Assembly: GCF_009695635.1 (NCBI RefSeq)
Contig: NZ_VUNN01000004.1
Location: forward strand, 1 to 64,000
Source: Bullifex porci
Lineage (GTDB): Bacteria; Spirochaetota; Spirochaetia; Sphaerochaetales; Sphaerochaetaceae
Reading direction: 5' to 3'
DNA length: 64,000 nt
Part shown: positions 1-64,000 of the stretch, piece after piece
How the letters are laid out: each line of letters starts with the position of its first letter
How positions within the stretch are numbered: the stretch's first letter is position 1
Made by a program: the position numbers and the translations under genes
Notes under the pieces: generated by a model
What the model was told of the DNA's origin: nothing
The model's input: only the letters and a program-made list of their open reading frames with translations
The model's database searches: none

Positions 1-107
1 GATGAGCGAGGAATATTTAAGGCTCTAGAAAGGTTTGTTACAGTAATACCAGCTCTATGAGCTGCTACTACATTACGTCTTGTTTGCTCTGGATAGTGAT
101 TATACAT
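1..107 (-). CDS. N-terminus of a helix-turn-helix protein, probably a transposase subunit (partial)
   Basis: Thirty-five codons of a minus-strand gene that runs off the left edge. The ATG at 105-107 has AAAGGA about ten bases upstream. The visible protein starts MYNHYPEQTRRNVVAAH and its second half (ITVTNLSRALNIPRSS) reads as a helix-turn-helix. This arrangement, a short basic start followed at once by an HTH, is usual for OrfA-type transposase subunits (IS3-like) but also occurs in other DNA-binding proteins. It begins 71 bases after a permease gene that lacks its normal C-terminus, which is the spacing expected between the end of an insertion sequence and its first gene. Family assignment is tentative because most of the gene is outside the window. 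Confidence 0.5.
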   Translation of the reverse strand, partial: MYNHYPEQTRRNVVAAHRAGITVTNLSRALNIPRS

Positions 108-177
108 GTTGTTTTCGTCCTTTTAGAAGAATTTTCATACAATCGGAAAAAAACTTAAATATCAGCTGAAAACACGT

Positions 178-897
178 TTACGAAAGCTCACCAAGATATC
201 TAAGAGCAATACCAATAGAAAGTGTTCTTAAGCCATCAGTCTGAATTAATGTTGCGGCATGTAGATAATCATCCCAAGTCATGAGAAATGCATAAATTCC
301 TACAGCCAACATACCAGGCTTTACGAGAGGAGTAATAATCTTAAAAAGAATAGTTCCTCTTCCTGCTCCATCAACATAAGCAGCTTCTTCAAGCTCCTTT
401 GGCACGCTAGCAAAGAAAGAGCTCATTAGCATAGCACAAAATGGGAGCTGAGCTGCACTAATAGCTAAGATAAGACCAGGCATAGTGTTTATTAAGTGAA
501 CCTTACTCATAAGCGAATATAAGCTAATCATTCTACTTACAATAGGGAACATCTGAGTTGATAACAAAATACCACTCATTATTACTGTCCACTTAAAGTG
601 GAAGCGTGCTAAAGCATATCCTGTAAATACAGCAAATAGCGTACAGATAATAGCAGTAATTCCTGATACTATAAAGTTATTTATATAGTAAACGAAGAAT
701 TGATTATTAACTGTAAACAAGGATATATATGCATCTACCGTAGTTTCATTAGGAAAGAAGGTAGGAGGATACATATATGCTTCCATATTAGTCTTAAATG
801 AGGTTGCTAGCATCCAATAGATTGGGAAGAGCAAAAAGAGCAAAATTACTGCTAATATGATGTAACATAGTACTTTAGATAGTGTACGTCCCTTCAT
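178..897 (-). CDS. Carbohydrate ABC transporter permease, MalG family, C-terminally truncated
   Basis: Inner-membrane permease of a sugar importer, partner of the MalF-type protein just upstream (13-base gap). A strong AAGGAGG lies before the ATG. The N-terminal membrane segment (about residues 8-28) and the cytoplasmic EAA loop that docks the ATPase (about 170-195, starting EEAAYVDGAG) are present. The protein is 239 residues, whereas family members usually run to about 270-280 and end with another membrane helix after the region matching the final YLGELS here. The stop codon at 178-180 therefore removes the last segment. No ATPase gene is in the operon; such importers often share a distant MsmX-type ATPase. 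Truncation probably makes this permease defective. Confidence 0.8.
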   Translation of the reverse strand: MKGRTLSKVLCYIILAVILLFLLFPIYWMLATSFKTNMEAYMYPPTFFPNETTVDAYISLFTVNNQFFVYYINNFIVSGITAIICTLFAVFTGYALARFHFKWTVIMSGILLSTQMFPIVSRMISLYSLMSKVHLINTMPGLILAISAAQLPFCAMLMSSFFASVPKELEEAAYVDGAGRGTILFKIITPLVKPGMLAVGIYAFLMTWDDYLHAATLIQTDGLRTLSIGIALRYLGELS

Positions 898-910
898 TTC
901 GCTCCTCCTT

Positions 911-1819
911 TTAAGTCATATCGTAAGTGCGGAAGCACTTATTATAGATGCCAACTGTAATAATCATCAAAAGCATCCAAATAGTTGTAACAGCTGCACC
1001 TGAACCAAGGTTCATACTAACAAAGGCTTCTCTATAAGAGAGAATAGCAAGGTTAGTAGTTGCTCCATCAGGGCCACCACCTGTCATTGTCCAGAATAGA
1101 GGGAACTGCTTAAAGTTCTCAATAATAGACATGCTGACAGCAATCTTTATTACTGAAGCCATATAAGGCATTGTTATCGAGAAAAATCTTCTAGTCTTTG
1201 ATGCTCCATCGATCATAGCAGCCTCTTGAATGTCATCTGGGACATTTTGCAATCCTGCAAGAAGTAAAAGAGTCATCAATGGAATTTGCTTCCAAAGTGC
1301 TGCTATACCTACACCTGTTAAGGCACTATCAGGTTGGTTTAGCATTGCAAATTCAGTCACCTTTCCAAAGGTAACTAAGCTTACTAGATACTTTACTAAG
1401 CCATATTGAGGCTGGAAGAGCCACATCCAAATGAGTGCTGAAATGACAGTTGGGACAACCCAAGGTGTCATCATAATACTTCTAAAGAAACGTGCACCCT
1501 TTATATTTGAATTTAAAACTAAAGCTAATGCCATTCCTAAAACAAATTGAAATACAATAACAAAGACAACAAATACAAAAGTATTTACAACTGCATTTCC
1601 TAAAGCATTAGAGGCAAAGAGCTTAATGTAGTTTGCGAAGTTATTCCAGACTCCAGGTTTGCCACTAATAATATTTTTAACCTTGAAATCCTGAAAGCTT
1701 TTAATTACGGAATCAACAATTGGGATTAAGATAAAAAAGAGGGCAAGTAAGAATGCAGGAATTAAAAGGCAAAAAGAATAAATCCTGTCCCCTCTATTTT
1801 TGGAGTTTAGTTTTCTCAT
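911..1819 (-). CDS. Sugar ABC transporter permease, MalF family
   Basis: Inner-membrane permease of 302 residues, the usual length for stand-alone MalF-type subunits of sugar importers. Six membrane segments can be traced, the first at about residues 14-36, and the EAA loop near residues 197-225 contains EAAMIDGASKTRRFF, the site of contact with the ATPase. A GGAG precedes the ATG. It lies between the binding-protein gene and the MalG-type gene, the standard order. It should form a heterodimer with the MalG-type protein, whose C-terminus is missing, so this importer may no longer work. The substrate is unknown; the sulfatase in the same operon points to a desulfated sugar from a host glycan. 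Confidence 0.88.
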   Translation of the reverse strand: MRKLNSKNRGDRIYSFCLLIPAFLLALFFILIPIVDSVIKSFQDFKVKNIISGKPGVWNNFANYIKLFASNALGNAVVNTFVFVVFVIVFQFVLGMALALVLNSNIKGARFFRSIMMTPWVVPTVISALIWMWLFQPQYGLVKYLVSLVTFGKVTEFAMLNQPDSALTGVGIAALWKQIPLMTLLLLAGLQNVPDDIQEAAMIDGASKTRRFFSITMPYMASVIKIAVSMSIIENFKQFPLFWTMTGGGPDGATTNLAILSYREAFVSMNLGSGAAVTTIWMLLMIITVGIYNKCFRTYDMT

Positions 1820-1840
1820 AATAGTTCTCCAAGATATCGG

Positions 1841-1856
1841 CAGAGCATTAGCCCTG
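1841..1856 (-). other. Small intercistronic hairpin after the sugar-binding-protein gene
   Basis: CAGAGC and GCCCTG flank a four-base loop; on the minus-strand RNA all six pairs form, one as G-U. It lies between the stop of the binding-protein gene (1871) and the start of the permease gene (1819). Similar but stronger hairpins follow the other binding-protein genes here. Likely role: protection of the upstream message from 3-prime decay. Weak on its own. Confidence 0.35.
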
Positions 1857-1870
1857 ACGAAGGAATTAAA

Positions 1871-3145
1871 TTACTGTAGCTTTAATGCTGCTGCTTTCTT
1901 AAATTCTGCAATTGCTTGGTCAACACTCTTATTACTTACTGTAACTGCCTGAGCAAGAGTTGTGAGCTCAAGGTTAAGGTCATTAAGAGCAGGTACTGTA
2001 ACCTGGTGCTTAACATTTGCAACAGAATTAGCTGCACCCTTTAGAATTGGGTTGTTTGCAACGCCTTCCATACCTTCCATTGAGTATGTTGCTGGATAAG
2101 CAGGAGTTACGTTTGCGAGGTAATCACTTAATGTGTCTGCGCTAATTACATATTGAACAAATGCATCAACAGCCTTGTTGTGAGCTTCACCATTATCAAC
2201 AAGTACGAAGCAGTGTGCACTCATTAAAGATTCACCACTACCATTTCCACCCTTAAGAGGTGCTGCAGAAGCTGTAAAGTTCTTTGCATCAGGATTGATT
2301 GAGCTAACACCATTGAAGCCCCAGCTCTGATCGTAATACATTGCAAGCTGACCGAGAGCGAATAAGTTTCTTAAATCCTTAAGCTTAGCATTTTGTGGGT
2401 TATAGCCCATTTCATCTAATAAAGCTAAGGTTTCAAATGCCTGTCTAAAGCCTTCATTATCACAAGAGAGGTTACCATTAGCATCTAATACTTCACCACC
2501 AAAGTTAAATACCATTGCTGTTAATGCTGTACCACTGATAGCTACACTAGCTGTTGTCTGACCAAATGCATATACCTTGTTACCGTTCTTATCCTTAAGC
2601 TGAGAAAGCTTTTCAGCATATTTAAGCATCTCATCATATGTTGTAGGAGGAGTATTTGGGTCAAGTCCAGCTTGAGCAAAGAGGTCCTTATTGTAATAAA
2701 GAACAAATGGAGTTACATATAGAGGAACACCGTAAGCCTTACCGTTGATCTCAAAATCAGCTAAAACACTTGGATAGATATCCTTGATAAAGTCAGCACT
2801 TAAAACTTCATCAACTGGAGCTGCTAAGCCAGCATCCTCAAAGCCTGGAACCCAGCTTGATTCAGAGAAGATTACATCAACTCTATCACCGCCACCAGCC
2901 ATGTTGATAACCTGGTTAACGATTTCTCCATATGGTGCTGTTACCCATTCAATCTTATAGTTAGGATATTTTGCTTCAAAGCCTTCCTTTACACCTTCCC
3001 AGAATGGGATATAGCCCTGCTCTAGAACTGCATAGTTAGCAACTTTAATAGTTACTTGCTCTGATTCAGCCTTTTCTGCAGAACCACCTGCGAAAAGGGA
3101 CATAGCAGTTAACAATGACAATAATAAAACCAAAATCTTCTTCAT
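1871..3145 (-). CDS. Extracellular sugar-binding protein of an ABC importer
   Basis: Periplasmic substrate-binding protein, family 1 (MalE/UgpB-like), 424 residues. The signal peptide (1 to about 19) ends SLFAGGSAEK with an FA cleavage site and no lipobox cysteine, so it is probably soluble periplasmic. Family features include the early YIPFWEGVKEGFEAKYPNYKI segment and the GVPLYVTPFVLYYNKDLF hinge region (about 140-160). AAAGGAGGT precedes the ATG. It lies downstream of the LacI regulator and upstream of both permeases, so it delivers the operon's sugar to them. The substrate is not readable from the sequence; the sulfatase neighbour suggests a component of sulfated host glycans. Confidence 0.88.
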   Translation of the reverse strand: MKKILVLLLSLLTAMSLFAGGSAEKAESEQVTIKVANYAVLEQGYIPFWEGVKEGFEAKYPNYKIEWVTAPYGEIVNQVINMAGGGDRVDVIFSESSWVPGFEDAGLAAPVDEVLSADFIKDIYPSVLADFEINGKAYGVPLYVTPFVLYYNKDLFAQAGLDPNTPPTTYDEMLKYAEKLSQLKDKNGNKVYAFGQTTASVAISGTALTAMVFNFGGEVLDANGNLSCDNEGFRQAFETLALLDEMGYNPQNAKLKDLRNLFALGQLAMYYDQSWGFNGVSSINPDAKNFTASAAPLKGGNGSGESLMSAHCFVLVDNGEAHNKAVDAFVQYVISADTLSDYLANVTPAYPATYSMEGMEGVANNPILKGAANSVANVKHQVTVPALNDLNLELTTLAQAVTVSNKSVDQAIAEFKKAAALKLQ

Positions 3146-3172
3146 AAAAATCGAACCTCCTTTTGTTCCTTT

Positions 3173-4147
3173 TTATAAACTTTCTCTTTTTATAAGCTCA
3201 GTTTTGAGTTCCGCTCTCAAAACCTGGCCATCTTCCTCTTTTCTTAGCTTTAGTAGCAGGTTTAAAGCACTTTCAGCAATTAAATCCTGTCTAATTCTTA
3301 CACTCGAAAGAGTTGGTGATGTATACTCACACATCTTTGAGTTGTTAAAGCCAACAACAGAAACCTCCTCAGGTACTCTTACTCCTAAATCCTTTAAAGC
3401 TCTAATTGCATATAGCGCAACAGAATCAGTACGAGCGAGGACACCATCAAAATGCTCTTTGCGATATAGCTCTCTAACCTTTATCTCAAGCTCCTCTTGT
3501 GTTTTAACTCCACTAATAACTAAAGGCTCTTTAACTACCTCACAATATCCTTGATATCTATAGTCGGTTGGTAAAACCTGTTTATCAGATAAGGAATCGA
3601 TGTAAACTATCTTTTTCCTTCCTACCTTATTCATGGCATTAATAGCATCAATAGCTCCACCCTTTAAGCCCGTATATATAATTCCATAGCGGCCTTCAAA
3701 GACTGGGTATTCATTAATTGCCAATAGTACAGTTGGAATTGATGATGAAATTACACTTTGGATAGATTTAGGCTCCATAGTCCTCGAACCAATAATTACA
3801 CCATCGAAGTTCCAATCAAGGACCTTCTTTACAAAGGAAGGATCTCCTTTATCTGCAGAGAGTGAAATTATATAGCCCTTACCACTGAGACGTTTTTCCA
3901 TCTCCCCAATGATGATTCCAAAGTATTCACTCATCATATCATCAGCGATAAATAGAACATGGTTGCTAGTCTTACCCTTTAGCGCACGAGCTATAGGGCT
4001 TGGTCTATAGCCAAGCTTCTCTACAGCCTCTAGAACACGCTTCTTCTTTTGGGCATCTACATATCTATTATCGTTGATAACATAGCTTACGATAGTCTCG
4101 CTAACGCCAGCCTCTCTTGCTATATCCTTCCTCGTAACGTTCTTCAT
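3173..4147 (-). CDS. LacI-family transcriptional regulator
   Basis: DNA-binding repressor of 324 residues. Residues 1-50 hold the LacI helix-turn-helix (TRKDIAREAGVSETIVSYVI) and the hinge (YRPSPIARALKGK); the rest is a periplasmic-binding-like sugar sensor ending with the typical PTLSSVRIRQDLIAESALNLLL segment. Its ATG overlaps the sulfatase stop by four bases, so the two are co-translated. It sits inside the operon it most likely controls, and an 18-base operator with a central CG lies on the operon promoter at 5690-5707. Expected behaviour is repression relieved by a sugar from the imported substrate, with self-control because the gene is in the operon. Confidence 0.9.
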   Translation of the reverse strand: MKNVTRKDIAREAGVSETIVSYVINDNRYVDAQKKKRVLEAVEKLGYRPSPIARALKGKTSNHVLFIADDMMSEYFGIIIGEMEKRLSGKGYIISLSADKGDPSFVKKVLDWNFDGVIIGSRTMEPKSIQSVISSSIPTVLLAINEYPVFEGRYGIIYTGLKGGAIDAINAMNKVGRKKIVYIDSLSDKQVLPTDYRYQGYCEVVKEPLVISGVKTQEELEIKVRELYRKEHFDGVLARTDSVALYAIRALKDLGVRVPEEVSVVGFNNSKMCEYTSPTLSSVRIRQDLIAESALNLLLKLRKEEDGQVLRAELKTELIKRESL

Positions 4148-5679
4148 ACAGTTCCTGCTGGCTTTTTATACTTCTTCTTATACCTAACAAATTCTGTTAT
4201 AGGCATTCCTGTATCGTAATCAAGCTCCTGTAGTTCTCCAGGCTCAGTAACCTTTTGTCTTGTATACCCATCACACTCCCACTCAGGAGAATATTTATCT
4301 TTATTCCAGCTTCTACATCTCCACTGATAGCCTCTAAAAGGATCACGAGTTTTATTCATCATATCTAGAAGCTTTTCATGAAGACTATCACGAATTGATG
4401 CATACTCAGGATCATCAATATGGTTCTTAAGCTCATAAGGATCATTCTTGCTATCAAATAGCTCATCCTTATCCATTAGATGTATAGCAAGCTTTGCATT
4501 ATCTGAAATTGCAGCTCTCATAAACTGTAATCCACCAAAGCCATCGTGGTCCTGTTCATAGCGGTGGAACTCAGTAAATACTGTATCGTGTAATACATTG
4601 CTCTCAGGATTTTCGATGATTGGTCTCATCGATACTCCATGAAGCTCTCCAGGAACCTTAATACCAAAGTAATCGAGGAAGGTTGGTACTAAATCGATAT
4701 GAGAAGTAACATGCTCATATACCTTACCAACAGGTGTCTTCATATATGCACCACCCTTAATAATCATAGGAATATGTGCAATTTCCTCGTAAACACTTGG
4801 TCCCTTTAATGAAAGAGAGTGAGCACCTAAGGCTTCACCATGGTCAGATGTGTAGATAATCATAGCATCTGGTGCTACTTCTCTTACCTTATCTATTACT
4901 CTTCCGATTTCATGGTCTGCAAAGCTATTACAGCCTAAGAAAAGCTGAGGCTTAATCTTTAGCTTTGATTTATCCTCTTTTAAATTATCACCAGCCCAAA
5001 GACGTTCAAGCTCTGGCTTATCTTCTAAGGTATCGAAATAGCTTGGAGTTATTGGGAGCTCATAACCCTCATACATACTTGCATATGGTTCAGGACAAAG
5101 ATATGGCTGATGCGGCTCATCCATACTTACAACAAGGAAGAAATCCTTATCTTTATCTCTTTCTAGGAAGTTAATTGCTCTATCAGCTATTCTATGAGCA
5201 AAAGTAAAGGAAGCATCAATACCACCATTTTCTAGAGAAGAGCTCTCTTTTCTAGACTTTCTTCTATCCTCTTCACTTAACTCCTCAAGATAGCAGCGCA
5301 TATCATACCAGTAATCCTTGTCATATCCTGCTGGACATACTCCATTACCAAAGTAATCACCACCATCTAGGTGCCACTTACCAATATAAGCACTACTAAT
5401 GCCCTTTGGCTGTAAATACTCACCTATAGTCTTTACACCTGCCCAAAGAGGTACACAGTTAGTAAAGCTACCATTTGAATGAGGAAATCTTCCAGTGAAT
5501 ATCGCACTTCTTGCAGGGCCACATACAGGCTGGCAGGAATATGCTTTATCATATCTAACACCTTCTGCTGCAAGTTTATCGAGTTCAGGTGTCTTCATAT
5601 CAGGATAGCCATAACATCCTACCATATCCCATCTAGTAGTATCTGTCATGATAAAAACTATCTGTCTTTTTGGTTCCAT
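4144..5679 (-). CDS. Sulfatase (formylglycine-dependent type I)
   Basis: Hydrolyses sulfate esters; 511 residues. Cys53 in CGPAR is the residue converted to formylglycine, followed by SAIFTGRFPHS, the usual continuation of the signature. The N-terminal metal site reads MTDTTRWDMVGCYG instead of the more usual DD..R..D, and the second metal region is YTSDHGEALGAH (about 278-289). The Cys form implies a maturase, normally the radical SAM anSME in anaerobes; none is in the window. No signal peptide is visible, so it may act in the cytoplasm on imported sugars. It is the first gene of the operon and has AAGGAG before the ATG. Likely substrate: a sulfated mono- or disaccharide from mucin or glycosaminoglycans (inference). 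Confidence 0.9.
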   Translation of the reverse strand: MEPKRQIVFIMTDTTRWDMVGCYGYPDMKTPELDKLAAEGVRYDKAYSCQPVCGPARSAIFTGRFPHSNGSFTNCVPLWAGVKTIGEYLQPKGISSAYIGKWHLDGGDYFGNGVCPAGYDKDYWYDMRCYLEELSEEDRRKSRKESSSLENGGIDASFTFAHRIADRAINFLERDKDKDFFLVVSMDEPHQPYLCPEPYASMYEGYELPITPSYFDTLEDKPELERLWAGDNLKEDKSKLKIKPQLFLGCNSFADHEIGRVIDKVREVAPDAMIIYTSDHGEALGAHSLSLKGPSVYEEIAHIPMIIKGGAYMKTPVGKVYEHVTSHIDLVPTFLDYFGIKVPGELHGVSMRPIIENPESNVLHDTVFTEFHRYEQDHDGFGGLQFMRAAISDNAKLAIHLMDKDELFDSKNDPYELKNHIDDPEYASIRDSLHEKLLDMMNKTRDPFRGYQWRCRSWNKDKYSPEWECDGYTRQKVTEPGELQELDYDTGMPITEFVRYKKKYKKPAGTV

Positions 5680-5689
5680 TTATACTCCT

Positions 5690-5707
5690 TATACACTCGT
5701 GTGTATA
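5690..5707 (-). promoter_or_regulatory. LacI-type operator
   Basis: TATACAC and GTGTATA form perfect 7-base inverted repeats around TCGT, so the 18-base site has CG at its centre, the hallmark of LacI-family operators. It covers the expected transcription start of the sulfatase promoter and ends at the ribosome-binding site. The regulator encoded at 3173-4147 is the obvious ligand. Confidence 0.75.
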
Positions 5708-5710
5708 TTT

Positions 5711-5739
5711 ATTATCAAATCATATTATCTATCTGTCAA
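5711..5739 (-). promoter_or_regulatory. Promoter of the sulfatase operon
   Basis: On the minus strand TTGACA (5734-5739) is followed after exactly 17 bases by GATAAT (5711-5716), a five-of-six match to the -10 box. The start point would fall near 5704, inside the operator at 5690-5707. This is a strong housekeeping-sigma promoter under repressor control. Confidence 0.8.
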
Positions 5740-5796
5740 CGAAAAAATACATATTATTAAATTCTGAGAAAACCTAGTTTATTATTACAAAGATGA

Positions 5797-5979
5797 TTAA
5801 CGATTTTTTAGATAATCAGATACTTTCTCAACTTCTGCAAGATATTCTTCTACTGTAAGATTTAAACTCATAGCAGCTTGTTCAACAGTTAATAAATGCA
5901 TATTAACTAATTTATTAGTTTGAGCTAAAACACCCATATTATAGCTTTTTTCTTTCATCTGTTTCACAGCTGGCCACAT
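5797..5979 (-). CDS. Stand-alone copy of the Rpn C-terminal domain (candidate free antitoxin)
   Basis: Sixty-residue protein starting MWPAVKQMKEKSYN, nearly the same as the last 59 residues of the Rpn nuclease just upstream (6057-6929), at protein and at DNA level. AGGAGGG lies eight bases before the ATG and the frame is intact to its stop, so it looks translated rather than a dead fragment. It differs from the parent copy by loss of a short SGYN repeat and by a new tail (EKVSDYLKNR). In E. coli, Rpn nucleases are held in check by a small protein made from an internal start that equals the C-terminal part; this gene looks like such a small protein freed by duplication. A decaying remnant is the alternative. 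Confidence 0.65.
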   Translation of the reverse strand: MWPAVKQMKEKSYNMGVLAQTNKLVNMHLLTVEQAAMSLNLTVEEYLAEVEKVSDYLKNR

Positions 5980-6006
5980 ATTATTATCCCTCCTAGTTTA
6001 GAAATA

Positions 6007-6028
6007 AGCCCCACAAATTAGTGAGGCT
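6007..6028 (-). terminator. Hairpin between rpn and its stand-alone C-terminal copy
   Basis: On the minus-strand RNA an eight-pair stem (AGCCUCAC with GUGGGGCU, one G-U) with a six-base loop lies between the Rpn stop (6057) and the 60-residue gene. It is followed by UAUUUCU, a weak U-rich stretch. It could be a partial terminator setting the ratio of the two products, or an mRNA-end stabiliser. Confidence 0.4.
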
Positions 6029-6056
6029 AAAGAAGGTAACTTCTAAATACTTTATA

Positions 6057-6236
6057 TTATTTCTTAAGATTCTTTACAGCAGCAAGATATTCTTCTACTG
6101 TAAGATTTAAACTCATAGCGGCTTGTTCAACACTAAGTAAATGGATATTAACTAATTTATTAGTTTGCATTAATGCACCCATATTATATCCACTATTATA
6201 GCTATCTTCTTTCATCTGTTTTACAGCTGGCCACAT
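6057..6236 (-). CDS. Candidate intragenic small protein within rpn (RpnS-like)
   Basis: In-frame internal ATG (6234-6236) gives a 59-residue product, MWPAVKQMKEDSYN onward, identical to the C-terminal module of the full nuclease. The Shine-Dalgarno AAGGAGG is perfect and ends ten bases before the ATG. The adjacent duplicate gene starts at exactly the homologous methionine, which supports this as a real start. By analogy with E. coli Rpn proteins, where the small form blocks the toxic long form, it may be an antitoxin; that role is inferred. Confidence 0.6.
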   Translation of the reverse strand: MWPAVKQMKEDSYNSGYNMGALMQTNKLVNIHLLSVEQAAMSLNLTVEEYLAAVKNLKK

Positions 6237-6929
6237 CTTTATCTTGCCTCCTTCACTTTTAAATTTAGTATCTAAAGACGATGTTTTATTAAGTATCTTG
6301 AAGGTTAAATCCTCAAGTGAGTTAAACATCTCTTCTTGTTCCATATACTCTTCAAGCCTTTTCTTATTGTTTGAATACTTTAGACAGTTTAATAATAATT
6401 CTAAATCAGTCTTCAGTAAACCTTTTGGAATTTCACTATCCTCTTTAACATCTAATAGTACATATGAGACGTCATCAATAAGATAGCCAAACTTGTCTAA
6501 GTATTCTTTCTCAAACATTGACTTTAACGTTACTGGACTTTTCCATTTATCTCCAGTTAAGTTAAGGACTATAATAATAACAGGTTTAAGAGGTTTAACC
6601 TTTTCTCTTAATTGATAGGTATATAGTAATGCTTTAGCTTTCATTGCTCTAACTACCATGGTTTCATCATGATAGCCTTGAGACTCTAAGCCAATCATTA
6701 TATAGATATTTCTATCATCTTCTTTTAATGATAATTCCTTTAGATTATCAATTAAAACCTCATAGGAGTTATCAGGACCAAAGACCTCTGATCGTACGGG
6801 ATCAAGCTCTTTGAAGTCACTTGGTTTTGTTACCTCTCTACCTTGGTAAAGAGTATAGTTGACTAAATCACTAAATCTATCGGGTTGGTCAAAATACTCT
6901 TTACATATTCTATCTTCTTCTCGTGCCAT
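6057..6929 (-). CDS. Rpn-family (YhgA-like) PD-(D/E)XK nuclease
   Basis: Rpn proteins are DNA endonucleases once annotated as putative transposases and linked to recombination and phage defence. This one has 290 residues, typical length. The nuclease core is recognisable at about 73-100 (NIYIMIGLESQ, the D/E-x-Q type motif, then GYHDETMVVRAMKAKALLYTYQ). The C-terminal 59 residues form a short separate module. AAAGGAGG lies four bases before the ATG. Inside the gene, AAGGAGG at 6247-6253 precedes an in-frame ATG at 6234-6236 exactly at the module border, so a small C-terminal protein is probably made too. Downstream is a duplicate of that module with its own start. Confidence 0.8.
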   Translation of the reverse strand: MAREEDRICKEYFDQPDRFSDLVNYTLYQGREVTKPSDFKELDPVRSEVFGPDNSYEVLIDNLKELSLKEDDRNIYIMIGLESQGYHDETMVVRAMKAKALLYTYQLREKVKPLKPVIIIVLNLTGDKWKSPVTLKSMFEKEYLDKFGYLIDDVSYVLLDVKEDSEIPKGLLKTDLELLLNCLKYSNNKKRLEEYMEQEEMFNSLEDLTFKILNKTSSLDTKFKSEGGKIKMWPAVKQMKEDSYNSGYNMGALMQTNKLVNIHLLSVEQAAMSLNLTVEEYLAAVKNLKK

Positions 6930-7161
6930 TAGGCCTCCTTTAGAAGTTAGAAGTACCTTCTATTAATAATAGAGAAAAAAGTTAAAATTTTTACAAATTG
7001 GGGTTTTGGATAGAATTAGAGGAGTTGTATTTAAGCCAATTATAATTTAAAAGAAATAAACAATATGCTTACCCTTAAGAAATAAGAGATATAATTTTAT
7101 TGGGCAATAATAACAACTTGCAACATAAGAAACTCTATTCTAAAATCGATTTAGAGGAATT

Positions 7162-7827
7162 ATGACAGATACTAACGAAAAGAAAACATTGGTCTATCAA
7201 TCGGTTTTTGCAGATATAATAAGAAGGCAATACAGCCATCAATCCATAATAACGGAAAAGATGCTAATTGATAAATATAATCTAAGTAAATCACCTGTAA
7301 GAGAAGCATTAATACAGCTTTGCAGTGATGGAATTCTAGAAAGCTTACCCAGAATTGGCTATAGAATTATTCCACTAAGTATGAAAGATTTATCTGATGC
7401 ATTAACACTAAGATTATTAATTGAAACGAAAGCACTTGAATACTCTTTCCCTAATATAAATGAAAACAAAATTAATACATTAAAAGTATTACAACAAGAA
7501 AAAGAAAGTATTGTTGATGTTAAGGATGTTTATGTACATTGGGAGCTTAATGTTAGGTTCCATATTACACTTGCATCATTTAGCAATAATAAATACTTTA
7601 CCCAAACATTAATGTCACTAATGAAAACCTGTTTTCGTGGTGTTTATGGTTACTATGAAAACTTTTGGGAAGAAGGTGATAACAAAGGGAATATGCCTTA
7701 CCATGAAATGCTTATAGAAGCATTAGAAAACAGAGACCTGGAGGAAAGCATAAAAATACTTAAAACCGATATTTCAGATTTAAAATCGTATATATCACTT
7801 TCACTCCAGTCTATGGGTTCTATCTGA
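7162..7827 (+). CDS. GntR-family regulator (FCD/FadR subfamily), copy 1
   Basis: Transcription factor of 221 residues. Residues 1-75 carry the winged helix (IITEKMLIDKYNLSKSPVREALIQLCSDGILE) and the remainder is an all-helical FCD ligand domain (DALTLRLLIETKALEYSF). It is a clear paralogue of the regulator at 17152-17793, and the two bracket the peptide-catabolism genes. AGAGGAAT precedes the ATG closely. It converges on the UroD-family gene with two bases between stops. No copy of the GATATTATC palindrome was found in its own upstream region, so it may not regulate itself through that site. The ligand is unknown; an amino acid or peptide product is likely from context. Confidence 0.87.
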   Translation: MTDTNEKKTLVYQSVFADIIRRQYSHQSIITEKMLIDKYNLSKSPVREALIQLCSDGILESLPRIGYRIIPLSMKDLSDALTLRLLIETKALEYSFPNINENKINTLKVLQQEKESIVDVKDVYVHWELNVRFHITLASFSNNKYFTQTLMSLMKTCFRGVYGYYENFWEEGDNKGNMPYHEMLIEALENRDLEESIKILKTDISDLKSYISLSLQSMGSI

Positions 7828-7829
7828 AA

Positions 7830-8792
7830 TTATACCTCAGATAGAGCCTCTTTAATCCACATTAATCTTTCATATGGGATTTCTGTAGGAAGTGTGCAAT
7901 CGGCACCAAAAATAAATTTATCTTTACCAAAATCTTTTACAATTTGTTTTACAGTATTTTGAAGTTCTTCTTTACTTCCATCGACAATTACACCTTTTCT
8001 ATTGGCAAGCCCACCCATAATAGTTTTACCAGGAAAAAGCTTTTTACCAGCAAATAAATCAAGGTTTGTATCTTCATAAATGCCCCAGTTAACAACATCA
8101 GCATAATCAGCATAGCTTCTATATCTATCCATAGCTAAGCCATCCTTACACATATGTAAGAAGCTATACATTCCATTATCTTTAATTGCTTTAAGCATTA
8201 CTTTATCATAGCTAGCAATAGCTTCTTCAAACTCTTGATCAGTGAAATAACGCTTTTCAGCGCCTAAGGACGCATAGTAAACACCATCAACTCCAAGTTT
8301 AGCCATTTCCTCAATTAAGATAATCATGGTATCTGTAATTATTTTTGCAGCTTCTGTATATGCTTTTTTATTTTCTCTAAAGCATTTGAGATGCTCCATT
8401 CTTACCTCTTCATATCCAATCTGTGGCTCAAATGGGTGAATCATTGAAGCTAAAGTACCATGTAGGGTTCCAAGGAAGAATGTTTCATCTGGAGATTGGT
8501 CGATGATTTTCTTTATTAAATCAAGCTGAGCCTGAATAAAAGCATCCTTCACTGTATGTTTTGGTAATTCACCCCAAGATGAAATACCATGGTATTTCTC
8601 AAACTGAGGGACTAAGTTTTCGTTCATTATTTTCATAATATCAACACCAGTATTTTTATAAAAATCTAAGTGTGATTTAACAGCAGCATCACCAAATGCA
8701 ACCTCCTTTGGGAAATGAATTGAGAATGTCATTGGGACATGATCAACTCTTTTTCCTTCAATTGCATTTATTACACGTTCTTTGTTTGTCAT
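7830..8792 (-). CDS. Uroporphyrinogen decarboxylase (UroD)-family protein, probably not haem synthesis
   Basis: TIM-barrel protein of 320 residues. The start TNKERVINAIEGKRVDHVPM is the typical opening of UroD-family proteins outside haem synthesis, which are mostly corrinoid-linked methyltransferases (MtaA/CmuA type) or of unknown function. No other haem or corrinoid genes are near. It is the last gene of the opp-pepV operon on the minus strand, 16 bases after pepV, so expression follows peptide import. A methyl-transfer role on a peptide-derived compound is possible but speculative. Conserved blocks visible include GVDGVYYASLGAE (about 166-178) and KFIFGADCTLPTEIPYERL (about 292-310). Confidence 0.75.
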   Translation of the reverse strand: MTNKERVINAIEGKRVDHVPMTFSIHFPKEVAFGDAAVKSHLDFYKNTGVDIMKIMNENLVPQFEKYHGISSWGELPKHTVKDAFIQAQLDLIKKIIDQSPDETFFLGTLHGTLASMIHPFEPQIGYEEVRMEHLKCFRENKKAYTEAAKIITDTMIILIEEMAKLGVDGVYYASLGAEKRYFTDQEFEEAIASYDKVMLKAIKDNGMYSFLHMCKDGLAMDRYRSYADYADVVNWGIYEDTNLDLFAGKKLFPGKTIMGGLANRKGVIVDGSKEELQNTVKQIVKDFGKDKFIFGADCTLPTEIPYERLMWIKEALSEV

Positions 8793-8808
8793 ATAAACTC
8801 CTCTTTAA

Positions 8809-10197
8809 TTAAATAATCTTATCTATCCCTATTAATGCTAAAATTGCAGCTTTGATATCAGCTAACAATAAAGAAAGAAGAATACACTCATCACTTTGGT
8901 GTCCATGCCCCTTTCCAGCTTCAAATAGGTTTGGTGCATCTTTTAAACCAGGACCAAATCCAAGGGCAAATGGAAGCTTTCGACAATATGTTCCACCTCC
9001 CATTGTGTAAGGTTTAAAATCCTTTTTATGAATATGCTCAGCAATAGAACATAAAAGCTTTACAATATCGCTATCTAAAGCGGTATATGATGGAGAAGAA
9101 CTGCTTTCAAGGTTATAGGACATACCATTCTTACTAGCAAATTCTTTAATCTTGTTATCAACACTATCGATAGAAACGGTAACTGGTGTTCTTGTATCAA
9201 AAGATAGATAAATAGTATTATTATCAAACCTTAAAATAGTTCCCATTGATGTGAGTTTTCCTGATGGTTCATCAGATATATCAATACCAAGTCCTTCACC
9301 ATAACTCTTTGATACACACTGATAAAAAATAGAGAAAGTTTTATTTAATTCATCATCACCTGTGTCTAGCTTAGAAAGAGCATAAAATAGATTTTTAACT
9401 GCATTATCTGACTCTTCCGGGAAAGCTGCATGTCCAGCTTTTCCATAAGCTTTTATCACAGTATTTGAATCTATATATTCACACTCAATATTCTTTTCAT
9501 CAATTCTATAACACCCCTTTAAGGTTGCTGTTGCATATGCTGGAACGGCATTAATCACTTCTCCAGCTTCCATATTTAAAACAGCTGATGAAACCTTTTT
9601 AGAAAGGGTAAATCTCATATTTCCTTTTTCACCATGGCAAACGGGGAAATCAGTATCAGGAACTATAGAAAAATATGGGACTTCATTACTTTTTTTGTAA
9701 GCCTCAATATCATCCATTCCTGTTTCTTCAGCAGCTCCATAGAAAAGCTCTACTGGATGGTTTAAAGAAATAGAGTGTTCTTTCAAATATCTAAGTGCAT
9801 AGAGTGATGCAATAGCAGCTCCTTTGTTATCAGCAACTCCTCTTCCAATTACAAATCCATCTTTATATGTCAATTTATAAGGTGGATTAATCCAAGATGA
9901 GCCTTCAGGGACTACATCCAAATGGTTAAAAATTCCAATCTTTTTATTTTTTGTATTTCCATATTTTATAAGTAGATACTTATCCTCAGGATTTACGCAG
10001 TTAAAACCATAAGATGATGCAATCTCTTTTGCTTTAACTAAAACATCATGACAGCCCTTTCCATATTTAAATCCATCTTCATCTTCTTTTGAAACACTTT
10101 TAATCTCAATTAATGAAGCTAAATCCTTTAAATAGCTTTCTTTATTTTCTTCTATCCAAGAATCAATTAATGATTCTAAATTTTTATCAAATTCCAT
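8809..10197 (-). CDS. pepV: Dipeptidase PepV-like (M20 metallopeptidase)
   Basis: Cytosolic zinc dipeptidase that would cleave imported di- and tripeptides. The M20/PepV motifs are present: IGIFNHLDVVPEG with the first metal-binding His and Asp (about residues 84-96), GRGVADNKGAA (about 119-129) and YGAAEETGMDD (about 150-160), with the final metal His in GKGHGHQSDE near the C-terminus. I place the start at MEFDKN (10195-10197), with GAGG five bases upstream; an upstream ATG would add 15 residues inside the OppF gene. At 462 residues it matches the family. It follows the peptide importer directly, so transport and hydrolysis are linked. Confidence 0.88.
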   Translation of the reverse strand: MEFDKNLESLIDSWIEENKESYLKDLASLIEIKSVSKEDEDGFKYGKGCHDVLVKAKEIASSYGFNCVNPEDKYLLIKYGNTKNKKIGIFNHLDVVPEGSSWINPPYKLTYKDGFVIGRGVADNKGAAIASLYALRYLKEHSISLNHPVELFYGAAEETGMDDIEAYKKSNEVPYFSIVPDTDFPVCHGEKGNMRFTLSKKVSSAVLNMEAGEVINAVPAYATATLKGCYRIDEKNIECEYIDSNTVIKAYGKAGHAAFPEESDNAVKNLFYALSKLDTGDDELNKTFSIFYQCVSKSYGEGLGIDISDEPSGKLTSMGTILRFDNNTIYLSFDTRTPVTVSIDSVDNKIKEFASKNGMSYNLESSSSPSYTALDSDIVKLLCSIAEHIHKKDFKPYTMGGGTYCRKLPFALGFGPGLKDAPNLFEAGKGHGHQSDECILLSLLLADIKAAILALIGIDKII

Positions 10198-10204
10198 ATC
10201 ATCC

Positions 10205-11173
10205 TCATACCTTGTGGCAAGCACACATATGGCCACAACCAATATCTCTTAATTCTGGTTTTTCTTTTCTACATCTCTCATCCGCATAAGGACAGCGAGT
10301 ATTAAAATAGCAACCCTTAGGTGGATTAATTGGAGAAGGCACATCGCCTTCTAGGACAGAGATTTCTCTTTTCCTTCCTACTTCTGCTATAGGAACAGCA
10401 GATAAAAGAGCCTTAGTATATGGATGAGCTGCATGGCTGTATAGTTCATCCTTTTCTGCAAGTTCTACGACCCTACCTAAATACATAACAGCAATTCTAT
10501 CGCTGATATACTTAACTACAGATAAATCATGGCTGATAAACATATAGGTTAAGTTTTTCTCTTTTTGTAAGGTATTTAAGAGATTTAATACTTGAGAACG
10601 AACAGAAACATCAAGAGCTGAAACAGGTTCATCACAAACTACAAATTCAGGATCAAGAATAATTGCTCTTGCAATAACTATTCTTTGTCTTTGACCTCCG
10701 GAGAATTCATGCGGATAACGATTTAATTGCTCTTCAGTTAAGCCAACTTGCTTCATAATTTGAAAAACCTTTTCCATCCTCTCACTCTCATTTCCAATGT
10801 TAAAAACATCAAGGGGAGCTTTAATTAAATCTTTAACTGTCATACGAGGATTTAATGAAGCATAAGGATCCTGAAAGACAAGCTGTAAACGCTTACGCAT
10901 CTGTCTCATATCTTCTTTTGATAGAGAAACTAAATCAGTTTTATCGTAAATTACTTTACCACTTGTAGGTTCCGTTAAACGTAAAATAGAGCGTCCTAAT
11001 GTTGATTTACCACAACCTGATTCACCAACTATACCTAAAGTTTCACCTTTAAATATATCAAGAGATACATTATCAACTGCATGTACATAGCTTAGAGGCT
11101 TTCCAAAGAAACTTTTCTTTGAAATGAAGTTCTTTGTAAGATTTTCAATTTTTACAAGAGTCTTATCTTCCAT
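10205..11173 (-). CDS. oppF: Oligopeptide ABC transporter ATPase OppF
   Basis: Second ATPase of an Opp/Dpp peptide importer, 322 residues. Walker A is GESGCGKST, the signature LSGGQ-type motif reads FSGGQRQRI, and Walker B ends [11 protein letters not shown]. The C-terminal oligopeptide-transporter extension with a cysteine-rich stretch ([15 protein letters not shown]) is present. I start it at MEDKTLV (11173), preceded by GAGGAG; the ATG 15 bases upstream has only a weak site. The gene overlaps oppD by 11 bases. It works with OppD, OppB, OppC and the binding protein in the same operon. Confidence 0.92.
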
Positions 11174-12155
11174 TTGTTCGCTCCTCATATTTCCAGCACC
11201 TTACTTTATGTCCATTCAAATCAAAAAGTGGAGGTTCTTTTTCAAAGCATTTCTTACAAGTCTCTGAGCATCTAGTAGAGAATCTACACCCCTTTGGCAT
11301 ATCTGTAAGGCTTGGTACGCTACCACTTATTGTAAAAAGCTCTTCATTTGGATTTGTTGATAGTTTTGGAATAGATTTCAATAACCCTGATGTATATGGG
11401 TGTAATGGACTTTCAAATAGACTCTTTGCATCAGCATATTCCATCTCTTTTCCAGCATACATAACCATTACATAATCAGCCATCTCAGCCACTACACCCA
11501 TATCATGTGTAATCAATATTATTGAGGTATTATTCTCATTCTTTAAATTATTCATCAGCTTCAAAATCTGAGCTTGAATAGTAACATCCAATGCTGTAGT
11601 TGGTTCATCAGCAATTAAGAGTTCATTATTTCCTGCAGAGAGTGCCATTGCAATCATAACACGTTGTCTCATGCCACCTGAAAGCTGATGGGGATATTCC
11701 TTCATTCTCTTAGCAGGCTCAGGAATTCCAACATCTGTTAAGATGCTTAAAGCCTTTTTTTCAAGTTCCTTTTTATCAATATTTGGCGAGTGAACTTTAA
11801 TAGCCTCTATAACTTGTTTTCCAATTGTCATTACAGGATTTAAACCTGTCATAGAATCTTGGAAAATCATAGAAATCTTATTCCCTCTGATTTTTCTAAT
11901 ACCATCTTCATCAAGCTTTAGAATATCGACACCATCAAATAGGATTTCACCTTCCTCAATAGTACCGGTAGTCTTAGGAATCAAGCGAAGAATAGAAAGA
12001 GAGGTAATACTTTTTCCACAGCCTGATTCACCTACTATACATAGACATTTACCCTTTTCAACAGAAAAAGATATTTTATCGACGGCAGTAACCTTACCTT
12101 TCTTTCCTGTAAATACAGTTTTAAGTCCTTTAACTTCTAATATTTCATTACTCAT
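11163..12155 (-). CDS. oppD: Oligopeptide ABC transporter ATPase OppD
   Basis: First ATPase of the peptide importer, 330 residues. Walker [10 protein letters not shown], signature LSGGMRQRV and Walker B LLIADEPTTALD are all intact, and the C-terminal cysteine-rich extension (GCRFSTRCSETCKKC) is typical of OppD/DppD. GAGGCGAA precedes the ATG. It lies 60 bases after the binding-protein gene, from which it is separated by a hairpin at 12177-12198, and overlaps oppF. Confidence 0.92.
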   Translation of the reverse strand: MSNEILEVKGLKTVFTGKKGKVTAVDKISFSVEKGKCLCIVGESGCGKSITSLSILRLIPKTTGTIEEGEILFDGVDILKLDEDGIRKIRGNKISMIFQDSMTGLNPVMTIGKQVIEAIKVHSPNIDKKELEKKALSILTDVGIPEPAKRMKEYPHQLSGGMRQRVMIAMALSAGNNELLIADEPTTALDVTIQAQILKLMNNLKNENNTSIILITHDMGVVAEMADYVMVMYAGKEMEYADAKSLFESPLHPYTSGLLKSIPKLSTNPNEELFTISGSVPSLTDMPKGCRFSTRCSETCKKCFEKEPPLFDLNGHKVRCWKYEERTNGR

Positions 12156-12176
12156 ATCTTCGCCTCATTTCTAAGA

Positions 12177-12198
12177 GCCTGCCCAATATAGAGCAGGC
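12177..12198 (-). other. Intercistronic hairpin after the peptide-binding-protein gene
   Basis: GCCTGC and GCAGGC form a six-pair stem around a ten-base loop, 18 bases after the stop of the binding-protein gene and before oppD. No U-tract follows, so it is more likely a stabiliser of the upstream binding-protein message than a terminator. Confidence 0.5.
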
Positions 12199-12215
12199 AA
12201 TTATTAAATAATAGT

Positions 12216-13817
12216 TCAGTCCTGAACCTTCCAGAGCCAAACACACTTGTTTGTATTAAGATCAACTGGGATAGTTGGAATATTTGATACTCTTGTTGTA
12301 TGAGCAACAAGCTGGTTCTGAGAGTAAAGGTATACATATGGAACCTGCTCTTTAATAAGGAGCTGGTATTGATCCATAAGTTCATGTCTTTCAGCTGGGT
12401 TAGCTAACAGAGAACTCTTCATACCAATTTCGCCAAGAGTTGGATCTGTAAGCTGAGAGAAGTTGTTAAGGTAACCAACAGTTACGTTTGGAACACTCTC
12501 AGTTGGGTCGATAGAACCTTGGAAACCGATGAAACTAAAATCAAAATCTCCATTTCTTGTGTTTGTTAGCAATGTTGGGAAGTCAAGAGTCTGTATTTCT
12601 ACTTTCAAACCAATCTTCTGAAGATCCTGTTGGATAAGTACAGCTGAGTTCTGTCTGATTGTATTACCTGTTGAAACAAGCATCTTTAATGTCTTAGAAG
12701 TATCAAATCCTGAATTCTTGATAATCTGAGCAGCCTTCTCTGGGTTATACTCGATTGGGAGCATTGCTTGGTTGAAGTAAGGATGGTTCTCAACGAGTGG
12801 TCCAATAACTGGTCTACCTTCGCCAAGTAATAGAGACTGTACAAGAGTATCTCTGTTTACAGCAATATTAATTGCTTGTCTTACTTCCTGAGGAAGGTGT
12901 TGTGTATTAACAACCATTGTCTGGTAACCAAATGAAGGAAGAGACATAGTTTCGATATTCTTAGCACTCTTAGCCGCATCCCAGTCTGTGAGAGGAATTG
13001 AGCTATCAGCACTGGTTACATCAATTTCACCACTCATTAATCCAGCGAGAAGATTTGGAGCTGTAACTACACGATAAACAAGTCTATCGAAATCTGGTGC
13101 GCCAAGATAATAATCTTTGTTAGCCTTGAACTCTACTCTTTCACCAGCAATCTGGCTATCGAAGATACATGGACCATCACTAACAGGATTCTGCCAGAAG
13201 CTATCTGTTGCAAGCTTATCATCTGGAATATCCTTCAAAAGATGTGAAGGTATAATATAGAAGTCTCTATTGATTAATGCATATATGATTGTAGGATCCA
13301 TTGGAGACTTTAAATTAAACTGTACTGTATGATCATCGACTGCAATAACTTCAATACTATTTGGAGCTAATTCCATACCTGAGTCATCTGTACCTTTGAA
13401 GTACTGCATTCTAATGCGTCTTGGATATGCAAATTCAGCAGATGAAGCAACCTGTGCAGAATAAACTACGTCCTCAGCTGTTACAGGTGTACCATCTGTC
13501 CACTTTGCATTTGGATTTAAGTGATATGTAATTACATCACTTGCTTCATTTGCTTCCCAGCTTGAAGCAAGACGTGGATCAAATGTTCCATCTGTCTTGA
13601 TAACCATCAAACGCTCAAACATTAAATCAATAAGGTTATCTGATCCCTGGTTAGTTGTATTCATTGGCATGAATGTATCCCAGTTACCTGTTTGTGCGAT
13701 TGTTACTACCTTCTCAGTCTTAGCTTGAGAAGTTGTCTTTGACTCTTGAGCTCCACCAGCAAATACTACTGATAAAGCAACAAAAGTAATAAGAAGAAGT
13801 GTAAATAATCTTTTCAT
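12216..13817 (-). CDS. oppA: Peptide-binding protein of an Opp/Dpp ABC importer
   Basis: Family 5 extracellular solute-binding protein, 533 residues. The signal peptide ends SVVFAGGAQES without a lipobox cysteine, so it should be soluble in the periplasm. Family 5 features include LIDLMFERLMVIKTDGTFDPRLASSWE near the N-terminus and the TYHLNPNAKWTDGTPVTAEDVVYS block. ACGGAGG precedes the ATG. It is placed between the permeases (upstream) and the ATPases (downstream), an order seen in many dpp operons. Peptides rather than sugars are the likely ligand because pepV and pepT are neighbours. Confidence 0.9.
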   Translation of the reverse strand: MKRLFTLLLITFVALSVVFAGGAQESKTTSQAKTEKVVTIAQTGNWDTFMPMNTTNQGSDNLIDLMFERLMVIKTDGTFDPRLASSWEANEASDVITYHLNPNAKWTDGTPVTAEDVVYSAQVASSAEFAYPRRIRMQYFKGTDDSGMELAPNSIEVIAVDDHTVQFNLKSPMDPTIIYALINRDFYIIPSHLLKDIPDDKLATDSFWQNPVSDGPCIFDSQIAGERVEFKANKDYYLGAPDFDRLVYRVVTAPNLLAGLMSGEIDVTSADSSIPLTDWDAAKSAKNIETMSLPSFGYQTMVVNTQHLPQEVRQAINIAVNRDTLVQSLLLGEGRPVIGPLVENHPYFNQAMLPIEYNPEKAAQIIKNSGFDTSKTLKMLVSTGNTIRQNSAVLIQQDLQKIGLKVEIQTLDFPTLLTNTRNGDFDFSFIGFQGSIDPTESVPNVTVGYLNNFSQLTDPTLGEIGMKSSLLANPAERHELMDQYQLLIKEQVPYVYLYSQNQLVAHTTRVSNIPTIPVDLNTNKCVWLWKVQD

Positions 13818-13828
13818 TTTATCCTCCG

Positions 13829-14710
13829 TTATTTCTTTTTTATTGTCATTTTTGAATCAAGAGCATCACGTAAGCCATCGCCAATAAAGTTGATGCTACA
13901 AACTGTAAGAACTAATAAAATACCTGGTGGTATCCATAGCCATGGGCGATGTGATAGTACAACTATCGATTGAGCTGCATAGAGAATATTTCCCCAGCTA
14001 GCCATTGGTGGTTGAACACCCATACCTAAGAAGCTTAATGCTGATTCCTGAATAATTGCTTGGGCCATTCTGAATGTAAAGTTAATTAATACAGGGGTAA
14101 AAGCATTAGGTATAATATATGAAACTAATATTTTAAAATCCTTTGTACCAATTGCTTTAGCAGACTCTACATATTCTTTATTTCTTACTGTAAGTACATT
14201 ACCATACATAAGCTTTGCAAAGTCGGTCCATCCTAAAACACCAATTACTAATGTAACAGTCCAAACAGAGGGACCAAATATAGCAACTAGTACTAGAATT
14301 AATATCATTGAAGGGAATGACATAAAGATATCAGCTAAACGCATGATGATTGTCTCCCAAATTCCGCCATAGTAACCAGCAATTAAGCCTAAAGGAATTC
14401 CTACAACCATACTGATAATTGCTGAAAGTAAACCGACTTGAAGAGATACTCTTCCTCCATACATCAAACGAGCAAAAACATCTCTACCTAAATCATCACA
14501 GCCAAAAAAATGTGCTTTACTAGGAGCTGCATTAAAAGCTGTAGGATCAGATGTGTATGGGTCCATATTAAAGATAATAGGAAGCAAAATTACGCAAATA
14601 AGCTCTATTATGATTACTATAAGGCCTACCATTGCAAGTTTATGAGATAAAAATCTCTTTACAACGTCCTTGTAATAGGAGTCTGCTTTAATATTTTTAT
14701 TATTTTCCAT
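13829..14710 (-). CDS. oppC: Peptide ABC transporter permease OppC
   Basis: Inner-membrane permease, 293 residues, with the OppC-specific N-terminal membrane helix (about 24-48) and the FGCDDLGRDVFARLMYGGRVSL block that marks the family. The EAA loop reads EYVESAKAIGTKDFKILVSYIIPNAF. It pairs with OppB, whose gene ends eight bases upstream of this ATG. The start follows a GGAGCT site. Confidence 0.93.
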   Translation of the reverse strand: MENNKNIKADSYYKDVVKRFLSHKLAMVGLIVIIIELICVILLPIIFNMDPYTSDPTAFNAAPSKAHFFGCDDLGRDVFARLMYGGRVSLQVGLLSAIISMVVGIPLGLIAGYYGGIWETIIMRLADIFMSFPSMILILVLVAIFGPSVWTVTLVIGVLGWTDFAKLMYGNVLTVRNKEYVESAKAIGTKDFKILVSYIIPNAFTPVLINFTFRMAQAIIQESALSFLGMGVQPPMASWGNILYAAQSIVVLSHRPWLWIPPGILLVLTVCSINFIGDGLRDALDSKMTIKKK

Positions 14711-14718
14711 AGTAGCTC

Positions 14719-15672
14719 CTATCTCTTTTCTCTAATTTTTGGATCTAAAAATCCATAAACAATATCAACAACAACATTACCAATCAAAACTGCTACAGCT
14801 ATTACAACTGTGATACCCATAATTGCAGGATAGTCACGTGCATTAATTGACTGAACCATCAAGTTACCTAGTCCTGGCCATCCAAATACTTGTTCAGCAA
14901 CTACAGCACCACCAAAGAGGAAAGGGATCATAGTGCTGAGTACAGTTACAACTGGTATAAGTGCATTTCTAAGTCCATGCTTTATGATAACAATTCTTTC
15001 TTTAAGACCTTTGGCTCTTGCAGTTCTAATGAAATCTTCTTGGAATACCTCAAGCATACTTCCACGAGTCTGTCTTAAAATTGAACCAATATTAAAAATA
15101 GCTAAGACAGCTGCTGGAAGAATTAAATGCTTCATTAAGGACAAAATACTTCTTGTTCCTGAGTCATACATTCCACCCATTGGAAGTATTCCTAATTTTA
15201 CAGAGAAGACATAAATTAAGATTAATCCTGTAAAAAATGTTGGAGTTGATGCACCAACAAATGAAAGCCCACTAGAAATATAATCCCAAGCAGAATAAGG
15301 CTTATAAGCACTCATTATTCCAAGTGGAACTGCAATCAAGATAGCAATTACTGTACTTATTACAGTTAAAAGTAATGTCGGCCCTAATCTCTCTAGTACC
15401 ATTTGTGATACTGGAAGATTAGTTCTATAGGATGTTCCAAGATTACCTCTTAACATATTACCAAGCCACCTAAAATACTGCACAACAATTGGGTCATCAA
15501 GTCCCATTTGATGCTCAAGAACCGCACGATCTGCCTCAGTTGCCATCGGGTCCGCAAGAAGTAGTTCAAGTGGAGATCCTGGAGCAAGGCATGAAATAAT
15601 GAAGACAAGAATAGTTATCCCAAAAAAAGTTGGGATAGCAACTAGTAATCTCTTCAATACATATTTGCCCAT
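14719..15672 (-). CDS. oppB: Peptide ABC transporter permease OppB
   Basis: Inner-membrane permease and first gene of the peptide operon, 317 residues. It opens with GKYVLKRLLVAIPTFFGITILVF and carries the usual DDPIVVQYFRWLGNMLRGNLGTS periplasmic stretch and the EAA loop DFIRTARAKGLKERIV. GGAGG precedes the ATG. Its promoter (15737-15765) overlaps an array of GATATTATC-like operators, so the whole oppBC-oppA-oppDF-pepV-uroD operon is expected to be repressed by a GntR regulator. Confidence 0.93.
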   Translation of the reverse strand: MGKYVLKRLLVAIPTFFGITILVFIISCLAPGSPLELLLADPMATEADRAVLEHQMGLDDPIVVQYFRWLGNMLRGNLGTSYRTNLPVSQMVLERLGPTLLLTVISTVIAILIAVPLGIMSAYKPYSAWDYISSGLSFVGASTPTFFTGLILIYVFSVKLGILPMGGMYDSGTRSILSLMKHLILPAAVLAIFNIGSILRQTRGSMLEVFQEDFIRTARAKGLKERIVIIKHGLRNALIPVVTVLSTMIPFLFGGAVVAEQVFGWPGLGNLMVQSINARDYPAIMGITVVIAVAVLIGNVVVDIVYGFLDPKIREKR

Positions 15673-15710
15673 TTTTTACCTCCAAAGGGAGAATCTATTT
15701 GTCTTTTTCT

Positions 15711-15745
15711 GATATTATTACTGCAATATCACTGATATTATCACT
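15711..15745. promoter_or_regulatory. Operator array shared with the cysteine desulfidase promoter
   Basis: Three overlapping half-site pairs lie in tandem: GATATT facing AATATC (15711-15730), AATATC-ACT-GATATT (15725-15739), and GATATTATCACT (15734-15745), identical to the left half of the perfect palindrome at 19096-19118. The last copy contains the opp -10 box. The FadR-type GntR regulators encoded at 7162 and 17152 are the best candidates to bind. Confidence 0.65.
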
Positions 15746-15765
15746 CGGATTATTAGAGCCGTCAA
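15737..15765 (-). promoter_or_regulatory. opp operon promoter
   Basis: Minus-strand TTGACG (15760-15765), a 17-base spacer and GATAAT (15737-15742). The -10 box is embedded in the GATATTATC operator, so binding there would block RNA polymerase directly. Confidence 0.7.
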
Positions 15766-15832
15766 CAAAAAGTTTATAATTCTTTAAAATAGTTTAATTT
15801 GTTACTATAAAAGACAATCTTTATTTTTTAGC

Positions 15833-15861
15833 TTGACAAATATATGTTAAACTCAAATAAT
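15833..15861 (+). promoter_or_regulatory. pepT-gntR promoter
   Basis: TTGACA (15833-15838), a 17-base spacer and AATAAT (15856-15861), then about 60 bases to the pepT ATG. It diverges from the opp promoter; the two -35 boxes are about 70 bases apart. No GATATTATC copy overlaps it, so control here may differ from opp. Confidence 0.7.
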
Positions 15862-15926
15862 TATATCTGTCTTTTGTTCTGATTTATTTATGCAACCATC
15901 ATTATTATTGATAGGAGATGCTATAA

Positions 15927-17144
15927 ATGAAGCCATTTGAACGCCTTTTAAAATATGTAACCTTTGATACAGAGTCTCAAACAAACTCTACTACTTTTCC
16001 TTCTACTTTAAAGCAACTTGAATTAGCTAAATATCTTGTTACAGAGATGAAAGAGATAGGAATTGATGATGCTTTCCTAGATGATAATGGATATGTATAT
16101 GGAACAATTAATCCATCAATCGGATTTGAAGAAAAGCCTGGTTTTGCTTTAATTGCACATATGGATACCTCTCCAGATGTAACAGGGAAAAATGTTAAAC
16201 CACATATAGTTCATTACAATGGTGGAGATATCATATTAAATGAAGAAAAAAATATAGTAACAAAACTATCAGATTTTCCAGATCTAGAAAAACATATTAA
16301 CCAGCACATAATCGTAACTGATGGGAATACTTTATTAGGTGCTGATGATAAGGCTGGAATTGCTGAAATAATGACTATGGCTGAGACTCTTATTAATGAT
16401 AAATCTAGAAAGCATCCATTAATTCAAATTGTATTTACACCAGACGAAGAGGTAGGACATGGTGTTGATAAAATTGATATGAATAAAATTAAAGTTAATA
16501 AAGGATATACAGTTGATGGAGGTTATATATCAATATTCCAATATGAAACATTTAATGGATCAACAGCTACTATAAAGATAAAGGGTAGAAGTGTTCATCC
16601 AGGGTATTCCAAAGGAAAAATGAAAAATGCATGCTTAATAGCAAATGAATTCAATTCATTACTTCCTCAACATGAGATACCTGCTACAACAGAAAACAGA
16701 GAAGGTTTCTACCACCTTATGTCTATTAATGCCAATGTGGAAGAGGCAACTCTTAAATATATACTTCGTGACCATGATTATAAAAAGCTTTTACAAAGAG
16801 AAGATGTAATAAGAAAAGCAGCAACCTTTATATGTGATAAATATGGCCAAAATACTGTTAAGGTTGAGATTGAAGAAGGCTACAGAAACATGGGTGAAGA
16901 AGTAATTAAACACCCAGAGTTAATTGATTCGGCATTAGAGGCAATAAGATCTATTGGAATTGAACCTCAAATAGAAGCTGTCAGAGGTGGTACCGATGGA
17001 TCTCGTTTATCATTTATGGGCCTTGCCTGCCCTAACCTTCCAACAGGTTGTCAAAATGGCCATAGTAGACATGAGTATATAAGTGTAGAAGATATGGATA
17101 AGTGTACTGAAATTCTACTTAAACTATCTTCAATAATGGCATGA
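15927..17144 (+). CDS. pepT: Peptidase T (tripeptide aminopeptidase, M20B)
   Basis: Cytosolic zinc tripeptidase, 405 residues, the standard length. Metal-binding motifs are LIAHMDTSPD (about residues 75-84), TLLGADDKAGIAEIM (about 134-148) and VFTPDEEVGHG (about 172-182); the C-terminal GGTDGSRLSFMGLACPN and GHSRHEYIS complete the site. GGAGATG precedes the ATG. It is transcribed divergently from the peptide importer and together with a GntR regulator eight bases downstream, which joins peptide hydrolysis with its control. Confidence 0.93.
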   Translation: MKPFERLLKYVTFDTESQTNSTTFPSTLKQLELAKYLVTEMKEIGIDDAFLDDNGYVYGTINPSIGFEEKPGFALIAHMDTSPDVTGKNVKPHIVHYNGGDIILNEEKNIVTKLSDFPDLEKHINQHIIVTDGNTLLGADDKAGIAEIMTMAETLINDKSRKHPLIQIVFTPDEEVGHGVDKIDMNKIKVNKGYTVDGGYISIFQYETFNGSTATIKIKGRSVHPGYSKGKMKNACLIANEFNSLLPQHEIPATTENREGFYHLMSINANVEEATLKYILRDHDYKKLLQREDVIRKAATFICDKYGQNTVKVEIEEGYRNMGEEVIKHPELIDSALEAIRSIGIEPQIEAVRGGTDGSRLSFMGLACPNLPTGCQNGHSRHEYISVEDMDKCTEILLKLSSIMA

Positions 17145-17151
17145 GGAAAAA

Positions 17152-17793
17152 ATGGACATATCAGATAAAACAGAGTTTACATACACAGCTATACTCAAAG
17201 ACATTATTAGAAATGTTTACAACCAAAGTTCAATAATTACTGAAAAGAGTTTATTAAATAAATATCAGGTATCACGTTCTCCTGTTCGAGAGGCTCTATT
17301 AATGCTTTGCAATGAAGAAATATTGCAAAGCGTTCCTAGAGTTGGTTATAGGATAAAACCTATAAGCATAAAGGGTATTAAGGATGCTATTGCTCTTAGA
17401 TTAATTATTGAACAAGCTGCTATGGAAATTTATTTTCCCAAGCTAACAGATAAAAATATAGATAAACTGGAAGAGTTATATAAAAAAGGAGAGGAGATAG
17501 AAAAGGAACAGGATGCTTTCATTCATTGGAATTTAAATAAAGAATTCCATCTTACATTAACAGCTATGAGTGGTAACTCATACTACACTAAGACATTAGA
17601 GAAAATAATGAAGCAATGCTTTAGGGGAGCTTCTCAATACTATGGAGAGTCATGGGAAAATAATCTCCATAGAGAAGACATGCGTTGGCATAGAAAATTA
17701 ATAGATGCATTAAAAAATAAAGATAGTGTTGAAGCAAATAAAATATTATGTAACGACATCAACGACTATCTTTGTAGCTTTAATACATTTTGA
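17152..17793 (+). CDS. GntR-family regulator (FCD/FadR subfamily), copy 2
   Basis: Paralogue of the regulator at 7162-7827, 213 residues, with the same winged helix (IITEKSLLNKYQVSRSPVREALLMLCNEEIL) and FCD domain with the QCFRGASQYYGESW motif shared by both copies. It is co-transcribed with pepT and converges on the cysteine desulfidase gene with five bases between stops. It is the nearest regulator to both promoters carrying the GATATTATC palindrome and so the best candidate repressor of the opp operon and of the desulfidase gene. Which paralogue binds is not decided by the sequence. Confidence 0.88.
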   Translation: MDISDKTEFTYTAILKDIIRNVYNQSSIITEKSLLNKYQVSRSPVREALLMLCNEEILQSVPRVGYRIKPISIKGIKDAIALRLIIEQAAMEIYFPKLTDKNIDKLEELYKKGEEIEKEQDAFIHWNLNKEFHLTLTAMSGNSYYTKTLEKIMKQCFRGASQYYGESWENNLHREDMRWHRKLIDALKNKDSVEANKILCNDINDYLCSFNTF

Positions 17794-17798
17794 TGATA

Positions 17799-19076
17799 TT
17801 AATTATTATCAAGCATTACGTCTAAGATTACTTTATCTGTATCACGCATTCCATTTGATGCTATTTCACCAATTCCAGATACCGTTTCCTCAACATTTTG
17901 CTTTACGATACCTTCGCCTGAATGATAAACACGGTTTCTCATAGCCATTTCATGCGCTATGTAAGCAGCATTTACTGCTACTGCTATTTTTCCAGCACAG
18001 GAAGGTTTTGCACCATCGCAAATCATACCCGAGATAGTGGCAAGAGTATTAACAATTGTATCATCAATTTCTTTCTCGCTACCACCGTCAAGCCATGTAA
18101 TAGCAGCGCCTGAGCCACATGCAGCACATACAACGCCACAATAAGCAGAAAGTCGTCCGATGAGTGTTTTTTGATGGATTGCTAATAAATTTGAAAGTGC
18201 AAGTGCTCTAATTAACTTCTCTTCACCTACGTTCTTACTATTAGCATATACAATTACTGGAACCGATACTGTTATACCTTGGTTACCACTTCCAGAATTA
18301 ATGATAACCGGAAGAGAGCAACCACTCATTCTTGCATCGCTACCAGCGGCTGCAGTAGCAGCTGCTGCAGATGCAACATTTACAAAAGGATCAACAATAA
18401 TAGTCTTTCCAACCTCTGCTCCCCATTGATTTGAGAGCCCCTCCTTACATATAGCAATATTGCATTCAATCTGGGGCTTTATTATTTCTTTAATCTTTTC
18501 TAGTTCTATATTCTCAGCAAAATCAATTATCCCTGATACTGTCATAGATGTGCGATCTGTTAAGTTATCATTGATATCATTTTCAGAGAAATCTTCCTTA
18601 TAGATAACTTCTCCATTTTTTTCAATTCTTACGATATTAGTGTGTTGATGGACAACTTCTATAAGAGCACTTTCACTACCACAAGACATTTTAATAATAA
18701 AATGGAGCTTAGCATTAGTTTCTAAAAGTGAAACTTTCACCTCATGAGTTTCAATATATTTCTTTATACTTGAAATCTTAGACTCATCAATATTTTCAAG
18801 AACCTCAAGATTTTTAGATGCATCACCAAAGAGCATTCCAGCAACAACTGCAGTCTCTATACCCTTCATGCCACCACAATTTGGAACTACTACAGCTTTT
18901 ACATTTTTAATAATGTTAGCACTACACTCTGCTTCAATTACTTCAGCTTCTTGGCCTAATATCTCTCTACATTTACTTGCTGCATAGGCTAAAGCAATTG
19001 GCTCTGTACAACCAAGAGCTGGAAGCAACTCTTCTTTTAAAATATTTAGGTATTTCTCTCTTTCATTATTATCCAT
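17799..19076 (-). CDS. cyuA: L-cysteine desulfidase (CyuA/YhaM, UPF0597)
   Basis: Iron-sulfur enzyme that splits L-cysteine into pyruvate, ammonia and sulfide; older annotation is UPF0597. The 425-residue length fits. It belongs to the serine dehydratase alpha-like fold, with cysteines in ALGCTEP, VPNCGGMKG, CGVVCAACGSGAA and GMICDGAKPSCAGK able to hold a 4Fe-4S cluster. GGAG precedes the ATG at a short distance. It has its own promoter (19118-19146) with a perfect 23-base palindrome over the start point, the same motif as the opp promoter, so cysteine breakdown is controlled together with peptide uptake. Confidence 0.88.
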   Translation of the reverse strand: MDNNEREKYLNILKEELLPALGCTEPIALAYAASKCREILGQEAEVIEAECSANIIKNVKAVVVPNCGGMKGIETAVVAGMLFGDASKNLEVLENIDESKISSIKKYIETHEVKVSLLETNAKLHFIIKMSCGSESALIEVVHQHTNIVRIEKNGEVIYKEDFSENDINDNLTDRTSMTVSGIIDFAENIELEKIKEIIKPQIECNIAICKEGLSNQWGAEVGKTIIVDPFVNVASAAAATAAAGSDARMSGCSLPVIINSGSGNQGITVSVPVIVYANSKNVGEEKLIRALALSNLLAIHQKTLIGRLSAYCGVVCAACGSGAAITWLDGGSEKEIDDTIVNTLATISGMICDGAKPSCAGKIAVAVNAAYIAHEMAMRNRVYHSGEGIVKQNVEETVSGIGEIASNGMRDTDKVILDVMLDNN

Positions 19077-19095
19077 CTAACTACTCCAAGTTCAT

Positions 19096-19118
19096 TGATA
19101 TTATCACTGATAATATCA
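19096..19118. promoter_or_regulatory. Perfect 23-base palindromic operator of cyuA
   Basis: TGATATTATC, the spacer ACT, then the exact reverse complement of the first ten bases. It sits immediately downstream of the -10 box and over the expected start point of the cyuA promoter. Partial copies cluster at the opp promoter (15711-15745). Size and symmetry fit a dimeric GntR/FadR repressor. Confidence 0.75.
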
Positions 19119-19146
19119 GTATTAATCACAATCAACATCCTGTCAA
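19118..19146 (-). promoter_or_regulatory. cyuA promoter
   Basis: Minus-strand TTGACA (19141-19146), 17-base spacer, AATACT (19118-19123). The operator at 19096-19118 begins where the -10 box ends. Confidence 0.65.
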
Positions 19147-19180
19147 TAAAAACCCAAATAGTTATTAACCTTTTCCTAAT

Positions 19181-19227
19181 TAAAACAAAAACCACCCTCT
19201 ATTTATGAGAACACAATAAAGGATGGT
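19181..19227 (-). terminator. Rho-independent terminator of the lipoprotein gene
   Basis: On the minus-strand RNA 13 consecutive pairs form between the complements of 215-227 and 191-203 (last three digits of 19215-19227 and 19191-19203), two of them G-U, closing an eleven-base loop and followed by UUUUUGUUUU. It lies 24 bases after the lipoprotein stop and separates it from cyuA. Confidence 0.85.
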
Positions 19228-19250
19228 CTTATTAAAATATTGTTTTAATC

Positions 19251-20732
19251 TTAATTATTATTATAAGAATCTTTAAGCAATTCCTTCCTTGATACAGGAT
19301 CCTCAGCATACTTATTAAGTCCTAGGTTCTTAAACATCAAAGCAACAAATTGATCAAAACTTGTTATGTCTTCACTAATTCCAAAGCATTTTTTGAACTG
19401 ATCTAATATAAAAGGAGGAAATGAAAATCCAGGATTATCCATTTCTACTTTAGGATTTGAAATAAACTGAAATTCATCATCCCCTTTAAACTCTGAAATA
19501 GTTACAGGTTTTACCATAGTTTGATTACCACTATTAATTGTAGGTATTTTTTCATCAAAATTACTCTTTTTTACTGTTCCATTATTGTTATAAAGACAGG
19601 CACCAATGTTTTTGTTTTCATTTAAATCATAAGAAAGAGGGAATCCTATTCCGTTAAACTTTTTATCTGGATAGCTAGTGTATTCATCTAATATATCTTG
19701 TTTTCTAGCAAGATATTCTAAACTAGAATTATTAAATTCTGATAAGGAATTATAGCCGTTAAAAGCAAAACTCTTTTCTTTAAATACCTTTTTAAGGAAA
19801 GCAACTTGGCCATCTAGTTGTAAAGCTTTATCTCTTTTAGAAATATCAATAGCACTACCTACTTCACCTGTTATTGTATCTATTGGAATTCCTGGTAGGT
19901 TATCATATTCAGATGGTATATTACTACTATATTTCTCATACTCCATCGAGGTAACAGCATTGTTATTATAGTTCATAAGGAGTTTAGCATCTTCAATAAT
20001 CATTTTATTAATTTTAGTATGAATTGGTTCTCCAAAACTATAACTATCAATAAAACTTATATGCCTAAAACTTGAACCATTTTCATATAGTTCGCCAGCT
20101 TTAAATGAGTAACCATCTTGAGTTTTATCAACAGGAACATTAAATAATTCAAATACAAATATTTGGTCACCAGCGCGCAATTCCCCAAATAAAGGAGCTA
20201 CAATTTCTCTATATGAGAATTTCTTTTCAACTGTAGAATAATAGTACTCAATTCTACCATTAACTTTATCACCTTCTAAAATATTATATACAATGTATAC
20301 TCCATCGCTAGTCTTTTCTGCCTTAAATACTTTAATAGGGAATCCATATCCTATAAGATCTTTATTTTTTATGCTTTCAACATAATCATCGGCATCAGCA
20401 TTTGCACTTTTTAATCCAGGGAGAATAGGGAGTGATCTCATTACATTACAACTCATCCAAAGTCCATAATCAGTACCATCTGCCATGTTAGTTAAACCAT
20501 CTTCTTTAGTTTGGTCATACCCATAGACAGTACCAAATGGATTACCTGTTTCTGGGAATTTCGTTAAACCTCTAGAATTTGATACATCTGAAAAATCTAG
20601 AATAACAATTTCAGATGTTGTTGTCGGTTTTTCCTCTGTTGTAGAACTAGGTGCCTTACTTCCATTATCACATGAGATAAATAGCGATAATGTTAAGATT
20701 AATGAAATTAGAACTAATAAATATTTTTTCAT
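19251..20732 (-). CDS. Lipoprotein of unknown function
   Basis: Protein of 493 residues. The N-terminus MKKYLLVLISLILTLSLFISC is a signal peptide with a lipobox cysteine at about residue 21, so it should be lipid-anchored, unlike the binding proteins in this window. A low-complexity linker (SSTTEEKPTTTSE) follows, then a mixed domain rich in Asp, Tyr and Phe with no motif I recognise. I start it at the ATG 20730-20732, preceded by GGGAGAGGG; longer frames upstream lack a site and would hide the signal peptide. It has its own terminator. It lies at the edge of the accessory island and may be lineage-specific. Confidence 0.75.
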   Translation of the reverse strand: MKKYLLVLISLILTLSLFISCDNGSKAPSSTTEEKPTTTSEIVILDFSDVSNSRGLTKFPETGNPFGTVYGYDQTKEDGLTNMADGTDYGLWMSCNVMRSLPILPGLKSANADADDYVESIKNKDLIGYGFPIKVFKAEKTSDGVYIVYNILEGDKVNGRIEYYYSTVEKKFSYREIVAPLFGELRAGDQIFVFELFNVPVDKTQDGYSFKAGELYENGSSFRHISFIDSYSFGEPIHTKINKMIIEDAKLLMNYNNNAVTSMEYEKYSSNIPSEYDNLPGIPIDTITGEVGSAIDISKRDKALQLDGQVAFLKKVFKEKSFAFNGYNSLSEFNNSSLEYLARKQDILDEYTSYPDKKFNGIGFPLSYDLNENKNIGACLYNNNGTVKKSNFDEKIPTINSGNQTMVKPVTISEFKGDDEFQFISNPKVEMDNPGFSFPPFILDQFKKCFGISEDITSFDQFVALMFKNLGLNKYAEDPVSRKELLKDSYNNN

Positions 20733-20810
20733 TCTTCCCTCTCCCTTTATGGGATTCATATTGCGCCCCAAAATTAGGTATGTCAAGGGAAATAATATGA
20801 AATAAGAAAA

Positions 20811-21677
20811 TCAGAAAAGAATTATTGAGTGCTTTTGATTTACCAGCCTTTTATGCCCCAAAAGTTGATCTACACAAGTAATCTTATTATTAATTTCTTT
20901 TAGTTCAAATTCACCAGTATGGAACTTTCTATGACACGATGGGCAAAGACAAAGCATATTTGCTCTTTTATCTGGACCATGTTTAGATAATGGAAGAATA
21001 TGGTGTACATCAGCATTTAAATAAACCCACTGATTTGCTCTTGAAAGATCTTTATTCCATCCTGTTCTTAATATTACATCACCACAAATTTGGCACCTAA
21101 AATCATATAAGCACTTTAATGATTCTTTAATAGTTTTAGAACTGTAATGATATATAACATCCTTACACTTCACTATTTTATCTTCATTTTCATTATCATC
21201 CGGAAGTTCTATTAACCTTTCATCAAGACGACTAGCAGAATAACTTTTAGTCCAAGTATTCTTTATCCAAGATTGATCTTTTAAACTATCCTTAGGGAAT
21301 GTATTGCTAATGCTACTTTCATCTAGTTCAACAACAGTGCCATACTTTGCAACGTAATCACGAATATAATAAAAAATCATGCAGAAATTTGGGTCAGTTG
21401 CATATTGCATTAATGATGCTAGTACATCAACAATTGGTACGCCCTTAAATATGCCTTGATGCTCCCTTCTTAGGCCTAAATAGTGCAATATACCCATAGA
21501 TTTATATCCTCGGTAATCTTTTCCAGGGCATAGAAATTCACTATCTAATTGTCTTGTAGCTTTTCCTTCAACAATCCATCCATATACAACATACATTCTT
21601 TGTTCATCAGAAAACTCATTGAACTCTCTAGGTCTAGAATTTGTAAAGTCTAATGGTGGAATTGTTAGCAATCTCAA
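20811..21677 (-). CDS. HNH endonuclease domain protein
   Basis: Protein of 288 residues. The C-terminal part (about 196-260) is a zinc-ribbon HNH nuclease: CQICGDVIL, then VHHILPLSKHGPDKRANMLCLCPSCHRKFH, where the HH pair, the Asn and the last His form the catalytic site and four cysteines bind zinc. The N-terminal 180 residues are not recognised. It is not fused to a methylase and stands 243 bases downstream of the R-M-like operon on the same strand, so it could be an extra restriction nuclease of that island, but the gap contains a structured region and may mark an independent cassette. Confidence 0.75.
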   Translation of the reverse strand: MRLLTIPPLDFTNSRPREFNEFSDEQRMYVVYGWIVEGKATRQLDSEFLCPGKDYRGYKSMGILHYLGLRREHQGIFKGVPIVDVLASLMQYATDPNFCMIFYYIRDYVAKYGTVVELDESSISNTFPKDSLKDQSWIKNTWTKSYSASRLDERLIELPDDNENEDKIVKCKDVIYHYSSKTIKESLKCLYDFRCQICGDVILRTGWNKDLSRANQWVYLNADVHHILPLSKHGPDKRANMLCLCPSCHRKFHTGEFELKEINNKITCVDQLLGHKRLVNQKHSIILF

Positions 21678-21786
21678 ACGAATACTCCTTAAATGAACAA
21701 CTACTACGAAATGTATTATAGCATAGAAATCTACAGCTATGGATTCCTTCGTATTATTTATATAGATTTATTATAAAGATATAATT

Positions 21787-21852
21787 GCCGTTTGCATCCT
21801 TTGGCGGTCGCAAATGCGTTTTAGAACGACCGTTTTGCTCTGCAAAGTAGGC
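21787..21852. repeat. Nested inverted repeat, GC-richer than its surroundings
   Basis: Outer arms GCC-G-TTTGC (21787-21795) and GCAAA-GTA-GGC (21842-21852) pair with bulged bases; inner arms CGGTCG (21805-21810) and CGACCG (21827-21832) pair around a 16-base loop. The element lies in the 243-base gap between two HNH genes and is more GC-rich than nearby intergenic DNA. It could be a structured RNA, a mobile-element end or a recombination site. No function can be assigned. Confidence 0.45.
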
Positions 21853-21920
21853 CGTTAGCTTATGCCATATGCAATATGTAGTCAAATATTGAATTTATTG
21901 AACAAAAAGAGCCTTTTTAT

Positions 21921-22751
21921 TTATCTTTTATTTTTTAAGTTGACCAATTCCTTTGGCAAATAGGGTGGATTCTTTCTGTGGATCATTGAATGGCAATTAG
22001 AACAAAGAGGAATAAGATCATTTTCGGGATTAATAACATATTGCTGGCCAATAGCTGATACAGGAATAATATGATGGACTTCTATAAAGCCTTTACCTAT
22101 TTCTCCATATTCCTTCTCAAAATCAAAACCACATATTGCACACCTGCAACCATATTTGTCGATGCATATCCTTCTTGCGACTGGGTTCCTTTCATATTTT
22201 CTGCTCTTAATTTCATTTGCATCACCCTCGTAAAGAATTTTATTATTATCAGTCCTTTCGATTGGGACAAGGGAAAGAAATAGACTGATAACATTAATAG
22301 AGATACCGAGAAAATTATTAATTTCTTCTTCAGATCCTTCAATAAAAATAAATGGTGACTTTGTTACATAGATTTCTATTTTATTCCAATGACTAGGCCA
22401 CGAGTTTATTTCCAAGGGATCAACTTCACTATCATTTAAATTAACATTTACTTTGCATCCAGCAGTAATAAGTTCTTTTACTACGACTTTGAAAACTGCT
22501 TTCATGGAATCATCAGCATGCTCCATAGAAGAAACAAAACATCTTCCATATTTCTGAGGCTTAAGAGTGGCATTAAATCTAATATTATCTCTGACCCTGA
22601 TATTGACTTCGAAAAGGCTTTCATCATCATTTACGGGGAAAATTCTAAATTTGGTTTCCTTATTTTTGTTGAGTACATCAATTGCAAACGGGAGGTCAAA
22701 CTCCCGTTTAAGACAATCAATTAAATTCTGTGCTATCAACTGATTATTCAT
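21921..22751 (-). CDS. HNH endonuclease of the MORC-like ATPase operon
   Basis: Protein of about 276 residues whose C-terminus is an HNH nuclease: CRCAICGFDFEKEYG, then IEVHHIIPVSAIGQQ and NDLIPLCSNCHSMIH, with paired zinc cysteines and the HH catalytic pair. The sequence resembles McrA-type and type II HNH restriction enzymes. I start at the ATG 22749-22751, which overlaps the stop of the ATPase gene (ATGAATAA); an upstream ATG adds six residues. As the last gene of the methylase/helicase/ATPase operon it is the likely DNA-cutting component. Confidence 0.78.
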   Translation of the reverse strand: MNNQLIAQNLIDCLKREFDLPFAIDVLNKNKETKFRIFPVNDDESLFEVNIRVRDNIRFNATLKPQKYGRCFVSSMEHADDSMKAVFKVVVKELITAGCKVNVNLNDSEVDPLEINSWPSHWNKIEIYVTKSPFIFIEGSEEEINNFLGISINVISLFLSLVPIERTDNNKILYEGDANEIKSRKYERNPVARRICIDKYGCRCAICGFDFEKEYGEIGKGFIEVHHIIPVSAIGQQYVINPENDLIPLCSNCHSMIHRKNPPYLPKELVNLKNKR

Positions 22752-24357
22752 TATTTTCTTCATCTTCATCTATGTCTGGATCAGGGAGATCTGCAACAAG
22801 CTTCTTTAAAGCATATGATGTTTTATATCTGATGTCTTCATAATATTCTTTTACTTTATCATCATAAGTTGAGAACTCTGCTGCACCCAAAGCCCATAAA
22901 AGAGAATCCATTCCAATAACAGTAACATTATTACTCAGTGTTGGATAATATATTTTCTGATAATAAGGATGGCTCTTATTAATCTGAACTGCTTGTTTCC
23001 CATCTGAAAGACAAGGCTCCCACAAAGCTCCTGATTGAATATTATCAACTAGGACTATACGACATTTTGTTTTATCATTTGGATTTAATACTGATATTTT
23101 ATGGTTAAAGGTACCGTGTTCATTTGTGATTTTTACAGAATCATCGCCTGTTGCAATAACCTTAGCTTCTTCAATACTTGACGCTTTTTCCTCTACATTC
23201 ATATTTGATGGAGCATGAGCATCCGTAGGAGTCGAAACTACTTTCTTAGTTTGTCCTGTTCTGTATCGTTTTTCAGCTTCTCTTCTAGATGGTTGAAGAA
23301 CTTCTTTCAATGTATCAAGAATTTCAGGTACCAAATTAATTCTAGATTTTTTGATATCTACGTTAAGGAATTCATCAAGGGTATAATCAAATGAGAAATC
23401 AACTCTTAACAGCGATAAGTGAGGCTCTCGTGTATATAAACCAAGCCAATCACCATAGTGTATTAGTCGGTTCTCACGGTAAATATAAATACCTTGATAA
23501 TCATTTGTGATATTTGCTTCTTCCCTTGCAGCCTTTGTCTGAATCTGTTCTCTTCTTGGCAAAATATAAGCTTTAATTGTAAAACCTGATGTATTTGATT
23601 GAAAATCAGTATCTACTTGAAAATATTCATTTGCTGTTAAATCAGAACCTAGGGAGATGCAAAAAGGATCCCATGCTTTCACTTCTTCTCCATTAATGAA
23701 GATTTGTATGTTCTGAACATTGTTGAAAGATTTATCAAGGAATCTCTGAAAGACCATTCCTACATGTTTTCTAAGACTGTCAATAATTTTATTCAAAGCA
23801 TTAATTTCTGCTTTTTTAACCTGATAAGTTTTCTTTAGCAACCTATCAACATCTTCCCATATCACCAATGTTCCAGTACCTGTTTCACCGGCAGTATAGT
23901 TTATTAAATCAATATCATCTAAATTAGGCTCAAGAATTTTAATAAGCCAGTCTTCCTGCTGAGCGACATAATCCAAATCCCATTGAAACTTTCTGATGAC
24001 CATATCTGATCCACGTGAGACAACTGAAAATTTTTTACAAAATGCTGTTGAGCTTGTTTTAAGACCTAGTCCAAACTTTCCCAAACTTGATGGATCAGGG
24101 CGTTTTTGAGAACCATACATCATGGCATTCTGAAGCTCCTTCTCGTTCATACCACAACCATTATCTGCAATATAAACATATATTTCACCTGTTGCATTTC
24201 GCTCGATTGTAACATCAACCCTATAAGCATTTGCAGCAATTGAATTATCGATAATATCGGCTATTGCGGTATTAAAACTGTATCCTGTATCTCTCAAACC
24301 CTCCATAACTCTCTGAGGACTTGCAGGAAGTTTTAAAGTACTGAAGTTTTCGCTCAT
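22744..24357 (-). CDS. MORC/MutL-like GHKL ATPase
   Basis: ATPase of the GHKL superfamily, 537 residues. The N-box with the Mg-binding residues is AIADIIDNSIAANA (31-44), the G1 box is DNGCGM (65-70) and the G2 lid is GKFGLGLK (93-100). This N-terminal set with a short gap between boxes matches prokaryotic MORC-like ATPases found in restriction operons rather than histidine kinases (no H-box) or topoisomerases. The C-terminal 200 residues are not recognised. The ATG overlaps the helicase stop by four bases. Expected role: an ATP-gated clamp or switch that works with the SNF2 motor and the nuclease. Confidence 0.82.
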   Translation of the reverse strand: MSENFSTLKLPASPQRVMEGLRDTGYSFNTAIADIIDNSIAANAYRVDVTIERNATGEIYVYIADNGCGMNEKELQNAMMYGSQKRPDPSSLGKFGLGLKTSSTAFCKKFSVVSRGSDMVIRKFQWDLDYVAQQEDWLIKILEPNLDDIDLINYTAGETGTGTLVIWEDVDRLLKKTYQVKKAEINALNKIIDSLRKHVGMVFQRFLDKSFNNVQNIQIFINGEEVKAWDPFCISLGSDLTANEYFQVDTDFQSNTSGFTIKAYILPRREQIQTKAAREEANITNDYQGIYIYRENRLIHYGDWLGLYTREPHLSLLRVDFSFDYTLDEFLNVDIKKSRINLVPEILDTLKEVLQPSRREAEKRYRTGQTKKVVSTPTDAHAPSNMNVEEKASSIEEAKVIATGDDSVKITNEHGTFNHKISVLNPNDKTKCRIVLVDNIQSGALWEPCLSDGKQAVQINKSHPYYQKIYYPTLSNNVTVIGMDSLLWALGAAEFSTYDDKVKEYYEDIRYKTSYALKKLVADLPDPDIDEDEENNE

Positions 24358-26225
24358 ATATTAATTTCCCCCTTTGGCGTTTTCTTTAATGCCTGTACCA
24401 AATCAATTTCCAAATCATTACATCCTGTAGTTCCAATAATAGCAGCTTCTCCAATTGCTGTTTTATGGCCCATAAGATCATTAATATACTCTTCAACAGT
24501 ATCAGAATAATAAAGTCGATGAATGATGACGGTTTGAGTCTGACCTGTTCTGTAAGCTCTTGCTGAAGCTTGGCTTTCAACTGCAGGATTCCATTCAAGA
24601 TTATAGTGAACAACATGATTTGCAGCGGTAATATTAAGTCCAGCTCCACCTGCTTTTGGATTTACAACAAGGATTGCAGAACCTTTTTGGGATGAGAAAT
24701 CATCAACTTTCTGTTGTCTGTTATCTGTAGAACCATCTATGAAGTCTGTATAAACACCAAAGCGTATTCTTAAATCCTTCACAATCATTTCATTCATTTT
24801 TTTGTAGGTTGTGAAAACAATTAGCTTTTGATCATTGGCTATAACTTCTTCTACAATTTCAAGAAATCGTGAATATTTTGCGGAATACTCTTCTGGAGCC
24901 TCCGTAGATAAGGATGCATCAATTAAGAATGGATGAGTACACAGCATTCTTAATTTTGTAAGAATACCCAATGATGCCTTCTTATCTTTATCTGAGTTAC
25001 GTATATTCTCATAAAGAGTAGATTCAAAATCGCTCATAAGCAATTCCTGATTATCAATAATCTTATCAGGAAGATCTTTTCTTACATCAGCAACTCTTCG
25101 CCTAATCATGAATGGTGTAATAATTGGTTCAAGCCGTTCTGCATTTAGCACATCATCATTATAAAGGCTGGTAAATGATGCTAGATCACCAAGGAGGCTA
25201 GGATAAACAAAATCGTATATAGACCATATATCAGTAAGGTGGTTTTCAAAAGGAGTACCTGACATAACTATGGAGTTTACTCTTGGTATTTTCTTAATCT
25301 GAATAGCTCTTTCACTATCTGGGTTTTTAATATTCTGTCCTTCATCTAGAATAAGAAAATCCCATTTAGACATTTTTAACATTGATAAATCATTAATAGC
25401 GGTACCATACGAGGTAATAATGATATTTACATCAAAGAGATTTAAATAAAAACCTGTACGCATTGCACCTGAATGGATTTTAAATGATAAAGTTGGAGCA
25501 AACCTGCTGATTTCACGTGCCCAGTTAACAAGCAATGATACAGGTGCAATTATTAATGCATGGATATCAGATTTCTGTGCATGGTAAAGTAGAAGGGTAA
25601 TTATCTGAAGGGTTTTTCCTAGGCCCATCTCATCTCCTAGAAGGAATCCATGCGCTACACTTAATGTTCTGACCATCCATTCAAACCCCTCCTGCTGATA
25701 ATGAAAAAGTTTTGCATTTAAATTAATTGGAACCAATGGTTTTTCAGAAGACAATTTAAGAATATCGTCAGGAGTAATACAATCATTTATTTTTATGGTA
25801 CCGTTAAAACGAAGTTCACGATTCAGGCTAATATAGGAATCAAATTCTAACTTACCATCATCTTGAATACTTACCTTTTCCAGCATTTCATTAAGTATCA
25901 AGGCTTTCTCACCCAGATACATCCATCTATCGTTAATTATTACATGATCTACAATCTTCCCATTAAATAAATCAACAGGAACAAAAGTATTGGAATGAAG
26001 AGCAATTACTTTAAATATAATAGTTTCTTGCTCAGAATCAAATATAAAGGCACATTCTATGCATGCACAGAGTCTAGAAAAAGATAGCACCTGATTTCCA
26101 CAATAAAGTTGCGAAATACCTTCGCTCCGTATACATTTAATAATCTCTGAAGCTGATGGATGATAAAGAGAATCTAAACCATCCGAGTAAGCCAAATGGT
26201 GGTTACAAATCATCCAGTTTCTCAT
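24354..26225 (-). CDS. SNF2-family helicase/translocase
   Basis: DNA translocase of 623 residues. Motif I is GDEMGLGKT (197-205), motif II is LDEGQ (about 293-297, Gly in place of the usual Ala), motif III is VMSGTPFENHLTDIW, and the second RecA domain ends with GGAGLNITAANHVVHYNLEWNPAVESQASARAYRTGQT. The first 170 residues are an unrecognised N-terminal domain. In restriction systems such motors move along foreign DNA or couple recognition to cutting. It overlaps its neighbours by four bases on each side, so the operon is tightly coupled. Confidence 0.9.
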   Translation of the reverse strand: MRNWMICNHHLAYSDGLDSLYHPSASEIIKCIRSEGISQLYCGNQVLSFSRLCACIECAFIFDSEQETIIFKVIALHSNTFVPVDLFNGKIVDHVIINDRWMYLGEKALILNEMLEKVSIQDDGKLEFDSYISLNRELRFNGTIKINDCITPDDILKLSSEKPLVPINLNAKLFHYQQEGFEWMVRTLSVAHGFLLGDEMGLGKTLQIITLLLYHAQKSDIHALIIAPVSLLVNWAREISRFAPTLSFKIHSGAMRTGFYLNLFDVNIIITSYGTAINDLSMLKMSKWDFLILDEGQNIKNPDSERAIQIKKIPRVNSIVMSGTPFENHLTDIWSIYDFVYPSLLGDLASFTSLYNDDVLNAERLEPIITPFMIRRRVADVRKDLPDKIIDNQELLMSDFESTLYENIRNSDKDKKASLGILTKLRMLCTHPFLIDASLSTEAPEEYSAKYSRFLEIVEEVIANDQKLIVFTTYKKMNEMIVKDLRIRFGVYTDFIDGSTDNRQQKVDDFSSQKGSAILVVNPKAGGAGLNITAANHVVHYNLEWNPAVESQASARAYRTGQTQTVIIHRLYYSDTVEEYINDLMGHKTAIGEAAIIGTTGCNDLEIDLVQALKKTPKGEINI

Positions 26226-27046
26226 GTTTTTATTTTAATTTCCTTCTTGGTTTTGCCAGAAATATGAATTATATTCTGCCTAGGAGTTTCCGCAATAGTA
26301 TCCAGCAAAGAATTATTTGGATACTCTATATCATCAAAAGAATAATTAATACTATCATCATAATCTTGCCACGTGCTATCTCCTAAGTCGACAGTAAATG
26401 ATGCGATTTCATTTGTAACAGAATCTAGCTCATCATAAGTGCAGTAAGCATACGTAATATCAGCAACATACCCTTGGCTTGCATTAACGAGGTTCAGCAT
26501 GTTAAGTATTACTGATACATAGAAGTCACCTCTATCTATAGTCTTGCTTCCTGACCACCATTTATAATCAGTTACAAACTTAGTGACGTAGTCTATAGCC
26601 TCATTAATCATATTTTTATCTTCTATCTGATTATATTCATCCTCTAAAATCTCACGTAGAGACATTGAGAATTTTTGAACTATTTGTTTATCAGAAGCAC
26701 CTCTAAGAATTAAGGCCGTGTCATGAGAACAATCAAAGCTATTCTGAACTACCTTTTCAAAATAAGCTTTATATTTGAGTAACTCTCTACATACTTCTTT
26801 AGCATATACAGCAAGAGCAAACCACTGATTTGGAATAAAAATCTGTAAATTACTGGATGTTGTAAGTACAGCGGTATATTCATTAAAATCAATACTATGA
26901 CTACTTTTAACTTCACTTAAGTATTTTGAATAAACATTTTTGAACTCATCTGTTAATTTAACATCATTCCAACTGAATCCGTTACGATAGTTTATCGCCG
27001 CATTTCTTATTAGGTATTTCAGATTCCTTACAATTTTTTCTTCCAT
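26222..27046 (-). CDS. Unknown protein of the methylase/helicase operon
   Basis: Protein of 274 residues that I do not recognise. I start it at MEEKIV (27044-27046), preceded by AAGGG; the longer frame has no better site. It is Tyr/Asp-rich, with helical stretches at about 60-110 (WFALAVYAKEVCRELLKYKAYFEKV) and 130-165, and an acidic segment near 215-255. There is no PD-(D/E)XK, HNH or GIY-YIG signature I can see. It starts one base after the methyltransferase stop and overlaps the helicase ATG, so it is almost certainly an integral part of the system, perhaps target recognition or an adaptor. Confidence 0.65.
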   Translation of the reverse strand: MEEKIVRNLKYLIRNAAINYRNGFSWNDVKLTDEFKNVYSKYLSEVKSSHSIDFNEYTAVLTTSSNLQIFIPNQWFALAVYAKEVCRELLKYKAYFEKVVQNSFDCSHDTALILRGASDKQIVQKFSMSLREILEDEYNQIEDKNMINEAIDYVTKFVTDYKWWSGSKTIDRGDFYVSVILNMLNLVNASQGYVADITYAYCTYDELDSVTNEIASFTVDLGDSTWQDYDDSINYSFDDIEYPNNSLLDTIAETPRQNIIHISGKTKKEIKIKT

Positions 27047-27047
27047 A

Positions 27048-28193
27048 TCATTTACCCTTATAATCAAGAATAGTAATAATCTGTTCTGCAATTGCATTGA
27101 TTACAGGAACAGCAACAGAATTACCAAACTCCTTATATGCCTGAGAATCACTTACAGGAATAATGAATTCTTCTGGAAAGCCCTGAAGCCTTGCACACTC
27201 TCTAGGGGTTAGTCTTCTTGGGTTTTTACCCTTCTGTTCAATCAGAATTTCAGAGCCATCTTTATAATATCTCGCTGAAAGTGTACTGCAATATTCACTT
27301 TTTTCATTGAACAGGCAATATCCAAAGCCATTACCCCTAAGTTTGTGTTCTTTTTTTCTTCTTTTATGTCCTTCCCAGAGAATATCGGAAAGGGTATATT
27401 TATCATCGACATTTTGATCAAGGATATTTCCAAGACAGGTTTCTAATTTCTGGGGTTCTGGCATATGGAAATCCTTGTAGTTTTCTACCTGCACTGGATC
27501 AAAGCCAACAATATAAATTCTTTCACGATTTTGAGGGACTCCAAAATCTCTTGCTCTAAGCACTTTGTATGAAACTGAATACCCAAGGTTCTCTAATGTA
27601 CTATAAATTACTTTAAAGGTTTTTCCATCATCGTGCGCAACCAAATTCTTTACATTTTCCAAAAGAAAAGCTTTTGGCTTTTTTTTCTTAAGAATTCTTG
27701 CAATCTCAAAAAAAAGTGTTCCTCTTGTATCATCAAAGCCTCGTTTAAGGCCAGCCAAACTAAACGCTTGACAGGGGAATCCTCCAACAAGAATATCATG
27801 ATTAGGAATGGCAGCTGCATCAACCTGAGTGATATCTCCTGCAGGAGTTTCTCCAAAATTAGCCCGGTATGTTTTTATGGCGTTTTTTTCTATTTCACTG
27901 CTGAATAGACATTTAACACGACCTGTCTGATAAAAACCAAGTCTTGTCCCCCCTATTCCAGCAAATAAATCAATCATGGAATAGTCAGCATTATCATCAT
28001 TTGGAAAAGGTATATTCTCTGGGAAACTTAAAATCTTCTCAAGCTCTACCTCGGACGGAATACTTTCACTTCGCTCCCATTCGCGTATCGTTCTATCTCC
28101 ATTTTTAGGCATACCAACTGCATCTGCCAGTTCCTTCTGAGTCATTCCTAGCCGAAGTCTTTTCCCTCTTATTAATTCCGCCACAGTGTTCAT
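27048..28193 (-). CDS. DNA (cytosine-5) methyltransferase with N-terminal XRE helix-turn-helix
   Basis: C5-cytosine methylase of 381 residues. Motif I is MIDLFAGIGG (about 73-82), the catalytic Cys141 is in GGFPCQAFS, the ENV motif is at 179-181, and motif VIII is PQNRERIYIVGF. The first 60 residues are an XRE helix-turn-helix (RLGMTQKELADAVGMP...RTIREWE), an arrangement also found in Dcm/EcoRII-like enzymes, where it can repress its own gene. The C-terminal block (GNGFGY...LSARYYKDG) resembles E. coli Dcm, which methylates CCWGG; the same target here is only a guess. It is the first gene of the defence operon. Confidence 0.92.
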   Translation of the reverse strand: MNTVAELIRGKRLRLGMTQKELADAVGMPKNGDRTIREWERSESIPSEVELEKILSFPENIPFPNDDNADYSMIDLFAGIGGTRLGFYQTGRVKCLFSSEIEKNAIKTYRANFGETPAGDITQVDAAAIPNHDILVGGFPCQAFSLAGLKRGFDDTRGTLFFEIARILKKKKPKAFLLENVKNLVAHDDGKTFKVIYSTLENLGYSVSYKVLRARDFGVPQNRERIYIVGFDPVQVENYKDFHMPEPQKLETCLGNILDQNVDDKYTLSDILWEGHKRRKKEHKLRGNGFGYCLFNEKSEYCSTLSARYYKDGSEILIEQKGKNPRRLTPRECARLQGFPEEFIIPVSDSQAYKEFGNSVAVPVINAIAEQIITILDYKGK

Positions 28194-28505
28194 AATTATT
28201 TATAATAACATCGTCGGCTTTGATTATAAAGTGGTCATAATTACCATATGCATTTACTGATAAACTATTTTTAATCATCAAAATAATATAAACACACACT
28301 AAAAGTAAGTGTTATTTTTAGTTCAATTAACATCAAATCAATTTTTATTAGAAAACCACTGAATTGTTATTGGCTGATATTAAGGAGAAGAGTATTTACA
28401 TTTATAAATTTATTCTTAGAATTATGGGAAGAAAAAACTTTATTATTTTTATAACATATACATTAAATAAGCCAAGCATATATAGCTTGACTTATTGATA
28501 TCCTA
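28194..28505. other. Intergenic region upstream of the methyltransferase
   Basis: A 312-base AT-rich gap between the start of the methyltransferase operon and the stop of the sialic-acid cluster, both on the minus strand. Apart from a terminator-like hairpin at 28466-28496 I see no gene, repeat or clear promoter. The methyltransferase promoter must lie here, but no good -35/-10 pair was found. Confidence 0.5.
28466..28496 (-). terminator. Terminator-like hairpin after the NanA-type gene
   Basis: AATAAG-C-CAAGC and GCTTG-A-CTTATT form eleven pairs with one mismatch around a seven-base loop, ten bases after the stop of the lyase gene. The following minus-strand RNA begins UUUAAUGU, a weak U-tract. 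Confidence 0.55.
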
Positions 28506-29396
28506 TTAATTTTCAGTTAATGATGCAATCATGTTATCTGCAACTTTTTTTTCAACATCTGATATTTGGCTGAATGGCCTTCTAACAATACCATAATTTA
28601 TTCCTTCTAATTTAGAAATCATATATTTTGTAATGGCAAAATGCTTTCCATTCATAACCATTCCATTAATATATTCATTAATTTTAGTTTGTACTTTTCT
28701 AGCTGATACATAATCATTTTCACTGCAAAGGTTTCTTAATTTTATTATTAGAGGTGCTATTACATTATATGTACTACCTATCGCACCATTGCATCCTAAA
28801 GAAAAACCACATATTGCCATCTCATCAAATCCATTATAAATAATCAAATCTGGATCTGAAGCCCTAATTTGTTGTAGCGCATAAAAATCATTATGAGTGA
28901 ACTTTAAACCTACTATATTCTTATTTTTCCTAAGTTCTTTCATTATTGCAGGTGTTATTATTACTCCGCTAAATTTAGGCATATTATAAACAATAAAAGG
29001 TTTATCACTAGCATTAGCTAAGTCGTTATAATAAGCAACTAATTCATCCTTTGAAAATCCATAATAGAAAGGAGGAACAGAAGAAACACCATCAATAGGA
29101 AGATTAGCACAGTGTTTTATCAAATCTATAGATAAATCAGTACCAATATTTCCGCAATGATTAATTATAGCGGCCCTTCCATTATTAGCCTCTATTACCG
29201 CTTCAAGTACCTTTTTTCTTTCTTCTGGTGTCATTAAAAAAGATTCTCCAGTACTACCATTTACATAAAACCCATCTACACCCTGGTTGATAAGAAAGTC
29301 AACATGCCTTTGTAAAGAATCAAAAAGGATATTCCCATTCTCATCAAAAGGTGTTAAAAGAGCTGTAAATATACCTTCTAGTTTTTTATTATTCAT
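28506..29396 (-). CDS. nanA: N-acetylneuraminate lyase-like aldolase (DapA/NanA family)
   Basis: TIM-barrel class I aldolase, 296 residues. NanA-type residues are present: GSTGESF pyruvate-binding loop (about 47-53), Tyr in VYNMPKFSGV, Schiff-base Lys in GLKFTHND, and the sialic acid contacts of NanA, Asp-Glu in YNGFDEM and Ser in IGSTYN. These favour cleavage of N-acetylneuraminate to ManNAc and pyruvate over dihydrodipicolinate synthesis. It is the last gene of a TRAP transporter operon, a common sialic acid arrangement. The downstream nanE and nanK genes are not in the window, so a related keto-deoxy acid substrate stays possible. Confidence 0.78.
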   Translation of the reverse strand: MNNKKLEGIFTALLTPFDENGNILFDSLQRHVDFLINQGVDGFYVNGSTGESFLMTPEERKKVLEAVIEANNGRAAIINHCGNIGTDLSIDLIKHCANLPIDGVSSVPPFYYGFSKDELVAYYNDLANASDKPFIVYNMPKFSGVIITPAIMKELRKNKNIVGLKFTHNDFYALQQIRASDPDLIIYNGFDEMAICGFSLGCNGAIGSTYNVIAPLIIKLRNLCSENDYVSARKVQTKINEYINGMVMNGKHFAITKYMISKLEGINYGIVRRPFSQISDVEKKVADNMIASLTEN

Positions 29397-29408
29397 CTTA
29401 ATCTCCCT

Positions 29409-30689
29409 CTATTTTAAAATTATACTAGGTAACCATGTTGTCAGTATTGGGCAGTATGTCACAAGTAAAAGAACACATACACCACAAATAACGAATGGCC
29501 ATACTGTTTTATATAATATTTTAAGTTTTAACCCTGTAACATTTGATGCAACAAATAAAAGCAATCCAATTGGAGGAGTAATAAGTCCTATAGTCAAATT
29601 AAGACACATTATAATTCCGAAATGTATAGGATTTATTCCATATTGCATTGCAACAGGGAACAATATAGGCGTTAGCAACAATACAGCTGGAGCGCCATCA
29701 AGTAAACATCCAACAATAAAAAGTAGGATATTAAGGAATAAAAGGAATAAGAACTTTGAGTGGATAAACTGCAAGCAAAAAGATGCAACATTTTGAGGAA
29801 TCTGAAGTGCAGTAAGAACCCATTGCATAGCTCCCGAGGTTGCTATAATAAATAGAACAGATGCAGTCAATCTTGCAGCTTTATACATACTATTTATTAA
29901 AGATTTAAGATTCATAGTTCGTCTAAGGCAAGTAGTGACAATAGCGTAAATAACTGCTAAAGCACCTGCTTCAGTTGCAGTACATACACCAGAAACAATG
30001 GAACCTAAAATTAGTATTGGAAGCAAAAGAACAGGGAGAGATAATTTAAACTCCATCCATATTTCTTTTATGGTTGCCCTTCTTTCATTCTTTGGTTGAT
30101 TATATTTTTTTGCATAATAACCACAAAGGAATAAAAAAGCTACACCATATAATACACCAGGTATTGTTCCACCCATAAATAATTCACTTACTGAAACTCT
30201 TCCTGCAGCTGCTGCAAATATTATCATAATTGTTGAAGGAGGAATAAGAGGAGCAATAGTTGCAGTTGCTGCTGATACTGTCACAGCATAATTTTTAGTA
30301 TAGCCAGCTTTTACCATTGCATTCGCGGTTAATACTCCAAGGCTAGCCATATCTGCTGATGCGGAACCTGATATTCCTGCAAAAACCATTGAATCAAGAA
30401 CGTTTACATAAGCTAACCCACCTCTAATATGACCAATACATACTTGGAAAAAATCAACAATTTTATCAATTAATTTTCCTTCACTCATTATTTCTGATGC
30501 TAATACAAAAAGAGGAATACAAAGATAGGTAAAGCTATTAATACTAGTAAATAATTTTTGAGCCATTACCAGCATTTTTCCACCTAGCATCAAAAAAGAA
30601 ACCCAAGTAGTAAATCCAATTGCAAAACCGACAGGGAAACCTATTACACAACAAATCAAAAACATTGTTATAATAATTATTGCATTCAT
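29409..30689 (-). CDS. dctM: TRAP transporter large permease (DctM/SiaM-type)
   Basis: Membrane protein of 426 residues, the standard size of a separate DctM subunit, with about twelve helices. Typical blocks are VMAQKLFTSINSFTYLCIPLFVLASEIM, GSASADMASLG and IAPLIPPSTIMIIFA. It catalyses ion-driven uptake together with DctQ and the binding protein. It lies one base after dctQ and 12 bases before the lyase gene. Sialic acid is the likely substrate because of the NanA-like partner, but the TRAP family also carries many other acids. Confidence 0.93.
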   Translation of the reverse strand: MNAIIIITMFLICCVIGFPVGFAIGFTTWVSFLMLGGKMLVMAQKLFTSINSFTYLCIPLFVLASEIMSEGKLIDKIVDFFQVCIGHIRGGLAYVNVLDSMVFAGISGSASADMASLGVLTANAMVKAGYTKNYAVTVSAATATIAPLIPPSTIMIIFAAAAGRVSVSELFMGGTIPGVLYGVAFLFLCGYYAKKYNQPKNERRATIKEIWMEFKLSLPVLLLPILILGSIVSGVCTATEAGALAVIYAIVTTCLRRTMNLKSLINSMYKAARLTASVLFIIATSGAMQWVLTALQIPQNVASFCLQFIHSKFLFLLFLNILLFIVGCLLDGAPAVLLLTPILFPVAMQYGINPIHFGIIMCLNLTIGLITPPIGLLLFVASNVTGLKLKILYKTVWPFVICGVCVLLLVTYCPILTTWLPSIILK

Positions 30690-30690
30690 T

Positions 30691-31251
30691 TTATTCCTCC
30701 TCTACTTCTGGTTTTTCAACAGATTCAAATGGTTCTACATTTCCTGATATAACACCTAAAAATTCTACTAAAGCATTAAAAAGCATAAGAATAAATCCTA
30801 CTACAGGAATTGAATACAAAACATTTCCAGGAATAAAAAGAGATTCAGTTCTAAATATCTTATTTGCATTAGCAAACTTTATACCATATATAATTGCCGC
30901 CACCAAGAAGATGACAATACATACAAATTCAATGTAATAAAGAGCTTTCTTTTTCCATCCAGATAATTTGGAATAAACCATATCAGCTCTAGATAGCTCA
31001 CCATGTTTATAACAAACACCCATACACAAAAAAGCTAATATGACCATTAAAAGTTTAGACATTTCATCAGTCCAAGGAACAGATTTCCAAGGAAAGAGAG
31101 TCTGCTTTACTAGGATATATCTATTAACAACTTGAAAAAATACACACACTGCACACAGGAATATTAAAAGGCTTGCCATGTACTTAATTGCAATCTCTAT
31201 CCAATCCGATATTTTTTTTACGCGGAAAAATAACTTGTCAATATTTCTCAT
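30691..31251 (-). CDS. dctQ: TRAP transporter small permease (DctQ-type)
   Basis: Small TRAP subunit, 186 residues with four membrane helices (about 25-50, 68-86, 110-130 and 145-165) and the family W/E segment WTDEMSKLLMVILAFLCMGV. I place the start at MRNIDKLF (31249-31251). The frame extends 12 codons further, but those codons run through a strong hairpin after the binding-protein gene and lack a ribosome site. No clear Shine-Dalgarno precedes either candidate, so the start is uncertain. Confidence 0.82.
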   Translation of the reverse strand: MRNIDKLFFRVKKISDWIEIAIKYMASLLIFLCAVCVFFQVVNRYILVKQTLFPWKSVPWTDEMSKLLMVILAFLCMGVCYKHGELSRADMVYSKLSGWKKKALYYIEFVCIVIFLVAAIIYGIKFANANKIFRTESLFIPGNVLYSIPVVGFILMLFNALVEFLGVISGNVEPFESVEKPEVEEE

Positions 31252-31265
31252 TTTTTTATTTTGAG

Positions 31266-31285
31266 GGGGGAGAATCTTCTCCCCC
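31266..31285 (-). other. Strong intercistronic hairpin after the TRAP binding-protein gene
   Basis: GGGGGAGAA and TTCTCCCCC form nine pairs with a two-base loop (or eight with a four-base loop), 22 bases after the dctP stop. A run of U is not present straight after it. It likely shields the binding-protein message and lowers permease expression. Confidence 0.65.
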
Positions 31286-31306
31286 ATAGTCTTTAACGAT
31301 TAATGC

Positions 31307-32332
31307 TTACTTAAGAGCAGAAATTGCTTCAAGGAAATCATCAACTTCTTTTTCACCGATTTGCTGTTTAGCAATTACCATACAATCTGACTTATATGCA
31401 TTATGCCAAGCATCTAACTCTTCTGGGGATGGCTCGTAAATTGAAACACCATTTTGTTTTAGTTTTTCTAGACCATTTACAATTATTGAATTAGCAGTAG
31501 ATCGTGCTGCATCAGCGGCTGCAACAGCGGCATCATCAACAACCTTCTTTAAATCTTCAGGTAAATCATTATAGAATGAGTTGCTAATCATACCACATAG
31601 GTAAGCTCCAGTGTGAGCATCAAGAACAAGATATTTCTCAAGTTCATATGTCTTGTCTTGAAGAATATTTGGAACAGCATTTTCGTGTCCATCTACTACA
31701 CCATTCTGAAGAGCTGTATAAAGTTCTTTAACATCCATTGGAACAGGATTACCACCTAAAGAGTTTACCATTTGAATGAAAAGAGGGTTATTAAGAACTC
31801 TTAGTGTTAAACCTTTAATATCTTCTGGTTTTTCTAATGGTACTTTTACAGTAGTAAAGTTTCTAAATCCTTTACTTACTACACCTAGAATTTTAATATT
31901 TGTTTTTTCGGCACAATCACTAAAGAATTGCTGTCCCCATTCGCTATCAAACAACTTTGTAGCCTCATCCATTGATGCAATCGCACCAGGAATAGAGAAA
32001 AGTAGGGAGCGTTTGTAATAACCAGAAATAGTTGTTATATCACCAATATAAAATTCTATAGTCCCATTAGCTACTCCAGCACATACATCAGCATCAGAAC
32101 CTAATGAATTACCATAGAAGATATTAAACTTAATTCTTCCATCGGAATTTGCCTCAACATATTCCTTAAATGTTTCGATATATGCAATATCTACAGATTC
32201 TGATTTTAAGGTTCCTGAAGCAATAGATGTACCTGCATTCATTTCATAAACCTTCTGACTTTCTGTTGACCCTTGAGCTGCAAGAGTCATAACCATTAGC
32301 ATTGCAATAGCAATTAATACTAATTTCTTCAT
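31307..32332 (-). CDS. dctP: TRAP transporter substrate-binding protein (DctP/SiaP-type)
   Basis: Periplasmic binding protein, 341 residues. The signal peptide ends TLAAQGSTESQ with no lipobox. DctP-family features are EYVEANSDGRIKFNIFYGNSLGSD, the conserved Arg in GLTLRVLNNPLF that binds the substrate carboxylate, and MDVKELYTALQNGVVDGHENAVPN. AAAGGAG precedes the ATG. It lies between the aldolase gene and the permeases. Binding of sialic acid is inferred from the NanA-like gene in the operon. Confidence 0.9.
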   Translation of the reverse strand: MKKLVLIAIAMLMVMTLAAQGSTESQKVYEMNAGTSIASGTLKSESVDIAYIETFKEYVEANSDGRIKFNIFYGNSLGSDADVCAGVANGTIEFYIGDITTISGYYKRSLLFSIPGAIASMDEATKLFDSEWGQQFFSDCAEKTNIKILGVVSKGFRNFTTVKVPLEKPEDIKGLTLRVLNNPLFIQMVNSLGGNPVPMDVKELYTALQNGVVDGHENAVPNILQDKTYELEKYLVLDAHTGAYLCGMISNSFYNDLPEDLKKVVDDAAVAAADAARSTANSIIVNGLEKLKQNGVSIYEPSPEELDAWHNAYKSDCMVIAKQQIGEKEVDDFLEAISALK

Positions 32333-32344
32333 AACATACTCCTT

Positions 32345-33124
32345 TTATTTGTATTTCCTTATTTCTTTACCAATGGAAACCAAGTCCTCGCGCCACAAAT
32401 TGTAATCACTTGACATAATTACCATTGTTACTCCTTTATCAATTAACTTTTGAGCACTTTCTGCTGTTCTACCTGCAGGGGCCATAATGCCAATACCTCT
32501 AGGTTCTGCTTGTTTTCTTAATTTCTCGAGAGAATCAGCAACATATCCATGGTCCATATCATAACCTTCAAATTTATCAATTGAATTTGAAAGATCTGCT
32601 GGACCAAAATTAATAGCATCAATTCCAGGAACAGACATAAGATTTTCAATATCATCAACGAATTCAAAATCCTCTAGCATAGGAATAACTAATTCTGTTT
32701 CATTGCTATACTTTCTATAGTCACTATTAGGATAGTCTTCAAGGCCATAACAGTCAGATCTAACCCCAATATCAATTCCTCTTCTACCTAAAGGAGGGAA
32801 TTTAGCACCTCTAACGCAAGTTTTCATTTCTTCAACAGTCTTGATATGAGGGATGATGACGCCTTCAGCTCCTATTTCTAATGCTTTTCTAATCTCCACT
32901 TCATCAGGTTTTGTTACTCTTAGAAGGGGACTTATGCCATATAACCTTGCAGCTAGCACTAGTTCTGTACATTGACCTACAGAACGAGGATTATGTTCTG
33001 TGTCAATAAAAGCAAAATCCAAGCCACATTTCGCCATCATTTCGATTACCGCAGGATTACCACTACATACGGTCATCCCAAAAACGGTCCTCTTCTTCAT
33101 TATCTCTTTTAATGAATTTCTCAT
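32345..33124 (-). CDS. HpcH/HpaI-family 2-keto-3-deoxy acid aldolase
   Basis: Metal-dependent class II aldolase of 259 residues. FAFIDTEHNPRS holds the catalytic His-region, and the metal site Glu and Asp lie in VIPMLEDFE and AINFGPADLSNS (about 150-185). Family members split 2-keto-3-deoxy sugar acids or 4-hydroxy-2-oxo-diacids to pyruvate plus an aldehyde. It is the first gene of the minus-strand TRAP operon, so two different pyruvate-releasing aldolases flank the transporter. Its exact substrate is not readable. Confidence 0.85.
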   Translation of the reverse strand: MRNSLKEIMKKRTVFGMTVCSGNPAVIEMMAKCGLDFAFIDTEHNPRSVGQCTELVLAARLYGISPLLRVTKPDEVEIRKALEIGAEGVIIPHIKTVEEMKTCVRGAKFPPLGRRGIDIGVRSDCYGLEDYPNSDYRKYSNETELVIPMLEDFEFVDDIENLMSVPGIDAINFGPADLSNSIDKFEGYDMDHGYVADSLEKLRKQAEPRGIGIMAPAGRTAESAQKLIDKGVTMVIMSSDYNLWREDLVSIGKEIRKYK

Positions 33125-33146
33125 TTAAACCTCCATTTGTGAGTTC

Positions 33147-33176
33147 AGTATAGGTATCATTTTTTAGGTTTGTCAA
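33147..33176 (-). promoter_or_regulatory. Promoter of the aldolase-TRAP-nanA operon
   Basis: Minus-strand TTGACA (33171-33176), an 18-base spacer and TATACT (33147-33152), 23 bases before the aldolase ATG. Confidence 0.7.
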
Positions 33177-33184
33177 ATAAAAAA

Positions 33185-33268
33185 TAGGTTAATATTAGAA
33201 TTTTTAATATTTATAGGCATTTTTTAGCTATTTATTTTAAAATTTGCCTATTTTTATAAATTAACCTA
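33185..33268. promoter_or_regulatory. Nested inverted repeats between the divergent sialic-acid promoters
   Basis: TAGGTTAAT (33185-33193) faces ATTAACCTA (33260-33268), and inside them ATAGGCA (33213-33219) faces TGCCTAT (33245-33251). A further TAGGTTT overlaps the -35 side of the minus-strand promoter. Candidate binding sites of the GntR/LacI hybrid regulator at 34123-35187, possibly with looping. Confidence 0.5.
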
Positions 33269-33274
33269 ATTTTC

Positions 33275-33303
33275 TTGACAGGTATATTACCGAATGTTAT
33301 CCT
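33275..33303 (+). promoter_or_regulatory. Promoter of the dehydrogenase-regulator operon, with embedded palindrome
   Basis: TTGACA (33275-33280), a 17-base spacer and TATCCT (33298-33303). The spacer holds GGTATATTACC (33281-33291), a perfect four-base dyad around TAT, well placed for a repressor to block the polymerase. Confidence 0.6.
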
Positions 33304-33325
33304 TTTGATAATGTAGAGGTAAAAT

Positions 33326-34120
33326 ATGCGCGATTACTTTGATTTGACAGGGAAAGTAGCCATAATAACAGGAGGCCATTCATGGCTAGGTTATGATATG
33401 GCATGCGTTTTGGCTGAATATGGATGTTCTATAATTATCGCTTCAAGAACAGAAGAGAAAATAAAAAATGCTACAGATAATATAAAGAAACAATATGGGG
33501 TAGAAACAAAATATATTGTTTTTGATCAAACTTCTTCTGATGAATGCCAAAGAATGGCTGAGGAAGCAGAAAGCTGGAAAAATCATATTGATATATTAAT
33601 CAATAATGCAGGTGGCGGTTCTGGTATAAGCGAATGTGATTTTTTGAATAGAAGTCAAAAAGACATAACGGCAGTAATTACTTCAAACCTAATTGGCTCT
33701 TTATTATGTACTCAAGCCGTAGGTAGATACATGGTTAAAAGGAGATATGGAAAAATAATCAACATTGGTTCTATAGCAGGAATTGTCGGTAGAGATAGGC
33801 GTATCTATACAAAAAATAATAAAATGCAACAACCTGTTGATTATGCGGCAGCGAAGGCTGGAGTAATAGGAATGACAAGAGATCTTGCTGCATATTTTGC
33901 ACCATACAATGTTCATGTCAATTCCATTTCACCAGGGGGATTTTATAAAAATGAACCTAAAGGTTTTGTTGATGATTACTCAAATCTAACACCTCAAAAT
34001 AGAATGGGTACAATGGGAAAGGATATAAAAGGTGCCGCTCTTTTCCTAGCTTCAGATGCATCAGACTATGTTACTGGCCATAATTTGGTCGTTGACGGAG
34101 GGTTTTCAACAACTAAATAA
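33326..34120 (+). CDS. SDR-family oxidoreductase
   Basis: NAD(P)-dependent short-chain dehydrogenase, 264 residues. The Rossmann glycine motif reads ITGGHSWLG (about 15-23, with an unusual His-Ser-Trp insert), then NNAGGG (about 91-96), the catalytic Ser in IGSIAG and the YAAAKAG Tyr-Lys pair, and a C-terminal SPGGF. Closest in feel to gluconate 5-dehydrogenase or KduD-type sugar acid enzymes. It is divergent from the TRAP/aldolase operon and two bases upstream of the regulator gene, so it probably acts on a keto-acid or sugar acid of the same pathway. Confidence 0.85.
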   Translation: MRDYFDLTGKVAIITGGHSWLGYDMACVLAEYGCSIIIASRTEEKIKNATDNIKKQYGVETKYIVFDQTSSDECQRMAEEAESWKNHIDILINNAGGGSGISECDFLNRSQKDITAVITSNLIGSLLCTQAVGRYMVKRRYGKIINIGSIAGIVGRDRRIYTKNNKMQQPVDYAAAKAGVIGMTRDLAAYFAPYNVHVNSISPGGFYKNEPKGFVDDYSNLTPQNRMGTMGKDIKGAALFLASDASDYVTGHNLVVDGGFSTTK

Positions 34121-34122
34121 TA

Positions 34123-35187
34123 ATGCTCAAATATCAAATTGTAAAAAATACCTTATTAAATAAAATACAGAAAATGTCCCCAGGAGATCTTTTTCCTACT
34201 AGAAAAGAACTATTAGATGAGCTAAATGTAGCTAGAGCTACAATTGATAAAGCAATTGGTGAATTATGCAAAGATGGAGTTTTGGTTTCCAAAAAAGGTG
34301 ATGGAACATATATTTCAGATAAAACGTCTGGTACAAATATTGAGTCTCAAAATTGGGGAGTGATTGTACCTGATATTACAGAGAGTATTTATAGCGGTAT
34401 AGTGAGAGGAGCGGAAAACTATGCTCAAAAAGTCAATGCTAATATTATTTTATGTAATTCTGATAGTAAAATAGAAAAGCAGACAATGTATTTAGAGCGA
34501 TTATTCTCTTCAGATGTTAAAGGAATTATTCTAGTTCCTGTTATTTCCAATAATATTTCAACAACTCTTGAATTGAATAAGATGCTTTCGAAGTCCCATA
34601 TTCCATTTGTTTTTTGTAACAGAGGTGTTGATGGTATAGATGCACCACTCATTGCTTCAAATGATTTCTATGGAGCATATATTGCAACTAAGCATCTTTT
34701 AAAACAAGGATATAAAAGCCCTGCCTATATATCTAGAGAAAAGTACAAAACAAGTTCTGATAGATGCCAAGGATATCTCTCTGCGCTATTAGAAAAGAAT
34801 ATTACTGTAAATAGAAACTCAATAATTATTAAACTACAACAGGGAGAAGAAAAAGATAAAATACGAAACCTATTTGCCAATAAAGATATAGACTCTGTTT
34901 TCTGCTTTGATGATGCAATAGCTGAAGTATGTTACGATGTTGCAAAAGAGATGGGCAAATCTATTCCTAAAGATTTAGGAATTATTGGTTACAACAATAC
35001 TGCACGTTGCAACTCACTTATTCCAACTCTTTCATCTGTATCATTTAGGAATGTTGAAATAGGAGAAAAGGCAGCAGAAGTTCTTTATAAAATAATAAAA
35101 TCAGGATTACATTCTGAGTTTGAAACTTATTTGTTTCAACCAAATATAGAGGCAAGGGAAAGTACCGCAAGAGATAATTCAAATTAG
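34123..35187 (+). CDS. GntR/LacI hybrid regulator (AraR-like)
   Basis: Regulator of 354 residues with a GntR winged helix at the N-terminus (about 1-70: GDLFPTRKELLDELNVARATIDKAIGELCKDGVLVSKKGDGTYIS) and a LacI-type periplasmic-binding ligand domain at the C-terminus (from about 82, ending IPTLSSVSFRNVEIGEKAAEVL). This domain order is that of AraR. It should sense a sugar or sugar acid. It is co-transcribed with the dehydrogenase and faces the TRAP operon; the dyads in the divergent promoter region are likely targets. Confidence 0.88.
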   Translation: MLKYQIVKNTLLNKIQKMSPGDLFPTRKELLDELNVARATIDKAIGELCKDGVLVSKKGDGTYISDKTSGTNIESQNWGVIVPDITESIYSGIVRGAENYAQKVNANIILCNSDSKIEKQTMYLERLFSSDVKGIILVPVISNNISTTLELNKMLSKSHIPFVFCNRGVDGIDAPLIASNDFYGAYIATKHLLKQGYKSPAYISREKYKTSSDRCQGYLSALLEKNITVNRNSIIIKLQQGEEKDKIRNLFANKDIDSVFCFDDAIAEVCYDVAKEMGKSIPKDLGIIGYNNTARCNSLIPTLSSVSFRNVEIGEKAAEVLYKIIKSGLHSEFETYLFQPNIEARESTARDNSN

Positions 35188-35233
35188 TGAATTGATTTAT
35201 ATACTATACGATTTTAATAAACGCAAAATTATA

Positions 35234-36115
35234 TTACTGCGCAATTACATAAGCACTCTTCTTATTGTAAAGATACAATGAGAAAGCTGCTAAAGAGATT
35301 ATACAGTAACCAATAAGGCTATAGATATCAGGTAATTGAGATAAGAAAATAAATGCAAGTATTGCAACAAATATTACTTGGGTATATTCAAATATTGATA
35401 TCGATTTACTTGGTGCTGCATTATATGCGGCAGTCATAGATATCTGTCCCATTGATCCTAATAGCGCTGACAAAATTAACAATAATAGCTGCTTTATCGT
35501 CATCACTTGAAAATCTAATATTGCTAATGGGAAAGTTACAATAGTACAAAATAGAGTAAAAAAGAAAACTATATAACAGCTTGGAACATTCTTTTGTCCA
35601 AGCTTTCTTATCAAAGTATATGCAACACTAGATAGTAGAGCATCTGTTAAACAAAGTAATGCTGGTAATGAGATTATAGTTGTCATTGTTGGTTTAACAA
35701 CAAACACTGTACCGATTAGTGCTGTTAATATTGCGATGATATGTATACTTCCTATTTTCTCTTTCAATATTAAATAGGAGAAGAATATTGTAGAAAAAGG
35801 AGCTAACTTACCAAGGATTTTATAATCTGCAAGTTGCATTTTATCAATAGCAAAGAAAGCACATATTAGTCCAATAGCACCTGCAGTTGATCTCATTATT
35901 AGTAATTTCAGAGTTCCTTTAGATGGGATAAAGGAAATATGTTGCTTTCTTAAAAGGAGAATTGGATAAATTAGTGCAAAACAATTTCTAAAGAAACTCT
36001 TTTGCATGGCTGGCAGTTCACCAGCATATTGATAAAAAGATTCATAATAGCAAAACATAAAGAAGATGAATAATAATAAGCATGGAACAAGTGCAACAGC
36101 ACAACCTGCCATCAT
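35234..36115 (-). CDS. DMT-superfamily (EamA) membrane transporter
   Basis: Inner-membrane protein of 293 residues with ten predicted helices and two EamA repeats, the second beginning about residue 148. Such proteins export or import metabolites, amino acids or nucleotide sugars. It is the only gene of its unit, convergent with the regulator gene at 34123-35187. Nothing in the sequence tells the substrate. No good Shine-Dalgarno is visible before the ATG at 36113-36115, and a later ATG is possible. Confidence 0.82.
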   Translation of the reverse strand: MMAGCAVALVPCLLLFIFFMFCYYESFYQYAGELPAMQKSFFRNCFALIYPILLLRKQHISFIPSKGTLKLLIMRSTAGAIGLICAFFAIDKMQLADYKILGKLAPFSTIFFSYLILKEKIGSIHIIAILTALIGTVFVVKPTMTTIISLPALLCLTDALLSSVAYTLIRKLGQKNVPSCYIVFFFTLFCTIVTFPLAILDFQVMTIKQLLLLILSALLGSMGQISMTAAYNAAPSKSISIFEYTQVIFVAILAFIFLSQLPDIYSLIGYCIISLAAFSLYLYNKKSAYVIAQ

Positions 36116-36278
36116 TACACCATAGTCAATAAAATTTTTTTAGAAAACATTTATTAAAAAGCTAATTCAATATTTACATCTAAAAGCACCACTTAGATAA
36201 GAATCTTAAGTTTAGATTAATTTCTTATTTTTATATTGCCCTGTTAATTTATCATGGACAATAAATTGGTCAATACAT

Positions 36279-37490
36279 CTATCCTTCCAGTAGCCATTTT
36301 ATTATATTTTTATGAATAATGCCGTTCTGTGAAAAATCAAAATCATCGAGAGAAAGCACATACTTTGGATAGTTATCATTTACAGAATTGTATGCTCCAA
36401 ACTCACGCTGTACAGTTTCTTCTGATGCAAGGAGATAACAGACTTGGTAATATTCAATTCCTTTTTCATTCTGAACATAAAAATCAATTTCTTGATTCTT
36501 TGTTTTACCAACAGTTACAAAGTAGCCCCTTCTAAGCAATTCAATGTAAACGATGTTTTCTAATATCTGGTTTATATCTTTTTGATTTTTCATGAAAAGA
36601 CTTTCTCTAATTCCATGATCGGTTAAATAAATCTTTTCTTGAGTAGAAAGGATTTCATTACCTTTAAGATTTTGTCTAGGAACAAGGTATAGCAAACATG
36701 CTTCTTTGCAATATTCAAGATAATTATAAACTGTCTCAGTAGAAAGCGATTGCCTTTCATTTTTCAAATATTTTATCAAACTCGAAGAAGAAAAAGGGGT
36801 CCCAATATTTGCGATAAAAAAAGTAATAAGCACTTTAAACAATGCAACATCACGAATTTTATAACGGTAACATATATCTTTTAAAATAATTGAATTGAAA
36901 ATATCATCTAGATATTGCTTTTTCTGTCCTTCATTAAATTTAAAATTGTAAAGAAAAGGGTACCCTCCTGTCTTTACGTAAATATCAAATGCTTCTTTTT
37001 GAGAAATATTTTCATAAAGTATTTTTAGGGCTTCAAAACTTTCTGCAAAGCTAAAGGGATACATTTTAATTTCAATGTAACGACCAGCAAGATAAGTTGA
37101 AAGCTCACTAGATAGTAACTTAGCATTTGAACCTGTAATATAAATATCACAGTTGAAATCTATTAGATATGAGTTTATAAGTTTTTCCCATCCATCAAGT
37201 TCCTGAATTTCATCAAAGAAAAGATATATTTTTTTACCACTAGAATTAACAGCAATTTCTTTTACGACATTAGATACAGTTTCTAAAGACTTCACTCGCT
37301 CATCTAGAAAAGATTCAAAGTTAAGCGATAAGATACACTCTGATTCTATGCCGTGGTTTAAAAGATATTCTTGAATCTGCTCCATCATAACAGACTTACC
37401 ACAACGCCTTATTCCTGTGATTACTTTAACTAAAGGCTTATCGATAAATGGAATAATTTTTTCAAGATATGCTGAACGAATAATACTCAT
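36279..37490 (-). CDS. AAA ATPase with C-terminal DUF4143 domain
   Basis: Protein of 403 residues. Walker A is GIRRCGKSV (about 26-34), Walker B is YLFFDEIQ (about 93-100), followed by the sensor TGSNAKLLS. The C-terminal DUF4143 part carries an ENIVYIELLRRGYFV...EIDFYVQNEKGIEYYQVCY block that looks like a PD-(D/E)XK nuclease fold (Asp in EIDF; the usual E-x-K position reads Q-V-C, so catalysis may be lost). The family is abundant in gut anaerobes and of unknown function. Two palindromic sites (37503-37558) lie just upstream. Confidence 0.85.
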   Translation of the reverse strand: MSIIRSAYLEKIIPFIDKPLVKVITGIRRCGKSVMMEQIQEYLLNHGIESECILSLNFESFLDERVKSLETVSNVVKEIAVNSSGKKIYLFFDEIQELDGWEKLINSYLIDFNCDIYITGSNAKLLSSELSTYLAGRYIEIKMYPFSFAESFEALKILYENISQKEAFDIYVKTGGYPFLYNFKFNEGQKKQYLDDIFNSIILKDICYRYKIRDVALFKVLITFFIANIGTPFSSSSLIKYLKNERQSLSTETVYNYLEYCKEACLLYLVPRQNLKGNEILSTQEKIYLTDHGIRESLFMKNQKDINQILENIVYIELLRRGYFVTVGKTKNQEIDFYVQNEKGIEYYQVCYLLASEETVQREFGAYNSVNDNYPKYVLSLDDFDFSQNGIIHKNIIKWLLEG

Positions 37491-37502
37491 ATTCTCAGTT
37501 TA

Positions 37503-37558
37503 TTTCGATATATCGAAAAATACAATATATTTTATTATATTTTTTCGATATAATGAAA
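37503..37558. promoter_or_regulatory. Pair of TTTCGATA palindromes upstream of the DUF4143 ATPase gene
   Basis: TTTCGATATATCGAAA (37503-37518) is a perfect 16-base palindrome; TTTCGATATAATGAAA (37543-37558) is an imperfect copy exactly 40 bases further, about four helical turns. They lie 12 and 52 bases before the start. The binding protein is unknown. Confidence 0.6.
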
Positions 37559-37677
37559 ATTATTAGTTTTATTTAAGATTTATTCAGTTTGAAATATTCT
37601 TCAATGTAGGTTGCCTGCTCTAAGTGTATATAGAAATGTTATTTTTTTAAACTTATCTATTTGCCTAGTATTATTAA

Positions 37678-39087
37678 TCAAAAGTCTTTTCCTTCAATTA
37701 ATGTAATATTATTCTCTTTAGCAAACTCTCTTGCTTGTGTTGTATACCCACTCCAAGAGAAATACCAAATATGAATTACTGCATTATCCTTCTTTTTTAA
37801 CAAACTAATATTTTTATTTAAATGCTTTTGTAAATCTGAATCATTTATAGCAGTATTATGGAATTTACATTCTGCACTTAAGATTTCTGATTTATCTTCA
37901 TTTGTTGCAATAATATCAATTTCAAGATCTTTACTCCACCAACGTCCAATCTTAGTAAAAACAAAAGGCAGTTCACGCTTCTTATTTTTACTTCTTAACC
38001 ATTCTATGCAGATATCTTCAAATGGAAAGGAAACAAAATTATTTAGTTGTGGTTCTACTATTACATCATAAATATTTTCATAGTCTCCAAATTCCAAAGC
38101 TGAATAGTTTGAAAAAACAAAGCGATACCAAAAGCGAAAAAATAAATCATGTAGCTTATAAATCCCACGTTGAATATTTTGTTTTTCCTTTTCAGTTGAA
38201 AGAACAGGGAACTCTCTAGTTAGTAAACCTAATTCAATTAAATTCTTCAAATAAACAGAAAGTTTTCCTTTTTCAATTAAAGTAGTATTTTGAATATCAT
38301 TAAAAGAAGTTTTACCAGTTGCAATTGCTTGTATTATTGTATTATAAGTTGCTGGCTCTCTTAATTCTTGCCTTATTAAGAATTCAGGCTCTGAATATAG
38401 AATAGATCCTTTTTGAAGGATGTTTGAACAAATATTCTCCTTTAAAGTTTTAGCACTATCAAATTGATTAAGATAGTATGGAATACCTCCTAAAATTGAA
38501 TATGCAATAACTCTATCTTTCTTACTCCAATTAGGGAAAAATAGTGATGCATCAGCAAAAGACATAGGTAACATCTTATATATTCCTGTTGCTCTTCCAT
38601 ATAGAGGGTTCTTCTCCGACAGTATTTCTTTTTCAATATAGCTCATTGCACTACCACACAAGATGAGCATTATATTTTGATTTTTTAATTCTGCATCCCA
38701 TAGTTTTTGCAAAACAGATGGTATTTCTGAGTTACCTTTTACCATATAAGGGAATTCATCTATTACTATAATTTGTTTCTTTTCTTCAAGTTTTGGAAAA
38801 TCTTTTATTGCTAAAAAAGCCTGCTCCCAAGAATTAAACTCAGAAATATATTTTGACTGAGGTAGATTATTAGATAAAAGTATAGAACTAAAATTCCTCA
38901 ACTGATTATTATCTTCTGTTTGGGTACACGTAAAAAAAATAGCACCTTTATCTTTACAGAAATGTTTTATTGTCTCAGTTTTTCCAATACGTCGACGACC
39001 ATAAATTATAACCAGTTGACCATTTTTCGATTCATATTTTTGTTCTAAAAAATCTAGTTCATTCTTTCGTGCTATAAATTTATTCAT
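37678..39087 (-). CDS. AAA ATPase with C-terminal DUF234 nuclease-like domain
   Basis: Protein of 469 residues. Walker A is GRRRIGKTE (about 30-38), Walker B is IIVIDEFPYM, and the sensor region is LCGSAMSYIEKEIL. The C-terminal DUF234 part has a complete PD-(D/E)XK signature, EIDIIATNEDKSEILSAECKFHN (Asp, then Glu-x-Lys), so unlike the neighbouring DUF4143 protein its nuclease site looks intact. Function is unknown. Tandem palindromes (39105-39133) lie 17 bases upstream of the ATG, and the Shine-Dalgarno is weak. Confidence 0.85.
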   Translation of the reverse strand: MNKFIARKNELDFLEQKYESKNGQLVIIYGRRRIGKTETIKHFCKDKGAIFFTCTQTEDNNQLRNFSSILLSNNLPQSKYISEFNSWEQAFLAIKDFPKLEEKKQIIVIDEFPYMVKGNSEIPSVLQKLWDAELKNQNIMLILCGSAMSYIEKEILSEKNPLYGRATGIYKMLPMSFADASLFFPNWSKKDRVIAYSILGGIPYYLNQFDSAKTLKENICSNILQKGSILYSEPEFLIRQELREPATYNTIIQAIATGKTSFNDIQNTTLIEKGKLSVYLKNLIELGLLTREFPVLSTEKEKQNIQRGIYKLHDLFFRFWYRFVFSNYSALEFGDYENIYDVIVEPQLNNFVSFPFEDICIEWLRSKNKKRELPFVFTKIGRWWSKDLEIDIIATNEDKSEILSAECKFHNTAINDSDLQKHLNKNISLLKKKDNAVIHIWYFSWSGYTTQAREFAKENNITLIEGKDF

Positions 39088-39104
39088 AAATATATATTAT
39101 TTGT

Positions 39105-39133
39105 CAAATCACGATTTGTCAAATCTAGATTTG
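39105..39133. promoter_or_regulatory. Tandem CAAATC palindromes upstream of the DUF234 ATPase gene
   Basis: CAAATC-AC-GATTTG (39105-39118) and CAAATC-TA-GATTTG (39120-39133) lie one base apart, two dyads with the same half-site. Placement next to the start codon suggests transcription control of the ATPase gene by an unidentified protein. Confidence 0.6.
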
Positions 39134-39149
39134 ATAAAAATACTATTAG

Positions 39150-39734
39150 TTAAAATCTTTGCACTAATAAACCTTTTTTTGTGTCATAGAAATAAAATAC
39201 CCCATGACGAGCAAAAGGGAAACGAACATTAACACCCCATTGAGGGTAAAGCTTTTTAATAATTAAGGTATCAGAGGAAACATATGCGATAAAGGATATA
39301 TATCCATCCTTTTCCATTGAATGCTCTGCTGTAACTAATAACTCACCATCATTAGCTTCTACTGTTAGCTTCTCATCATCTAAAGCCTTAATAGCTTTTA
39401 ACGCCTCAAGCTTTCTTGAACAGCATGAGAAATCACCTGCTTCTAAGCTAGTTATTATATTTCCACACTCAGGACAAACATAAAAATTTATATTTTTCAT
39501 GTTTCCATTATTCATATCTCTTTCCTCCATTTCACCATTTAATAGAGCTAAGATATCTGTCTCAAAGACCTTTGAAAGATTTGGAAGAATTGATAAATCA
39601 GGCATTCCATTTCCACATTCCCACTTAGAAACTGCTTTATCACTTACACAAATTAAATCAGCAAGCTCTCTTTGTGTAAGGCCCTTTTCAATTCTTAATC
39701 TTCTTATTAATTCACCTGTCTTTGATACATCCAT
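39150..39734 (-). CDS. XRE-family regulator with zinc-ribbon and desulfoferrodoxin-like tail
   Basis: Protein of 194 residues. Residues 5-65 are an XRE helix-turn-helix (GLTQRELADLICVSDKAVSKWECG). A cysteine pair set follows (CPECG at about 90, then CC), a possible zinc ribbon. The C-terminal 70 residues (EHSMEKDGYISFIAYVS) resemble the superoxide-reductase/desulfoferrodoxin fold, though not all iron ligands are evident. GGAGAAA precedes the ATG. Regulated genes are unknown; a stress-sensing role is a guess from the tail domain. Confidence 0.75.
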   Translation of the reverse strand: MDVSKTGELIRRLRIEKGLTQRELADLICVSDKAVSKWECGNGMPDLSILPNLSKVFETDILALLNGEMEERDMNNGNMKNINFYVCPECGNIITSLEAGDFSCCSRKLEALKAIKALDDEKLTVEANDGELLVTAEHSMEKDGYISFIAYVSSDTLIIKKLYPQWGVNVRFPFARHGVFYFYDTKKGLLVQRF

Positions 39735-39786
39735 ATCTTATTTCTCCTACAAAAATTAATATAAAGGAGTAATTAGGTATTATCAA

Positions 39787-40899
39787 TCAACGCTTAGTAG
39801 AGTGCTCTTCTAAATCACTTGGCTTTAATATTATTAAAGAAAGAATAAAGCCTGCTGTAGCACTTATTATTAAGCCAAGTAGGTAGATAAATAGTGCATT
39901 AAAAGGTCCCTTTGGACCATCCATCATGAATAGAGCTAATATTCCTGATGGTCCCCACCCAGTTGATACTATATTAAAGCACTTAATTACAGCACCACCG
40001 ATACCAGCTCCAAGGCATGATGCGATAAAGGCTTTTGGATGAGGAAGAGTTACTGTATAAATTAGAGGACCTGCAACACCCATTGTCCCTGGGATTGCAG
40101 CTGAGAAGGCTACATTTGATAGCTTTAGGTTATTTGCTTTTCTTGATAAAAACCAAATTCCTAAGCCCGCACCTACCTGGCCTGCACCTGCCATAGCAAA
40201 TACAGGATATAATGTGATAAACCCATACTTTTCAAGCTGTATTGGATATAAGGCTATTATTCCATGCTGTAAGCCTGCAACATTAATGGGGAGGAATATT
40301 GCAGCACATATAAAGCCAACTACTATATTCATTACAATTGAGTCTGTAAAGCTAACCTTATCCATTAAAAAGCATAGAACAGATGAAATAGCACCTGAGA
40401 TAGGCATTATAAATAATACATATGGAAGTACAGTTATTATTATTGCTAAAAGTGGTGTTAATACCATATCTAAGCTTGGTAGCATATGCTTTCTTAGAAA
40501 TAGCTCCACCTTTGAAAGAATAAAGGAACCGATAAAGGCAGCAATTACACCTCCAGTTCCTTGGTATAGGATAGATGTAATATTTAAGAGTGATGATATT
40601 TGATCAATTTCACCTATGATCGTCATCATTCCCAGCATTCCACCTAAGATAGGAGTACCTCCAAACCTTTTGGTTGCAAGGTATCCTATCCAACAGGTTA
40701 AAAATGGAGTAAAGGAATTATTAATCAATAAAAGTAAATGATAAATAACACCAATACTTTTTACACTATCAATATCTGGATATATTTGGACTAATAGATT
40801 AGCAAAACCCATTGCTAATCCTGCAACAATAAATGCAGGTATAGTAGGATTAAATACATCTGCTAGTGCACTAAATACACCCTTTAATCTACCCTTCAT
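39787..40899 (-). CDS. PTS-type EIIC permease of the MurNAc operon, without EIIB
   Basis: Membrane protein of 370 residues with the EIIC opening VFSALADVFNPTIPAFIVAGLAMGF and the GGTPILGGMLGMM and GVAGPLIYT blocks of the glucose/MurNAc (MurP, TreB) family. MurP proteins carry a phosphorylatable EIIB domain with a Cys; here the protein begins directly with EIIC and no EIIB gene is nearby. Either it uses an EIIB encoded elsewhere, or it works as a facilitator with the kinase in the operon phosphorylating the sugar. It is the last gene of the operon, six bases after murQ. Confidence 0.82.
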   Translation of the reverse strand: MKGRLKGVFSALADVFNPTIPAFIVAGLAMGFANLLVQIYPDIDSVKSIGVIYHLLLLINNSFTPFLTCWIGYLATKRFGGTPILGGMLGMMTIIGEIDQISSLLNITSILYQGTGGVIAAFIGSFILSKVELFLRKHMLPSLDMVLTPLLAIIITVLPYVLFIMPISGAISSVLCFLMDKVSFTDSIVMNIVVGFICAAIFLPINVAGLQHGIIALYPIQLEKYGFITLYPVFAMAGAGQVGAGLGIWFLSRKANNLKLSNVAFSAAIPGTMGVAGPLIYTVTLPHPKAFIASCLGAGIGGAVIKCFNIVSTGWGPSGILALFMMDGPKGPFNALFIYLLGLIISATAGFILSLIILKPSDLEEHSTKR

Positions 40900-40905
40900 G
40901 GTCTT

Positions 40906-41805
40906 TTATTTTATATCAAGAGCTCTTGAAATATGGCCCTCTGCCTTATTAAGTAAAGCAACTGCCTCATCTTTATTACTATTAGTTAATACCATTACAA
41001 TAGCAGTCTTAACATGTCCATCTGCTTGCTCAAGGACCTTCTTAGCCATCTCTCTCTCGATACCAGTTACCTCCATTAGGATGTTCTGCGCTCTAACCTT
41101 AAGCTTCTCATTAGTTTGCATTACATCTACCATTAGGTTCTCATAGCACTTACCTATTCCAACCATAGAAGCAGTACTGATCATATTAAGAATTAGCTTT
41201 TGGGCTGTTCCTGCCTTTAAGCGTGTAGACCCTGTTAATACCTCAGGTCCTACAACTACTTCGATTCTTTTTTTTGCTATCTTTCCAATTTCAGAACCAA
41301 CATTACATGAAATAGAAGCTGTATTACACCCAATTGAATTAGCATATTGTAAGCCACCTATAACATATGGGGTTCTTCCACTAGCTGCAATTCCAATAAC
41401 TACATCGTTATTTGTAAGATTATGGTCAATTAAATCCTGCTTTCCGAGCTCAACACTATCTTCAGCACCCTCAATAGCCTTAATAAAAGCCTTCTCACCA
41501 CCAGCTATTAAGCCAACTACCATATTAGGTGAAACACCAAATGTTGGAGGGCATTCAGCTGCATCAAGAACTCCTAAACGACCAGAGGTTCCAGCTCCCA
41601 TGTAGATTATTCTTCCACCCTTCGATAGGCCAGCTACACACCAATCAACGACCTCTGCAATTTGAGGAAGCACCTCTTTAATTGCCTTTGGAACATTAGC
41701 ATCCTCTCTATTCATCTGACTTACAATCTCAAGTGAAGTCATTTTGCTTAAGCCCATTGTGTTTTTATTTCTTGTCTCTGTAGTCATGTGAGAGAGATCA
41801 ATCAT
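40906..41805 (-). CDS. murQ: N-acetylmuramic acid 6-phosphate etherase
   Basis: Cytosolic enzyme that removes D-lactate from MurNAc-6-phosphate to give GlcNAc-6-phosphate, central to peptidoglycan sugar recycling. At 299 residues it matches the family. The SIS fold signature GAGTSGRLGVLDAAECPPTFG (about 65-85) carries the active-site Glu, and a second block reads GIAASGRTPYVIGGL. It overlaps the kinase gene by eight bases. It sets the identity of the operon as MurNAc use. Confidence 0.94.
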   Translation of the reverse strand: MIDLSHMTTETRNKNTMGLSKMTSLEIVSQMNREDANVPKAIKEVLPQIAEVVDWCVAGLSKGGRIIYMGAGTSGRLGVLDAAECPPTFGVSPNMVVGLIAGGEKAFIKAIEGAEDSVELGKQDLIDHNLTNNDVVIGIAASGRTPYVIGGLQYANSIGCNTASISCNVGSEIGKIAKKRIEVVVGPEVLTGSTRLKAGTAQKLILNMISTASMVGIGKCYENLMVDVMQTNEKLKVRAQNILMEVTGIEREMAKKVLEQADGHVKTAIVMVLTNSNKDEAVALLNKAEGHISRALDIK

Positions 41806-42691
41806 TTTTAGCTCCTTTCTTTGAAAGCATTAATGCACCTGTTGCTGCATCATGAATATTATCGCGATAACAAATTGCACTATCTATAGAGTTAATTGTC
41901 TTAATAAGGGCACTTCTAAATGGAGTATCCTTGTCAATTAAGCCACCAAAGAAGGATACATAAGCACTTTCTAGCTTTAGCTTCTTTCTAACACCAGAAA
42001 GAGCTAGAGCAAGTGCTTTAGCATTCTCCTCTATAATAGATATTGCAACCTCATCATTTTGTTTATATGCAATATCAACTATTGGTGATATCGCTGCTAT
42101 AGTAGCTTTATCACCTGAATATATATACTTTATTATTTCTTCTCTACTAGTAAGACCAAATTTTTCAGCAAGAAGAGTAGTTAAAACTGTCTTTTTTCCA
42201 TAGCCATCTAAATCTCTAGCTACATACTTAACAATATCGCGTCCTAGCGCATAAGCACTACCCTCATCACCTATAATATGGCCCCAGCCACCAGTTCGCT
42301 CAATTACTCCATTCTCTCCCTTCCCAAAGCAAATAGAGCCAGTACCTGCAATAACCGCAAGCCCTGGTCCGCCATTATGAGCACCCTCTAAAGCTATTAT
42401 GTGGTCACCTACTAGCTCAAAAGGGATATTAGCATTTGCAAACTTTTCCTCACAAATACTCCTCATAAGGCTATTACTAACTCCCGCAGCACCTATCGTA
42501 AGGTATAAGCATCTACCATATTTATTTAGAACACTTATAACCTCATCAATTAGAGCTCTAAAGCCTTCCTCTTTGATACTGTTAATGTTAAAAGCACCAA
42601 GCTTTACTTTATCAATAACATTACCATTTGTCTCGCCAATTAAGATAGTTGTCTTTGTACCACCACCATCAATTCCTGCGATAAAATCCAT
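41798..42691 (-). CDS. BadF/BadG-family sugar kinase (MurK/NagK-like)
   Basis: ASKHA-fold kinase, 297 residues. The phosphate-binding loop is GIDGGGTKTTILIG (about 6-19), followed by AVIAGTGSICFG and GGWGHIIGDEGSAYALG. MurK of Clostridium acetobutylicum belongs to this family and phosphorylates both MurNAc and GlcNAc. Placed directly before murQ, it probably makes MurNAc-6-phosphate from sugar entering by the ABC transporter. This would make the PTS route unnecessary. Confidence 0.87.
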   Translation of the reverse strand: MDFIAGIDGGGTKTTILIGETNGNVIDKVKLGAFNINSIKEEGFRALIDEVISVLNKYGRCLYLTIGAAGVSNSLMRSICEEKFANANIPFELVGDHIIALEGAHNGGPGLAVIAGTGSICFGKGENGVIERTGGWGHIIGDEGSAYALGRDIVKYVARDLDGYGKKTVLTTLLAEKFGLTSREEIIKYIYSGDKATIAAISPIVDIAYKQNDEVAISIIEENAKALALALSGVRKKLKLESAYVSFFGGLIDKDTPFRSALIKTINSIDSAICYRDNIHDAATGALMLSKKGAKND

Positions 42692-42702
42692 ATTAGAAAT
42701 CC

Positions 42703-43428
42703 TTATTTAAAGAAGTGGTCAAATGCTTTCTTTACAGCAGCATCCCAGAAAATCCAATTATGCTCACCAGACCAATGCTCATATGTAACATCGACACCCT
42801 TAAGCTTTAGAGCATCTCTCATCTTCTCACTATGAATGATTCTAGGATCCTCATCACCACAAGCAAGATAGATATGAGGAATATCACTATTTTTCTCTAA
42901 GAGCTTAAATAAATTACTCTCCTCTGGGATATCATTTCCAAAGATAGCCTTATACTCCTTCTTTCTTCCATCATTACTTGAATATACTGTTGTTTCGATA
43001 TCAGCAACAGAAGAAAATGCTGCACACCCTTGGTAGCACTTAGGTGTAGAGAGGGCACACTTTAAAGCACCATACCCTCCCATTGAGAGCCCCATAACAT
43101 ATCTATTTTCACGTTTATCTGAAAAACCAAAGAAGTTTTCGCAAATAGTATGAAGCTCACAATTGATAAACTTAAAGTAATCAAGGCCAAGAGCCATATC
43201 AGCATAGAAGCTACGCTGTACCTCTGGAATAACTAAGGCGATATCCTTTTCTCTAGCGTACCTCTCAACAGCTGTATATCTAGACCACCCTGAGCAGTTA
43301 TCGGCTAAGCCATGAAGTAAGTAAACTACCTTAGTGTTATCAAGCTTTTTCTGTTCAGGGAGAATTACTGTCATGGATGTATTCATATCCATGACCTCTG
43401 ATCTGAAATCAACACGTAAATGAGCCAT
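42703..43428 (-). CDS. Alpha/beta-hydrolase esterase of the MurNAc operon (esterase D type)
   Basis: Cytosolic esterase of 241 residues with no signal peptide. The nucleophile elbow is GLSMGGYG (Ser about 116), the oxyanion region is YLLHGLADNCSGW, the acid is probably Asp in CGDEDPRI and the base His is in SGEHNWIFW. The family includes tributyrin esterases and S-formylglutathione hydrolases. In this operon it may remove acyl groups, for example O-acetyl from imported muropeptide sugars. That role is inferred from context. Confidence 0.83.
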   Translation of the reverse strand: MAHLRVDFRSEVMDMNTSMTVILPEQKKLDNTKVVYLLHGLADNCSGWSRYTAVERYAREKDIALVIPEVQRSFYADMALGLDYFKFINCELHTICENFFGFSDKRENRYVMGLSMGGYGALKCALSTPKCYQGCAAFSSVADIETTVYSSNDGRKKEYKAIFGNDIPEESNLFKLLEKNSDIPHIYLACGDEDPRIIHSEKMRDALKLKGVDVTYEHWSGEHNWIFWDAAVKKAFDHFFK

Positions 43429-43437
43429 AATATATCC

Positions 43438-44397
43438 TTATTTTGCACCCATAGTACAGGTTGCGAAGTGTCCTGGTGCAACTTCCTTTAATACAGGATC
43501 TTGCTTACACTTCTCACTTGCAAATGGACAACGCTTAGCGAATCTACAACCAGGTTCTGGATTAATTGGGCTTGTAACCTCACCCTTTAATGTAACCTTC
43601 TCTCTATTTCTTCTAGAAAGATCGATTGTAGGAATAGCATTTAATAAAGCTCTAGTGTATGGATGGAGTGGACTCTTAAATAGCTCGTCTGAGGTTGCAA
43701 GCTCAATAACTTGGCCCATGTACATTACCATAATCTGATCACTAATGTGCTTTACTACAGCGAGGTCATGAGTGATAAACATATAGCTTAAGCCCTTATT
43801 ATCCTGTAAATCCATAAGTAGATTTAGAATCTGAGCTTGAATTGATACATCAAGAGCTGATACAGGTTCATCACAAACTAAAAACTTTGGCTCTAATATC
43901 ATTGCTCTAGCAAGACCAACACGCTGTCTTAAGCCACCATCTAATTCATGTGGATATAAGTTTGCATGGTTAGAAGGAAGTCCACATAGCTCCATTATTC
44001 TATCTGCCTTCTCCCTCTTTTCAGCCTTTGAAAGCTTTTCACCAGTACCAACTACCTCAAGAGGCTCCATGATTAAAGCGCGTACACTCATTCTAGGGTC
44101 TAGAGATGAATATGGATCTTGGAAGATCATCTGCATATTTCTCTGAACCTTATGCATCTCACGCTTCTTATACTCAAGGATATTTTCACCATTATATAAA
44201 ACTTGACCGGAGGTAGCTTCATGAAGACGTAAAATTGTTCTTCCTAAGGTTGATTTTCCACATCCTGATTCACCTACAACTCCAAGAGTTTTACCTTCAA
44301 AAATCTTAAAGTTTACATCCTCTACAGCATGTAAGAGGCCACGTGGTGTCTTAAAGTATTTTTTAACATTTACTGCTTCAACTAAAGGTGTGCTCAT
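43438..44397 (-). CDS. Muropeptide/oligopeptide ABC transporter ATPase (OppF-type)
   Basis: ATPase of 319 residues. Walker A is GESGCGKST, Walker [12 protein letters not shown]. The signature reads LDGGLRQRV rather than LSGGQ-type, with Asp in place of the conserved Ser, an oddity that may weaken ATP hydrolysis at one site. The C-terminal cysteine-rich extension (GCRFAKRCPFASEKC) is present. The true start is the ATG 44395-44397, which overlaps the OppD stop by one base; a TTG one codon earlier is in frame. It forms the ATPase pair with the next upstream gene. Confidence 0.9.
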   Translation of the reverse strand: MSTPLVEAVNVKKYFKTPRGLLHAVEDVNFKIFEGKTLGVVGESGCGKSTLGRTILRLHEATSGQVLYNGENILEYKKREMHKVQRNMQMIFQDPYSSLDPRMSVRALIMEPLEVVGTGEKLSKAEKREKADRIMELCGLPSNHANLYPHELDGGLRQRVGLARAMILEPKFLVCDEPVSALDVSIQAQILNLLMDLQDNKGLSYMFITHDLAVVKHISDQIMVMYMGQVIELATSDELFKSPLHPYTRALLNAIPTIDLSRRNREKVTLKGEVTSPINPEPGCRFAKRCPFASEKCKQDPVLKEVAPGHFATCTMGAK

Positions 44398-45374
44398 CAA
44401 ATGCCCTCCTTACTAAATAAATGACAGAGAATACCATGGTCATTTTCATAAACCATTGGAGGAGGAGTTGTCTTACACTTTTCACTTGCATGTGGACAAC
44501 GCTCTGCAAAGCAACAGCCCTGAACCTTTATTCTAGGGTCACCCATACGTCCAGCTATAGGACTTAAGCGAGTAGCTGTAGATGTTAAATCTGGAATACA
44601 GTTAATTAAGCCCTTTGTATATGGATGGTTATTTCCCTCTCCAAAGATATCCTCAACCTTTCCAATTTCAACTACTCTACCACCATATACAACTGCAACA
44701 GCATCACAGAATTCAGCAACAACACCAAGATCGTGAGTAATTAAAATTACTGCAGAGTTAAACTTCTCCTTTAACTCCTTCATAAGCTCCAAAATTTGGG
44801 CCTGGATGGTAACATCAAGAGCGGTAGTAGGTTCATCTGCAAGTAGTAGCTCAGGCTCTGAAATAAGTGCCATAGCAATAACAATACGCTGCTTCATACC
44901 ACCAGAAAATTGGTGAGGGTACTCAATCTTTCTCTCTGCTGGGATACCAACTAAACGGAAGATTTCATCTACCTTTTGGTTTTTCTCATCCTTCGATAAA
45001 TTAGGGAAGTGGAGATTTAAAACCTCAAGAACCTGGTCTCCTACACTCTTTACAGGATTTAAGCTTGTCATAGGATCCTGGAAGATCATAGAGATCTTTC
45101 TGCCTCTCAAGCCAAGCATATAGCTCTCAGGCTTATCAAGAAGCTCATCACCCTCATAGATAATAGAGCCAGATGTAATCTTTCCAATCTTCTTTGGAAG
45201 TAGGCGTAAAATTGAAAGAGCAAGGGTTGTTTTACCAGCACCTGTTTCTCCTACTAATCCAATTTTCTCGCCTCTTTTAACATTCAAAGAAAAGTCATTG
45301 AGCGCATATACAATCGCATCATCGGTAATATATTCTACATTTAGTTTTTCAATCTGAAGTAGATCATCATTCAT
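44397..45374 (-). CDS. Muropeptide/oligopeptide ABC transporter ATPase (OppD-type)
   Basis: ATPase of 325 residues with Walker A GETGAGKTT, signature FSGGMKQRI and Walker B LLLADEPTTALD, plus the Opp C-terminal cysteine-rich region (GCCFAERCPHASEKC). It belongs to the family 5 importer in the MurNAc operon, 15 bases downstream of the OppC-type gene. Confidence 0.92.
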   Translation of the reverse strand: MNDDLLQIEKLNVEYITDDAIVYALNDFSLNVKRGEKIGLVGETGAGKTTLALSILRLLPKKIGKITSGSIIYEGDELLDKPESYMLGLRGRKISMIFQDPMTSLNPVKSVGDQVLEVLNLHFPNLSKDEKNQKVDEIFRLVGIPAERKIEYPHQFSGGMKQRIVIAMALISEPELLLADEPTTALDVTIQAQILELMKELKEKFNSAVILITHDLGVVAEFCDAVAVVYGGRVVEIGKVEDIFGEGNNHPYTKGLINCIPDLTSTATRLSPIAGRMGDPRIKVQGCCFAERCPHASEKCKTTPPPMVYENDHGILCHLFSKEGI

Positions 45375-45389
45375 CTTATTTTCCCTTTA

Positions 45390-46268
45390 TCAGTTCTTGC
45401 TCTTTGGGTCAAAGGCATCTCTTAAACCATCACCAATGAAGTTAACAGCCATAACAGTAAACATAATACATAGACCAGGAATAAGACCGAGGTATGGATA
45501 ATATCTAATGTTAATCTTATTTTCACTGATGATAGTACCCCATTCAGGAGTTGGAGAAGCAACACCAAGTCCAAGATATCCCATTGAGGAGATACTTAAG
45601 ATTACAGCACCAAGAGTTAGTGTTGCTGCAACAACGATTGGTCCAATACCATTAGGAAGGATGTGCTTTAAAATTATTCTCATAGAGGAAGAGCCGTAGC
45701 ACTTTGCAGCCTCTACATACTCCATGTTTCTAAGAGTTAATACAGATGAACGTACTGTTCTAGCAAAACGTGGAATTTGAGCAATAGCAAGCGCAACTAC
45801 TAGGTTAAATACACCATTGCCTAGGGCTGTAATGATTGCCATAGCTAAAAGTGCTGGTGGAACAGCCATTAGCGCATCTACTATACGCATTAATATGGTA
45901 TCAACCTTACCACCGATAAAGCCTGCGATACCACCTATGATTGCACCAAAGACAAAGGCTATAGCAATAATCGCGATACCACATAGTAGCGATATTCTAC
46001 CGCCATATAGGACTCGGGCAAGCATGTCTCTTCCTAATTCATCTGTACCAAAGATATGCTCAACACTTGGGCCTTGGAGCTTTTGTCTAACATTTTGTTC
46101 AATAACTTTCTCATATGGGATAAATACTGGAGCTAGTAATGTAACTATGATGATAGCAGAAAGCATAGCGACACCAAGCATTGCAAGCTTATTCTTTTTA
46201 AACCTGTAACCGATAAGCTCCCATGAGCTATATTCTGATAGTGGCTTTTTATTCTTTTTCTTCAACAT
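45390..46268 (-). CDS. ABC transporter permease (OppC/DppC-type) of the MurNAc operon
   Basis: Permease of 292 residues. The family block FGTDELGRDMLARVLYGGRISL and the EAA loop EYVEAAKCYGSSSMRIILKHILPNGIGP are intact, and the extra N-terminal helix lies at about 30-52. It pairs with the OppB-type gene nine bases upstream. It should import muropeptides or amino sugars linked to peptides, as the operon holds MurQ and a MurNAc-type kinase. Confidence 0.92.
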   Translation of the reverse strand: MLKKKNKKPLSEYSSWELIGYRFKKNKLAMLGVAMLSAIIIVTLLAPVFIPYEKVIEQNVRQKLQGPSVEHIFGTDELGRDMLARVLYGGRISLLCGIAIIAIAFVFGAIIGGIAGFIGGKVDTILMRIVDALMAVPPALLAMAIITALGNGVFNLVVALAIAQIPRFARTVRSSVLTLRNMEYVEAAKCYGSSSMRIILKHILPNGIGPIVVAATLTLGAVILSISSMGYLGLGVASPTPEWGTIISENKINIRYYPYLGLIPGLCIMFTVMAVNFIGDGLRDAFDPKSKN

Positions 46269-46277
46269 ATTAATCCC

Positions 46278-47207
46278 CTATGAAGCAAAGTCGATACGTG
46301 GATCAACAATCGCACAAATTAAGTCAACTATGAGGTTGATAATACCAACAATTATAGTAACGAAGATAATTACACCCATTACTACAGGTACATCACGGCT
46401 CTTAACGGCATTTACAAGCATTACTCCAATACCAGGAATAGCAAAGATGTTTTCAGTTACGATAGCACCACCGATACCGCCTGCAAAGCTAATACCAATT
46501 TGGGTAATAACTGGAATTAAGCTATTTCTTATTGCATGGTGGTAGAGTACCTTTTTCTCATCTGCACCCTTAGCACGAGCAGTTCTGATGTAATCCATCT
46601 TAATTACATCGAGCATACTAGTTCGGCTCATTCTTATCATAGTTGCAAGGGAGGATGCACCTAAAATAATAGATGGCAAAATAAAGTGCTTCCAAGAGCC
46701 AACACCCGATACAGGAAGCCATCGCAGCGTTAGACAGAAGAATATTTGGCATAGCGTACCTAGCCAAAAGGCAGGCATTGAGGCAAGTAGCATTACTAAG
46801 AAGGTGCTACCATAGTCTAACAGGCTATGCTCCTTTACTGCAGATGCAATTCCAAGAGGAATTCCAAAGCCAACAGCAAATAGGACTGAAAGAGTTGTAA
46901 CGAGAAGTGTATATGGAAGTCTTCTTGCAAATTCAGGAAGAATTTCATATCCACTTGTCCATGATGAGCCGAAATCTAGACGGCAAGCATCAAACATATA
47001 TCTAACATATCTTATCAACAAAGGTTGATCGAGATTGAGTTCATGTTTAAGTTCAGCAATCTGCTCAGCAGTTGCTTCATCTCCTAAGATTGATTTAACA
47101 ACATCTCCAGGAGCAAATGATAATATTACGAAAAGGACAAAGGTAACGGCTATGATTACAGGGATAAGCATCAATAACCTTTTCAATGCGTATTTAAGCC
47201 AGTTCAA
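46278..47207 (-). CDS. ABC transporter permease (OppB/DppB-type) of the MurNAc operon
   Basis: Permease of 309 residues starting NWLKYALKRLLMLIPVIIAVTFVLF, with the DQPLLIRYVRYMFDACRLDFGSSW periplasmic stretch and EAA loop DYIRTARAKGADEKKVLYHHAIRN. It follows the binding-protein gene after a strong hairpin (47239-47264). AAGGAATT precedes the ATG. Confidence 0.92.
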   Translation of the reverse strand: MNWLKYALKRLLMLIPVIIAVTFVLFVILSFAPGDVVKSILGDEATAEQIAELKHELNLDQPLLIRYVRYMFDACRLDFGSSWTSGYEILPEFARRLPYTLLVTTLSVLFAVGFGIPLGIASAVKEHSLLDYGSTFLVMLLASMPAFWLGTLCQIFFCLTLRWLPVSGVGSWKHFILPSIILGASSLATMIRMSRTSMLDVIKMDYIRTARAKGADEKKVLYHHAIRNSLIPVITQIGISFAGGIGGAIVTENIFAIPGIGVMLVNAVKSRDVPVVMGVIIFVTIIVGIINLIVDLICAIVDPRIDFAS

Positions 47208-47238
47208 TGTTTAATTCCTTATAATGAAAAACTTTTGA

Positions 47239-47264
47239 TTTGTGGGGGAAGATTCCCCCACAAA
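47239..47264 (-). other. Very strong intercistronic hairpin after the MurNAc-operon binding-protein gene
   Basis: TTTGTGGGGGAA and TTCCCCCACAAA are exact inverted repeats of 12 bases around GA; ten pairs with a six-base loop are the likely form. It is 12 bases after the stop of the binding-protein gene. The RNA that follows has UUUUUC only after AAAAG, so read-through must be large enough for the permeases. Probable partial terminator or mRNA stabiliser. Confidence 0.75.
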
Positions 47265-47275
47265 GACCAATTAAC

Positions 47276-48799
47276 TTATTTCCAGTACCAATATCTGAAG
47301 AGGTAGTAGTTAAGACAGTGAGCACCTACTCCGCCTAAGTCAGCGTTATAAGCGATAGTTGTAATTCCATTGTAGAGAGGAACCATGTATGCCTCATCTG
47401 TGATGATGTTACAGATTTCTGTGTAGTAAGGAAGACGTGCATCGCCCTGAGCTGAACATCCCTTCTGTGAAAGCTGATAAATCTCTGGAGCTCTTGGGTA
47501 GCTTACGCTTTCTGCAAATCTAGTTGGCTTGAAGAATCCGGCAATAGCATCTGCATCAGGAATTGATGAGAGGTTATCACAGAGGTAACCATCAAAGTCA
47601 CGAGAACCATCGCGGCTTCTTAATGTTGTGTTATCAACAGCATCAACCTTACAGTTAATACCAACAGCCATGAGCTGAGCCTGGATTACCTTAGCAGCTG
47701 TTTCATAGTTTGTACCAGCCTGAACGAGGATACCAAACTCTTCATTCTTGTAGCCAGAAGCTGCGAGATACTGCTTAGCCTTCTCTACATCCTTAGTTAC
47801 AATGTGTAAGCCAGAAGTTGGGTGACCTGTATACATTGGGCAGAGGTCAACATCAATAAGAGTTGCTGCACCATTGTTTACTGCGATATTAACTTCTTCC
47901 TTATCGATTGCAGCCTGAACAGCCTTTCTGAAATTAATGTCACTTGTGATACCATTTCTTGCATTTAAGTAAAGTGTAATTCTACCAGTTGAAGAAGCAA
48001 CACTTGTGTTAATCTTAGGATCCTTTTCAAATCTTGTTACCATCTCAATAGAAGGGTTACCCATTACATCATAGTCACCATTCTGGAGGCCAAGAATCAT
48101 TGTGTTAGGGTCAGCTACGAGCTCAATTTGAATAGTCTTAACAGCTGGAGCACCTCTCCAGTGTTCTTCGTTAGCTTCCAATGTGATGTAGTCGTTAGCT
48201 GCATAAGCTGTGAGCTTATATGGGCCTGTTCCAACTGGTGCATTCTGATAACCTTCATCACCAACCTCTTCCCAATAGCTCTTACAAGCAACGCCACCAA
48301 CACGAGATGCAACACAATATGGGAATGCTGCATATGGAGCTGAGAGTTCAACTTCAACAGTATAAGGATCTACGATACGACACTCTTTGTAGTTAATCAA
48401 AAGAGGTCCACCAAGAGGTCCCTGAGAACCTTTATCTAATGAGAACTTAACATCTTCAGCTGTCATTTCTCTTCCATTTGTAAACTTAACACCCTTTCTC
48501 AAGTGGAAAGTATAGATAGTACCATCAGCACTAAGATCATAGCTTTCAGCTAATGCATTTGAGAGGGAACCATCGTTTTCAAGGCAGAGCAAGTTATCGT
48601 ATACGTTAGCGAGTACGATGTTATCATCGCCACCACAGCCTGCACTTGTTAAGTGGAAGAAACGATAAGGGTTTCCAGCTACTGTGAAAGTAACCTTGGT
48701 TTTATCTGCTGTTGAAGCAGAGGCGGATTCACTTGCACCGCCTGCAAATACAGGAACCATCAATACTACTAATAAAGCGAATACTAATAGTTTTTTCAT
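47276..48799 (-). CDS. Family 5 solute-binding protein of the MurNAc operon
   Basis: Periplasmic binding protein, 507 residues. The signal peptide ends VPVFAGGASES and has no lipobox. Family 5 blocks include NVYDNLLCLENDGSLSNALAESYDLS and YTFHLRKGVKFTNGREMTAEDVKFSL. It resembles DppA/MppA-type receptors, and MppA binds murein tripeptide, so a muropeptide or MurNAc-containing ligand fits the operon. GGAG precedes the ATG. It is followed by a hairpin that separates it from the permeases. Confidence 0.88.
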   Translation of the reverse strand: MKKLLVFALLVVLMVPVFAGGASESASASTADKTKVTFTVAGNPYRFFHLTSAGCGGDDNIVLANVYDNLLCLENDGSLSNALAESYDLSADGTIYTFHLRKGVKFTNGREMTAEDVKFSLDKGSQGPLGGPLLINYKECRIVDPYTVEVELSAPYAAFPYCVASRVGGVACKSYWEEVGDEGYQNAPVGTGPYKLTAYAANDYITLEANEEHWRGAPAVKTIQIELVADPNTMILGLQNGDYDVMGNPSIEMVTRFEKDPKINTSVASSTGRITLYLNARNGITSDINFRKAVQAAIDKEEVNIAVNNGAATLIDVDLCPMYTGHPTSGLHIVTKDVEKAKQYLAASGYKNEEFGILVQAGTNYETAAKVIQAQLMAVGINCKVDAVDNTTLRSRDGSRDFDGYLCDNLSSIPDADAIAGFFKPTRFAESVSYPRAPEIYQLSQKGCSAQGDARLPYYTEICNIITDEAYMVPLYNGITTIAYNADLGGVGAHCLNYYLFRYWYWK

Positions 48800-48819
48800 C
48801 TTGGTATCTCCTTTTTCTA

Positions 48820-49575
48820 TTAAAGACAGTTTTTAATCCAATCACAAGCTAGGTCAAACCAGCTAGAAGCATGGTTATTTACGTCTTCCTCTCTTTCAGC
48901 AGTAATATCTGTTGCGAGAGAAAGCGCATGAGGACCCTTCTCATATATATGAAGCTCAAAGGCTATATTATTTTTTCTTAAAGCAGAGGCAAAAATTAAA
49001 GAGTTTTCAACTGGAACCTTCTCATCCTCAAAGGTATGCCAAATAAAGAATTTTGGAGTTTGGCTATCTACTCTATCCTCTAAGCTAACCCAAGAGCGAA
49101 GTGCTTCATCATTCCCGCATAAATTATCGAGTGTAATTTTATTTTCAAATCTTCTCGAAATTAATACTGGATAGGAAAGCACACAGCCATTAGGACGACA
49201 ATCATATTCCTTAATTCTTTCTTCCTTATTAAATAGAGTTGCAACTGAAGCAGCTAAATGCCCACCTGCACTAAAGCCACATAAAAAAACCTTTTCATAC
49301 CCAAGCGTTTTTTTGATATAGTCGATTGCTTTAGCAGTCTCAATAAGTTGCTTAGGATAGAGATCTCCTTTATTGGTACTGTATTGTAAAACAGCTGCAT
49401 CAAACCCTCTAGAGAGGAAATTATATGCAATATCCTCTCCTTCCCTAGGGTTACAGAAGAAATATCCACCACCAGGAATAACTAATACTATTGACTCTTT
49501 CTTTGCTCTTTCATGAAGGTAAAGATCGATATATGGGATATTATTTTCAGATTGAAGATAAATTCTTTTATTCAT
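48820..49575 (-). CDS. Alpha/beta-hydrolase, acetyl-esterase type
   Basis: Esterase of 251 residues. The oxyanion motif is VLVIPGGGYFF, the nucleophile elbow GFSAGGHLAAS (Ser about 107) and the base His is in KGPHALSLA near the C-terminus. It resembles acetylxylan or carbohydrate acetyl-esterases of the BD-FAE type. I start it at MNKRIYLQ (49573-49575) because AGGAGG lies five bases before it; the ATG overlaps the regulator stop (ATGAATAA). In the MurNAc operon it may remove O-acetyl groups from peptidoglycan sugars (inference). Confidence 0.82.
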   Translation of the reverse strand: MNKRIYLQSENNIPYIDLYLHERAKKESIVLVIPGGGYFFCNPREGEDIAYNFLSRGFDAAVLQYSTNKGDLYPKQLIETAKAIDYIKKTLGYEKVFLCGFSAGGHLAASVATLFNKEERIKEYDCRPNGCVLSYPVLISRRFENKITLDNLCGNDEALRSWVSLEDRVDSQTPKFFIWHTFEDEKVPVENSLIFASALRKNNIAFELHIYEKGPHALSLATDITAEREEDVNNHASSWFDLACDWIKNCL

Positions 49576-50428
49576 CCTTTCCTCCTGAAGCAACATTTCT
49601 CCAAGTTTCCTTTAATGTTGCCAATGCACTAGTAGAATTACTATTGATAAGCATTTGATAGAGTATATCAACAACTATTAGCATTTGAAGTCTTGATACA
49701 GTTGCACCATCTCTAAAGATAGCTTCAGAAGGAGCAACAGGAATGTGATAGTTAGCACTGTTCGCTATAGGGTTGCTTCCGGCTCTAGTAATTGCAATAA
49801 CTGTTGCACCCTTTTCCTTAGCAATAGATACTATACTCTTTATCTCTGATTTCATACCTGAGTATGAAAAGGCAATTACGAGGTCTCTTGAATCAAAGGA
49901 GGTAACCTGTACTTTAGCTAAGTCAAAATCATCATCACAATTTGATAGAATACCTATTCTAACAAGCTTTTGATGGAAGTCCTTAGCAACAACTCCACTT
50001 GCTCCAACACCACATATTAATATATGTCTACTATTCTTAATTGCAGAAACAACGCTCTCTAAAGTATCGTTATTGAGAAACTTATTAAGATTATGTATAG
50101 ATGAAATAGCATTATTCATTACATTAGAAATAATGCCATCGGTTGTTTCCATTGATTTTGATTCATCACTCTCAATAGAGCCAATATTTACTTCCTCATC
50201 CTTTGCAGCTCGTGCAATTAAGAGCTTTAGCTCTTGGAAGCCTGAAATATTCATTCTTTTACAAAATCTAGTAACAGTTGCAGGAGAGGTCTTGATGTGC
50301 TCTGCGTATTCAATAATTGTAGATGATAATAATAATCCTGGATCGCGAATGATAGCATTAGCAACCTCTAGCTCTTTAGAGGAGAAGTAATCTCTATTAT
50401 TCATTATCTTCAGCAGGATTCCATTCAT
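49568..50428 (-). CDS. RpiR-family regulator (MurR-like)
   Basis: Transcription factor of 286 residues with an RpiR helix-turn-helix (1-77: TVTRFCKRMNISGFQELKLLIARA) and a SIS sugar-phosphate domain (from about 125: ILICGVGASGVVAKDFHQKL). E. coli MurR, of this family, senses MurNAc-6-phosphate. It is the first gene of the eleven-gene MurNAc operon. The N-terminus MNGILLKIMNN aligns with other RpiR proteins, so the first ATG is used, yet no Shine-Dalgarno precedes it and the likely start of transcription is next to the ATG, hinting at a leaderless message. Tandem dyads lie at 50465-50502. Confidence 0.88.
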   Translation of the reverse strand: MNGILLKIMNNRDYFSSKELEVANAIIRDPGLLLSSTIIEYAEHIKTSPATVTRFCKRMNISGFQELKLLIARAAKDEEVNIGSIESDESKSMETTDGIISNVMNNAISSIHNLNKFLNNDTLESVVSAIKNSRHILICGVGASGVVAKDFHQKLVRIGILSNCDDDFDLAKVQVTSFDSRDLVIAFSYSGMKSEIKSIVSIAKEKGATVIAITRAGSNPIANSANYHIPVAPSEAIFRDGATVSRLQMLIVVDILYQMLINSNSTSALATLKETWRNVASGGKDE

Positions 50429-50464
50429 ATATTATACCTTAAATCCACATTCTTCAGCTGTCAA

Positions 50465-50502
50465 CGAAAATTTTTTTCAATTTTTACTGAAAATTTATTT
50501 CA
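50465..50502. promoter_or_regulatory. Tandem RpiR-type operators upstream of the MurNAc operon
   Basis: TGAAAATTTATTTCA (50488-50502) is a dyad with TGAAA/TTTCA arms, and CGAAAATTTTTTTCA (50465-50479) is an imperfect copy 23 bases away, about two helical turns. A TTGACA on the minus strand (50459-50464) abuts the second copy. The nearest regulator is the RpiR protein encoded just downstream. Confidence 0.6.
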
Positions 50503-50592
50503 ATTTGTTCAAGGTTAGAACAAACATACATTTCCTCTACTTAATAAGGGAAATAGAAAAATTCCTGTAAATAATAAGAAAAAGAGATTTCT

Positions 50593-51279
50593 TTATAAAT
50601 TTTGGTTAATAAAAGTAGTAATAGCATCAACACTTATATCCTGCTGTTCTTCTGCAGATATAGTTGCTTCAAGATCACCCTTTTGAAATCCATAGTTACC
50701 AAATTGAGCGTGGTTTCCACCTTCAATTTCAACTATATTTTTAGTGTAATTAATTTTATCCTCTACACTTTGGTTTAAAGATCCATATATTGTTAATGTT
50801 CTTTCTTCTGGGTAATCACCATAAATGTATGAGCCAAGAAGTATTAAGCCTTCAACCTTTTCTTGGTTTTTTGCAGCATAACTTGATGCCATAGCACCAC
50901 CCATAGAGTGACCTGCAATATACCAATACTTTATATCACTATTATCTTTAATTATTTTATCTGCAGCATTGCTGTTAAATATTGCCATATTAAAAGGCAT
51001 CTTAACTAAGACAGTAGTAAAACCCTTATCTCTTAGCTTTGATAAAATTGGTAAATAGCTTTCAGCTTCGACCTTTGCTCCTGGATAAAATATTATGCCA
51101 ATCTCACTATTTCCCTTTAAAATGATACTATCTTTACTTACAATAATATTTTCTTCATCTAAAACCTTTAGAGCGTCAGTTTCTGCATGGTAATAATCAT
51201 TTACATATAATGTAAAAGCAACTCCTATTATTAGAACTAATAGTAGTAGCAATAATATTATTTTTTCTTTCTTCTTCAT
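50593..51279 (-). CDS. Membrane-anchored alpha/beta-hydrolase
   Basis: Protein of 228 residues. The N-terminus KKKEKIILLLLLLVLIIGVAFTLYV is a membrane anchor, then an alpha/beta-hydrolase domain with IGIIFYPGAKVEAESY, the nucleophile elbow AGHSMGGAMAS (Ser about 130) and the base His in EGGNHAQFGNYG. The catalytic part faces outward and belongs to a family of unknown substrate. I start at the ATG 51277-51279 preceded by GGAG, not at the TTG four codons earlier. It is a single gene downstream of the MurNAc operon promoter region, on the same strand but separate. Confidence 0.8.
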   Translation of the reverse strand: MKKKEKIILLLLLLVLIIGVAFTLYVNDYYHAETDALKVLDEENIIVSKDSIILKGNSEIGIIFYPGAKVEAESYLPILSKLRDKGFTTVLVKMPFNMAIFNSNAADKIIKDNSDIKYWYIAGHSMGGAMASSYAAKNQEKVEGLILLGSYIYGDYPEERTLTIYGSLNQSVEDKINYTKNIVEIEGGNHAQFGNYGFQKGDLEATISAEEQQDISVDAITTFINQNL

Positions 51280-51463
51280 TTTTATCTCCAACTAATATTA
51301 ACACCTAATAGTAAGAACAAAGGAAATAATTAGCTGTATTTCTCAAATTTACGAAAATTTAAAAGTTTTTTTGTATTACTAGTAGGAGGTAATAAAAAAA
51401 GAGAGAGTAAATTCTCGTTATACTTTCTCGCCAAATACTATATTTTCAAAAAGGATAACAATT

Positions 51464-52297
51464 TTGATAATAAAAACAAAATATACAAATGAAGAAAGGG
51501 AAATTGTGAAGGAATTAAGGCCAATTGATGACACCTTATTTCGAACAATGGCTAAGGGTAATATTATTCTTGTAGAGCATATCGTCAGATTATCTTTAAA
51601 TAGAGATGATATAAAAATTTTAAGTGTAAATACTCAAGATGATATTCACCTCTTTAAAGATAGTCACTCTGTCATACTAGACTGCCTTGCAGTTGATAGT
51701 GAGGGTAATTTATATAACATAGAGGTACAAGCAACTAACACGGGTAATTTGAGAAAGCGAGCAAGGTATATATCATCAGCAATAGATGTTAAATATACTT
51801 TGGAAGCTGGAGAAAAGGACTATAACAAAATAAAAGACCAAATTGTTATATTCTTAATGGAGGATGATATCTTTGATAAAGGAAAGCAGTTATATGAATT
51901 TAAGAGGTATGATGACCAATCGAAGTTGTCACTTGATGATGGGAGCCGTATAATTTATATAAATGCAAAGAATAAAGGCAGAAAAGAATTAGACAATTTA
52001 ATGCAAAGCCTTATATCAAGTGATTATAAGACAATGAAAGACGATGTAATTAAGGAGTGTGCTATGTATTATAAGACAAGTGAAATTGGTGAAGACGAAG
52101 TTTGTGAAGCTATGCGTGAGTATGCTGCAAAATCATTTGATTCTGGTATGGCTAAGGGGGTAGCTAAGGGTAAAACTGAAATTTTATTAGATTTTGTTAA
52201 TAAAGGTGCTATTACCTTAGACTATGCAATTGAAAACTCCGGCTTACCTAAAGAAGAATTCTTATCTATAGCAGAAACCTTAGGGTATAAGCTTTAA
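51464..52297 (+). CDS. Rpn-family PD-(D/E)XK nuclease, second copy
   Basis: Rpn/transposase-like nuclease of 277 residues, only distantly related to the one at 6057-6929. The core motif is SVILDCLAVDSEGNLYNIEVQA (Asp, then E-x-Q) at about 68-90, followed by a helical region RKRARYISSAIDVKY. It starts at TTG with AAGGA eight bases upstream; no in-frame ATG is nearby. A repeat-like SGMAKGVAKGKTEI segment precedes the C-terminal module. An in-frame ATG at 52064 has AAGGAG six bases before it, so a 77-residue C-terminal protein may be made as well. It converges on the amidohydrolase gene with a shared terminator. Confidence 0.82.
   Translation: MIIKTKYTNEEREIVKELRPIDDTLFRTMAKGNIILVEHIVRLSLNRDDIKILSVNTQDDIHLFKDSHSVILDCLAVDSEGNLYNIEVQATNTGNLRKRARYISSAIDVKYTLEAGEKDYNKIKDQIVIFLMEDDIFDKGKQLYEFKRYDDQSKLSLDDGSRIIYINAKNKGRKELDNLMQSLISSDYKTMKDDVIKECAMYYKTSEIGEDEVCEAMREYAAKSFDSGMAKGVAKGKTEILLDFVNKGAITLDYAIENSGLPKEEFLSIAETLGYKL
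52064..52297 (+). CDS. Candidate intragenic small protein within the second rpn
   Basis: In-frame internal ATG (52064-52066) preceded by AAGGAG (52052-52057) at six bases, an ideal spacing. The product has 77 residues beginning MYYKTSEIGEDEV and covers the C-terminal module. Together with the same layout in the first rpn gene this suggests an antitoxin made from within the nuclease gene. The AAGGAG also encodes Lys-Glu of the long protein, so chance is possible. Confidence 0.45.
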   Translation: MYYKTSEIGEDEVCEAMREYAAKSFDSGMAKGVAKGKTEILLDFVNKGAITLDYAIENSGLPKEEFLSIAETLGYKL

Positions 52298-52310
52298 TTA
52301 AGTTATCTTA

Positions 52311-52349
52311 ACAAGCATGATAGTGATAGAAATATCACTATATGCTTGT
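52311..52349. terminator. Bidirectional terminator between rpn and the amidohydrolase gene
   Basis: ACAAGCAT (52311-52318) pairs with ATGCTTGT (52342-52349), and inside it TAGTGATA (52321-52328) pairs with TATCACTA (52333-52340). The long stem lies 13 bases after the rpn stop and seven bases after the amidohydrolase stop. U-tracts are short on both sides. Confidence 0.75.
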
Positions 52350-52356
52350 ATTAAAA

Positions 52357-53544
52357 TTAAATATTATCGTTTAAATAATCTAAAGCATATGCAACATGCA
52401 ATTGTGTTGCAACCTCGAGACACCTTTCATCAATATCAAAAGATGAGTCGTGATGGGCTAAAGTTGTTTCCTTAATATTAGGATTACCAGAACCTACATA
52501 TGCATAACAGCCAGGAACCTCAATATTAAACTCTGCAAAATCATCACCACCAAGAGAATACTTACGATTAGTAATTACATTATCACTGCCAAATAGCTTT
52601 GTAGCTACTAATTGAACCTCATGGGTAGGTACTTCAGGATTAATAAGAGGAGCAGTAAAATCTTGATACTCAATAGAAGCTTCACCACCATATATCTTAG
52701 CAGTATTTTCAGCCAAAGCCTTTAGCTCTGCTTTAACCTGGCTTCTAATTTCAGGGTACATTACTCTGATAGTTCCCTCTAAAACAGCCTCACCCGCAAC
52801 AATATTGTATGCAGTTCCAGCTACTATCTTACCGATACCGATAATAACTGAGTCTGTTGGATTAGTCCTTCTTGTAACTAATCCTTGTGCCCCTACTGTT
52901 ATCATAGATGCTATATAAACAGCATCAATTCCTAGCTCAGGTGTTGATACATGAGCGCAAGATCCATTTACCTTTATCTTAAAGTAGTCAACAGAAGCAT
53001 TATTAGGACCAGCAGTTGCAGAAACTTTTCCACATTCAATATTTGAAGCTAAGTGAATGCCAAAGCAACGATCACCTTTAACTAAACCCTCATTAACAAA
53101 GATATTAGCGCCATAACCTATTTCCTCTGCCTGCTGGAAGCAAAAGGCTATTGAGCCTTTTATATCATCCTTATGATTTACAAGGATTTTTGCAGCACCC
53201 AAAAGTGCAGCAGTATGAGCATCATGTCCACATGCATGCATCTTTCCATCATTTACACTTTTATATGGACACTCATGAGTCTCTGTTATTGGAAGAGCAT
53301 CGATATCAGCACGTAATATTAATGCCTTACCAGGCTTTGTACCCTCTAATAGTGCATATACACCTGTTTCTCCAACTCTTCTTGTGTTAAGCCCAAGCTT
53401 ATGAAGCTCCTCTTCAATAAACTTTGCTGTTTCATACTCTTCTCTAGGGAGCTCAGGATGGGTATGCAAATAACGACGAAGAGAGACCAATTGGTCCCTC
53501 TCCTGTGAAACTTCTTTTTTTATTGTTTCAATTGAATAACTCAT
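52357..53544 (-). CDS. M20-family amidohydrolase (hippurate hydrolase/N-acyl amino acid deacylase type)
   Basis: Metallo-hydrolase of 395 residues. HACGHDAHTA (about 106-115) and QQAEEIGYGA (about 140-149) hold the metal ligands, and a C-terminal His lies in LAHHDSSFD. The family removes acyl groups from amino acids. Its ATG overlaps the stop of metQ by one base, so it is co-translated with the methionine-binding protein. A role in freeing methionine or cysteine from N-acetyl or N-formyl forms is therefore likely, but substrate specificity cannot be read. Confidence 0.87.
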   Translation of the reverse strand: MSYSIETIKKEVSQERDQLVSLRRYLHTHPELPREEYETAKFIEEELHKLGLNTRRVGETGVYALLEGTKPGKALILRADIDALPITETHECPYKSVNDGKMHACGHDAHTAALLGAAKILVNHKDDIKGSIAFCFQQAEEIGYGANIFVNEGLVKGDRCFGIHLASNIECGKVSATAGPNNASVDYFKIKVNGSCAHVSTPELGIDAVYIASMITVGAQGLVTRRTNPTDSVIIGIGKIVAGTAYNIVAGEAVLEGTIRVMYPEIRSQVKAELKALAENTAKIYGGEASIEYQDFTAPLINPEVPTHEVQLVATKLFGSDNVITNRKYSLGGDDFAEFNIEVPGCYAYVGSGNPNIKETTLAHHDSSFDIDERCLEVATQLHVAYALDYLNDNI

Positions 53545-54449
53545 TAGTTCTTTCCTGCAAGTTCTTTAAGAGCATCAACGCTAGTTACTTTCTTTGAGTA
53601 AAGTGAAAGTGGAGCAATTAATGTATCACCGATTGCTTCAATCTTATATCCGTTAGCATTTATTTCCTTGTTTAAGTAAGCTTTATGCTGGAAAGCATTG
53701 AGGTTAATATCACCGTTATTTAATGCTTCATTAGGAAGGTTATAAGCATCAAATTCAACACGTTCGATGTAGATATTCTCTCCTCTTTCATCCAATATCT
53801 TCTGTACTGCATTCCAGTACTCATTAGCAGCACCACAAACACCAACCTTAACAATTGTCTTACCTGCTGATGATGAAACATAGTTATCAACTACATCAAG
53901 AACATCTGGATATTGTACTGTAGCGCTATCATATTTAAATGCTGGGAAGTAAGCTTCCTTATATTTTGCAAGGAGGTACTCTGCAACAAGTTCTGTCTGG
54001 TATGCAGAAATAATCTTCTTATAAACAGGATTATCTTTTTCACTTGAGCGAGCTACGATGATATTTACAAATGGATTATTACCACCCTCATCCTGTGTCT
54101 CAATTAAGATAGCATCCTTAGAAGGAACTAAGCCCGCTGATGTGGCATATGTTCCGTTAATTGTTGAGGCACCAAAGTCATCGAGTGTTGAGAAAAGTGT
54201 GTTTGCTGTTGTTGGTACAATTTCAATATTGTAGATGTACTTTGTTACATCCTTAATCTCAGGTGAGTAGCCAACAGCTGGATCAACTTCGATTAAGCCC
54301 GCTGTTTCAAGGAGCTTAATTGCTCTTGCTTGGTTTGTTGCATCATCAGGAACACCGATTTTTAATGCAGCCTTTTCAGAAGCGCCACCAGCAAAAGCTG
54401 AAGTTACGATTAATAAAGAGATAAGTGCAAAAGCTATAAGTTTTTTCAT
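53544..54449 (-). CDS. metQ: Methionine-binding protein MetQ/NlpA, apparently circularly permuted
   Basis: Periplasmic binding protein of the MetNIQ importer, 301 residues. The signal peptide (about 1-20) ends SAFAGGASEK without a lipobox. In normal MetQ the order is VGV ... DYVLPNEAL..GDIDANAFQH ... YSKKIKSLDEL, then VPNDPTN..GR ... AGLIKL ... INTTYA ... KD. Here the second half comes first (GVPDDATNQAR at 31-42, AGLIEV 50-55, INGTYATSAGLVPSKDA 97-113, NPFVNIIVAR 125-134) and the first half follows (KVGV 201-204, AYNLPNEALNNGDINLNAFQH 235-255, YSKKVTSVDAL 284-294). A linker at about 172-198 joins the old C- and N-termini. All key motifs are kept, so function is probably kept. AAAAGGA precedes the ATG. 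Confidence 0.85.
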   Translation of the reverse strand: MKKLIAFALISLLIVTSAFAGGASEKAALKIGVPDDATNQARAIKLLETAGLIEVDPAVGYSPEIKDVTKYIYNIEIVPTTANTLFSTLDDFGASTINGTYATSAGLVPSKDAILIETQDEGGNNPFVNIIVARSSEKDNPVYKKIISAYQTELVAEYLLAKYKEAYFPAFKYDSATVQYPDVLDVVDNYVSSSAGKTIVKVGVCGAANEYWNAVQKILDERGENIYIERVEFDAYNLPNEALNNGDINLNAFQHKAYLNKEINANGYKIEAIGDTLIAPLSLYSKKVTSVDALKELAGKN

Positions 54450-54467
54450 TTTATTTTTCCTTTTAAA

Positions 54468-54485
54468 AGTGCATAATTATGCACT
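54468..54485 (-). promoter_or_regulatory. Perfect palindrome/hairpin in the metQ leader
   Basis: AGTGCAT, AATT and ATGCACT make an 18-base perfect palindrome ending 19 bases before the metQ ATG. In the RNA it can form a seven-pair hairpin followed by UUUUAAAAGG, close to the metQ ribosome site. Its 3-prime arm can also pair with GUGCAU in the Met-Cys-Met codons of the upstream leader ORF. It may be a weak terminator, a translation switch or a DNA operator. Confidence 0.5.
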
Positions 54486-54569
54486 GAATATACATAAATA
54501 TATAACAGTCAATAATGACATCCAAAAAGCCTAAAATAATAATGTAAAGTGATTTTATAAAAGAAGATA

Positions 54570-54641
54570 TTATGCCCAGAGGGGCATCATCATAGAGAGC
54601 ATGCACATGTATGACATTGTTGAATTCTTATAATTATTCAT
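54570..54641 (-). CDS. Methionine-rich leader peptide upstream of metQ
   Basis: A 23-codon ORF between metI and metQ. AGGAGGG (54647-54653) lies five bases before the ATG, a near-perfect site. Reading includes SYMCMLSMMMPLWA and then TAA; 6 of 23 residues are Met, with three in a row. A very similar leader (YMCMSMMMS) precedes metN. A stem of AUGCCC and GGGCAU with loop CUCU overlaps the last codons, just after the Met triplet, and is followed by AAUAUCUUCUUUU. This looks like a leader peptide sensing charged methionyl-tRNA to control metQ. Confidence 0.75.
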   Translation of the reverse strand: MNNYKNSTMSYMCMLSMMMPLWA

Positions 54642-54699
54642 TGTTGCCCTCCTATGAAAGATGTCCAAATGGTACCACTAAACGAATATTTATGCAATA

Positions 54700-55419
54700 T
54701 TAGATATTATCTTTTTTGTAAATTTTATGTATAAAGGTTCTATTTGTTGTTTTCTTTGCTACAAATGAACCAATGGCTTGGATTATACAAACTGCGACAA
54801 GAAGTACTACAACACAAACATTAACGATATCAGGGTGTCCTTGACCTTGACCATAGTTAATTGCAAAGGAACCAATACCACCAGCACCTACTGCACCAGC
54901 CATTGTAGTTAGCCCAACTAAGCTAATAGCTGTAATTGTAGTTACTCTAGCAAGCTCAGGAACTGCCTCATGAAGATAAACTCTAAATATAAGACCAAAT
55001 ATTCCCGAACCCATTGCTCTAGCAGCCTCTATCTTTCCAGGTGAAACATTTGCTAAAGCTGTTTCTACCTGTCGAGAGAAGAAAGGTACTGTACCAAAAA
55101 TTAAAGGAATTACTGCACCTCTTACGCCAATAGCTGTTCCAACAATTAAGCGTGTAAAAGGAATTAAGAAAATTAGTAATATTACAAATGGAATAGCTCG
55201 AAAAATATTGATAATAGTATCAATTATTCTAAAAATAACTGTATTTTGTTTAATACCACCCTTCTTTGTAATAGTAAGAACCACACCAAAGAAGATACCT
55301 AAAATAAATGATATGATACCTGGAATTAAAAATAGAGACCAAGTATCTAATAAGCTTTGGATGAAACGTGTTCTATATGCCCAAATATTTGGAGCTACTG
55401 TTTTAATAAAATTTTCCAT
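54700..55419 (-). CDS. metI: Methionine ABC transporter permease MetI
   Basis: Inner-membrane permease, 239 residues with five helices. The EAA loop reads KIEAARAMGSGIFGLIFRVYLHEAVPEL (about 128-155) and the MetI-type SLVGLTTMAGAVGAGGIGSFAI follows. The ATG at 55417-55419 overlaps the metN stop by one base and is preceded by GGAGG; a TTG one codon upstream is in frame. It forms the transporter with MetN and MetQ. A second Met-rich leader lies 58 bases downstream, before metQ. Confidence 0.93.
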   Translation of the reverse strand: MENFIKTVAPNIWAYRTRFIQSLLDTWSLFLIPGIISFILGIFFGVVLTITKKGGIKQNTVIFRIIDTIINIFRAIPFVILLIFLIPFTRLIVGTAIGVRGAVIPLIFGTVPFFSRQVETALANVSPGKIEAARAMGSGIFGLIFRVYLHEAVPELARVTTITAISLVGLTTMAGAVGAGGIGSFAINYGQGQGHPDIVNVCVVVLLVAVCIIQAIGSFVAKKTTNRTFIHKIYKKDNI

Positions 55420-56489
55420 CAAACTGCCTCCACTCTTACCTTTGTAGCACTAAGATATGTAAGTGCTGCATCTATTGCTTTATCCTCTCCTGAGAGCTTT
55501 ACAATCATGGCACCAATAGTTTGGTCTCCGATTGCTTCAACATTTGCGAGGATAATATTAAAGTCGACATTAAACTTTCTTGAAACCTCAGAGATAACAG
55601 GATTATTAACACTCTTATCAAAGACTAAGCGATAGAGTCTACTCTCTCCTGCTTGTGATTTAACAAGAGGGGAATCCTTCTTAACAAGTTCATCAACCTT
55701 TGAGAGAGATGATGTTGAGTTAACAAACTTGCGTGTAATAGGCTGCTTTGGGTTAGAGAAGATATCATATACTCTTCCTTCTTCAACTACCTTACCCTTC
55801 TCCATTACAGCTACACGGTCACAAATAGATTTAATAACACCCATTTCATGTGTGATAACAACAATTGTTACTCCTAACTTCTTATTTAAATCCTTTAAAA
55901 GGTTAAGAATAGATTCTGTAGCATCGGGATCAAGAGCACTAGTTGCTTCATCGGAAAGTAAAATCTTAGGGTTATTAGCAAGAGCTCTTGCAATTGCAAC
56001 TCTCTGCTTTTGACCACCTGAAAGCTCACATGGATAAGCATTTACCTTTGACTCAAGGCCAACTAGCTCAAGAAGCTCAAATACTCTATCGTGAATTTCT
56101 TTTTTACTCTTTCCTGTATATTTTAGTGGATATGCAATATTATCAAATACATTTGATCTATCAAGAAGATTAAAGTGCTGGAAGATCATACCAATTGAGC
56201 TTCTAAGCTTATTTAAGCTCTTTTCAGAAAGTCTTGTTTTCTCTCCATCCTTAACTAGAAAAAGCTTTTCATTATCAATTTCAATCCTTGTTCCATCGAT
56301 AGTAACAGCACCTATATCAGGAGTCTCTAAGAAGTTAATACATCTAACTAATGTAGACTTACCTGCTCCGGAGTAACCAATAACTCCATAGGTCTCTCCC
56401 TTTTCAATCTTTAGAGACACATCCTTAAGTGCTTCTACAGTACCGGCCTTAGTCCTAAAGATTTTAGTCACATTCTCAATCTCAATCAT
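55419..56489 (-). CDS. metN: Methionine ABC transporter ATPase MetN with NIL regulatory domain
   Basis: ATPase of 356 residues. Walker A is GYSGAGKST (about 38-46), signature LSGGQKQRVAIARAL, Walker B ILLSDEATSALD. Between Walker A and the Q-loop there is an insertion (IEIDNEKLFLVKDGEKTRLSEKS...), longer than in E. coli MetN. The C-terminal 80 residues (from about 275) are a NIL domain, which binds methionine and inhibits transport when the cell has enough. AGGA precedes the ATG. The gene follows a Met-rich leader ORF and a terminator, so transcription is probably attenuated. Confidence 0.94.
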   Translation of the reverse strand: MIEIENVTKIFRTKAGTVEALKDVSLKIEKGETYGVIGYSGAGKSTLVRCINFLETPDIGAVTIDGTRIEIDNEKLFLVKDGEKTRLSEKSLNKLRSSIGMIFQHFNLLDRSNVFDNIAYPLKYTGKSKKEIHDRVFELLELVGLESKVNAYPCELSGGQKQRVAIARALANNPKILLSDEATSALDPDATESILNLLKDLNKKLGVTIVVITHEMGVIKSICDRVAVMEKGKVVEEGRVYDIFSNPKQPITRKFVNSTSSLSKVDELVKKDSPLVKSQAGESRLYRLVFDKSVNNPVISEVSRKFNVDFNIILANVEAIGDQTIGAMIVKLSGEDKAIDAALTYLSATKVRVEAV

Positions 56490-56500
56490 CTAATCCTCAC

Positions 56501-56529
56501 AAAAAAAATGGAGAGCTCCTAGGCTCTCC
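56501..56529 (-). terminator. Attenuator terminator in the metN leader
   Basis: Seven-pair stem GGAGAGC/GCTCTCC (56510-56516 with 56523-56529), six-base loop, and then eight bases of U on the minus-strand RNA (56501-56508), with one A between. It is a textbook Rho-independent terminator placed 27 bases after the leader-peptide stop and 12 bases before the metN ATG. GGCUUUUC in the leader ORF (56566-56573) can pair with GGAGAGCC, the 5-prime arm, as an antiterminator. Confidence 0.88.
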
Positions 56530-56555
56530 GTTATCCGTTTTTATTTACTTGCTTA

Positions 56556-56633
56556 TCACAGACAGGAAAAGCCCTCGGTTTTATCCAGGGACATCATCAT
56601 AGACATGCACATGTAAAATCTAAAGCTATACAT
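56556..56633 (-). CDS. Methionine-rich leader peptide upstream of metN
   Basis: A 25-codon ORF starting MYSFRFYMCMSMMMSL and ending with TGA at 56556-56558. AGGA (56640-56643) lies six bases before the ATG. Six of 25 residues are Met, five of them within a seven-residue stretch (codons 8-14). The end of the ORF encodes GFS through GGC TTT TCC, which doubles as an antiterminator strand against the terminator at 56501-56529. The core YMCM-SMMM is shared with the leader before metQ. A ribosome stalled on the Met codons would leave the antiterminator free; one that reaches the stop would cover it. Confidence 0.8.
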   Translation of the reverse strand: MYSFRFYMCMSMMMSLDKTEGFSCL

Positions 56634-56677
56634 TATATTTCCTATCCGAAAAATAGATTGCAATAATTCTTGATATG

Positions 56678-56683
56678 TGTCAA
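56678..56683 (-). promoter_or_regulatory. Possible -35 box of the metN leader promoter
   Basis: TTGACA on the minus strand about 45 bases before the leader ATG. At 17 bases downstream the -10 candidate is poor (CAATCT), so this assignment is weak. Confidence 0.35.
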
Positions 56684-56932
56684 GCAATGTTAAATCTTTT
56701 GTATATCTCATATGATCTAAACCTTTCATCTTATTAAAGAGAGATTTAAATCATGTAATAAGAAGAAAATATAGGGAGCTCTTTCTATGCTAGTTATCAT
56801 ATTCTTTGTTACTATTTGTTACTATTTTAGTATAGCAAAATTATAAATATTTCCAGCATCATCTAATTAAACTTTCAACCTGCACTTAATATAAATTACA
56901 CTTTTTAAAATATATATGGTAAAACAAAAACT

Positions 56933-57463
56933 ATGGTTACCCTTGTTAAAGCAAATAAGAAGCTTGCTCCACTAATTTTAGATTACTACATAAGAAATAG
57001 AGAGTTCTTAGCTCCATATGAAAGTAAAAGAGATGATAATTTCTTTACACTTTCTTCTATAGAGCTTCTATTAAAGAATGCAATAAAAAATGAAAAGAAT
57101 GGAACTGGTGTTAGATTTTATATCACTCTTGATAATAAGGTTATAGGAACTATTGCGTTAAATAATATTGTAAGAGGGTGCTTTCACTCATGCTTCTTAG
57201 GTTATAGCTTAGATAAAGATTATATTAATAAAGGGTATATGACAGAATCTGTAAATGAGGTCATTCATTATGCATTTGAGGTAATAAAGCTTCATAGAAT
57301 TGAAGCTAATGTAATGCCTAAAAACATTGCATCTAAAAGAGTTTTAGAAAAATGTGGCTTTATAGAGGAGGGGTATTCTAAAAATTATTTATACATCAAT
57401 GGAGTATGGGAAGACCACATACACATGGTAAAGTTCAACCCAACTCCACTAGAAATACTTTAA
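56933..57463 (+). CDS. GNAT acetyltransferase (RimJ/RimL-like)
   Basis: N-acetyltransferase of 176 residues that uses acetyl-CoA. The fold is seen in ITLDNKVIGTIALNNI, the LGYSLDKDYINKGYMTESVNEVIHYAF block (acetyl-CoA pyrophosphate region) and NIASKRVLEKCGFIEEGYSKNYL, which is typical of RimJ/RimL ribosomal-protein acetyltransferases and their relatives. No strong Shine-Dalgarno is visible. Its stop abuts the asnB stop from the other strand. The substrate is unknown. Confidence 0.85.
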   Translation: MVTLVKANKKLAPLILDYYIRNREFLAPYESKRDDNFFTLSSIELLLKNAIKNEKNGTGVRFYITLDNKVIGTIALNNIVRGCFHSCFLGYSLDKDYINKGYMTESVNEVIHYAFEVIKLHRIEANVMPKNIASKRVLEKCGFIEEGYSKNYLYINGVWEDHIHMVKFNPTPLEIL

Positions 57464-59140
57464 TTAATAAGCCTTATCATGGACGCCAGCAACAGCTCTT
57501 CCTGATGGCTCATTCATATGCTTAAATGCTTCATCCCACTCGAGAGCCTTAGCAGTTGAGCATGCAACAGATGCTTCATGAGGTACACACTTAGCAGCTG
57601 ATTCAGATGGGAAGTGACGAGCAAAGATTGATCTATAGTAATACTCCTCCTTAGTTGCAGGTGTATTTATAGGGAATCTCTTATCTGCAAGTGCAAACTG
57701 AGCATCACTTACCTCTTCGCTAGTAAGCTTCTTTAAGGTATCAATCCAAGAGTATCCTACACCATCACTAAACTGCTCTTTTTGTCTCCAAACAATTTCC
57801 TCTGGCAAATAGTCTTTAAAGGCTTCTCTTAAAATCCACTTTTCAATTCTGTGCTTTCCATTTTCATCTACAGCCATCTTTGCCTTTGGGTTTATGCGCA
57901 TAGCTGTATCCATAAATTCCTTATCAAGGAATGGAACTCTTCCCTCAACACCCCAAGCTGCAAGTGCTTTGTTTGCTCTTAAGCAGTCATAGAGATGTAG
58001 TTTTGAGAGCTTTCTAACTGTTTCCTCATGGAACTCCTTTGCATTTGGAGCCTTATGGAAATATAAGTATCCACCAAATAGCTCATCTGAGCCCTCTCCA
58101 GAGAGTACCATCTTAATACCCATACTCTTAATTACTCTTGCCAAGAGGAACATAGGTGTAGAAGCTCTTACTGTAGTAATATCATATGTTTCAAGGTGGT
58201 AAATAACATCATCAATAGCATCAAGAGCTTCCTGTATTGTAAAGTGAACCTCATGGTGTACAGTTCCAATGAAATCAGCGGCCTTTTTAGCTGCTATTAA
58301 ATCAGGAGAACCCTCAAGACCAATTGCGAAGGAGTGTAAGCGTGGCCACCAAGCAGCTTCTGCATCCCCACTCTCAATTCTGTTCTTAGCAAACTTTGCA
58401 GTAACTGCAGCAATAATAGAGCTATCAAGACCACCAGAAAGTAATACGCCATAAGGTACATCACTCATCATCTGTCTTTTTACAGCTTCCTCAAGAGCAG
58501 TTCTAAGAGCATCAACAGAGGCATCATTATCCTTTACATTATCATAGCTTTCCCAATCTCTCTTATACCACTGAACAGTTTTTCCAGTCTCTGATGAAAA
58601 GTAAGTTCCTGGCATAAACTCTGTGATAGTAGCACACTTACCTTCCAAAGCCTTTAATTCAGAAGCAACATAGTAGTGACCATCACTATCCCATCCCTGA
58701 TAAAGAGGAATAATACCGATATGGTCACGAGCGACCATGTAGGTATCCTTTTCGCTATCATATAAGCAGAAAGCAAATATACCATTTAAGTCTTCAAGGA
58801 AGTCACAGCCCTTATCCTGATAAAGAGCTAGGATTACTTCACAGTCTGATTTGGTTAGGAATTCATATTTATCCTTATATCGCTCTCTTATTTCTTGGTG
58901 GTTGTATATTTCACCATTAGCAGCAAGTACTAATTTTCCATCCTTACTATATAATGGCTGCTTACCAGATAATGGGTCAACGATTGAAAGTCTCTCATGT
59001 GAGATTACACAATCAGGGCCTGTAAAAATTCCAGACCAATCTGGTCCACGGTGACGTATCTTTCTAGACATCTCTTTAACACAATCTCTATATTGAGATG
59101 CATCCTTTGCAATGTCAAACATTCCAACGAAACCACACAT
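57464..59140 (-). CDS. asnB: Asparagine synthase B (glutamine-hydrolysing)
   Basis: Makes asparagine from aspartate, ATP and glutamine. The true start is MCGFVGMF (59138-59140): Cys2 is the glutaminase nucleophile after Met removal, and AGGGGAGGA precedes it; a 34-codon upstream extension would bury it. The glutaminase domain is residues 1-200 (RHRGPDWSG, NGEIYNH), and the synthetase domain has the PP-loop VLLSGGLDSSIIAA (about 228-241) and SGEGSDELFGGY. At 558 residues it matches bacterial AsnB. A long hairpin (59167-59199) lies at the 5-prime end of its message. Confidence 0.95.
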   Translation of the reverse strand: MCGFVGMFDIAKDASQYRDCVKEMSRKIRHRGPDWSGIFTGPDCVISHERLSIVDPLSGKQPLYSKDGKLVLAANGEIYNHQEIRERYKDKYEFLTKSDCEVILALYQDKGCDFLEDLNGIFAFCLYDSEKDTYMVARDHIGIIPLYQGWDSDGHYYVASELKALEGKCATITEFMPGTYFSSETGKTVQWYKRDWESYDNVKDNDASVDALRTALEEAVKRQMMSDVPYGVLLSGGLDSSIIAAVTAKFAKNRIESGDAEAAWWPRLHSFAIGLEGSPDLIAAKKAADFIGTVHHEVHFTIQEALDAIDDVIYHLETYDITTVRASTPMFLLARVIKSMGIKMVLSGEGSDELFGGYLYFHKAPNAKEFHEETVRKLSKLHLYDCLRANKALAAWGVEGRVPFLDKEFMDTAMRINPKAKMAVDENGKHRIEKWILREAFKDYLPEEIVWRQKEQFSDGVGYSWIDTLKKLTSEEVSDAQFALADKRFPINTPATKEEYYYRSIFARHFPSESAAKCVPHEASVACSTAKALEWDEAFKHMNEPSGRAVAGVHDKAY

Positions 59141-59166
59141 AATCCTATCCTCCCCTAAAAACGAAG

Positions 59167-59199
59167 AAAGGCGTTCTTCCCCTACGGAAAAACGCCTTT
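59167..59199 (-). promoter_or_regulatory. Long hairpin with U-tract in the asnB leader
   Basis: Fourteen pairs (one G-U) form between the complements of 59186-59199 and 59167-59180 with a five-base loop. The minus-strand RNA continues CUUCGUUUUU and then the asnB ribosome site. Because a -35 box (59237-59242) and a weak -10 (59214-59219) put the transcript start near 59207, the hairpin would be at the very 5-prime end of the message. It may be an attenuator, a stabiliser, or the terminator of the acetyltransferase gene at 59421. Confidence 0.65.
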
Positions 59200-59420
59200 G
59201 TTTTATGCACAATAAACTACAGAACTTAGCTATTTTTGTCAATATTATTGCAAATAGGCTTTAATTATAAATATTTAATCACTCTATTTGTTCTATTTTT
59301 CATACGGTTGATAACTTAAAGCGGCTACTAAACTTTTATGTTGAGCTTCTTTTGATCTCTCATCATAAAGGATTAATACATAAACATTTATATTCCCTAT
59401 ACTTCAAAATCATTAATTTA

Positions 59421-60107
59421 CTAATATATTGAATACCAATCAGAGGCTTTATCTGCTTTTACAAGACCAAGCTTTAATTGAAGGTTTTCTGAAGCTATAT
59501 TTCCATTAACAACATTGCAATACATTCTATGGTCTTTTCTCATTTCATTGATATATGAGCCCTCTAAATCATATGCAAGTCCCCTATGCTGATATTCAGG
59601 AAAAATCTCAAGAAGTCCCATAGCACCCTCACTATGCTCGGCCATAAAGCCCGCTAAATTATTATCGACAAAAATACCCCTTACAACCCCTTTTTCTAAA
59701 CGGTCTACAATGTAATCGATATCGTCGATAAGATGATAATGCTCGTGCATAACATCTTTATATGATGTATCAAGAACTCTTATATCCTGCTTTCTAACAG
59801 CTACATCCTCATCCTTTGTATAAACATAGAGTGAGCATGGAGTTTTTAAGCGATAGCCATACTCCTTCATTACTGTCGATACATGCTCTCTATGGATTGA
59901 AATTAATTCTACAGATCTTGGTAAAAGCTCTATAAATGGTCTTACATCACTATCAAAGGGAGCGATAAAACCACAATAATCATCAACTACTGTGACAATT
60001 CCATCCATACCACAATAGATTACCTTACCAATTCCTCTTTCGATTTGATCAATCAAATCTGTATAAGAGAGCATATCTCTCTTTTCTAATATTTCTTTTG
60101 GTGTCAT
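59421..60107 (-). CDS. GNAT-family acetyltransferase (two-domain)
   Basis: Protein of 228 residues. The C-terminal half (about 125-228) is a GNAT fold: GVVRGIFVDNNLAGFMAEH, LLEIFPEYQHRGLAYDLEGSYI (acetyl-CoA loop H-R-G-L-A) and NVVNGNIASENLQLKLGL. The N-terminal half is another small domain typical of FR47-like or GNAT-N proteins. The substrate is unknown. It diverges from the HAD phosphatase gene, with 54 bases between the two starts. Confidence 0.82.
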   Translation of the reverse strand: MTPKEILEKRDMLSYTDLIDQIERGIGKVIYCGMDGIVTVVDDYCGFIAPFDSDVRPFIELLPRSVELISIHREHVSTVMKEYGYRLKTPCSLYVYTKDEDVAVRKQDIRVLDTSYKDVMHEHYHLIDDIDYIVDRLEKGVVRGIFVDNNLAGFMAEHSEGAMGLLEIFPEYQHRGLAYDLEGSYINEMRKDHRMYCNVVNGNIASENLQLKLGLVKADKASDWYSIY

Positions 60108-60161
60108 AACTACTCGATATTAGCACAAATTATGATAATATCTTACTGGAGTTTTGAAAAA

Positions 60162-60947
60162 ATGATAAAAACACTATTTCTTGATATAGATGGAACACTA
60201 CTAAATAGAGCGCATATATTAACTGAAAATACTAAAGTAGCTCTAAAGGAAGCTCACGATAAAGGAGTTATTATTACTCTTTGCTCAGGAAGAGCTCGTG
60301 ATGGTCTTTTAGAAATAACAGATAATCTCCCCTTTAAACCATATTTAGCAACCTTAAATGGGGCATATATTCTTGATAATAATGGCAATGTTATTAATGA
60401 GCATTACTTTGAATATGAAACTCTAGAAAAGCTTGAAGAGCTAAGAAAGGAATGTGGGGTTGGCTTATTATACTTTCCTGAAGGTAGCTGGGGAGCTAAT
60501 AGTGATGATGAAGAGTATAAGGATGAGCTTAGTATTGTTAAACGCCCTGGAATACAAATGAACATTTTAGAGTATGCTAAGTCTAAAAAAATACATAAAT
60601 ATTTAACTGTAGGTGATAGTGAGAAAAATAAAGTTTTTATCCAAAGAGCTAAAAAGCTACTACCTGAGCTTATGATAGTTCCTTCCTCATCAAGATATGT
60701 TGAAGTAAATACACCTCAATGTGATAAAGGTTCTGCAGTTAAGGATATTTGTGCACATCTAAACTGTGATATAGAAAATACATATTGCTTTGGTGACTTT
60801 GATAACGATATTGCGATGTTCAAGGTTTGTAGGCACCCTATAGCAATGGCTAATGCAGTTGATAAAATAAAAGCCTTAGCAGAGCACATTACACTCTCCT
60901 GTGATGAGGATGGTGTTGCTTATGGAATAAAAAAGTGGGTTATATGA
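60162..60947 (+). CDS. Cof-type HAD-family phosphatase
   Basis: Sugar or nucleotide phosphatase of 261 residues. Motif I is LFLDIDGTLLN with the nucleophile Asp, motif II SGRARDG, motif III Lys in CDKGSAVKDIC, and motif IV FGDFDNDIAMF. The CapC2 cap domain between residues 85 and 190 is that of the Cof subfamily. I start at the ATG 60162-60164, with GGAG ten bases upstream; the frame extends ten codons more without a better site. It overlaps the methyltransferase gene by four bases. Confidence 0.87.
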   Translation: MIKTLFLDIDGTLLNRAHILTENTKVALKEAHDKGVIITLCSGRARDGLLEITDNLPFKPYLATLNGAYILDNNGNVINEHYFEYETLEKLEELRKECGVGLLYFPEGSWGANSDDEEYKDELSIVKRPGIQMNILEYAKSKKIHKYLTVGDSEKNKVFIQRAKKLLPELMIVPSSSRYVEVNTPQCDKGSAVKDICAHLNCDIENTYCFGDFDNDIAMFKVCRHPIAMANAVDKIKALAEHITLSCDEDGVAYGIKKWVI

Positions 60948-61708
60948 TCAATAGAGAAAACTATACAAATGAGAATTCAAAGGTTGTTGATTCCTGGGTA
61001 AAGAATGGTTGGCTTTGGTCAATTCCAGTTTCTCATGAAGCATATTTAAAAGCAAAGGAAGGAGAATATGATATCGTTCTTACTCCTACAAAAAGCGTAC
61101 CACATGAGTGGTTTGGTCCATTAAATGGAAAACGAGTATTAGCTCTTGCATCTGGTGGTGGTCAACAAGGTCCTATTTTTAAAGCTCTTGGTGCAGATGT
61201 TACAGTCCTAGATTACTCAGATATGCAGCTTGAAAGAGAAAAGGAAGTTGCAATAAGAGAGGGATATGAAATTAAGCTTGTAAAAGCTGATATGTCAAAG
61301 CCTCTTCCCTTTGATGACTCCTCCTTTGATTTAATATTTAACCCTGTATCAACATGCTATATTGAGAAAATTGAACCTCTTTGGAAGGAGTGCTATAGAA
61401 TCCTTTCAAAGGATGGGATCTTACTAACAGGTGTTGATAATGGAATTAACTACATAGTAAAGGATATAGATGAAAGAGAAATTACACATTCTCTTCCATT
61501 TAATCCACTTGAGAATCCTTTGCTTATGGAGGAGCTGATGAAAGATGATGCTGGCATTCAGTTCTCTCATACCCTAGGCGAACATTTAACTGCACTCTTA
61601 AATGCAGGCTTTAAGCTAACAAATATCTTTGAAGACACTAATGGAGATGGACATCTACACGAATTAAATATCCCAACCTTTGCGGCAATAAGAGTAATAA
61701 AAGAATAA
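60944..61708 (+). CDS. Class I SAM-dependent methyltransferase
   Basis: Protein of 254 residues with a Rossmann SAM-binding core: RVLALASGGGQQG (motif I, about 63-75), VTVLDYSDMQL, DMSKPLPFDDSSFDLIFNPVSTCYI, and LWKECYRILSKDGILL (motif post III). It begins at the ATG overlapping the HAD stop (ATGA). It resembles small-molecule methyltransferases of the UbiE type, substrate unknown. A terminator follows at 61768-61796. Confidence 0.87.
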   Translation: MINRENYTNENSKVVDSWVKNGWLWSIPVSHEAYLKAKEGEYDIVLTPTKSVPHEWFGPLNGKRVLALASGGGQQGPIFKALGADVTVLDYSDMQLEREKEVAIREGYEIKLVKADMSKPLPFDDSSFDLIFNPVSTCYIEKIEPLWKECYRILSKDGILLTGVDNGINYIVKDIDEREITHSLPFNPLENPLLMEELMKDDAGIQFSHTLGEHLTALLNAGFKLTNIFEDTNGDGHLHELNIPTFAAIRVIKE

Positions 61709-61733
61709 TTGATTATATCTAGATTTAGAATAA

Positions 61734-61796
61734 GGGAAATTAGATGAAAAATTTCCCCTAATTAGTTAGAGTCCCCAAATTAATGAGGACTCTTTT
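61734..61796. terminator. Convergent terminators between the methyltransferase gene and glgA
   Basis: First hairpin GGGAAATT/AATTTCCC (61734-61757) and second hairpin AGAGTCC/GGACTCT (61768-61793) followed by TTT on the plus strand. The second also reads as a terminator on the minus strand only weakly. Together they separate two converging transcripts. Confidence 0.7.
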
Positions 61797-61801
61797 AACT
61801 C

Positions 61802-63259
61802 TTACATTCTATTGTAAAGATCCATATAAATCTTTGAAGAATTAGTCCAAGACCAATCTTCCTTCATGCCACGCTTTTGCATATTCTCCCACTCCTTTCT
61901 ATTGTTTGTGTAGAGATTATAAGCTGCATTAATTCTATCTAAAAGCTCACCAGAGAAGTAGTTTCTAAATGAAAATCCTGTACCTGTTCCATCGAATTCA
62001 TTATATGGCTTAACAGTATCCTTAAGACCACCTACCTCGTGTACTATTGGAATTGTACCATATCTAAGTGAGATTAACTGTGTTAAGCCACATGGCTCAA
62101 ATGCAGATGGAACTAAGAGAGCATCACAGCCTGCATAGATTTTGTGAGCAAGAGCATCTGAGTAGCAAATCTTTGCTCTAACCTTGTTATAGTACTTACC
62201 TTCATAATATCTAAACATATCCTCATAGTTTCTAGCACCAGTACCAAGAACAACTATGTTGATATTCATATTACAAAGGCGATCCATAATGTTATCGATT
62301 AAATCTAAGCCCTTTTGGTCTGTGAGACGTGAAACAAGACCGATTGTAAATACATTCTCATCTTCCTTAAGGCCGAGCTCTTTCTGAAGTGCTTTCTTAT
62401 TAGCAGCTCTACCCTTCTTTAGGGTCTTTGTATTGTAATTAGCTACAAGCTTATCATCCTTTGAAGGATTCCAAATATCATAGTCGATACCATTGATAAT
62501 TCCCCAAAGTCTCTCTCTTCTCCAAGCAAGGATATCATCTAAGCCATCACCAAAGGCTGGAGTTTGAATCTCTTGAGCATATGTATTACTTACTGTTGTG
62601 ATGTAATCACAATAGGTAAGAGCACCTCTCATCATAGAACAGTTCCAGCTATTTTGTGGAATAGATGTATCTTGGAAAGGACTTACTAAACGACCTGGAA
62701 CAAAGCATTCATCTGGAAGCTTTGATACCCACTTAATGTGACCAACATCCCAAGTACCCTGGAATCTTAGGTTGTGGATAGTCATTATTGTTCTAATACC
62801 TCTAAAGAATTCATCTCCCTGGAATACTGTATTTAAGTAAACAGGTACTAATGCTGACTGCCAGTCATGACAGTGGATGATATCTGGTCTAAAGCCAATT
62901 AATGGGAGTGCTGATAAACAAGCCTTTGAAAAATAAGCAAATCTCTCAAGATCCTGATATAAATCATAGTATGGAACCATACCACCAAAATATTGTTCAT
63001 TATCAATAAAGTAATATGTAATACCATCGAGCTCTAGCTGATGAACACCAACATATACTCTATTATCCATTTGGAAATAGTAGATACACTTTGCATTCTC
63101 TCTATACTTTGGAGCAATAGCTCTATAGTTTGGAAGCATTACACGTACATCATATTCTTTTTTATCGAAACTCTTAGGTAGCGCTCCTACAACATCTGCA
63201 AGTCCACCAGTCTTAACAAATGGTACACATTCGGAGGCAACAAATAATATTTTTTTCAT
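61802..63259 (-). CDS. glgA: Glycogen synthase (ADP-glucose type) GlgA
   Basis: Transfers glucose from ADP-glucose to growing glycogen, GT5 family, 485 residues, typical length. It starts MKKILFVASECVPFVKTGGLADVVGALPK, with the KTGGL substrate-binding motif at about 16-20. The central IIHCHDWQSALVP and the C-terminal lobe SAFEPCGLTQLISLRYGTIPIVHEVGGL with the catalytic Glu are present. GGAAGGGAA precedes the ATG. It indicates that the organism stores glycogen. No other glg genes are in the window. Confidence 0.95.
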   Translation of the reverse strand: MKKILFVASECVPFVKTGGLADVVGALPKSFDKKEYDVRVMLPNYRAIAPKYRENAKCIYYFQMDNRVYVGVHQLELDGITYYFIDNEQYFGGMVPYYDLYQDLERFAYFSKACLSALPLIGFRPDIIHCHDWQSALVPVYLNTVFQGDEFFRGIRTIMTIHNLRFQGTWDVGHIKWVSKLPDECFVPGRLVSPFQDTSIPQNSWNCSMMRGALTYCDYITTVSNTYAQEIQTPAFGDGLDDILAWRRERLWGIINGIDYDIWNPSKDDKLVANYNTKTLKKGRAANKKALQKELGLKEDENVFTIGLVSRLTDQKGLDLIDNIMDRLCNMNINIVVLGTGARNYEDMFRYYEGKYYNKVRAKICYSDALAHKIYAGCDALLVPSAFEPCGLTQLISLRYGTIPIVHEVGGLKDTVKPYNEFDGTGTGFSFRNYFSGELLDRINAAYNLYTNNRKEWENMQKRGMKEDWSWTNSSKIYMDLYNRM

Positions 63260-63363
63260 ATACCTTTTTCCCTTCCTTTTTACATTTTTATTAAAACATG
63301 TATAGATTTAAAAAAAAAGTAAAAAAACTTGAAAATAACGCATTAAATTCATATTCTCACACC

Positions 63364-64000
63364 ATGCATAAGTTAAAAGATATTTACAAAAATGATTCAT
63401 CATATAAAGCATTTCTGCTTTCTCTTTTATGTGTAGGTGTCTCCTATGGGCTATATAAAGGTATTCTCGACAACTACCTAGCTCAGGTTGTTAAAATGGG
63501 AGAATTTGATAGAGGTGTTACAGAATTCTTTAGAGAGCTTCCAGGATTTTTATTAATATTCATTCTAGCCTTTTTAGTTGAAGTCTCTGTTGAAAACACA
63601 TATAAGCTTGGTGCCTTTATAATGCTTATAGGACTTGCTTTAATCGCTGCGCTTCCACCCTCTAAGGTTTTAGTAATCATTGCAATTTGTGTCTATTCAA
63701 CAGGAGAGCACATACAGCTTGGTATGAAGAACACGCTCTCTATTAACTATGCAAATAAAGGGTGTGGCGGTATTTCTATGGGCATTCAAAATGCTATTTC
63801 AAACTTTGGAAATATCGGTGGATATATTATTGTTGCTATTATCTTTGCTCTTCTTTCAAGTATAACAGCATTTAAAACAATATTTATAACATCATTAATC
63901 ATACTTCTTTTAAGCTGTGTAATTAACCAAGCCCTTAAAAGTGATGGAAAAGCTAGAAAGAACAGTAGTCGATTTTACTTCAGAAAAAAGTTTAATAAAT
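63364..64000 (+). CDS. MFS transporter, N-terminal part (partial)
   Basis: An open frame from ATG 63364 to the right edge with no stop, 212 codons visible. The product starts MHKLKDIYKNDSSYKAF and has repeated hydrophobic segments (FLLSLLCVGVSYGLYKGIL, FLLIFILAFLVEV, KLGAFIMLIGLALIAALPP, IIVAIIFALLSSITAF), typical of a major facilitator permease with six of twelve helices seen. It also has GISMGIQNAISNFGNIGG. No good Shine-Dalgarno is visible. Substrate unknown. It diverges from glgA, with about 100 bases between. Confidence 0.75.
   Translation, partial: MHKLKDIYKNDSSYKAFLLSLLCVGVSYGLYKGILDNYLAQVVKMGEFDRGVTEFFRELPGFLLIFILAFLVEVSVENTYKLGAFIMLIGLALIAALPPSKVLVIIAICVYSTGEHIQLGMKNTLSINYANKGCGGISMGIQNAISNFGNIGGYIIVAIIFALLSSITAFKTIFITSLIILLLSCVINQALKSDGKARKNSSRFYFRKKFNK

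Follow-up and report, generated by a model that had tools for sequence, protein, structure and literature searches.

A free-standing RpnS-type gene beside rpn in Bullifex porci, and the mismatched repeat lengths of such copies in Spirochaetota

The window, i.e., the whole 64,000-nt stretch of Bullifex porci DNA that was analysed, carries on its minus strand an rpn gene (6057..6929) for a PD-(D/E)XK nuclease-like toxin (RpnL) of 290 aa. The rpn protein matched PF04754 with an E-value of 3.7e-9, above the family cut-off, and residues D43, E82 and Q84 were invariant among 10 relatives. Foldseek with the rpn model returned weak matches with restriction endonucleases on top; a sequence search of rpn against solved Rpn structures gave no match, and a solved-structure search with the RpnS alignment gave nothing meaningful.

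Within rpn, an internal ATG at codon 232 opens an RpnS reading of 59 aa (6057..6236, minus strand; MWPAVKQMKEDSYNSGYNMG...). Its Shine–Dalgarno sequence AGGAGG (6247..6252, minus strand) is shared by a second rpn locus of the same genome and two rpn genes from a congener. The AAGGAGG at this codon scored -11.7, compared with -11.6 at the start of rpn itself; only 0.4% of the minus-strand ATGs in the window were equal or better, and the remaining in-frame ATGs inside rpn all scored -3.7 or above. The C-terminal domain, as modelled by AlphaFold, has helices at residues 233-261, 267-273 and 278-289, i.e., a long first helix and two short ones; RpnAS (PDB 7TH0) also has three helices with a long first one, and the full-length model of the neighbouring rpn agrees with it. 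We took as one mark of the Rpn type a length variation in 4-residue units that starts 8-20 residues past the methionine of the small protein. Such variation was found at residues 13-21, where the free-standing copy described below is four residues shorter, and the second locus four residues longer, than the rpn of the window. The gene thus resembles the known intragenic RpnL/RpnS systems in its nuclease domain, its internal Shine–Dalgarno sequence and start, and its repeat-bearing C-terminal domain. The 59-residue RpnS from the internal start would most likely neutralise RpnL.

On the same strand, 77 nt past the rpn stop codon, another ATG opens a free-standing RpnS-type reading frame of 60 aa (5797..5979, minus strand; MWPAVKQMKEKSYNMGVLAQTNKLVNMHLLTVEQAAMSLNLTVEEYLAEVEKVSDYLKNR), which, in contrast to the intragenic systems, forms a gene of its own and is not part of the rpn frame. 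Its Shine–Dalgarno sequence, AGGAGGG (5988..5994, minus strand), lies 5' of the ATG with a duplex energy of -10.7, a value equalled or bettered by only 0.9% of the minus-strand ATGs in the window. The copy begins at the same methionine as codon 232 of rpn, both reading MWPAVKQMKE. In the core, 43/49 residues and 131/147 nt (89%) are identical to those of the neighbour, far above chance, and nucleotide identity is 0.84 over all aligned codons. The 12 nt absent from the copy are one 4-residue unit, TATAATAGTGGA (YNSG, or SGYN in another register), present in rpn at 6189..6200 (minus strand), where it adjoins a second TATAAT; the indel is in frame and on a unit boundary. The last 12 residues of the copy bear no relation to the parental rpn tail. 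The first-pass annotation had described a separate 60-codon gene that begins at the internal-start methionine behind its own AGGAGGG, and this description was borne out; its mention of a lost SGYN repeat and a different tail agrees with the 12 absent nt and the 12 unrelated residues. A free-standing RpnS-type gene with a proper start site beside rpn is supported.

Pfam searches with the 60-aa protein at E-values up to 1 returned no family, DUF4351 (PF14261) included. PF14261 is reported for free-standing RpnS genes in some species only and is not strictly defining; K-12 ypaA likewise gave no PF14261 match at E-values up to 0.01. In the AlphaFold model of the copy, helix 1 was broken and of low confidence (pLDDT 48 for residues 1-10), and 7TH0 was absent among the Foldseek matches listed.

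Between rpn and the copy lies a terminator-like hairpin (6007..6028, minus strand), which belongs to the rpn unit; it recurs 3' of the second rpn, where no copy is present. No promoter-like site stood out near the copy, and such sites were no commoner there than in shuffled sequence. With the hairpin between the genes and no standout promoter for the copy, the earlier idea of a step towards a classic two-gene system is not clearly supported. On the 3' side of the copy, a promoter-like TTGACA-17-GATAAT (5711..5739, minus strand) reads into the next gene, which is sulfatase-like; because this site lies between them, the copy is not the leader of the sulfatase-like gene. The copy is also flanked by a 9-bp direct repeat, TAAACTAGG, at 5992..6000 on its 5' side, overlapping the Shine–Dalgarno sequence, and at 5773..5781 on its 3' side (both minus strand). 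Insertion with target-site duplication was considered for this repeat and set aside; a 9-nt match in this geometry has a chance of about 0.011, i.e., chance alone gives such a repeat about 1% of the time.

The genome carrying the window (2.42 Mb in 67 contigs, 96.7% complete) has its second rpn on the same contig (C34:97363-100299), 91 kb from the first. An IS1634-family transposase gene (583 aa) interrupts this second rpn and is flanked on each side by a duplicate of about 80 bp of rpn; the locus looks like two half genes but is one gene split by the element. The two rpn genes share 97.6% of nucleotides in codons 1-183 (the nuclease part) and 88% in the C-terminal domain, where they are one 4-residue unit apart. 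The block common to both loci runs from about 75 nt 5' of the rpn ATG through the hairpin and ends about 20 nt before the copy ATG, shortly before its Shine–Dalgarno sequence. In a five-sequence tree, the copy fell outside the pair formed by the neighbour and the second locus (support 0.81). Its divergence, its place in the tree, the end of the common block and the copyless second locus indicate that the copy is unlike a recent duplicate of its neighbour. A recent origin had been claimed for it; this is contradicted by the tree and by 84% identity to the neighbour, against 97.6% between the nuclease parts of the two loci. The antitoxin was also said to have moved out of the toxin gene, but both the internal start and the C-terminal domain are still present in the neighbour; therefore, the copy is a duplicate and was not relocated. 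The copy may go back to an older duplication, or it may be what is left of the C-terminal end of a resident rpn, next to which a mobile rpn unit came to lie. Gene conversion from the copy to the neighbour was rejected, because the sites that these two share and that differ in the second locus are mostly changes private to the second locus.

The neighbour and the rpn of the congener (L026) are 98.5% identical in nucleotides in the nuclease part and about 77% in the C-terminal domain, a pattern that we read as horizontal movement of a gene whose C-terminal domain changes fast. The nearest relative bearing a name is a Spirochaetales bacterium MAG; it has an rpn that matches the one in a genome of the same genus. 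A scan of genome contigs for close relatives found the congener alone, and a scan of viral contigs found none.

We also assessed selection on the copy. The 43/49 core identity is more than neutrality would predict for the pair (P about 0.0014) in a test that includes the constrained neighbour branch. The changes private to the copy branch are mostly non-synonymous. An open frame at the divergence of the copy survives neutral drift with a probability of about 0.4-0.6.

In E. coli, RpnS is produced from a start site inside rpn and neutralises RpnL (Zhong et al. 2023; PMC10327210). The number of 4-residue units in helix 1 varies (PMC10327210), and RpnCL is blocked only by RpnCS with an equal repeat number, a difference of a single repeat being enough to abolish neutralisation (PMC10327210, Fig. 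4D legend). A free-standing RpnS, ypaA/rpnES, lies 3' of rpnE, and its protein has been detected; in some strains, a second, free-standing rpnCS of independent origin lies 3' of rpnC (PMC10327210). Because free-standing RpnS is already published for E. coli, the window copy is a further case of a known arrangement. Like the window copy, ypaA is a C-terminal copy directly 3' of its own rpn on the same strand, with homology from the RpnS Shine–Dalgarno sequence on, another tail and another unit number. It differs in belonging to another nuclease subfamily and another phylum, and it abuts the rpn stop codon, whereas 77 nt with a terminator-like hairpin separate the genes in the window; moreover, the ypaA product is shown to be made, whereas that of the window copy is predicted. 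The second rpnCS is also a free-standing C-terminal copy of mismatched repeat length, but it does not begin at the internal methionine; it starts at an ATG of its own and has additional residues at the N terminus.

We compared unit numbers in E. coli, counting those of rpnE and ypaA by hand from alignments. The 11 rpnE/ypaA loci gave six pairs, (0,1), (5,1), (5,2), (8,6), (8,4) and (5,0), none of them equal, and the rpnC loci with a copy all differed in repeat length (6/6). This mismatch alone is not beyond chance, the parents having 0, 5 or 8 units and the copies 0, 1, 2, 4 or 6. For both rpnE and rpnC, the free-standing copies were open in all haplotypes examined. Two E. coli strains without ypaA (L144 and L152) carry a ypaA-type tail on full-length RpnE, indicating that embedded and free-standing C-terminal versions are exchangeable; the arrangement fits a deletion running from one domain to the other, or the opposite change.

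Next, we surveyed 123 rpn genes of Spirochaetota, together with flanks of up to 1.5 kb per side (345 kb in all), for C-terminal-only copies on the same strand that begin no more than 400 nt downstream. Six were found, i.e., the window copy, L018, L024, L076, L108 and a decayed one at L041; there was no N-terminal-only copy in this survey except tandem genes cut by the locus edge. An extended survey of 247 ORFs, some of them unreliable, added L210, an N-terminal remnant at L191 and several decayed copies of nearly full length, bringing the downstream C-terminal-only copies in Spirochaetota to seven, one of them decayed. These are few events in a non-random sample drawn from the best family matches. 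The partial matches at L032 and L133 were discarded as adjacent rpn genes truncated at the edge of the locus, and the minus-strand ORFs of L183 and L249, as well as L264, all from the extended survey, as unreliable.

All six intact Spirochaetota copies differ from their neighbour in the length of the repeat region (copy minus neighbour, in residues: window -4, L018 +16, L024 -8, L076 -4, L108 +28 and L210 -24). The L210 copy is 98% identical in nucleotides to its neighbour outside the -24 change, indicating that length can change with nothing else changed. A decayed full-length duplicate at L211 has a C-terminal domain with a repeat length equal to that of its neighbour. The mismatch pattern is consistent from case to case, which does not prove that it is selected.

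Two of these copies come from the genome of the window and from the congener. In the same genome, on contig C1, the L018 copy (894-1124, minus strand) lies beside an rpn at 1480-2352 (minus strand); it is longer by four 4-residue units (FSQG), and its Shine–Dalgarno sequence is identical. On contig C53 of the congener, L024 carries a free-standing C-terminal copy of 80 aa (1420-1662, plus strand), whose upstream homology to its own rpn ends near the Shine–Dalgarno sequence.

We propose, at about even confidence, that the window copy is a diverged C-terminal module, i.e., a prior or alternative specificity that remained, or was duplicated, next to rpn, and not the antitoxin of its neighbour. 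This reading is the likeliest of those weighed, decay is its main rival, and an auxiliary antitoxin is less likely. The copy would most likely yield a 60-residue three-helix protein, the first helix of which would carry the specificity-setting 4-residue units. As the C-terminal domain of the neighbour has one unit more, and given the RpnC rule of equal repeat number, the copy most likely has no neutralising effect on the neighbouring RpnL; the claim in the first-pass annotation that it is the neighbour's antitoxin is disfavoured on the same ground. The copy may be able to recombine with the C-terminal domain of rpn itself and perhaps neutralises an Rpn variant of matching length.

If the copy were instead a non-functional remnant drifting to loss, it could have arisen when the 3' end was duplicated in situ, or it could stem from a resident rpn displaced by an incoming unit. 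The common block that stops after the hairpin, just before the copy Shine–Dalgarno sequence, and the position of the copy outside the neighbour and second-locus pair (support 0.81) would both fit such a history, as would the replaced tail, the lack of clear constraint in the changes on the copy branch and the decayed copies elsewhere (vestiges at L041 and L079 in other genomes); the open frame is weakly informative here. A drifting remnant fits less well with an intact ATG, a near-perfect Shine–Dalgarno sequence and an indel that is in frame and on a unit boundary, nor does it match E. coli, where the free-standing copies are open in all haplotypes examined and ypaA is translated (PMC10327210). 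We regard decay as possible, on the unlikely side. It is improbable, in our estimate, that the copy serves as an auxiliary antitoxin, a second cistron adding to the amount of RpnS available against the neighbouring RpnL. Adjacency on the same strand, the shared start methionine, the strong Shine–Dalgarno sequence and the 43/49 identical core residues are what such a cistron would have, and a free-standing RpnS is made in E. coli (PMC10327210). However, the copy is one 4-residue unit short in the very helix where RpnC needs an equal number, its tail is unrelated to that of the parent, a terminator-like hairpin separates the two genes, and all comparable intact pairs examined are mismatched.

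The comparative point is what is new here, namely that free-standing RpnS recurs in Spirochaetota with mismatched repeat length. The purpose of free-standing RpnS beside a gene with its own antitoxin is so far unexplained in E. coli. In the window and the other spirochaete cases, it arises repeatedly with a specificity-setting repeat length unlike that of its neighbour, and this recurrent mismatch argues against a simple backup antitoxin. It is conceivable, though doubtful as a general statement, that free-standing RpnS genes in general are both repeat-mismatched and alternative-specificity modules, i.e., antitoxins against other Rpn variants and exchangeable C-terminal domains. If so, rpn loci would be small specificity-switching cassettes.

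In other Spirochaetota, two or more rpn genes were found in tandem or close together at L045, L210, L216 and L243.

Follow-up and report, generated by a model that had tools for sequence, protein, structure and literature searches.

A probable trp-type attenuator with a methionine-codon leader peptide ahead of the metN operon of the spirochaete Bullifex porci

How might a spirochaete control a methionine importer whose genes are preceded by a short, methionine-rich reading frame and a terminator? Methionine genes are classically under SAM riboswitches, T-boxes or DNA-binding proteins. We addressed this question in the window, i.e., the whole 64,000-nucleotide stretch of Bullifex porci DNA analysed here (contig NZ_VUNN01000004.1, positions 1 to 64,000), whose minus strand carries metN (55419-56489), encoding a methionine ABC transporter ATPase with a C-terminal NIL domain (PF09383), followed by the permease gene metI (54700-55422), metQ for an apparently circularly permuted substrate-binding protein (53544-54449), and a gene for an M20 family amidohydrolase/peptidase (52357-53544), the last gene of the conserved block. 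The MetN, MetI and MetQ identities are those of the best Pfam and NCBIfam matches, with scores below the NCBIfam cut-offs. The gene at 56933-57463 is divergent, so that no upstream gene ends at the terminator on the metN side.

The reading frame in question is a 25-codon ORF on the minus strand (56556-56633; MYSFRFYMCMSMMMSLDKTEGFSCL and a stop codon), with Met at codons 1, 8, 10, 12, 13 and 14, Cys at codon 9, and an AGGA Shine-Dalgarno sequence at 56640-56643 (minus strand), in full agreement with an earlier note that had described a 25-codon frame with AGGA, six Met codons and one Cys. Its regulatory codon run, Met8-Cys9-Met10-Ser11-Met12-Met13-Met14 (56592-56612, minus strand), thus clusters five codons for the operon's own amino acid within seven codons before metNIQ; the run is DNA-identical in the related genome G006 and has one synonymous change in G004, with Tyr-Met-Cys-Met kept in G466 and G476 of a second genus, g3. 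The presumed operon promoter consists of a minus-strand -35 hexamer, TTGACA (56678-56683), which is a consensus match only and is not counted by a stricter promoter scan, and a -10-like CAATCT (56655-56660, minus strand), 17 nt from the -35 and ~21 nt before the leader ATG. TTGACA also precedes the leader in G004, G006, G466 and G476, and CAATCT is also present in G006, G466 and G476. Judged by sequence, a short translatable ORF between promoter and first gene is kept in six genomes.

The RNA of this leader can be drawn with the 1:2, 2:3 and 3:4 architecture of trp-type attenuators. On the minus strand, a 1:2 hairpin (CCCUGGAUAAAACCGAGGG, 56572-56590) has its region 1 directly after the Met triplet; region 2 (GGGCUUUUCCUGUCUGU, 56558-56574), the 5' strand of the antiterminator, reaches into the stop codon; region 3 (ACGGAUAACGGAGAGCCU, 56521-56538), its 3' strand, overlaps the terminator 5' arm; and the 3:4 terminator hairpin (GGAGAGCCUAGGAGCUCUCC, 56510-56529; GGAGAGC, 6 nt, GCUCUCC; -12.8 kcal/mol) is followed by a U8 tract (56501-56508), bearing out the Rho-independent terminator with eight U reported before metN in the earlier note. 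An intrinsic terminator also precedes the first gene in G004, G006, G466 and G476; a U-tract terminator was not found before metN in a third genus, represented by G404. The eight-base pairing that had been proposed between the leader and the terminator arm is likewise present, with GGCUUUUC at 56573-56566, but it understated the antiterminator, which in the predicted fold comprises 16 bp (9+7: GGGCUUUUC:GGAGAGCCU plus UGUCUGU:ACGGAUA), and the 1:2 hairpin after the Met triplet had been missed.

We then compared ribosome states, with the footprint assumed, in line with general knowledge, to extend ~13 nt beyond the first base of the codon in the A site. In both the window's genome (G000) and G006, RNA folded unconstrained and with no ribosome adopts 1:2 together with 3:4, RNA with a ribosome covering its bases at Met14 forms 2:3 and loses the terminator, and RNA with a ribosome at the stop codon forms only the 3:4 terminator; from region 2 onward, the antiterminator fold reaches -20.0 kcal/mol versus -12.8 for the terminator alone. 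A single base separates the last Met codon from region 1, which a ribosome stalled at that codon would therefore mask. The trp-type logic suggested in the earlier note is in this way supported by unconstrained folding in three ribosome states.

The predicted switch differs in strength among the relatives. Shuffled sequences matched the 2:3 duplex in 23 of 1000 cases for G000, 0 of 1000 for G004 and 9 of 1000 for G476, and for G466 the duplex is not better than shuffles (107/1000 as strong). In G004, nascent RNA lacking the 3' arm favours the 2:3 helix (-18.7), but 2:3 wins only before that arm is made; because the terminator stays the minimum free energy structure when the full-length sequence is folded from region 2, co-transcriptional timing would have to decide. 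A mutually exclusive antiterminator is predicted at 16 bp in G000 and G006 and as weak in G466, and the masking of 1:2 by a ribosome on the regulatory codons is predicted throughout g1 (the genus of the window's genome) and is borderline in g3, where the start of the last Met codon lies 14 nt upstream. The modelled g3 switch is weak, with a short 2:3 duplex in G466 and G476 and nascent RNA that favours an alternative local hairpin.

Taken together, these features make it probable that transcription of the metN-metI-metQ-M20 operon is governed by a trp-type, ribosome-mediated attenuator, with the charging of elongator tRNA-Met as its signal. The evidence is wholly computational and consists of the leader's anatomy, its preferred folds, its conservation and covariation, and the genomic context; from these we infer ORF translation, stalling, termination and the methionine response. 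RNA polymerase would start ~15 nt before the leader ORF, with a ribosome following. With ample Met-tRNA, the ribosome would reach the stop codon and cover region 2, allowing 3:4 to form and transcription to stop before metN; with scarce Met-tRNA, it would stall on codons 12-14 and cover region 1, blocking 1:2, upon which region 2 would pair with region 3 over 16 bp, no terminator would form, and the import genes would be made. If no ribosome loaded, 1:2 and 3:4 would form and lead to termination. Methionine shortage also lowers initiator fMet-tRNA and could limit translation of the leader itself.

To assess conservation, we searched the genus g1 (16 genomes including that of the window; two congeners are in the public record as Spirochaetales bacterium SUG382, L065, and SUG1819, L102) and its family (139 genomes). 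An orthologous metN was found in three of the 16 genus genomes (G000, G004 and G006), all three of which have FYMCMSMMM and a terminator. G000 and G006 have the same DNA at codons 7-14 and 21-26, and eight amino-acid changes fall in codons 3-5 and 15-19, with the 1:2 hairpin intact despite the changes in 15-19. Elsewhere in the family, the same metN clade occurs in G466, G476, G485, G444 and G404. G466 and G476 carry the leader MRKNTYMCMCL(T/I)LPNRD and a terminator, keeping YMCMC with only two Met after the start; in G485 the contig ends just before the leader, and in G444 metN lies at a contig end, in an operon where an M20 gene precedes it, such that a leader further upstream would fall outside the contig. 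All five g1 and g3 sequences can form the 19-nt 1:2 hairpin: in an ungapped alignment, 97% of cells pair, against 33-49% in slid controls, with changes on both sides at two of seven pairs, and when the free positions are shuffled, as many pairs as observed arise with P of 0.01-0.09 per sequence. With only five sequences from two genera, the covariation supports the 1:2 structure short of proof.

The third genus has a Met leader that, by its sequence, appears independent of those in g1 and g3. In G404, MRNTNAMSMMMCLSMMPSRA and a stop codon stand behind AAGGAGG and before the same operon, with one Cys and, not counting the start, six Met. We sought an antiterminator or a pairing that sequesters the ribosome-binding site in G404; the pairing of leader to ribosome-binding site (-19.7 kcal/mol) is no better than shuffles (226/2000 as strong). 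The MetN tree places the g1 and g3 leader carriers together (93/87) and G404 apart, a topology with which one origin followed by losses and two origins are both compatible. The carriers amount to six genomes, mostly fragmented assemblies, and may represent two independent lineages. The earlier note had named relatives without the ORF or its Met codons as evidence that would count against it; every genus member with an orthologous metN keeps the leader, and beyond the genus, g3 has the shorter form and the third genus its own Met leader. A clear Shine-Dalgarno sequence is absent from the G004 leader. In G004, G466 and G476, the leader ATG follows a -10-like hexamer by 7-9 nt, and by analogy with Streptomyces leaders these three may be translated from leaderless mRNA.

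Searches for other methionine control placed the leader in context. No metE match was obtained in the 12 genomes searched, which include that of the window, and no metH match in the g1 and g3 leader carriers searched, so methionine auxotrophy is probable in the leader-carrying g1 and g3 genomes; this gene content suggests that they depend on imported methionine. SAM-I riboswitch and T-box control would do the same physiological job, also by transcription attenuation, and both are absent from the window: no Rfam model matched over its gathering score anywhere in it, including at the leader, and a permissive scan of the leader gave no T-box (RF00230) match. SAM-I (RF00162) is above cut-off in 19 of 138 family genomes, with no such element in genus g1, and was not found in G000, G004, G006 or G404, nor at the operon leader. 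Members of g3 carry it elsewhere, as in G477 (L143; 61.8 bits), followed by a metK-like gene. Among relatives in other spirochaete families with the same metN clade, no Met leader was found. Palindromic, operator-like sites (CCTACTAACTTACTAGG and ACCTAGTATGCTACTAGGT) lie directly before metN in five loci of another spirochaete family (L120, L121, L122, L128 and L129); their sequence, in place of a leader, suggests a DNA-binding regulator there instead. In L132 (genome G276), a 34-codon ORF ending in NFRNGIMRPCLFVQF and a stop codon, with a CGGAGGT site, lies ahead of metN, ~230 nt short of where the region read ends on the metN side, and is possibly a different leader.

Several other explanations for these features can be weighed against the same data. 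That the locus combines an ordinary terminator with a meaningless ORF by chance is hardly credible: Met-rich frames do arise by chance elsewhere, and several of our pattern matches were such, but in the window the leader is the single ORF with five or more ATG among seven codons, and 0 of 90 simulated windows (30 each at Markov orders 1, 2 and 3) contained an ORF so clustered. These statistics, the conservation and the covariation contradict chance, and no upstream gene needs the terminator. A switch in which a protein or small molecule acts on the 1:2, 2:3 and 3:4 elements of an untranslated RNA would account for the conservation of the RNA elements and for the lack of a clear Shine-Dalgarno sequence in G004; we nevertheless regard it as very unlikely, as there is no Rfam match, the open frame is kept in all six leader-carrying genomes, and both the Met clustering and the AAGGAGG of G404 point to translation.

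Translation of the leader would also permit signals other than tRNA-Met charging. The nascent peptide could arrest the ribosome through a ligand (free methionine, SAM or an antibiotic) in the style of TnaC or Erm, and the core FYMCMSMMM is indeed invariant in g1; the peptide differs strongly between genera, however (YMCMCLTLPNRD; AMSMMMCLSMMPSRA), while its Met richness persists, so that codons fit better than a fixed arrest sequence, and we consider peptide arrest improbable. We are less dismissive of, but still doubt, a reading in which the same attenuator senses cysteine, or methionine and cysteine jointly. Tyr-Met-Cys-Met is the most conserved part of the five leaders, Cys9 is invariant in g1 and g3, Cys codon 10 is the one nearest to region 1 in the YMCMC-containing g3 leaders, and a Streptomyces lividans leader, metL, ends in CMCRRMCAF (PMC8079986). 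Yet in g1 the codons at which a stalled ribosome would cover region 1 are the Met triplet 12-14, G404 has one Cys against six Met beyond its start, and the operon is of the methionine type.

If the leader does read methionine codons as proposed, it shares with the trp, his, thr, ilv, leu and phe leaders of Proteobacteria a short ORF with a run of cognate codons, the 1:2/2:3/3:4 alternatives and a terminator before the structural genes, but differs from them in its Met codons, downstream importer genes, spirochaete host and unrelated sequence. A 2010 survey recorded leader-peptide systems as then known only in Proteobacteria and Actinobacteria, adding bacilli, where hisS genes have histidine leaders (PMC2965389), and a survey of Actinobacteria reported that methionine operons have no conserved RNA structures upstream (PMC1262725). 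The leaders of cys operons in Mycobacterium and others likewise have ORFs with runs of sulphur amino-acid codons, but there the Cys codons are near the stop and no terminator hairpin was found (PMC1262725). The closest published precedent we found is metL of S. lividans (MSTTSDRTPATEATTTPGARCMCRRMCAF), a predicted attenuator upstream of metNIQ whose short ORF includes both Met and Cys codons (PMC8079986). It is leaderless, with two Met and three Cys codons after the start; its authors found no typical Rho-independent terminator, unlike the spirochaete leader, which has one, and the part of the source consulted gives no comparative evidence (PMC8079986). The precedent is thus weaker and terminator-less, but the class itself is not new. 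The expectation in the earlier note that a Met-codon attenuator in a spirochaete would be new therefore stands in part, since our literature search, which covered few subscription journals, found no methionine leader attenuator in spirochaetes, and is softened by metL.

As a tentative proposal that we do not favour on balance, methionine would here have its first complete trp-type attenuator and spirochaetes their first leader-peptide attenuator, with an initiator twist whereby mild shortage would open the operon and severe shortage close it. If this were true, the sensed amino acid would also be needed to start the leader, with internal Met stalling opening the operon and 1:2 plus the terminator closing it. 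A methionine codon-reading attenuator would fill a gap in the list of ribosome-sensed amino acids, in a host outside the phyla where leader peptides have mainly been described. One bacterial class with the same transporter under seemingly different means of control also makes a good case for studying regulation swapping.

We also searched more widely for leaders of this kind. In the whole genome, ATGNNNATGATGATG occurs six times, and of the six in-frame stretches only the present one can be recognised as a leader ORF followed by a terminator and metN. Of the pattern MCM-x-MM, 26 other matches in the phylum were judged unrelated (overlap with phosphoglycerate-kinase-like coding sequence, frames of other genes, and non-leader ORFs), and 58 contig stretches with the pattern reduce to G004 and G006, the remainder lying mostly inside longer frames and none being leader-like. 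In most other genus members, the MetN found falls in another clade (~48% identical) and has no Met leader, and MetN-A relatives in f3, f8 and f29 have none either. Three f29 loci (L168, L169 and L171) have Met/Cys-rich frames ~260-290 nt upstream; these appear to be out-of-frame readings of the end of the upstream gene, precede another terminator and promoter, and were rejected. A covariance model of the five leaders, run against 395 genomes of the class, found nothing convincing beyond the known members; its three weak matches (E 0.0009-0.007) have no metN leader and were taken as chance.

We also observed an unusual arrangement in the substrate-binding protein of the operon. MetQ appears circularly permuted: after its signal peptide comes a part matching MetQ residues ~106-257, followed by one matching 33-129; an AlphaFold model of this permuted protein had a pLDDT of 45 and was not used. 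The apparent permutation is also seen at L065:6556-7464 and in L139 and L141. G004 shows the same order, and the MetQ proteins of G466 and G476 start alike, while that of G404 begins in the normal order.
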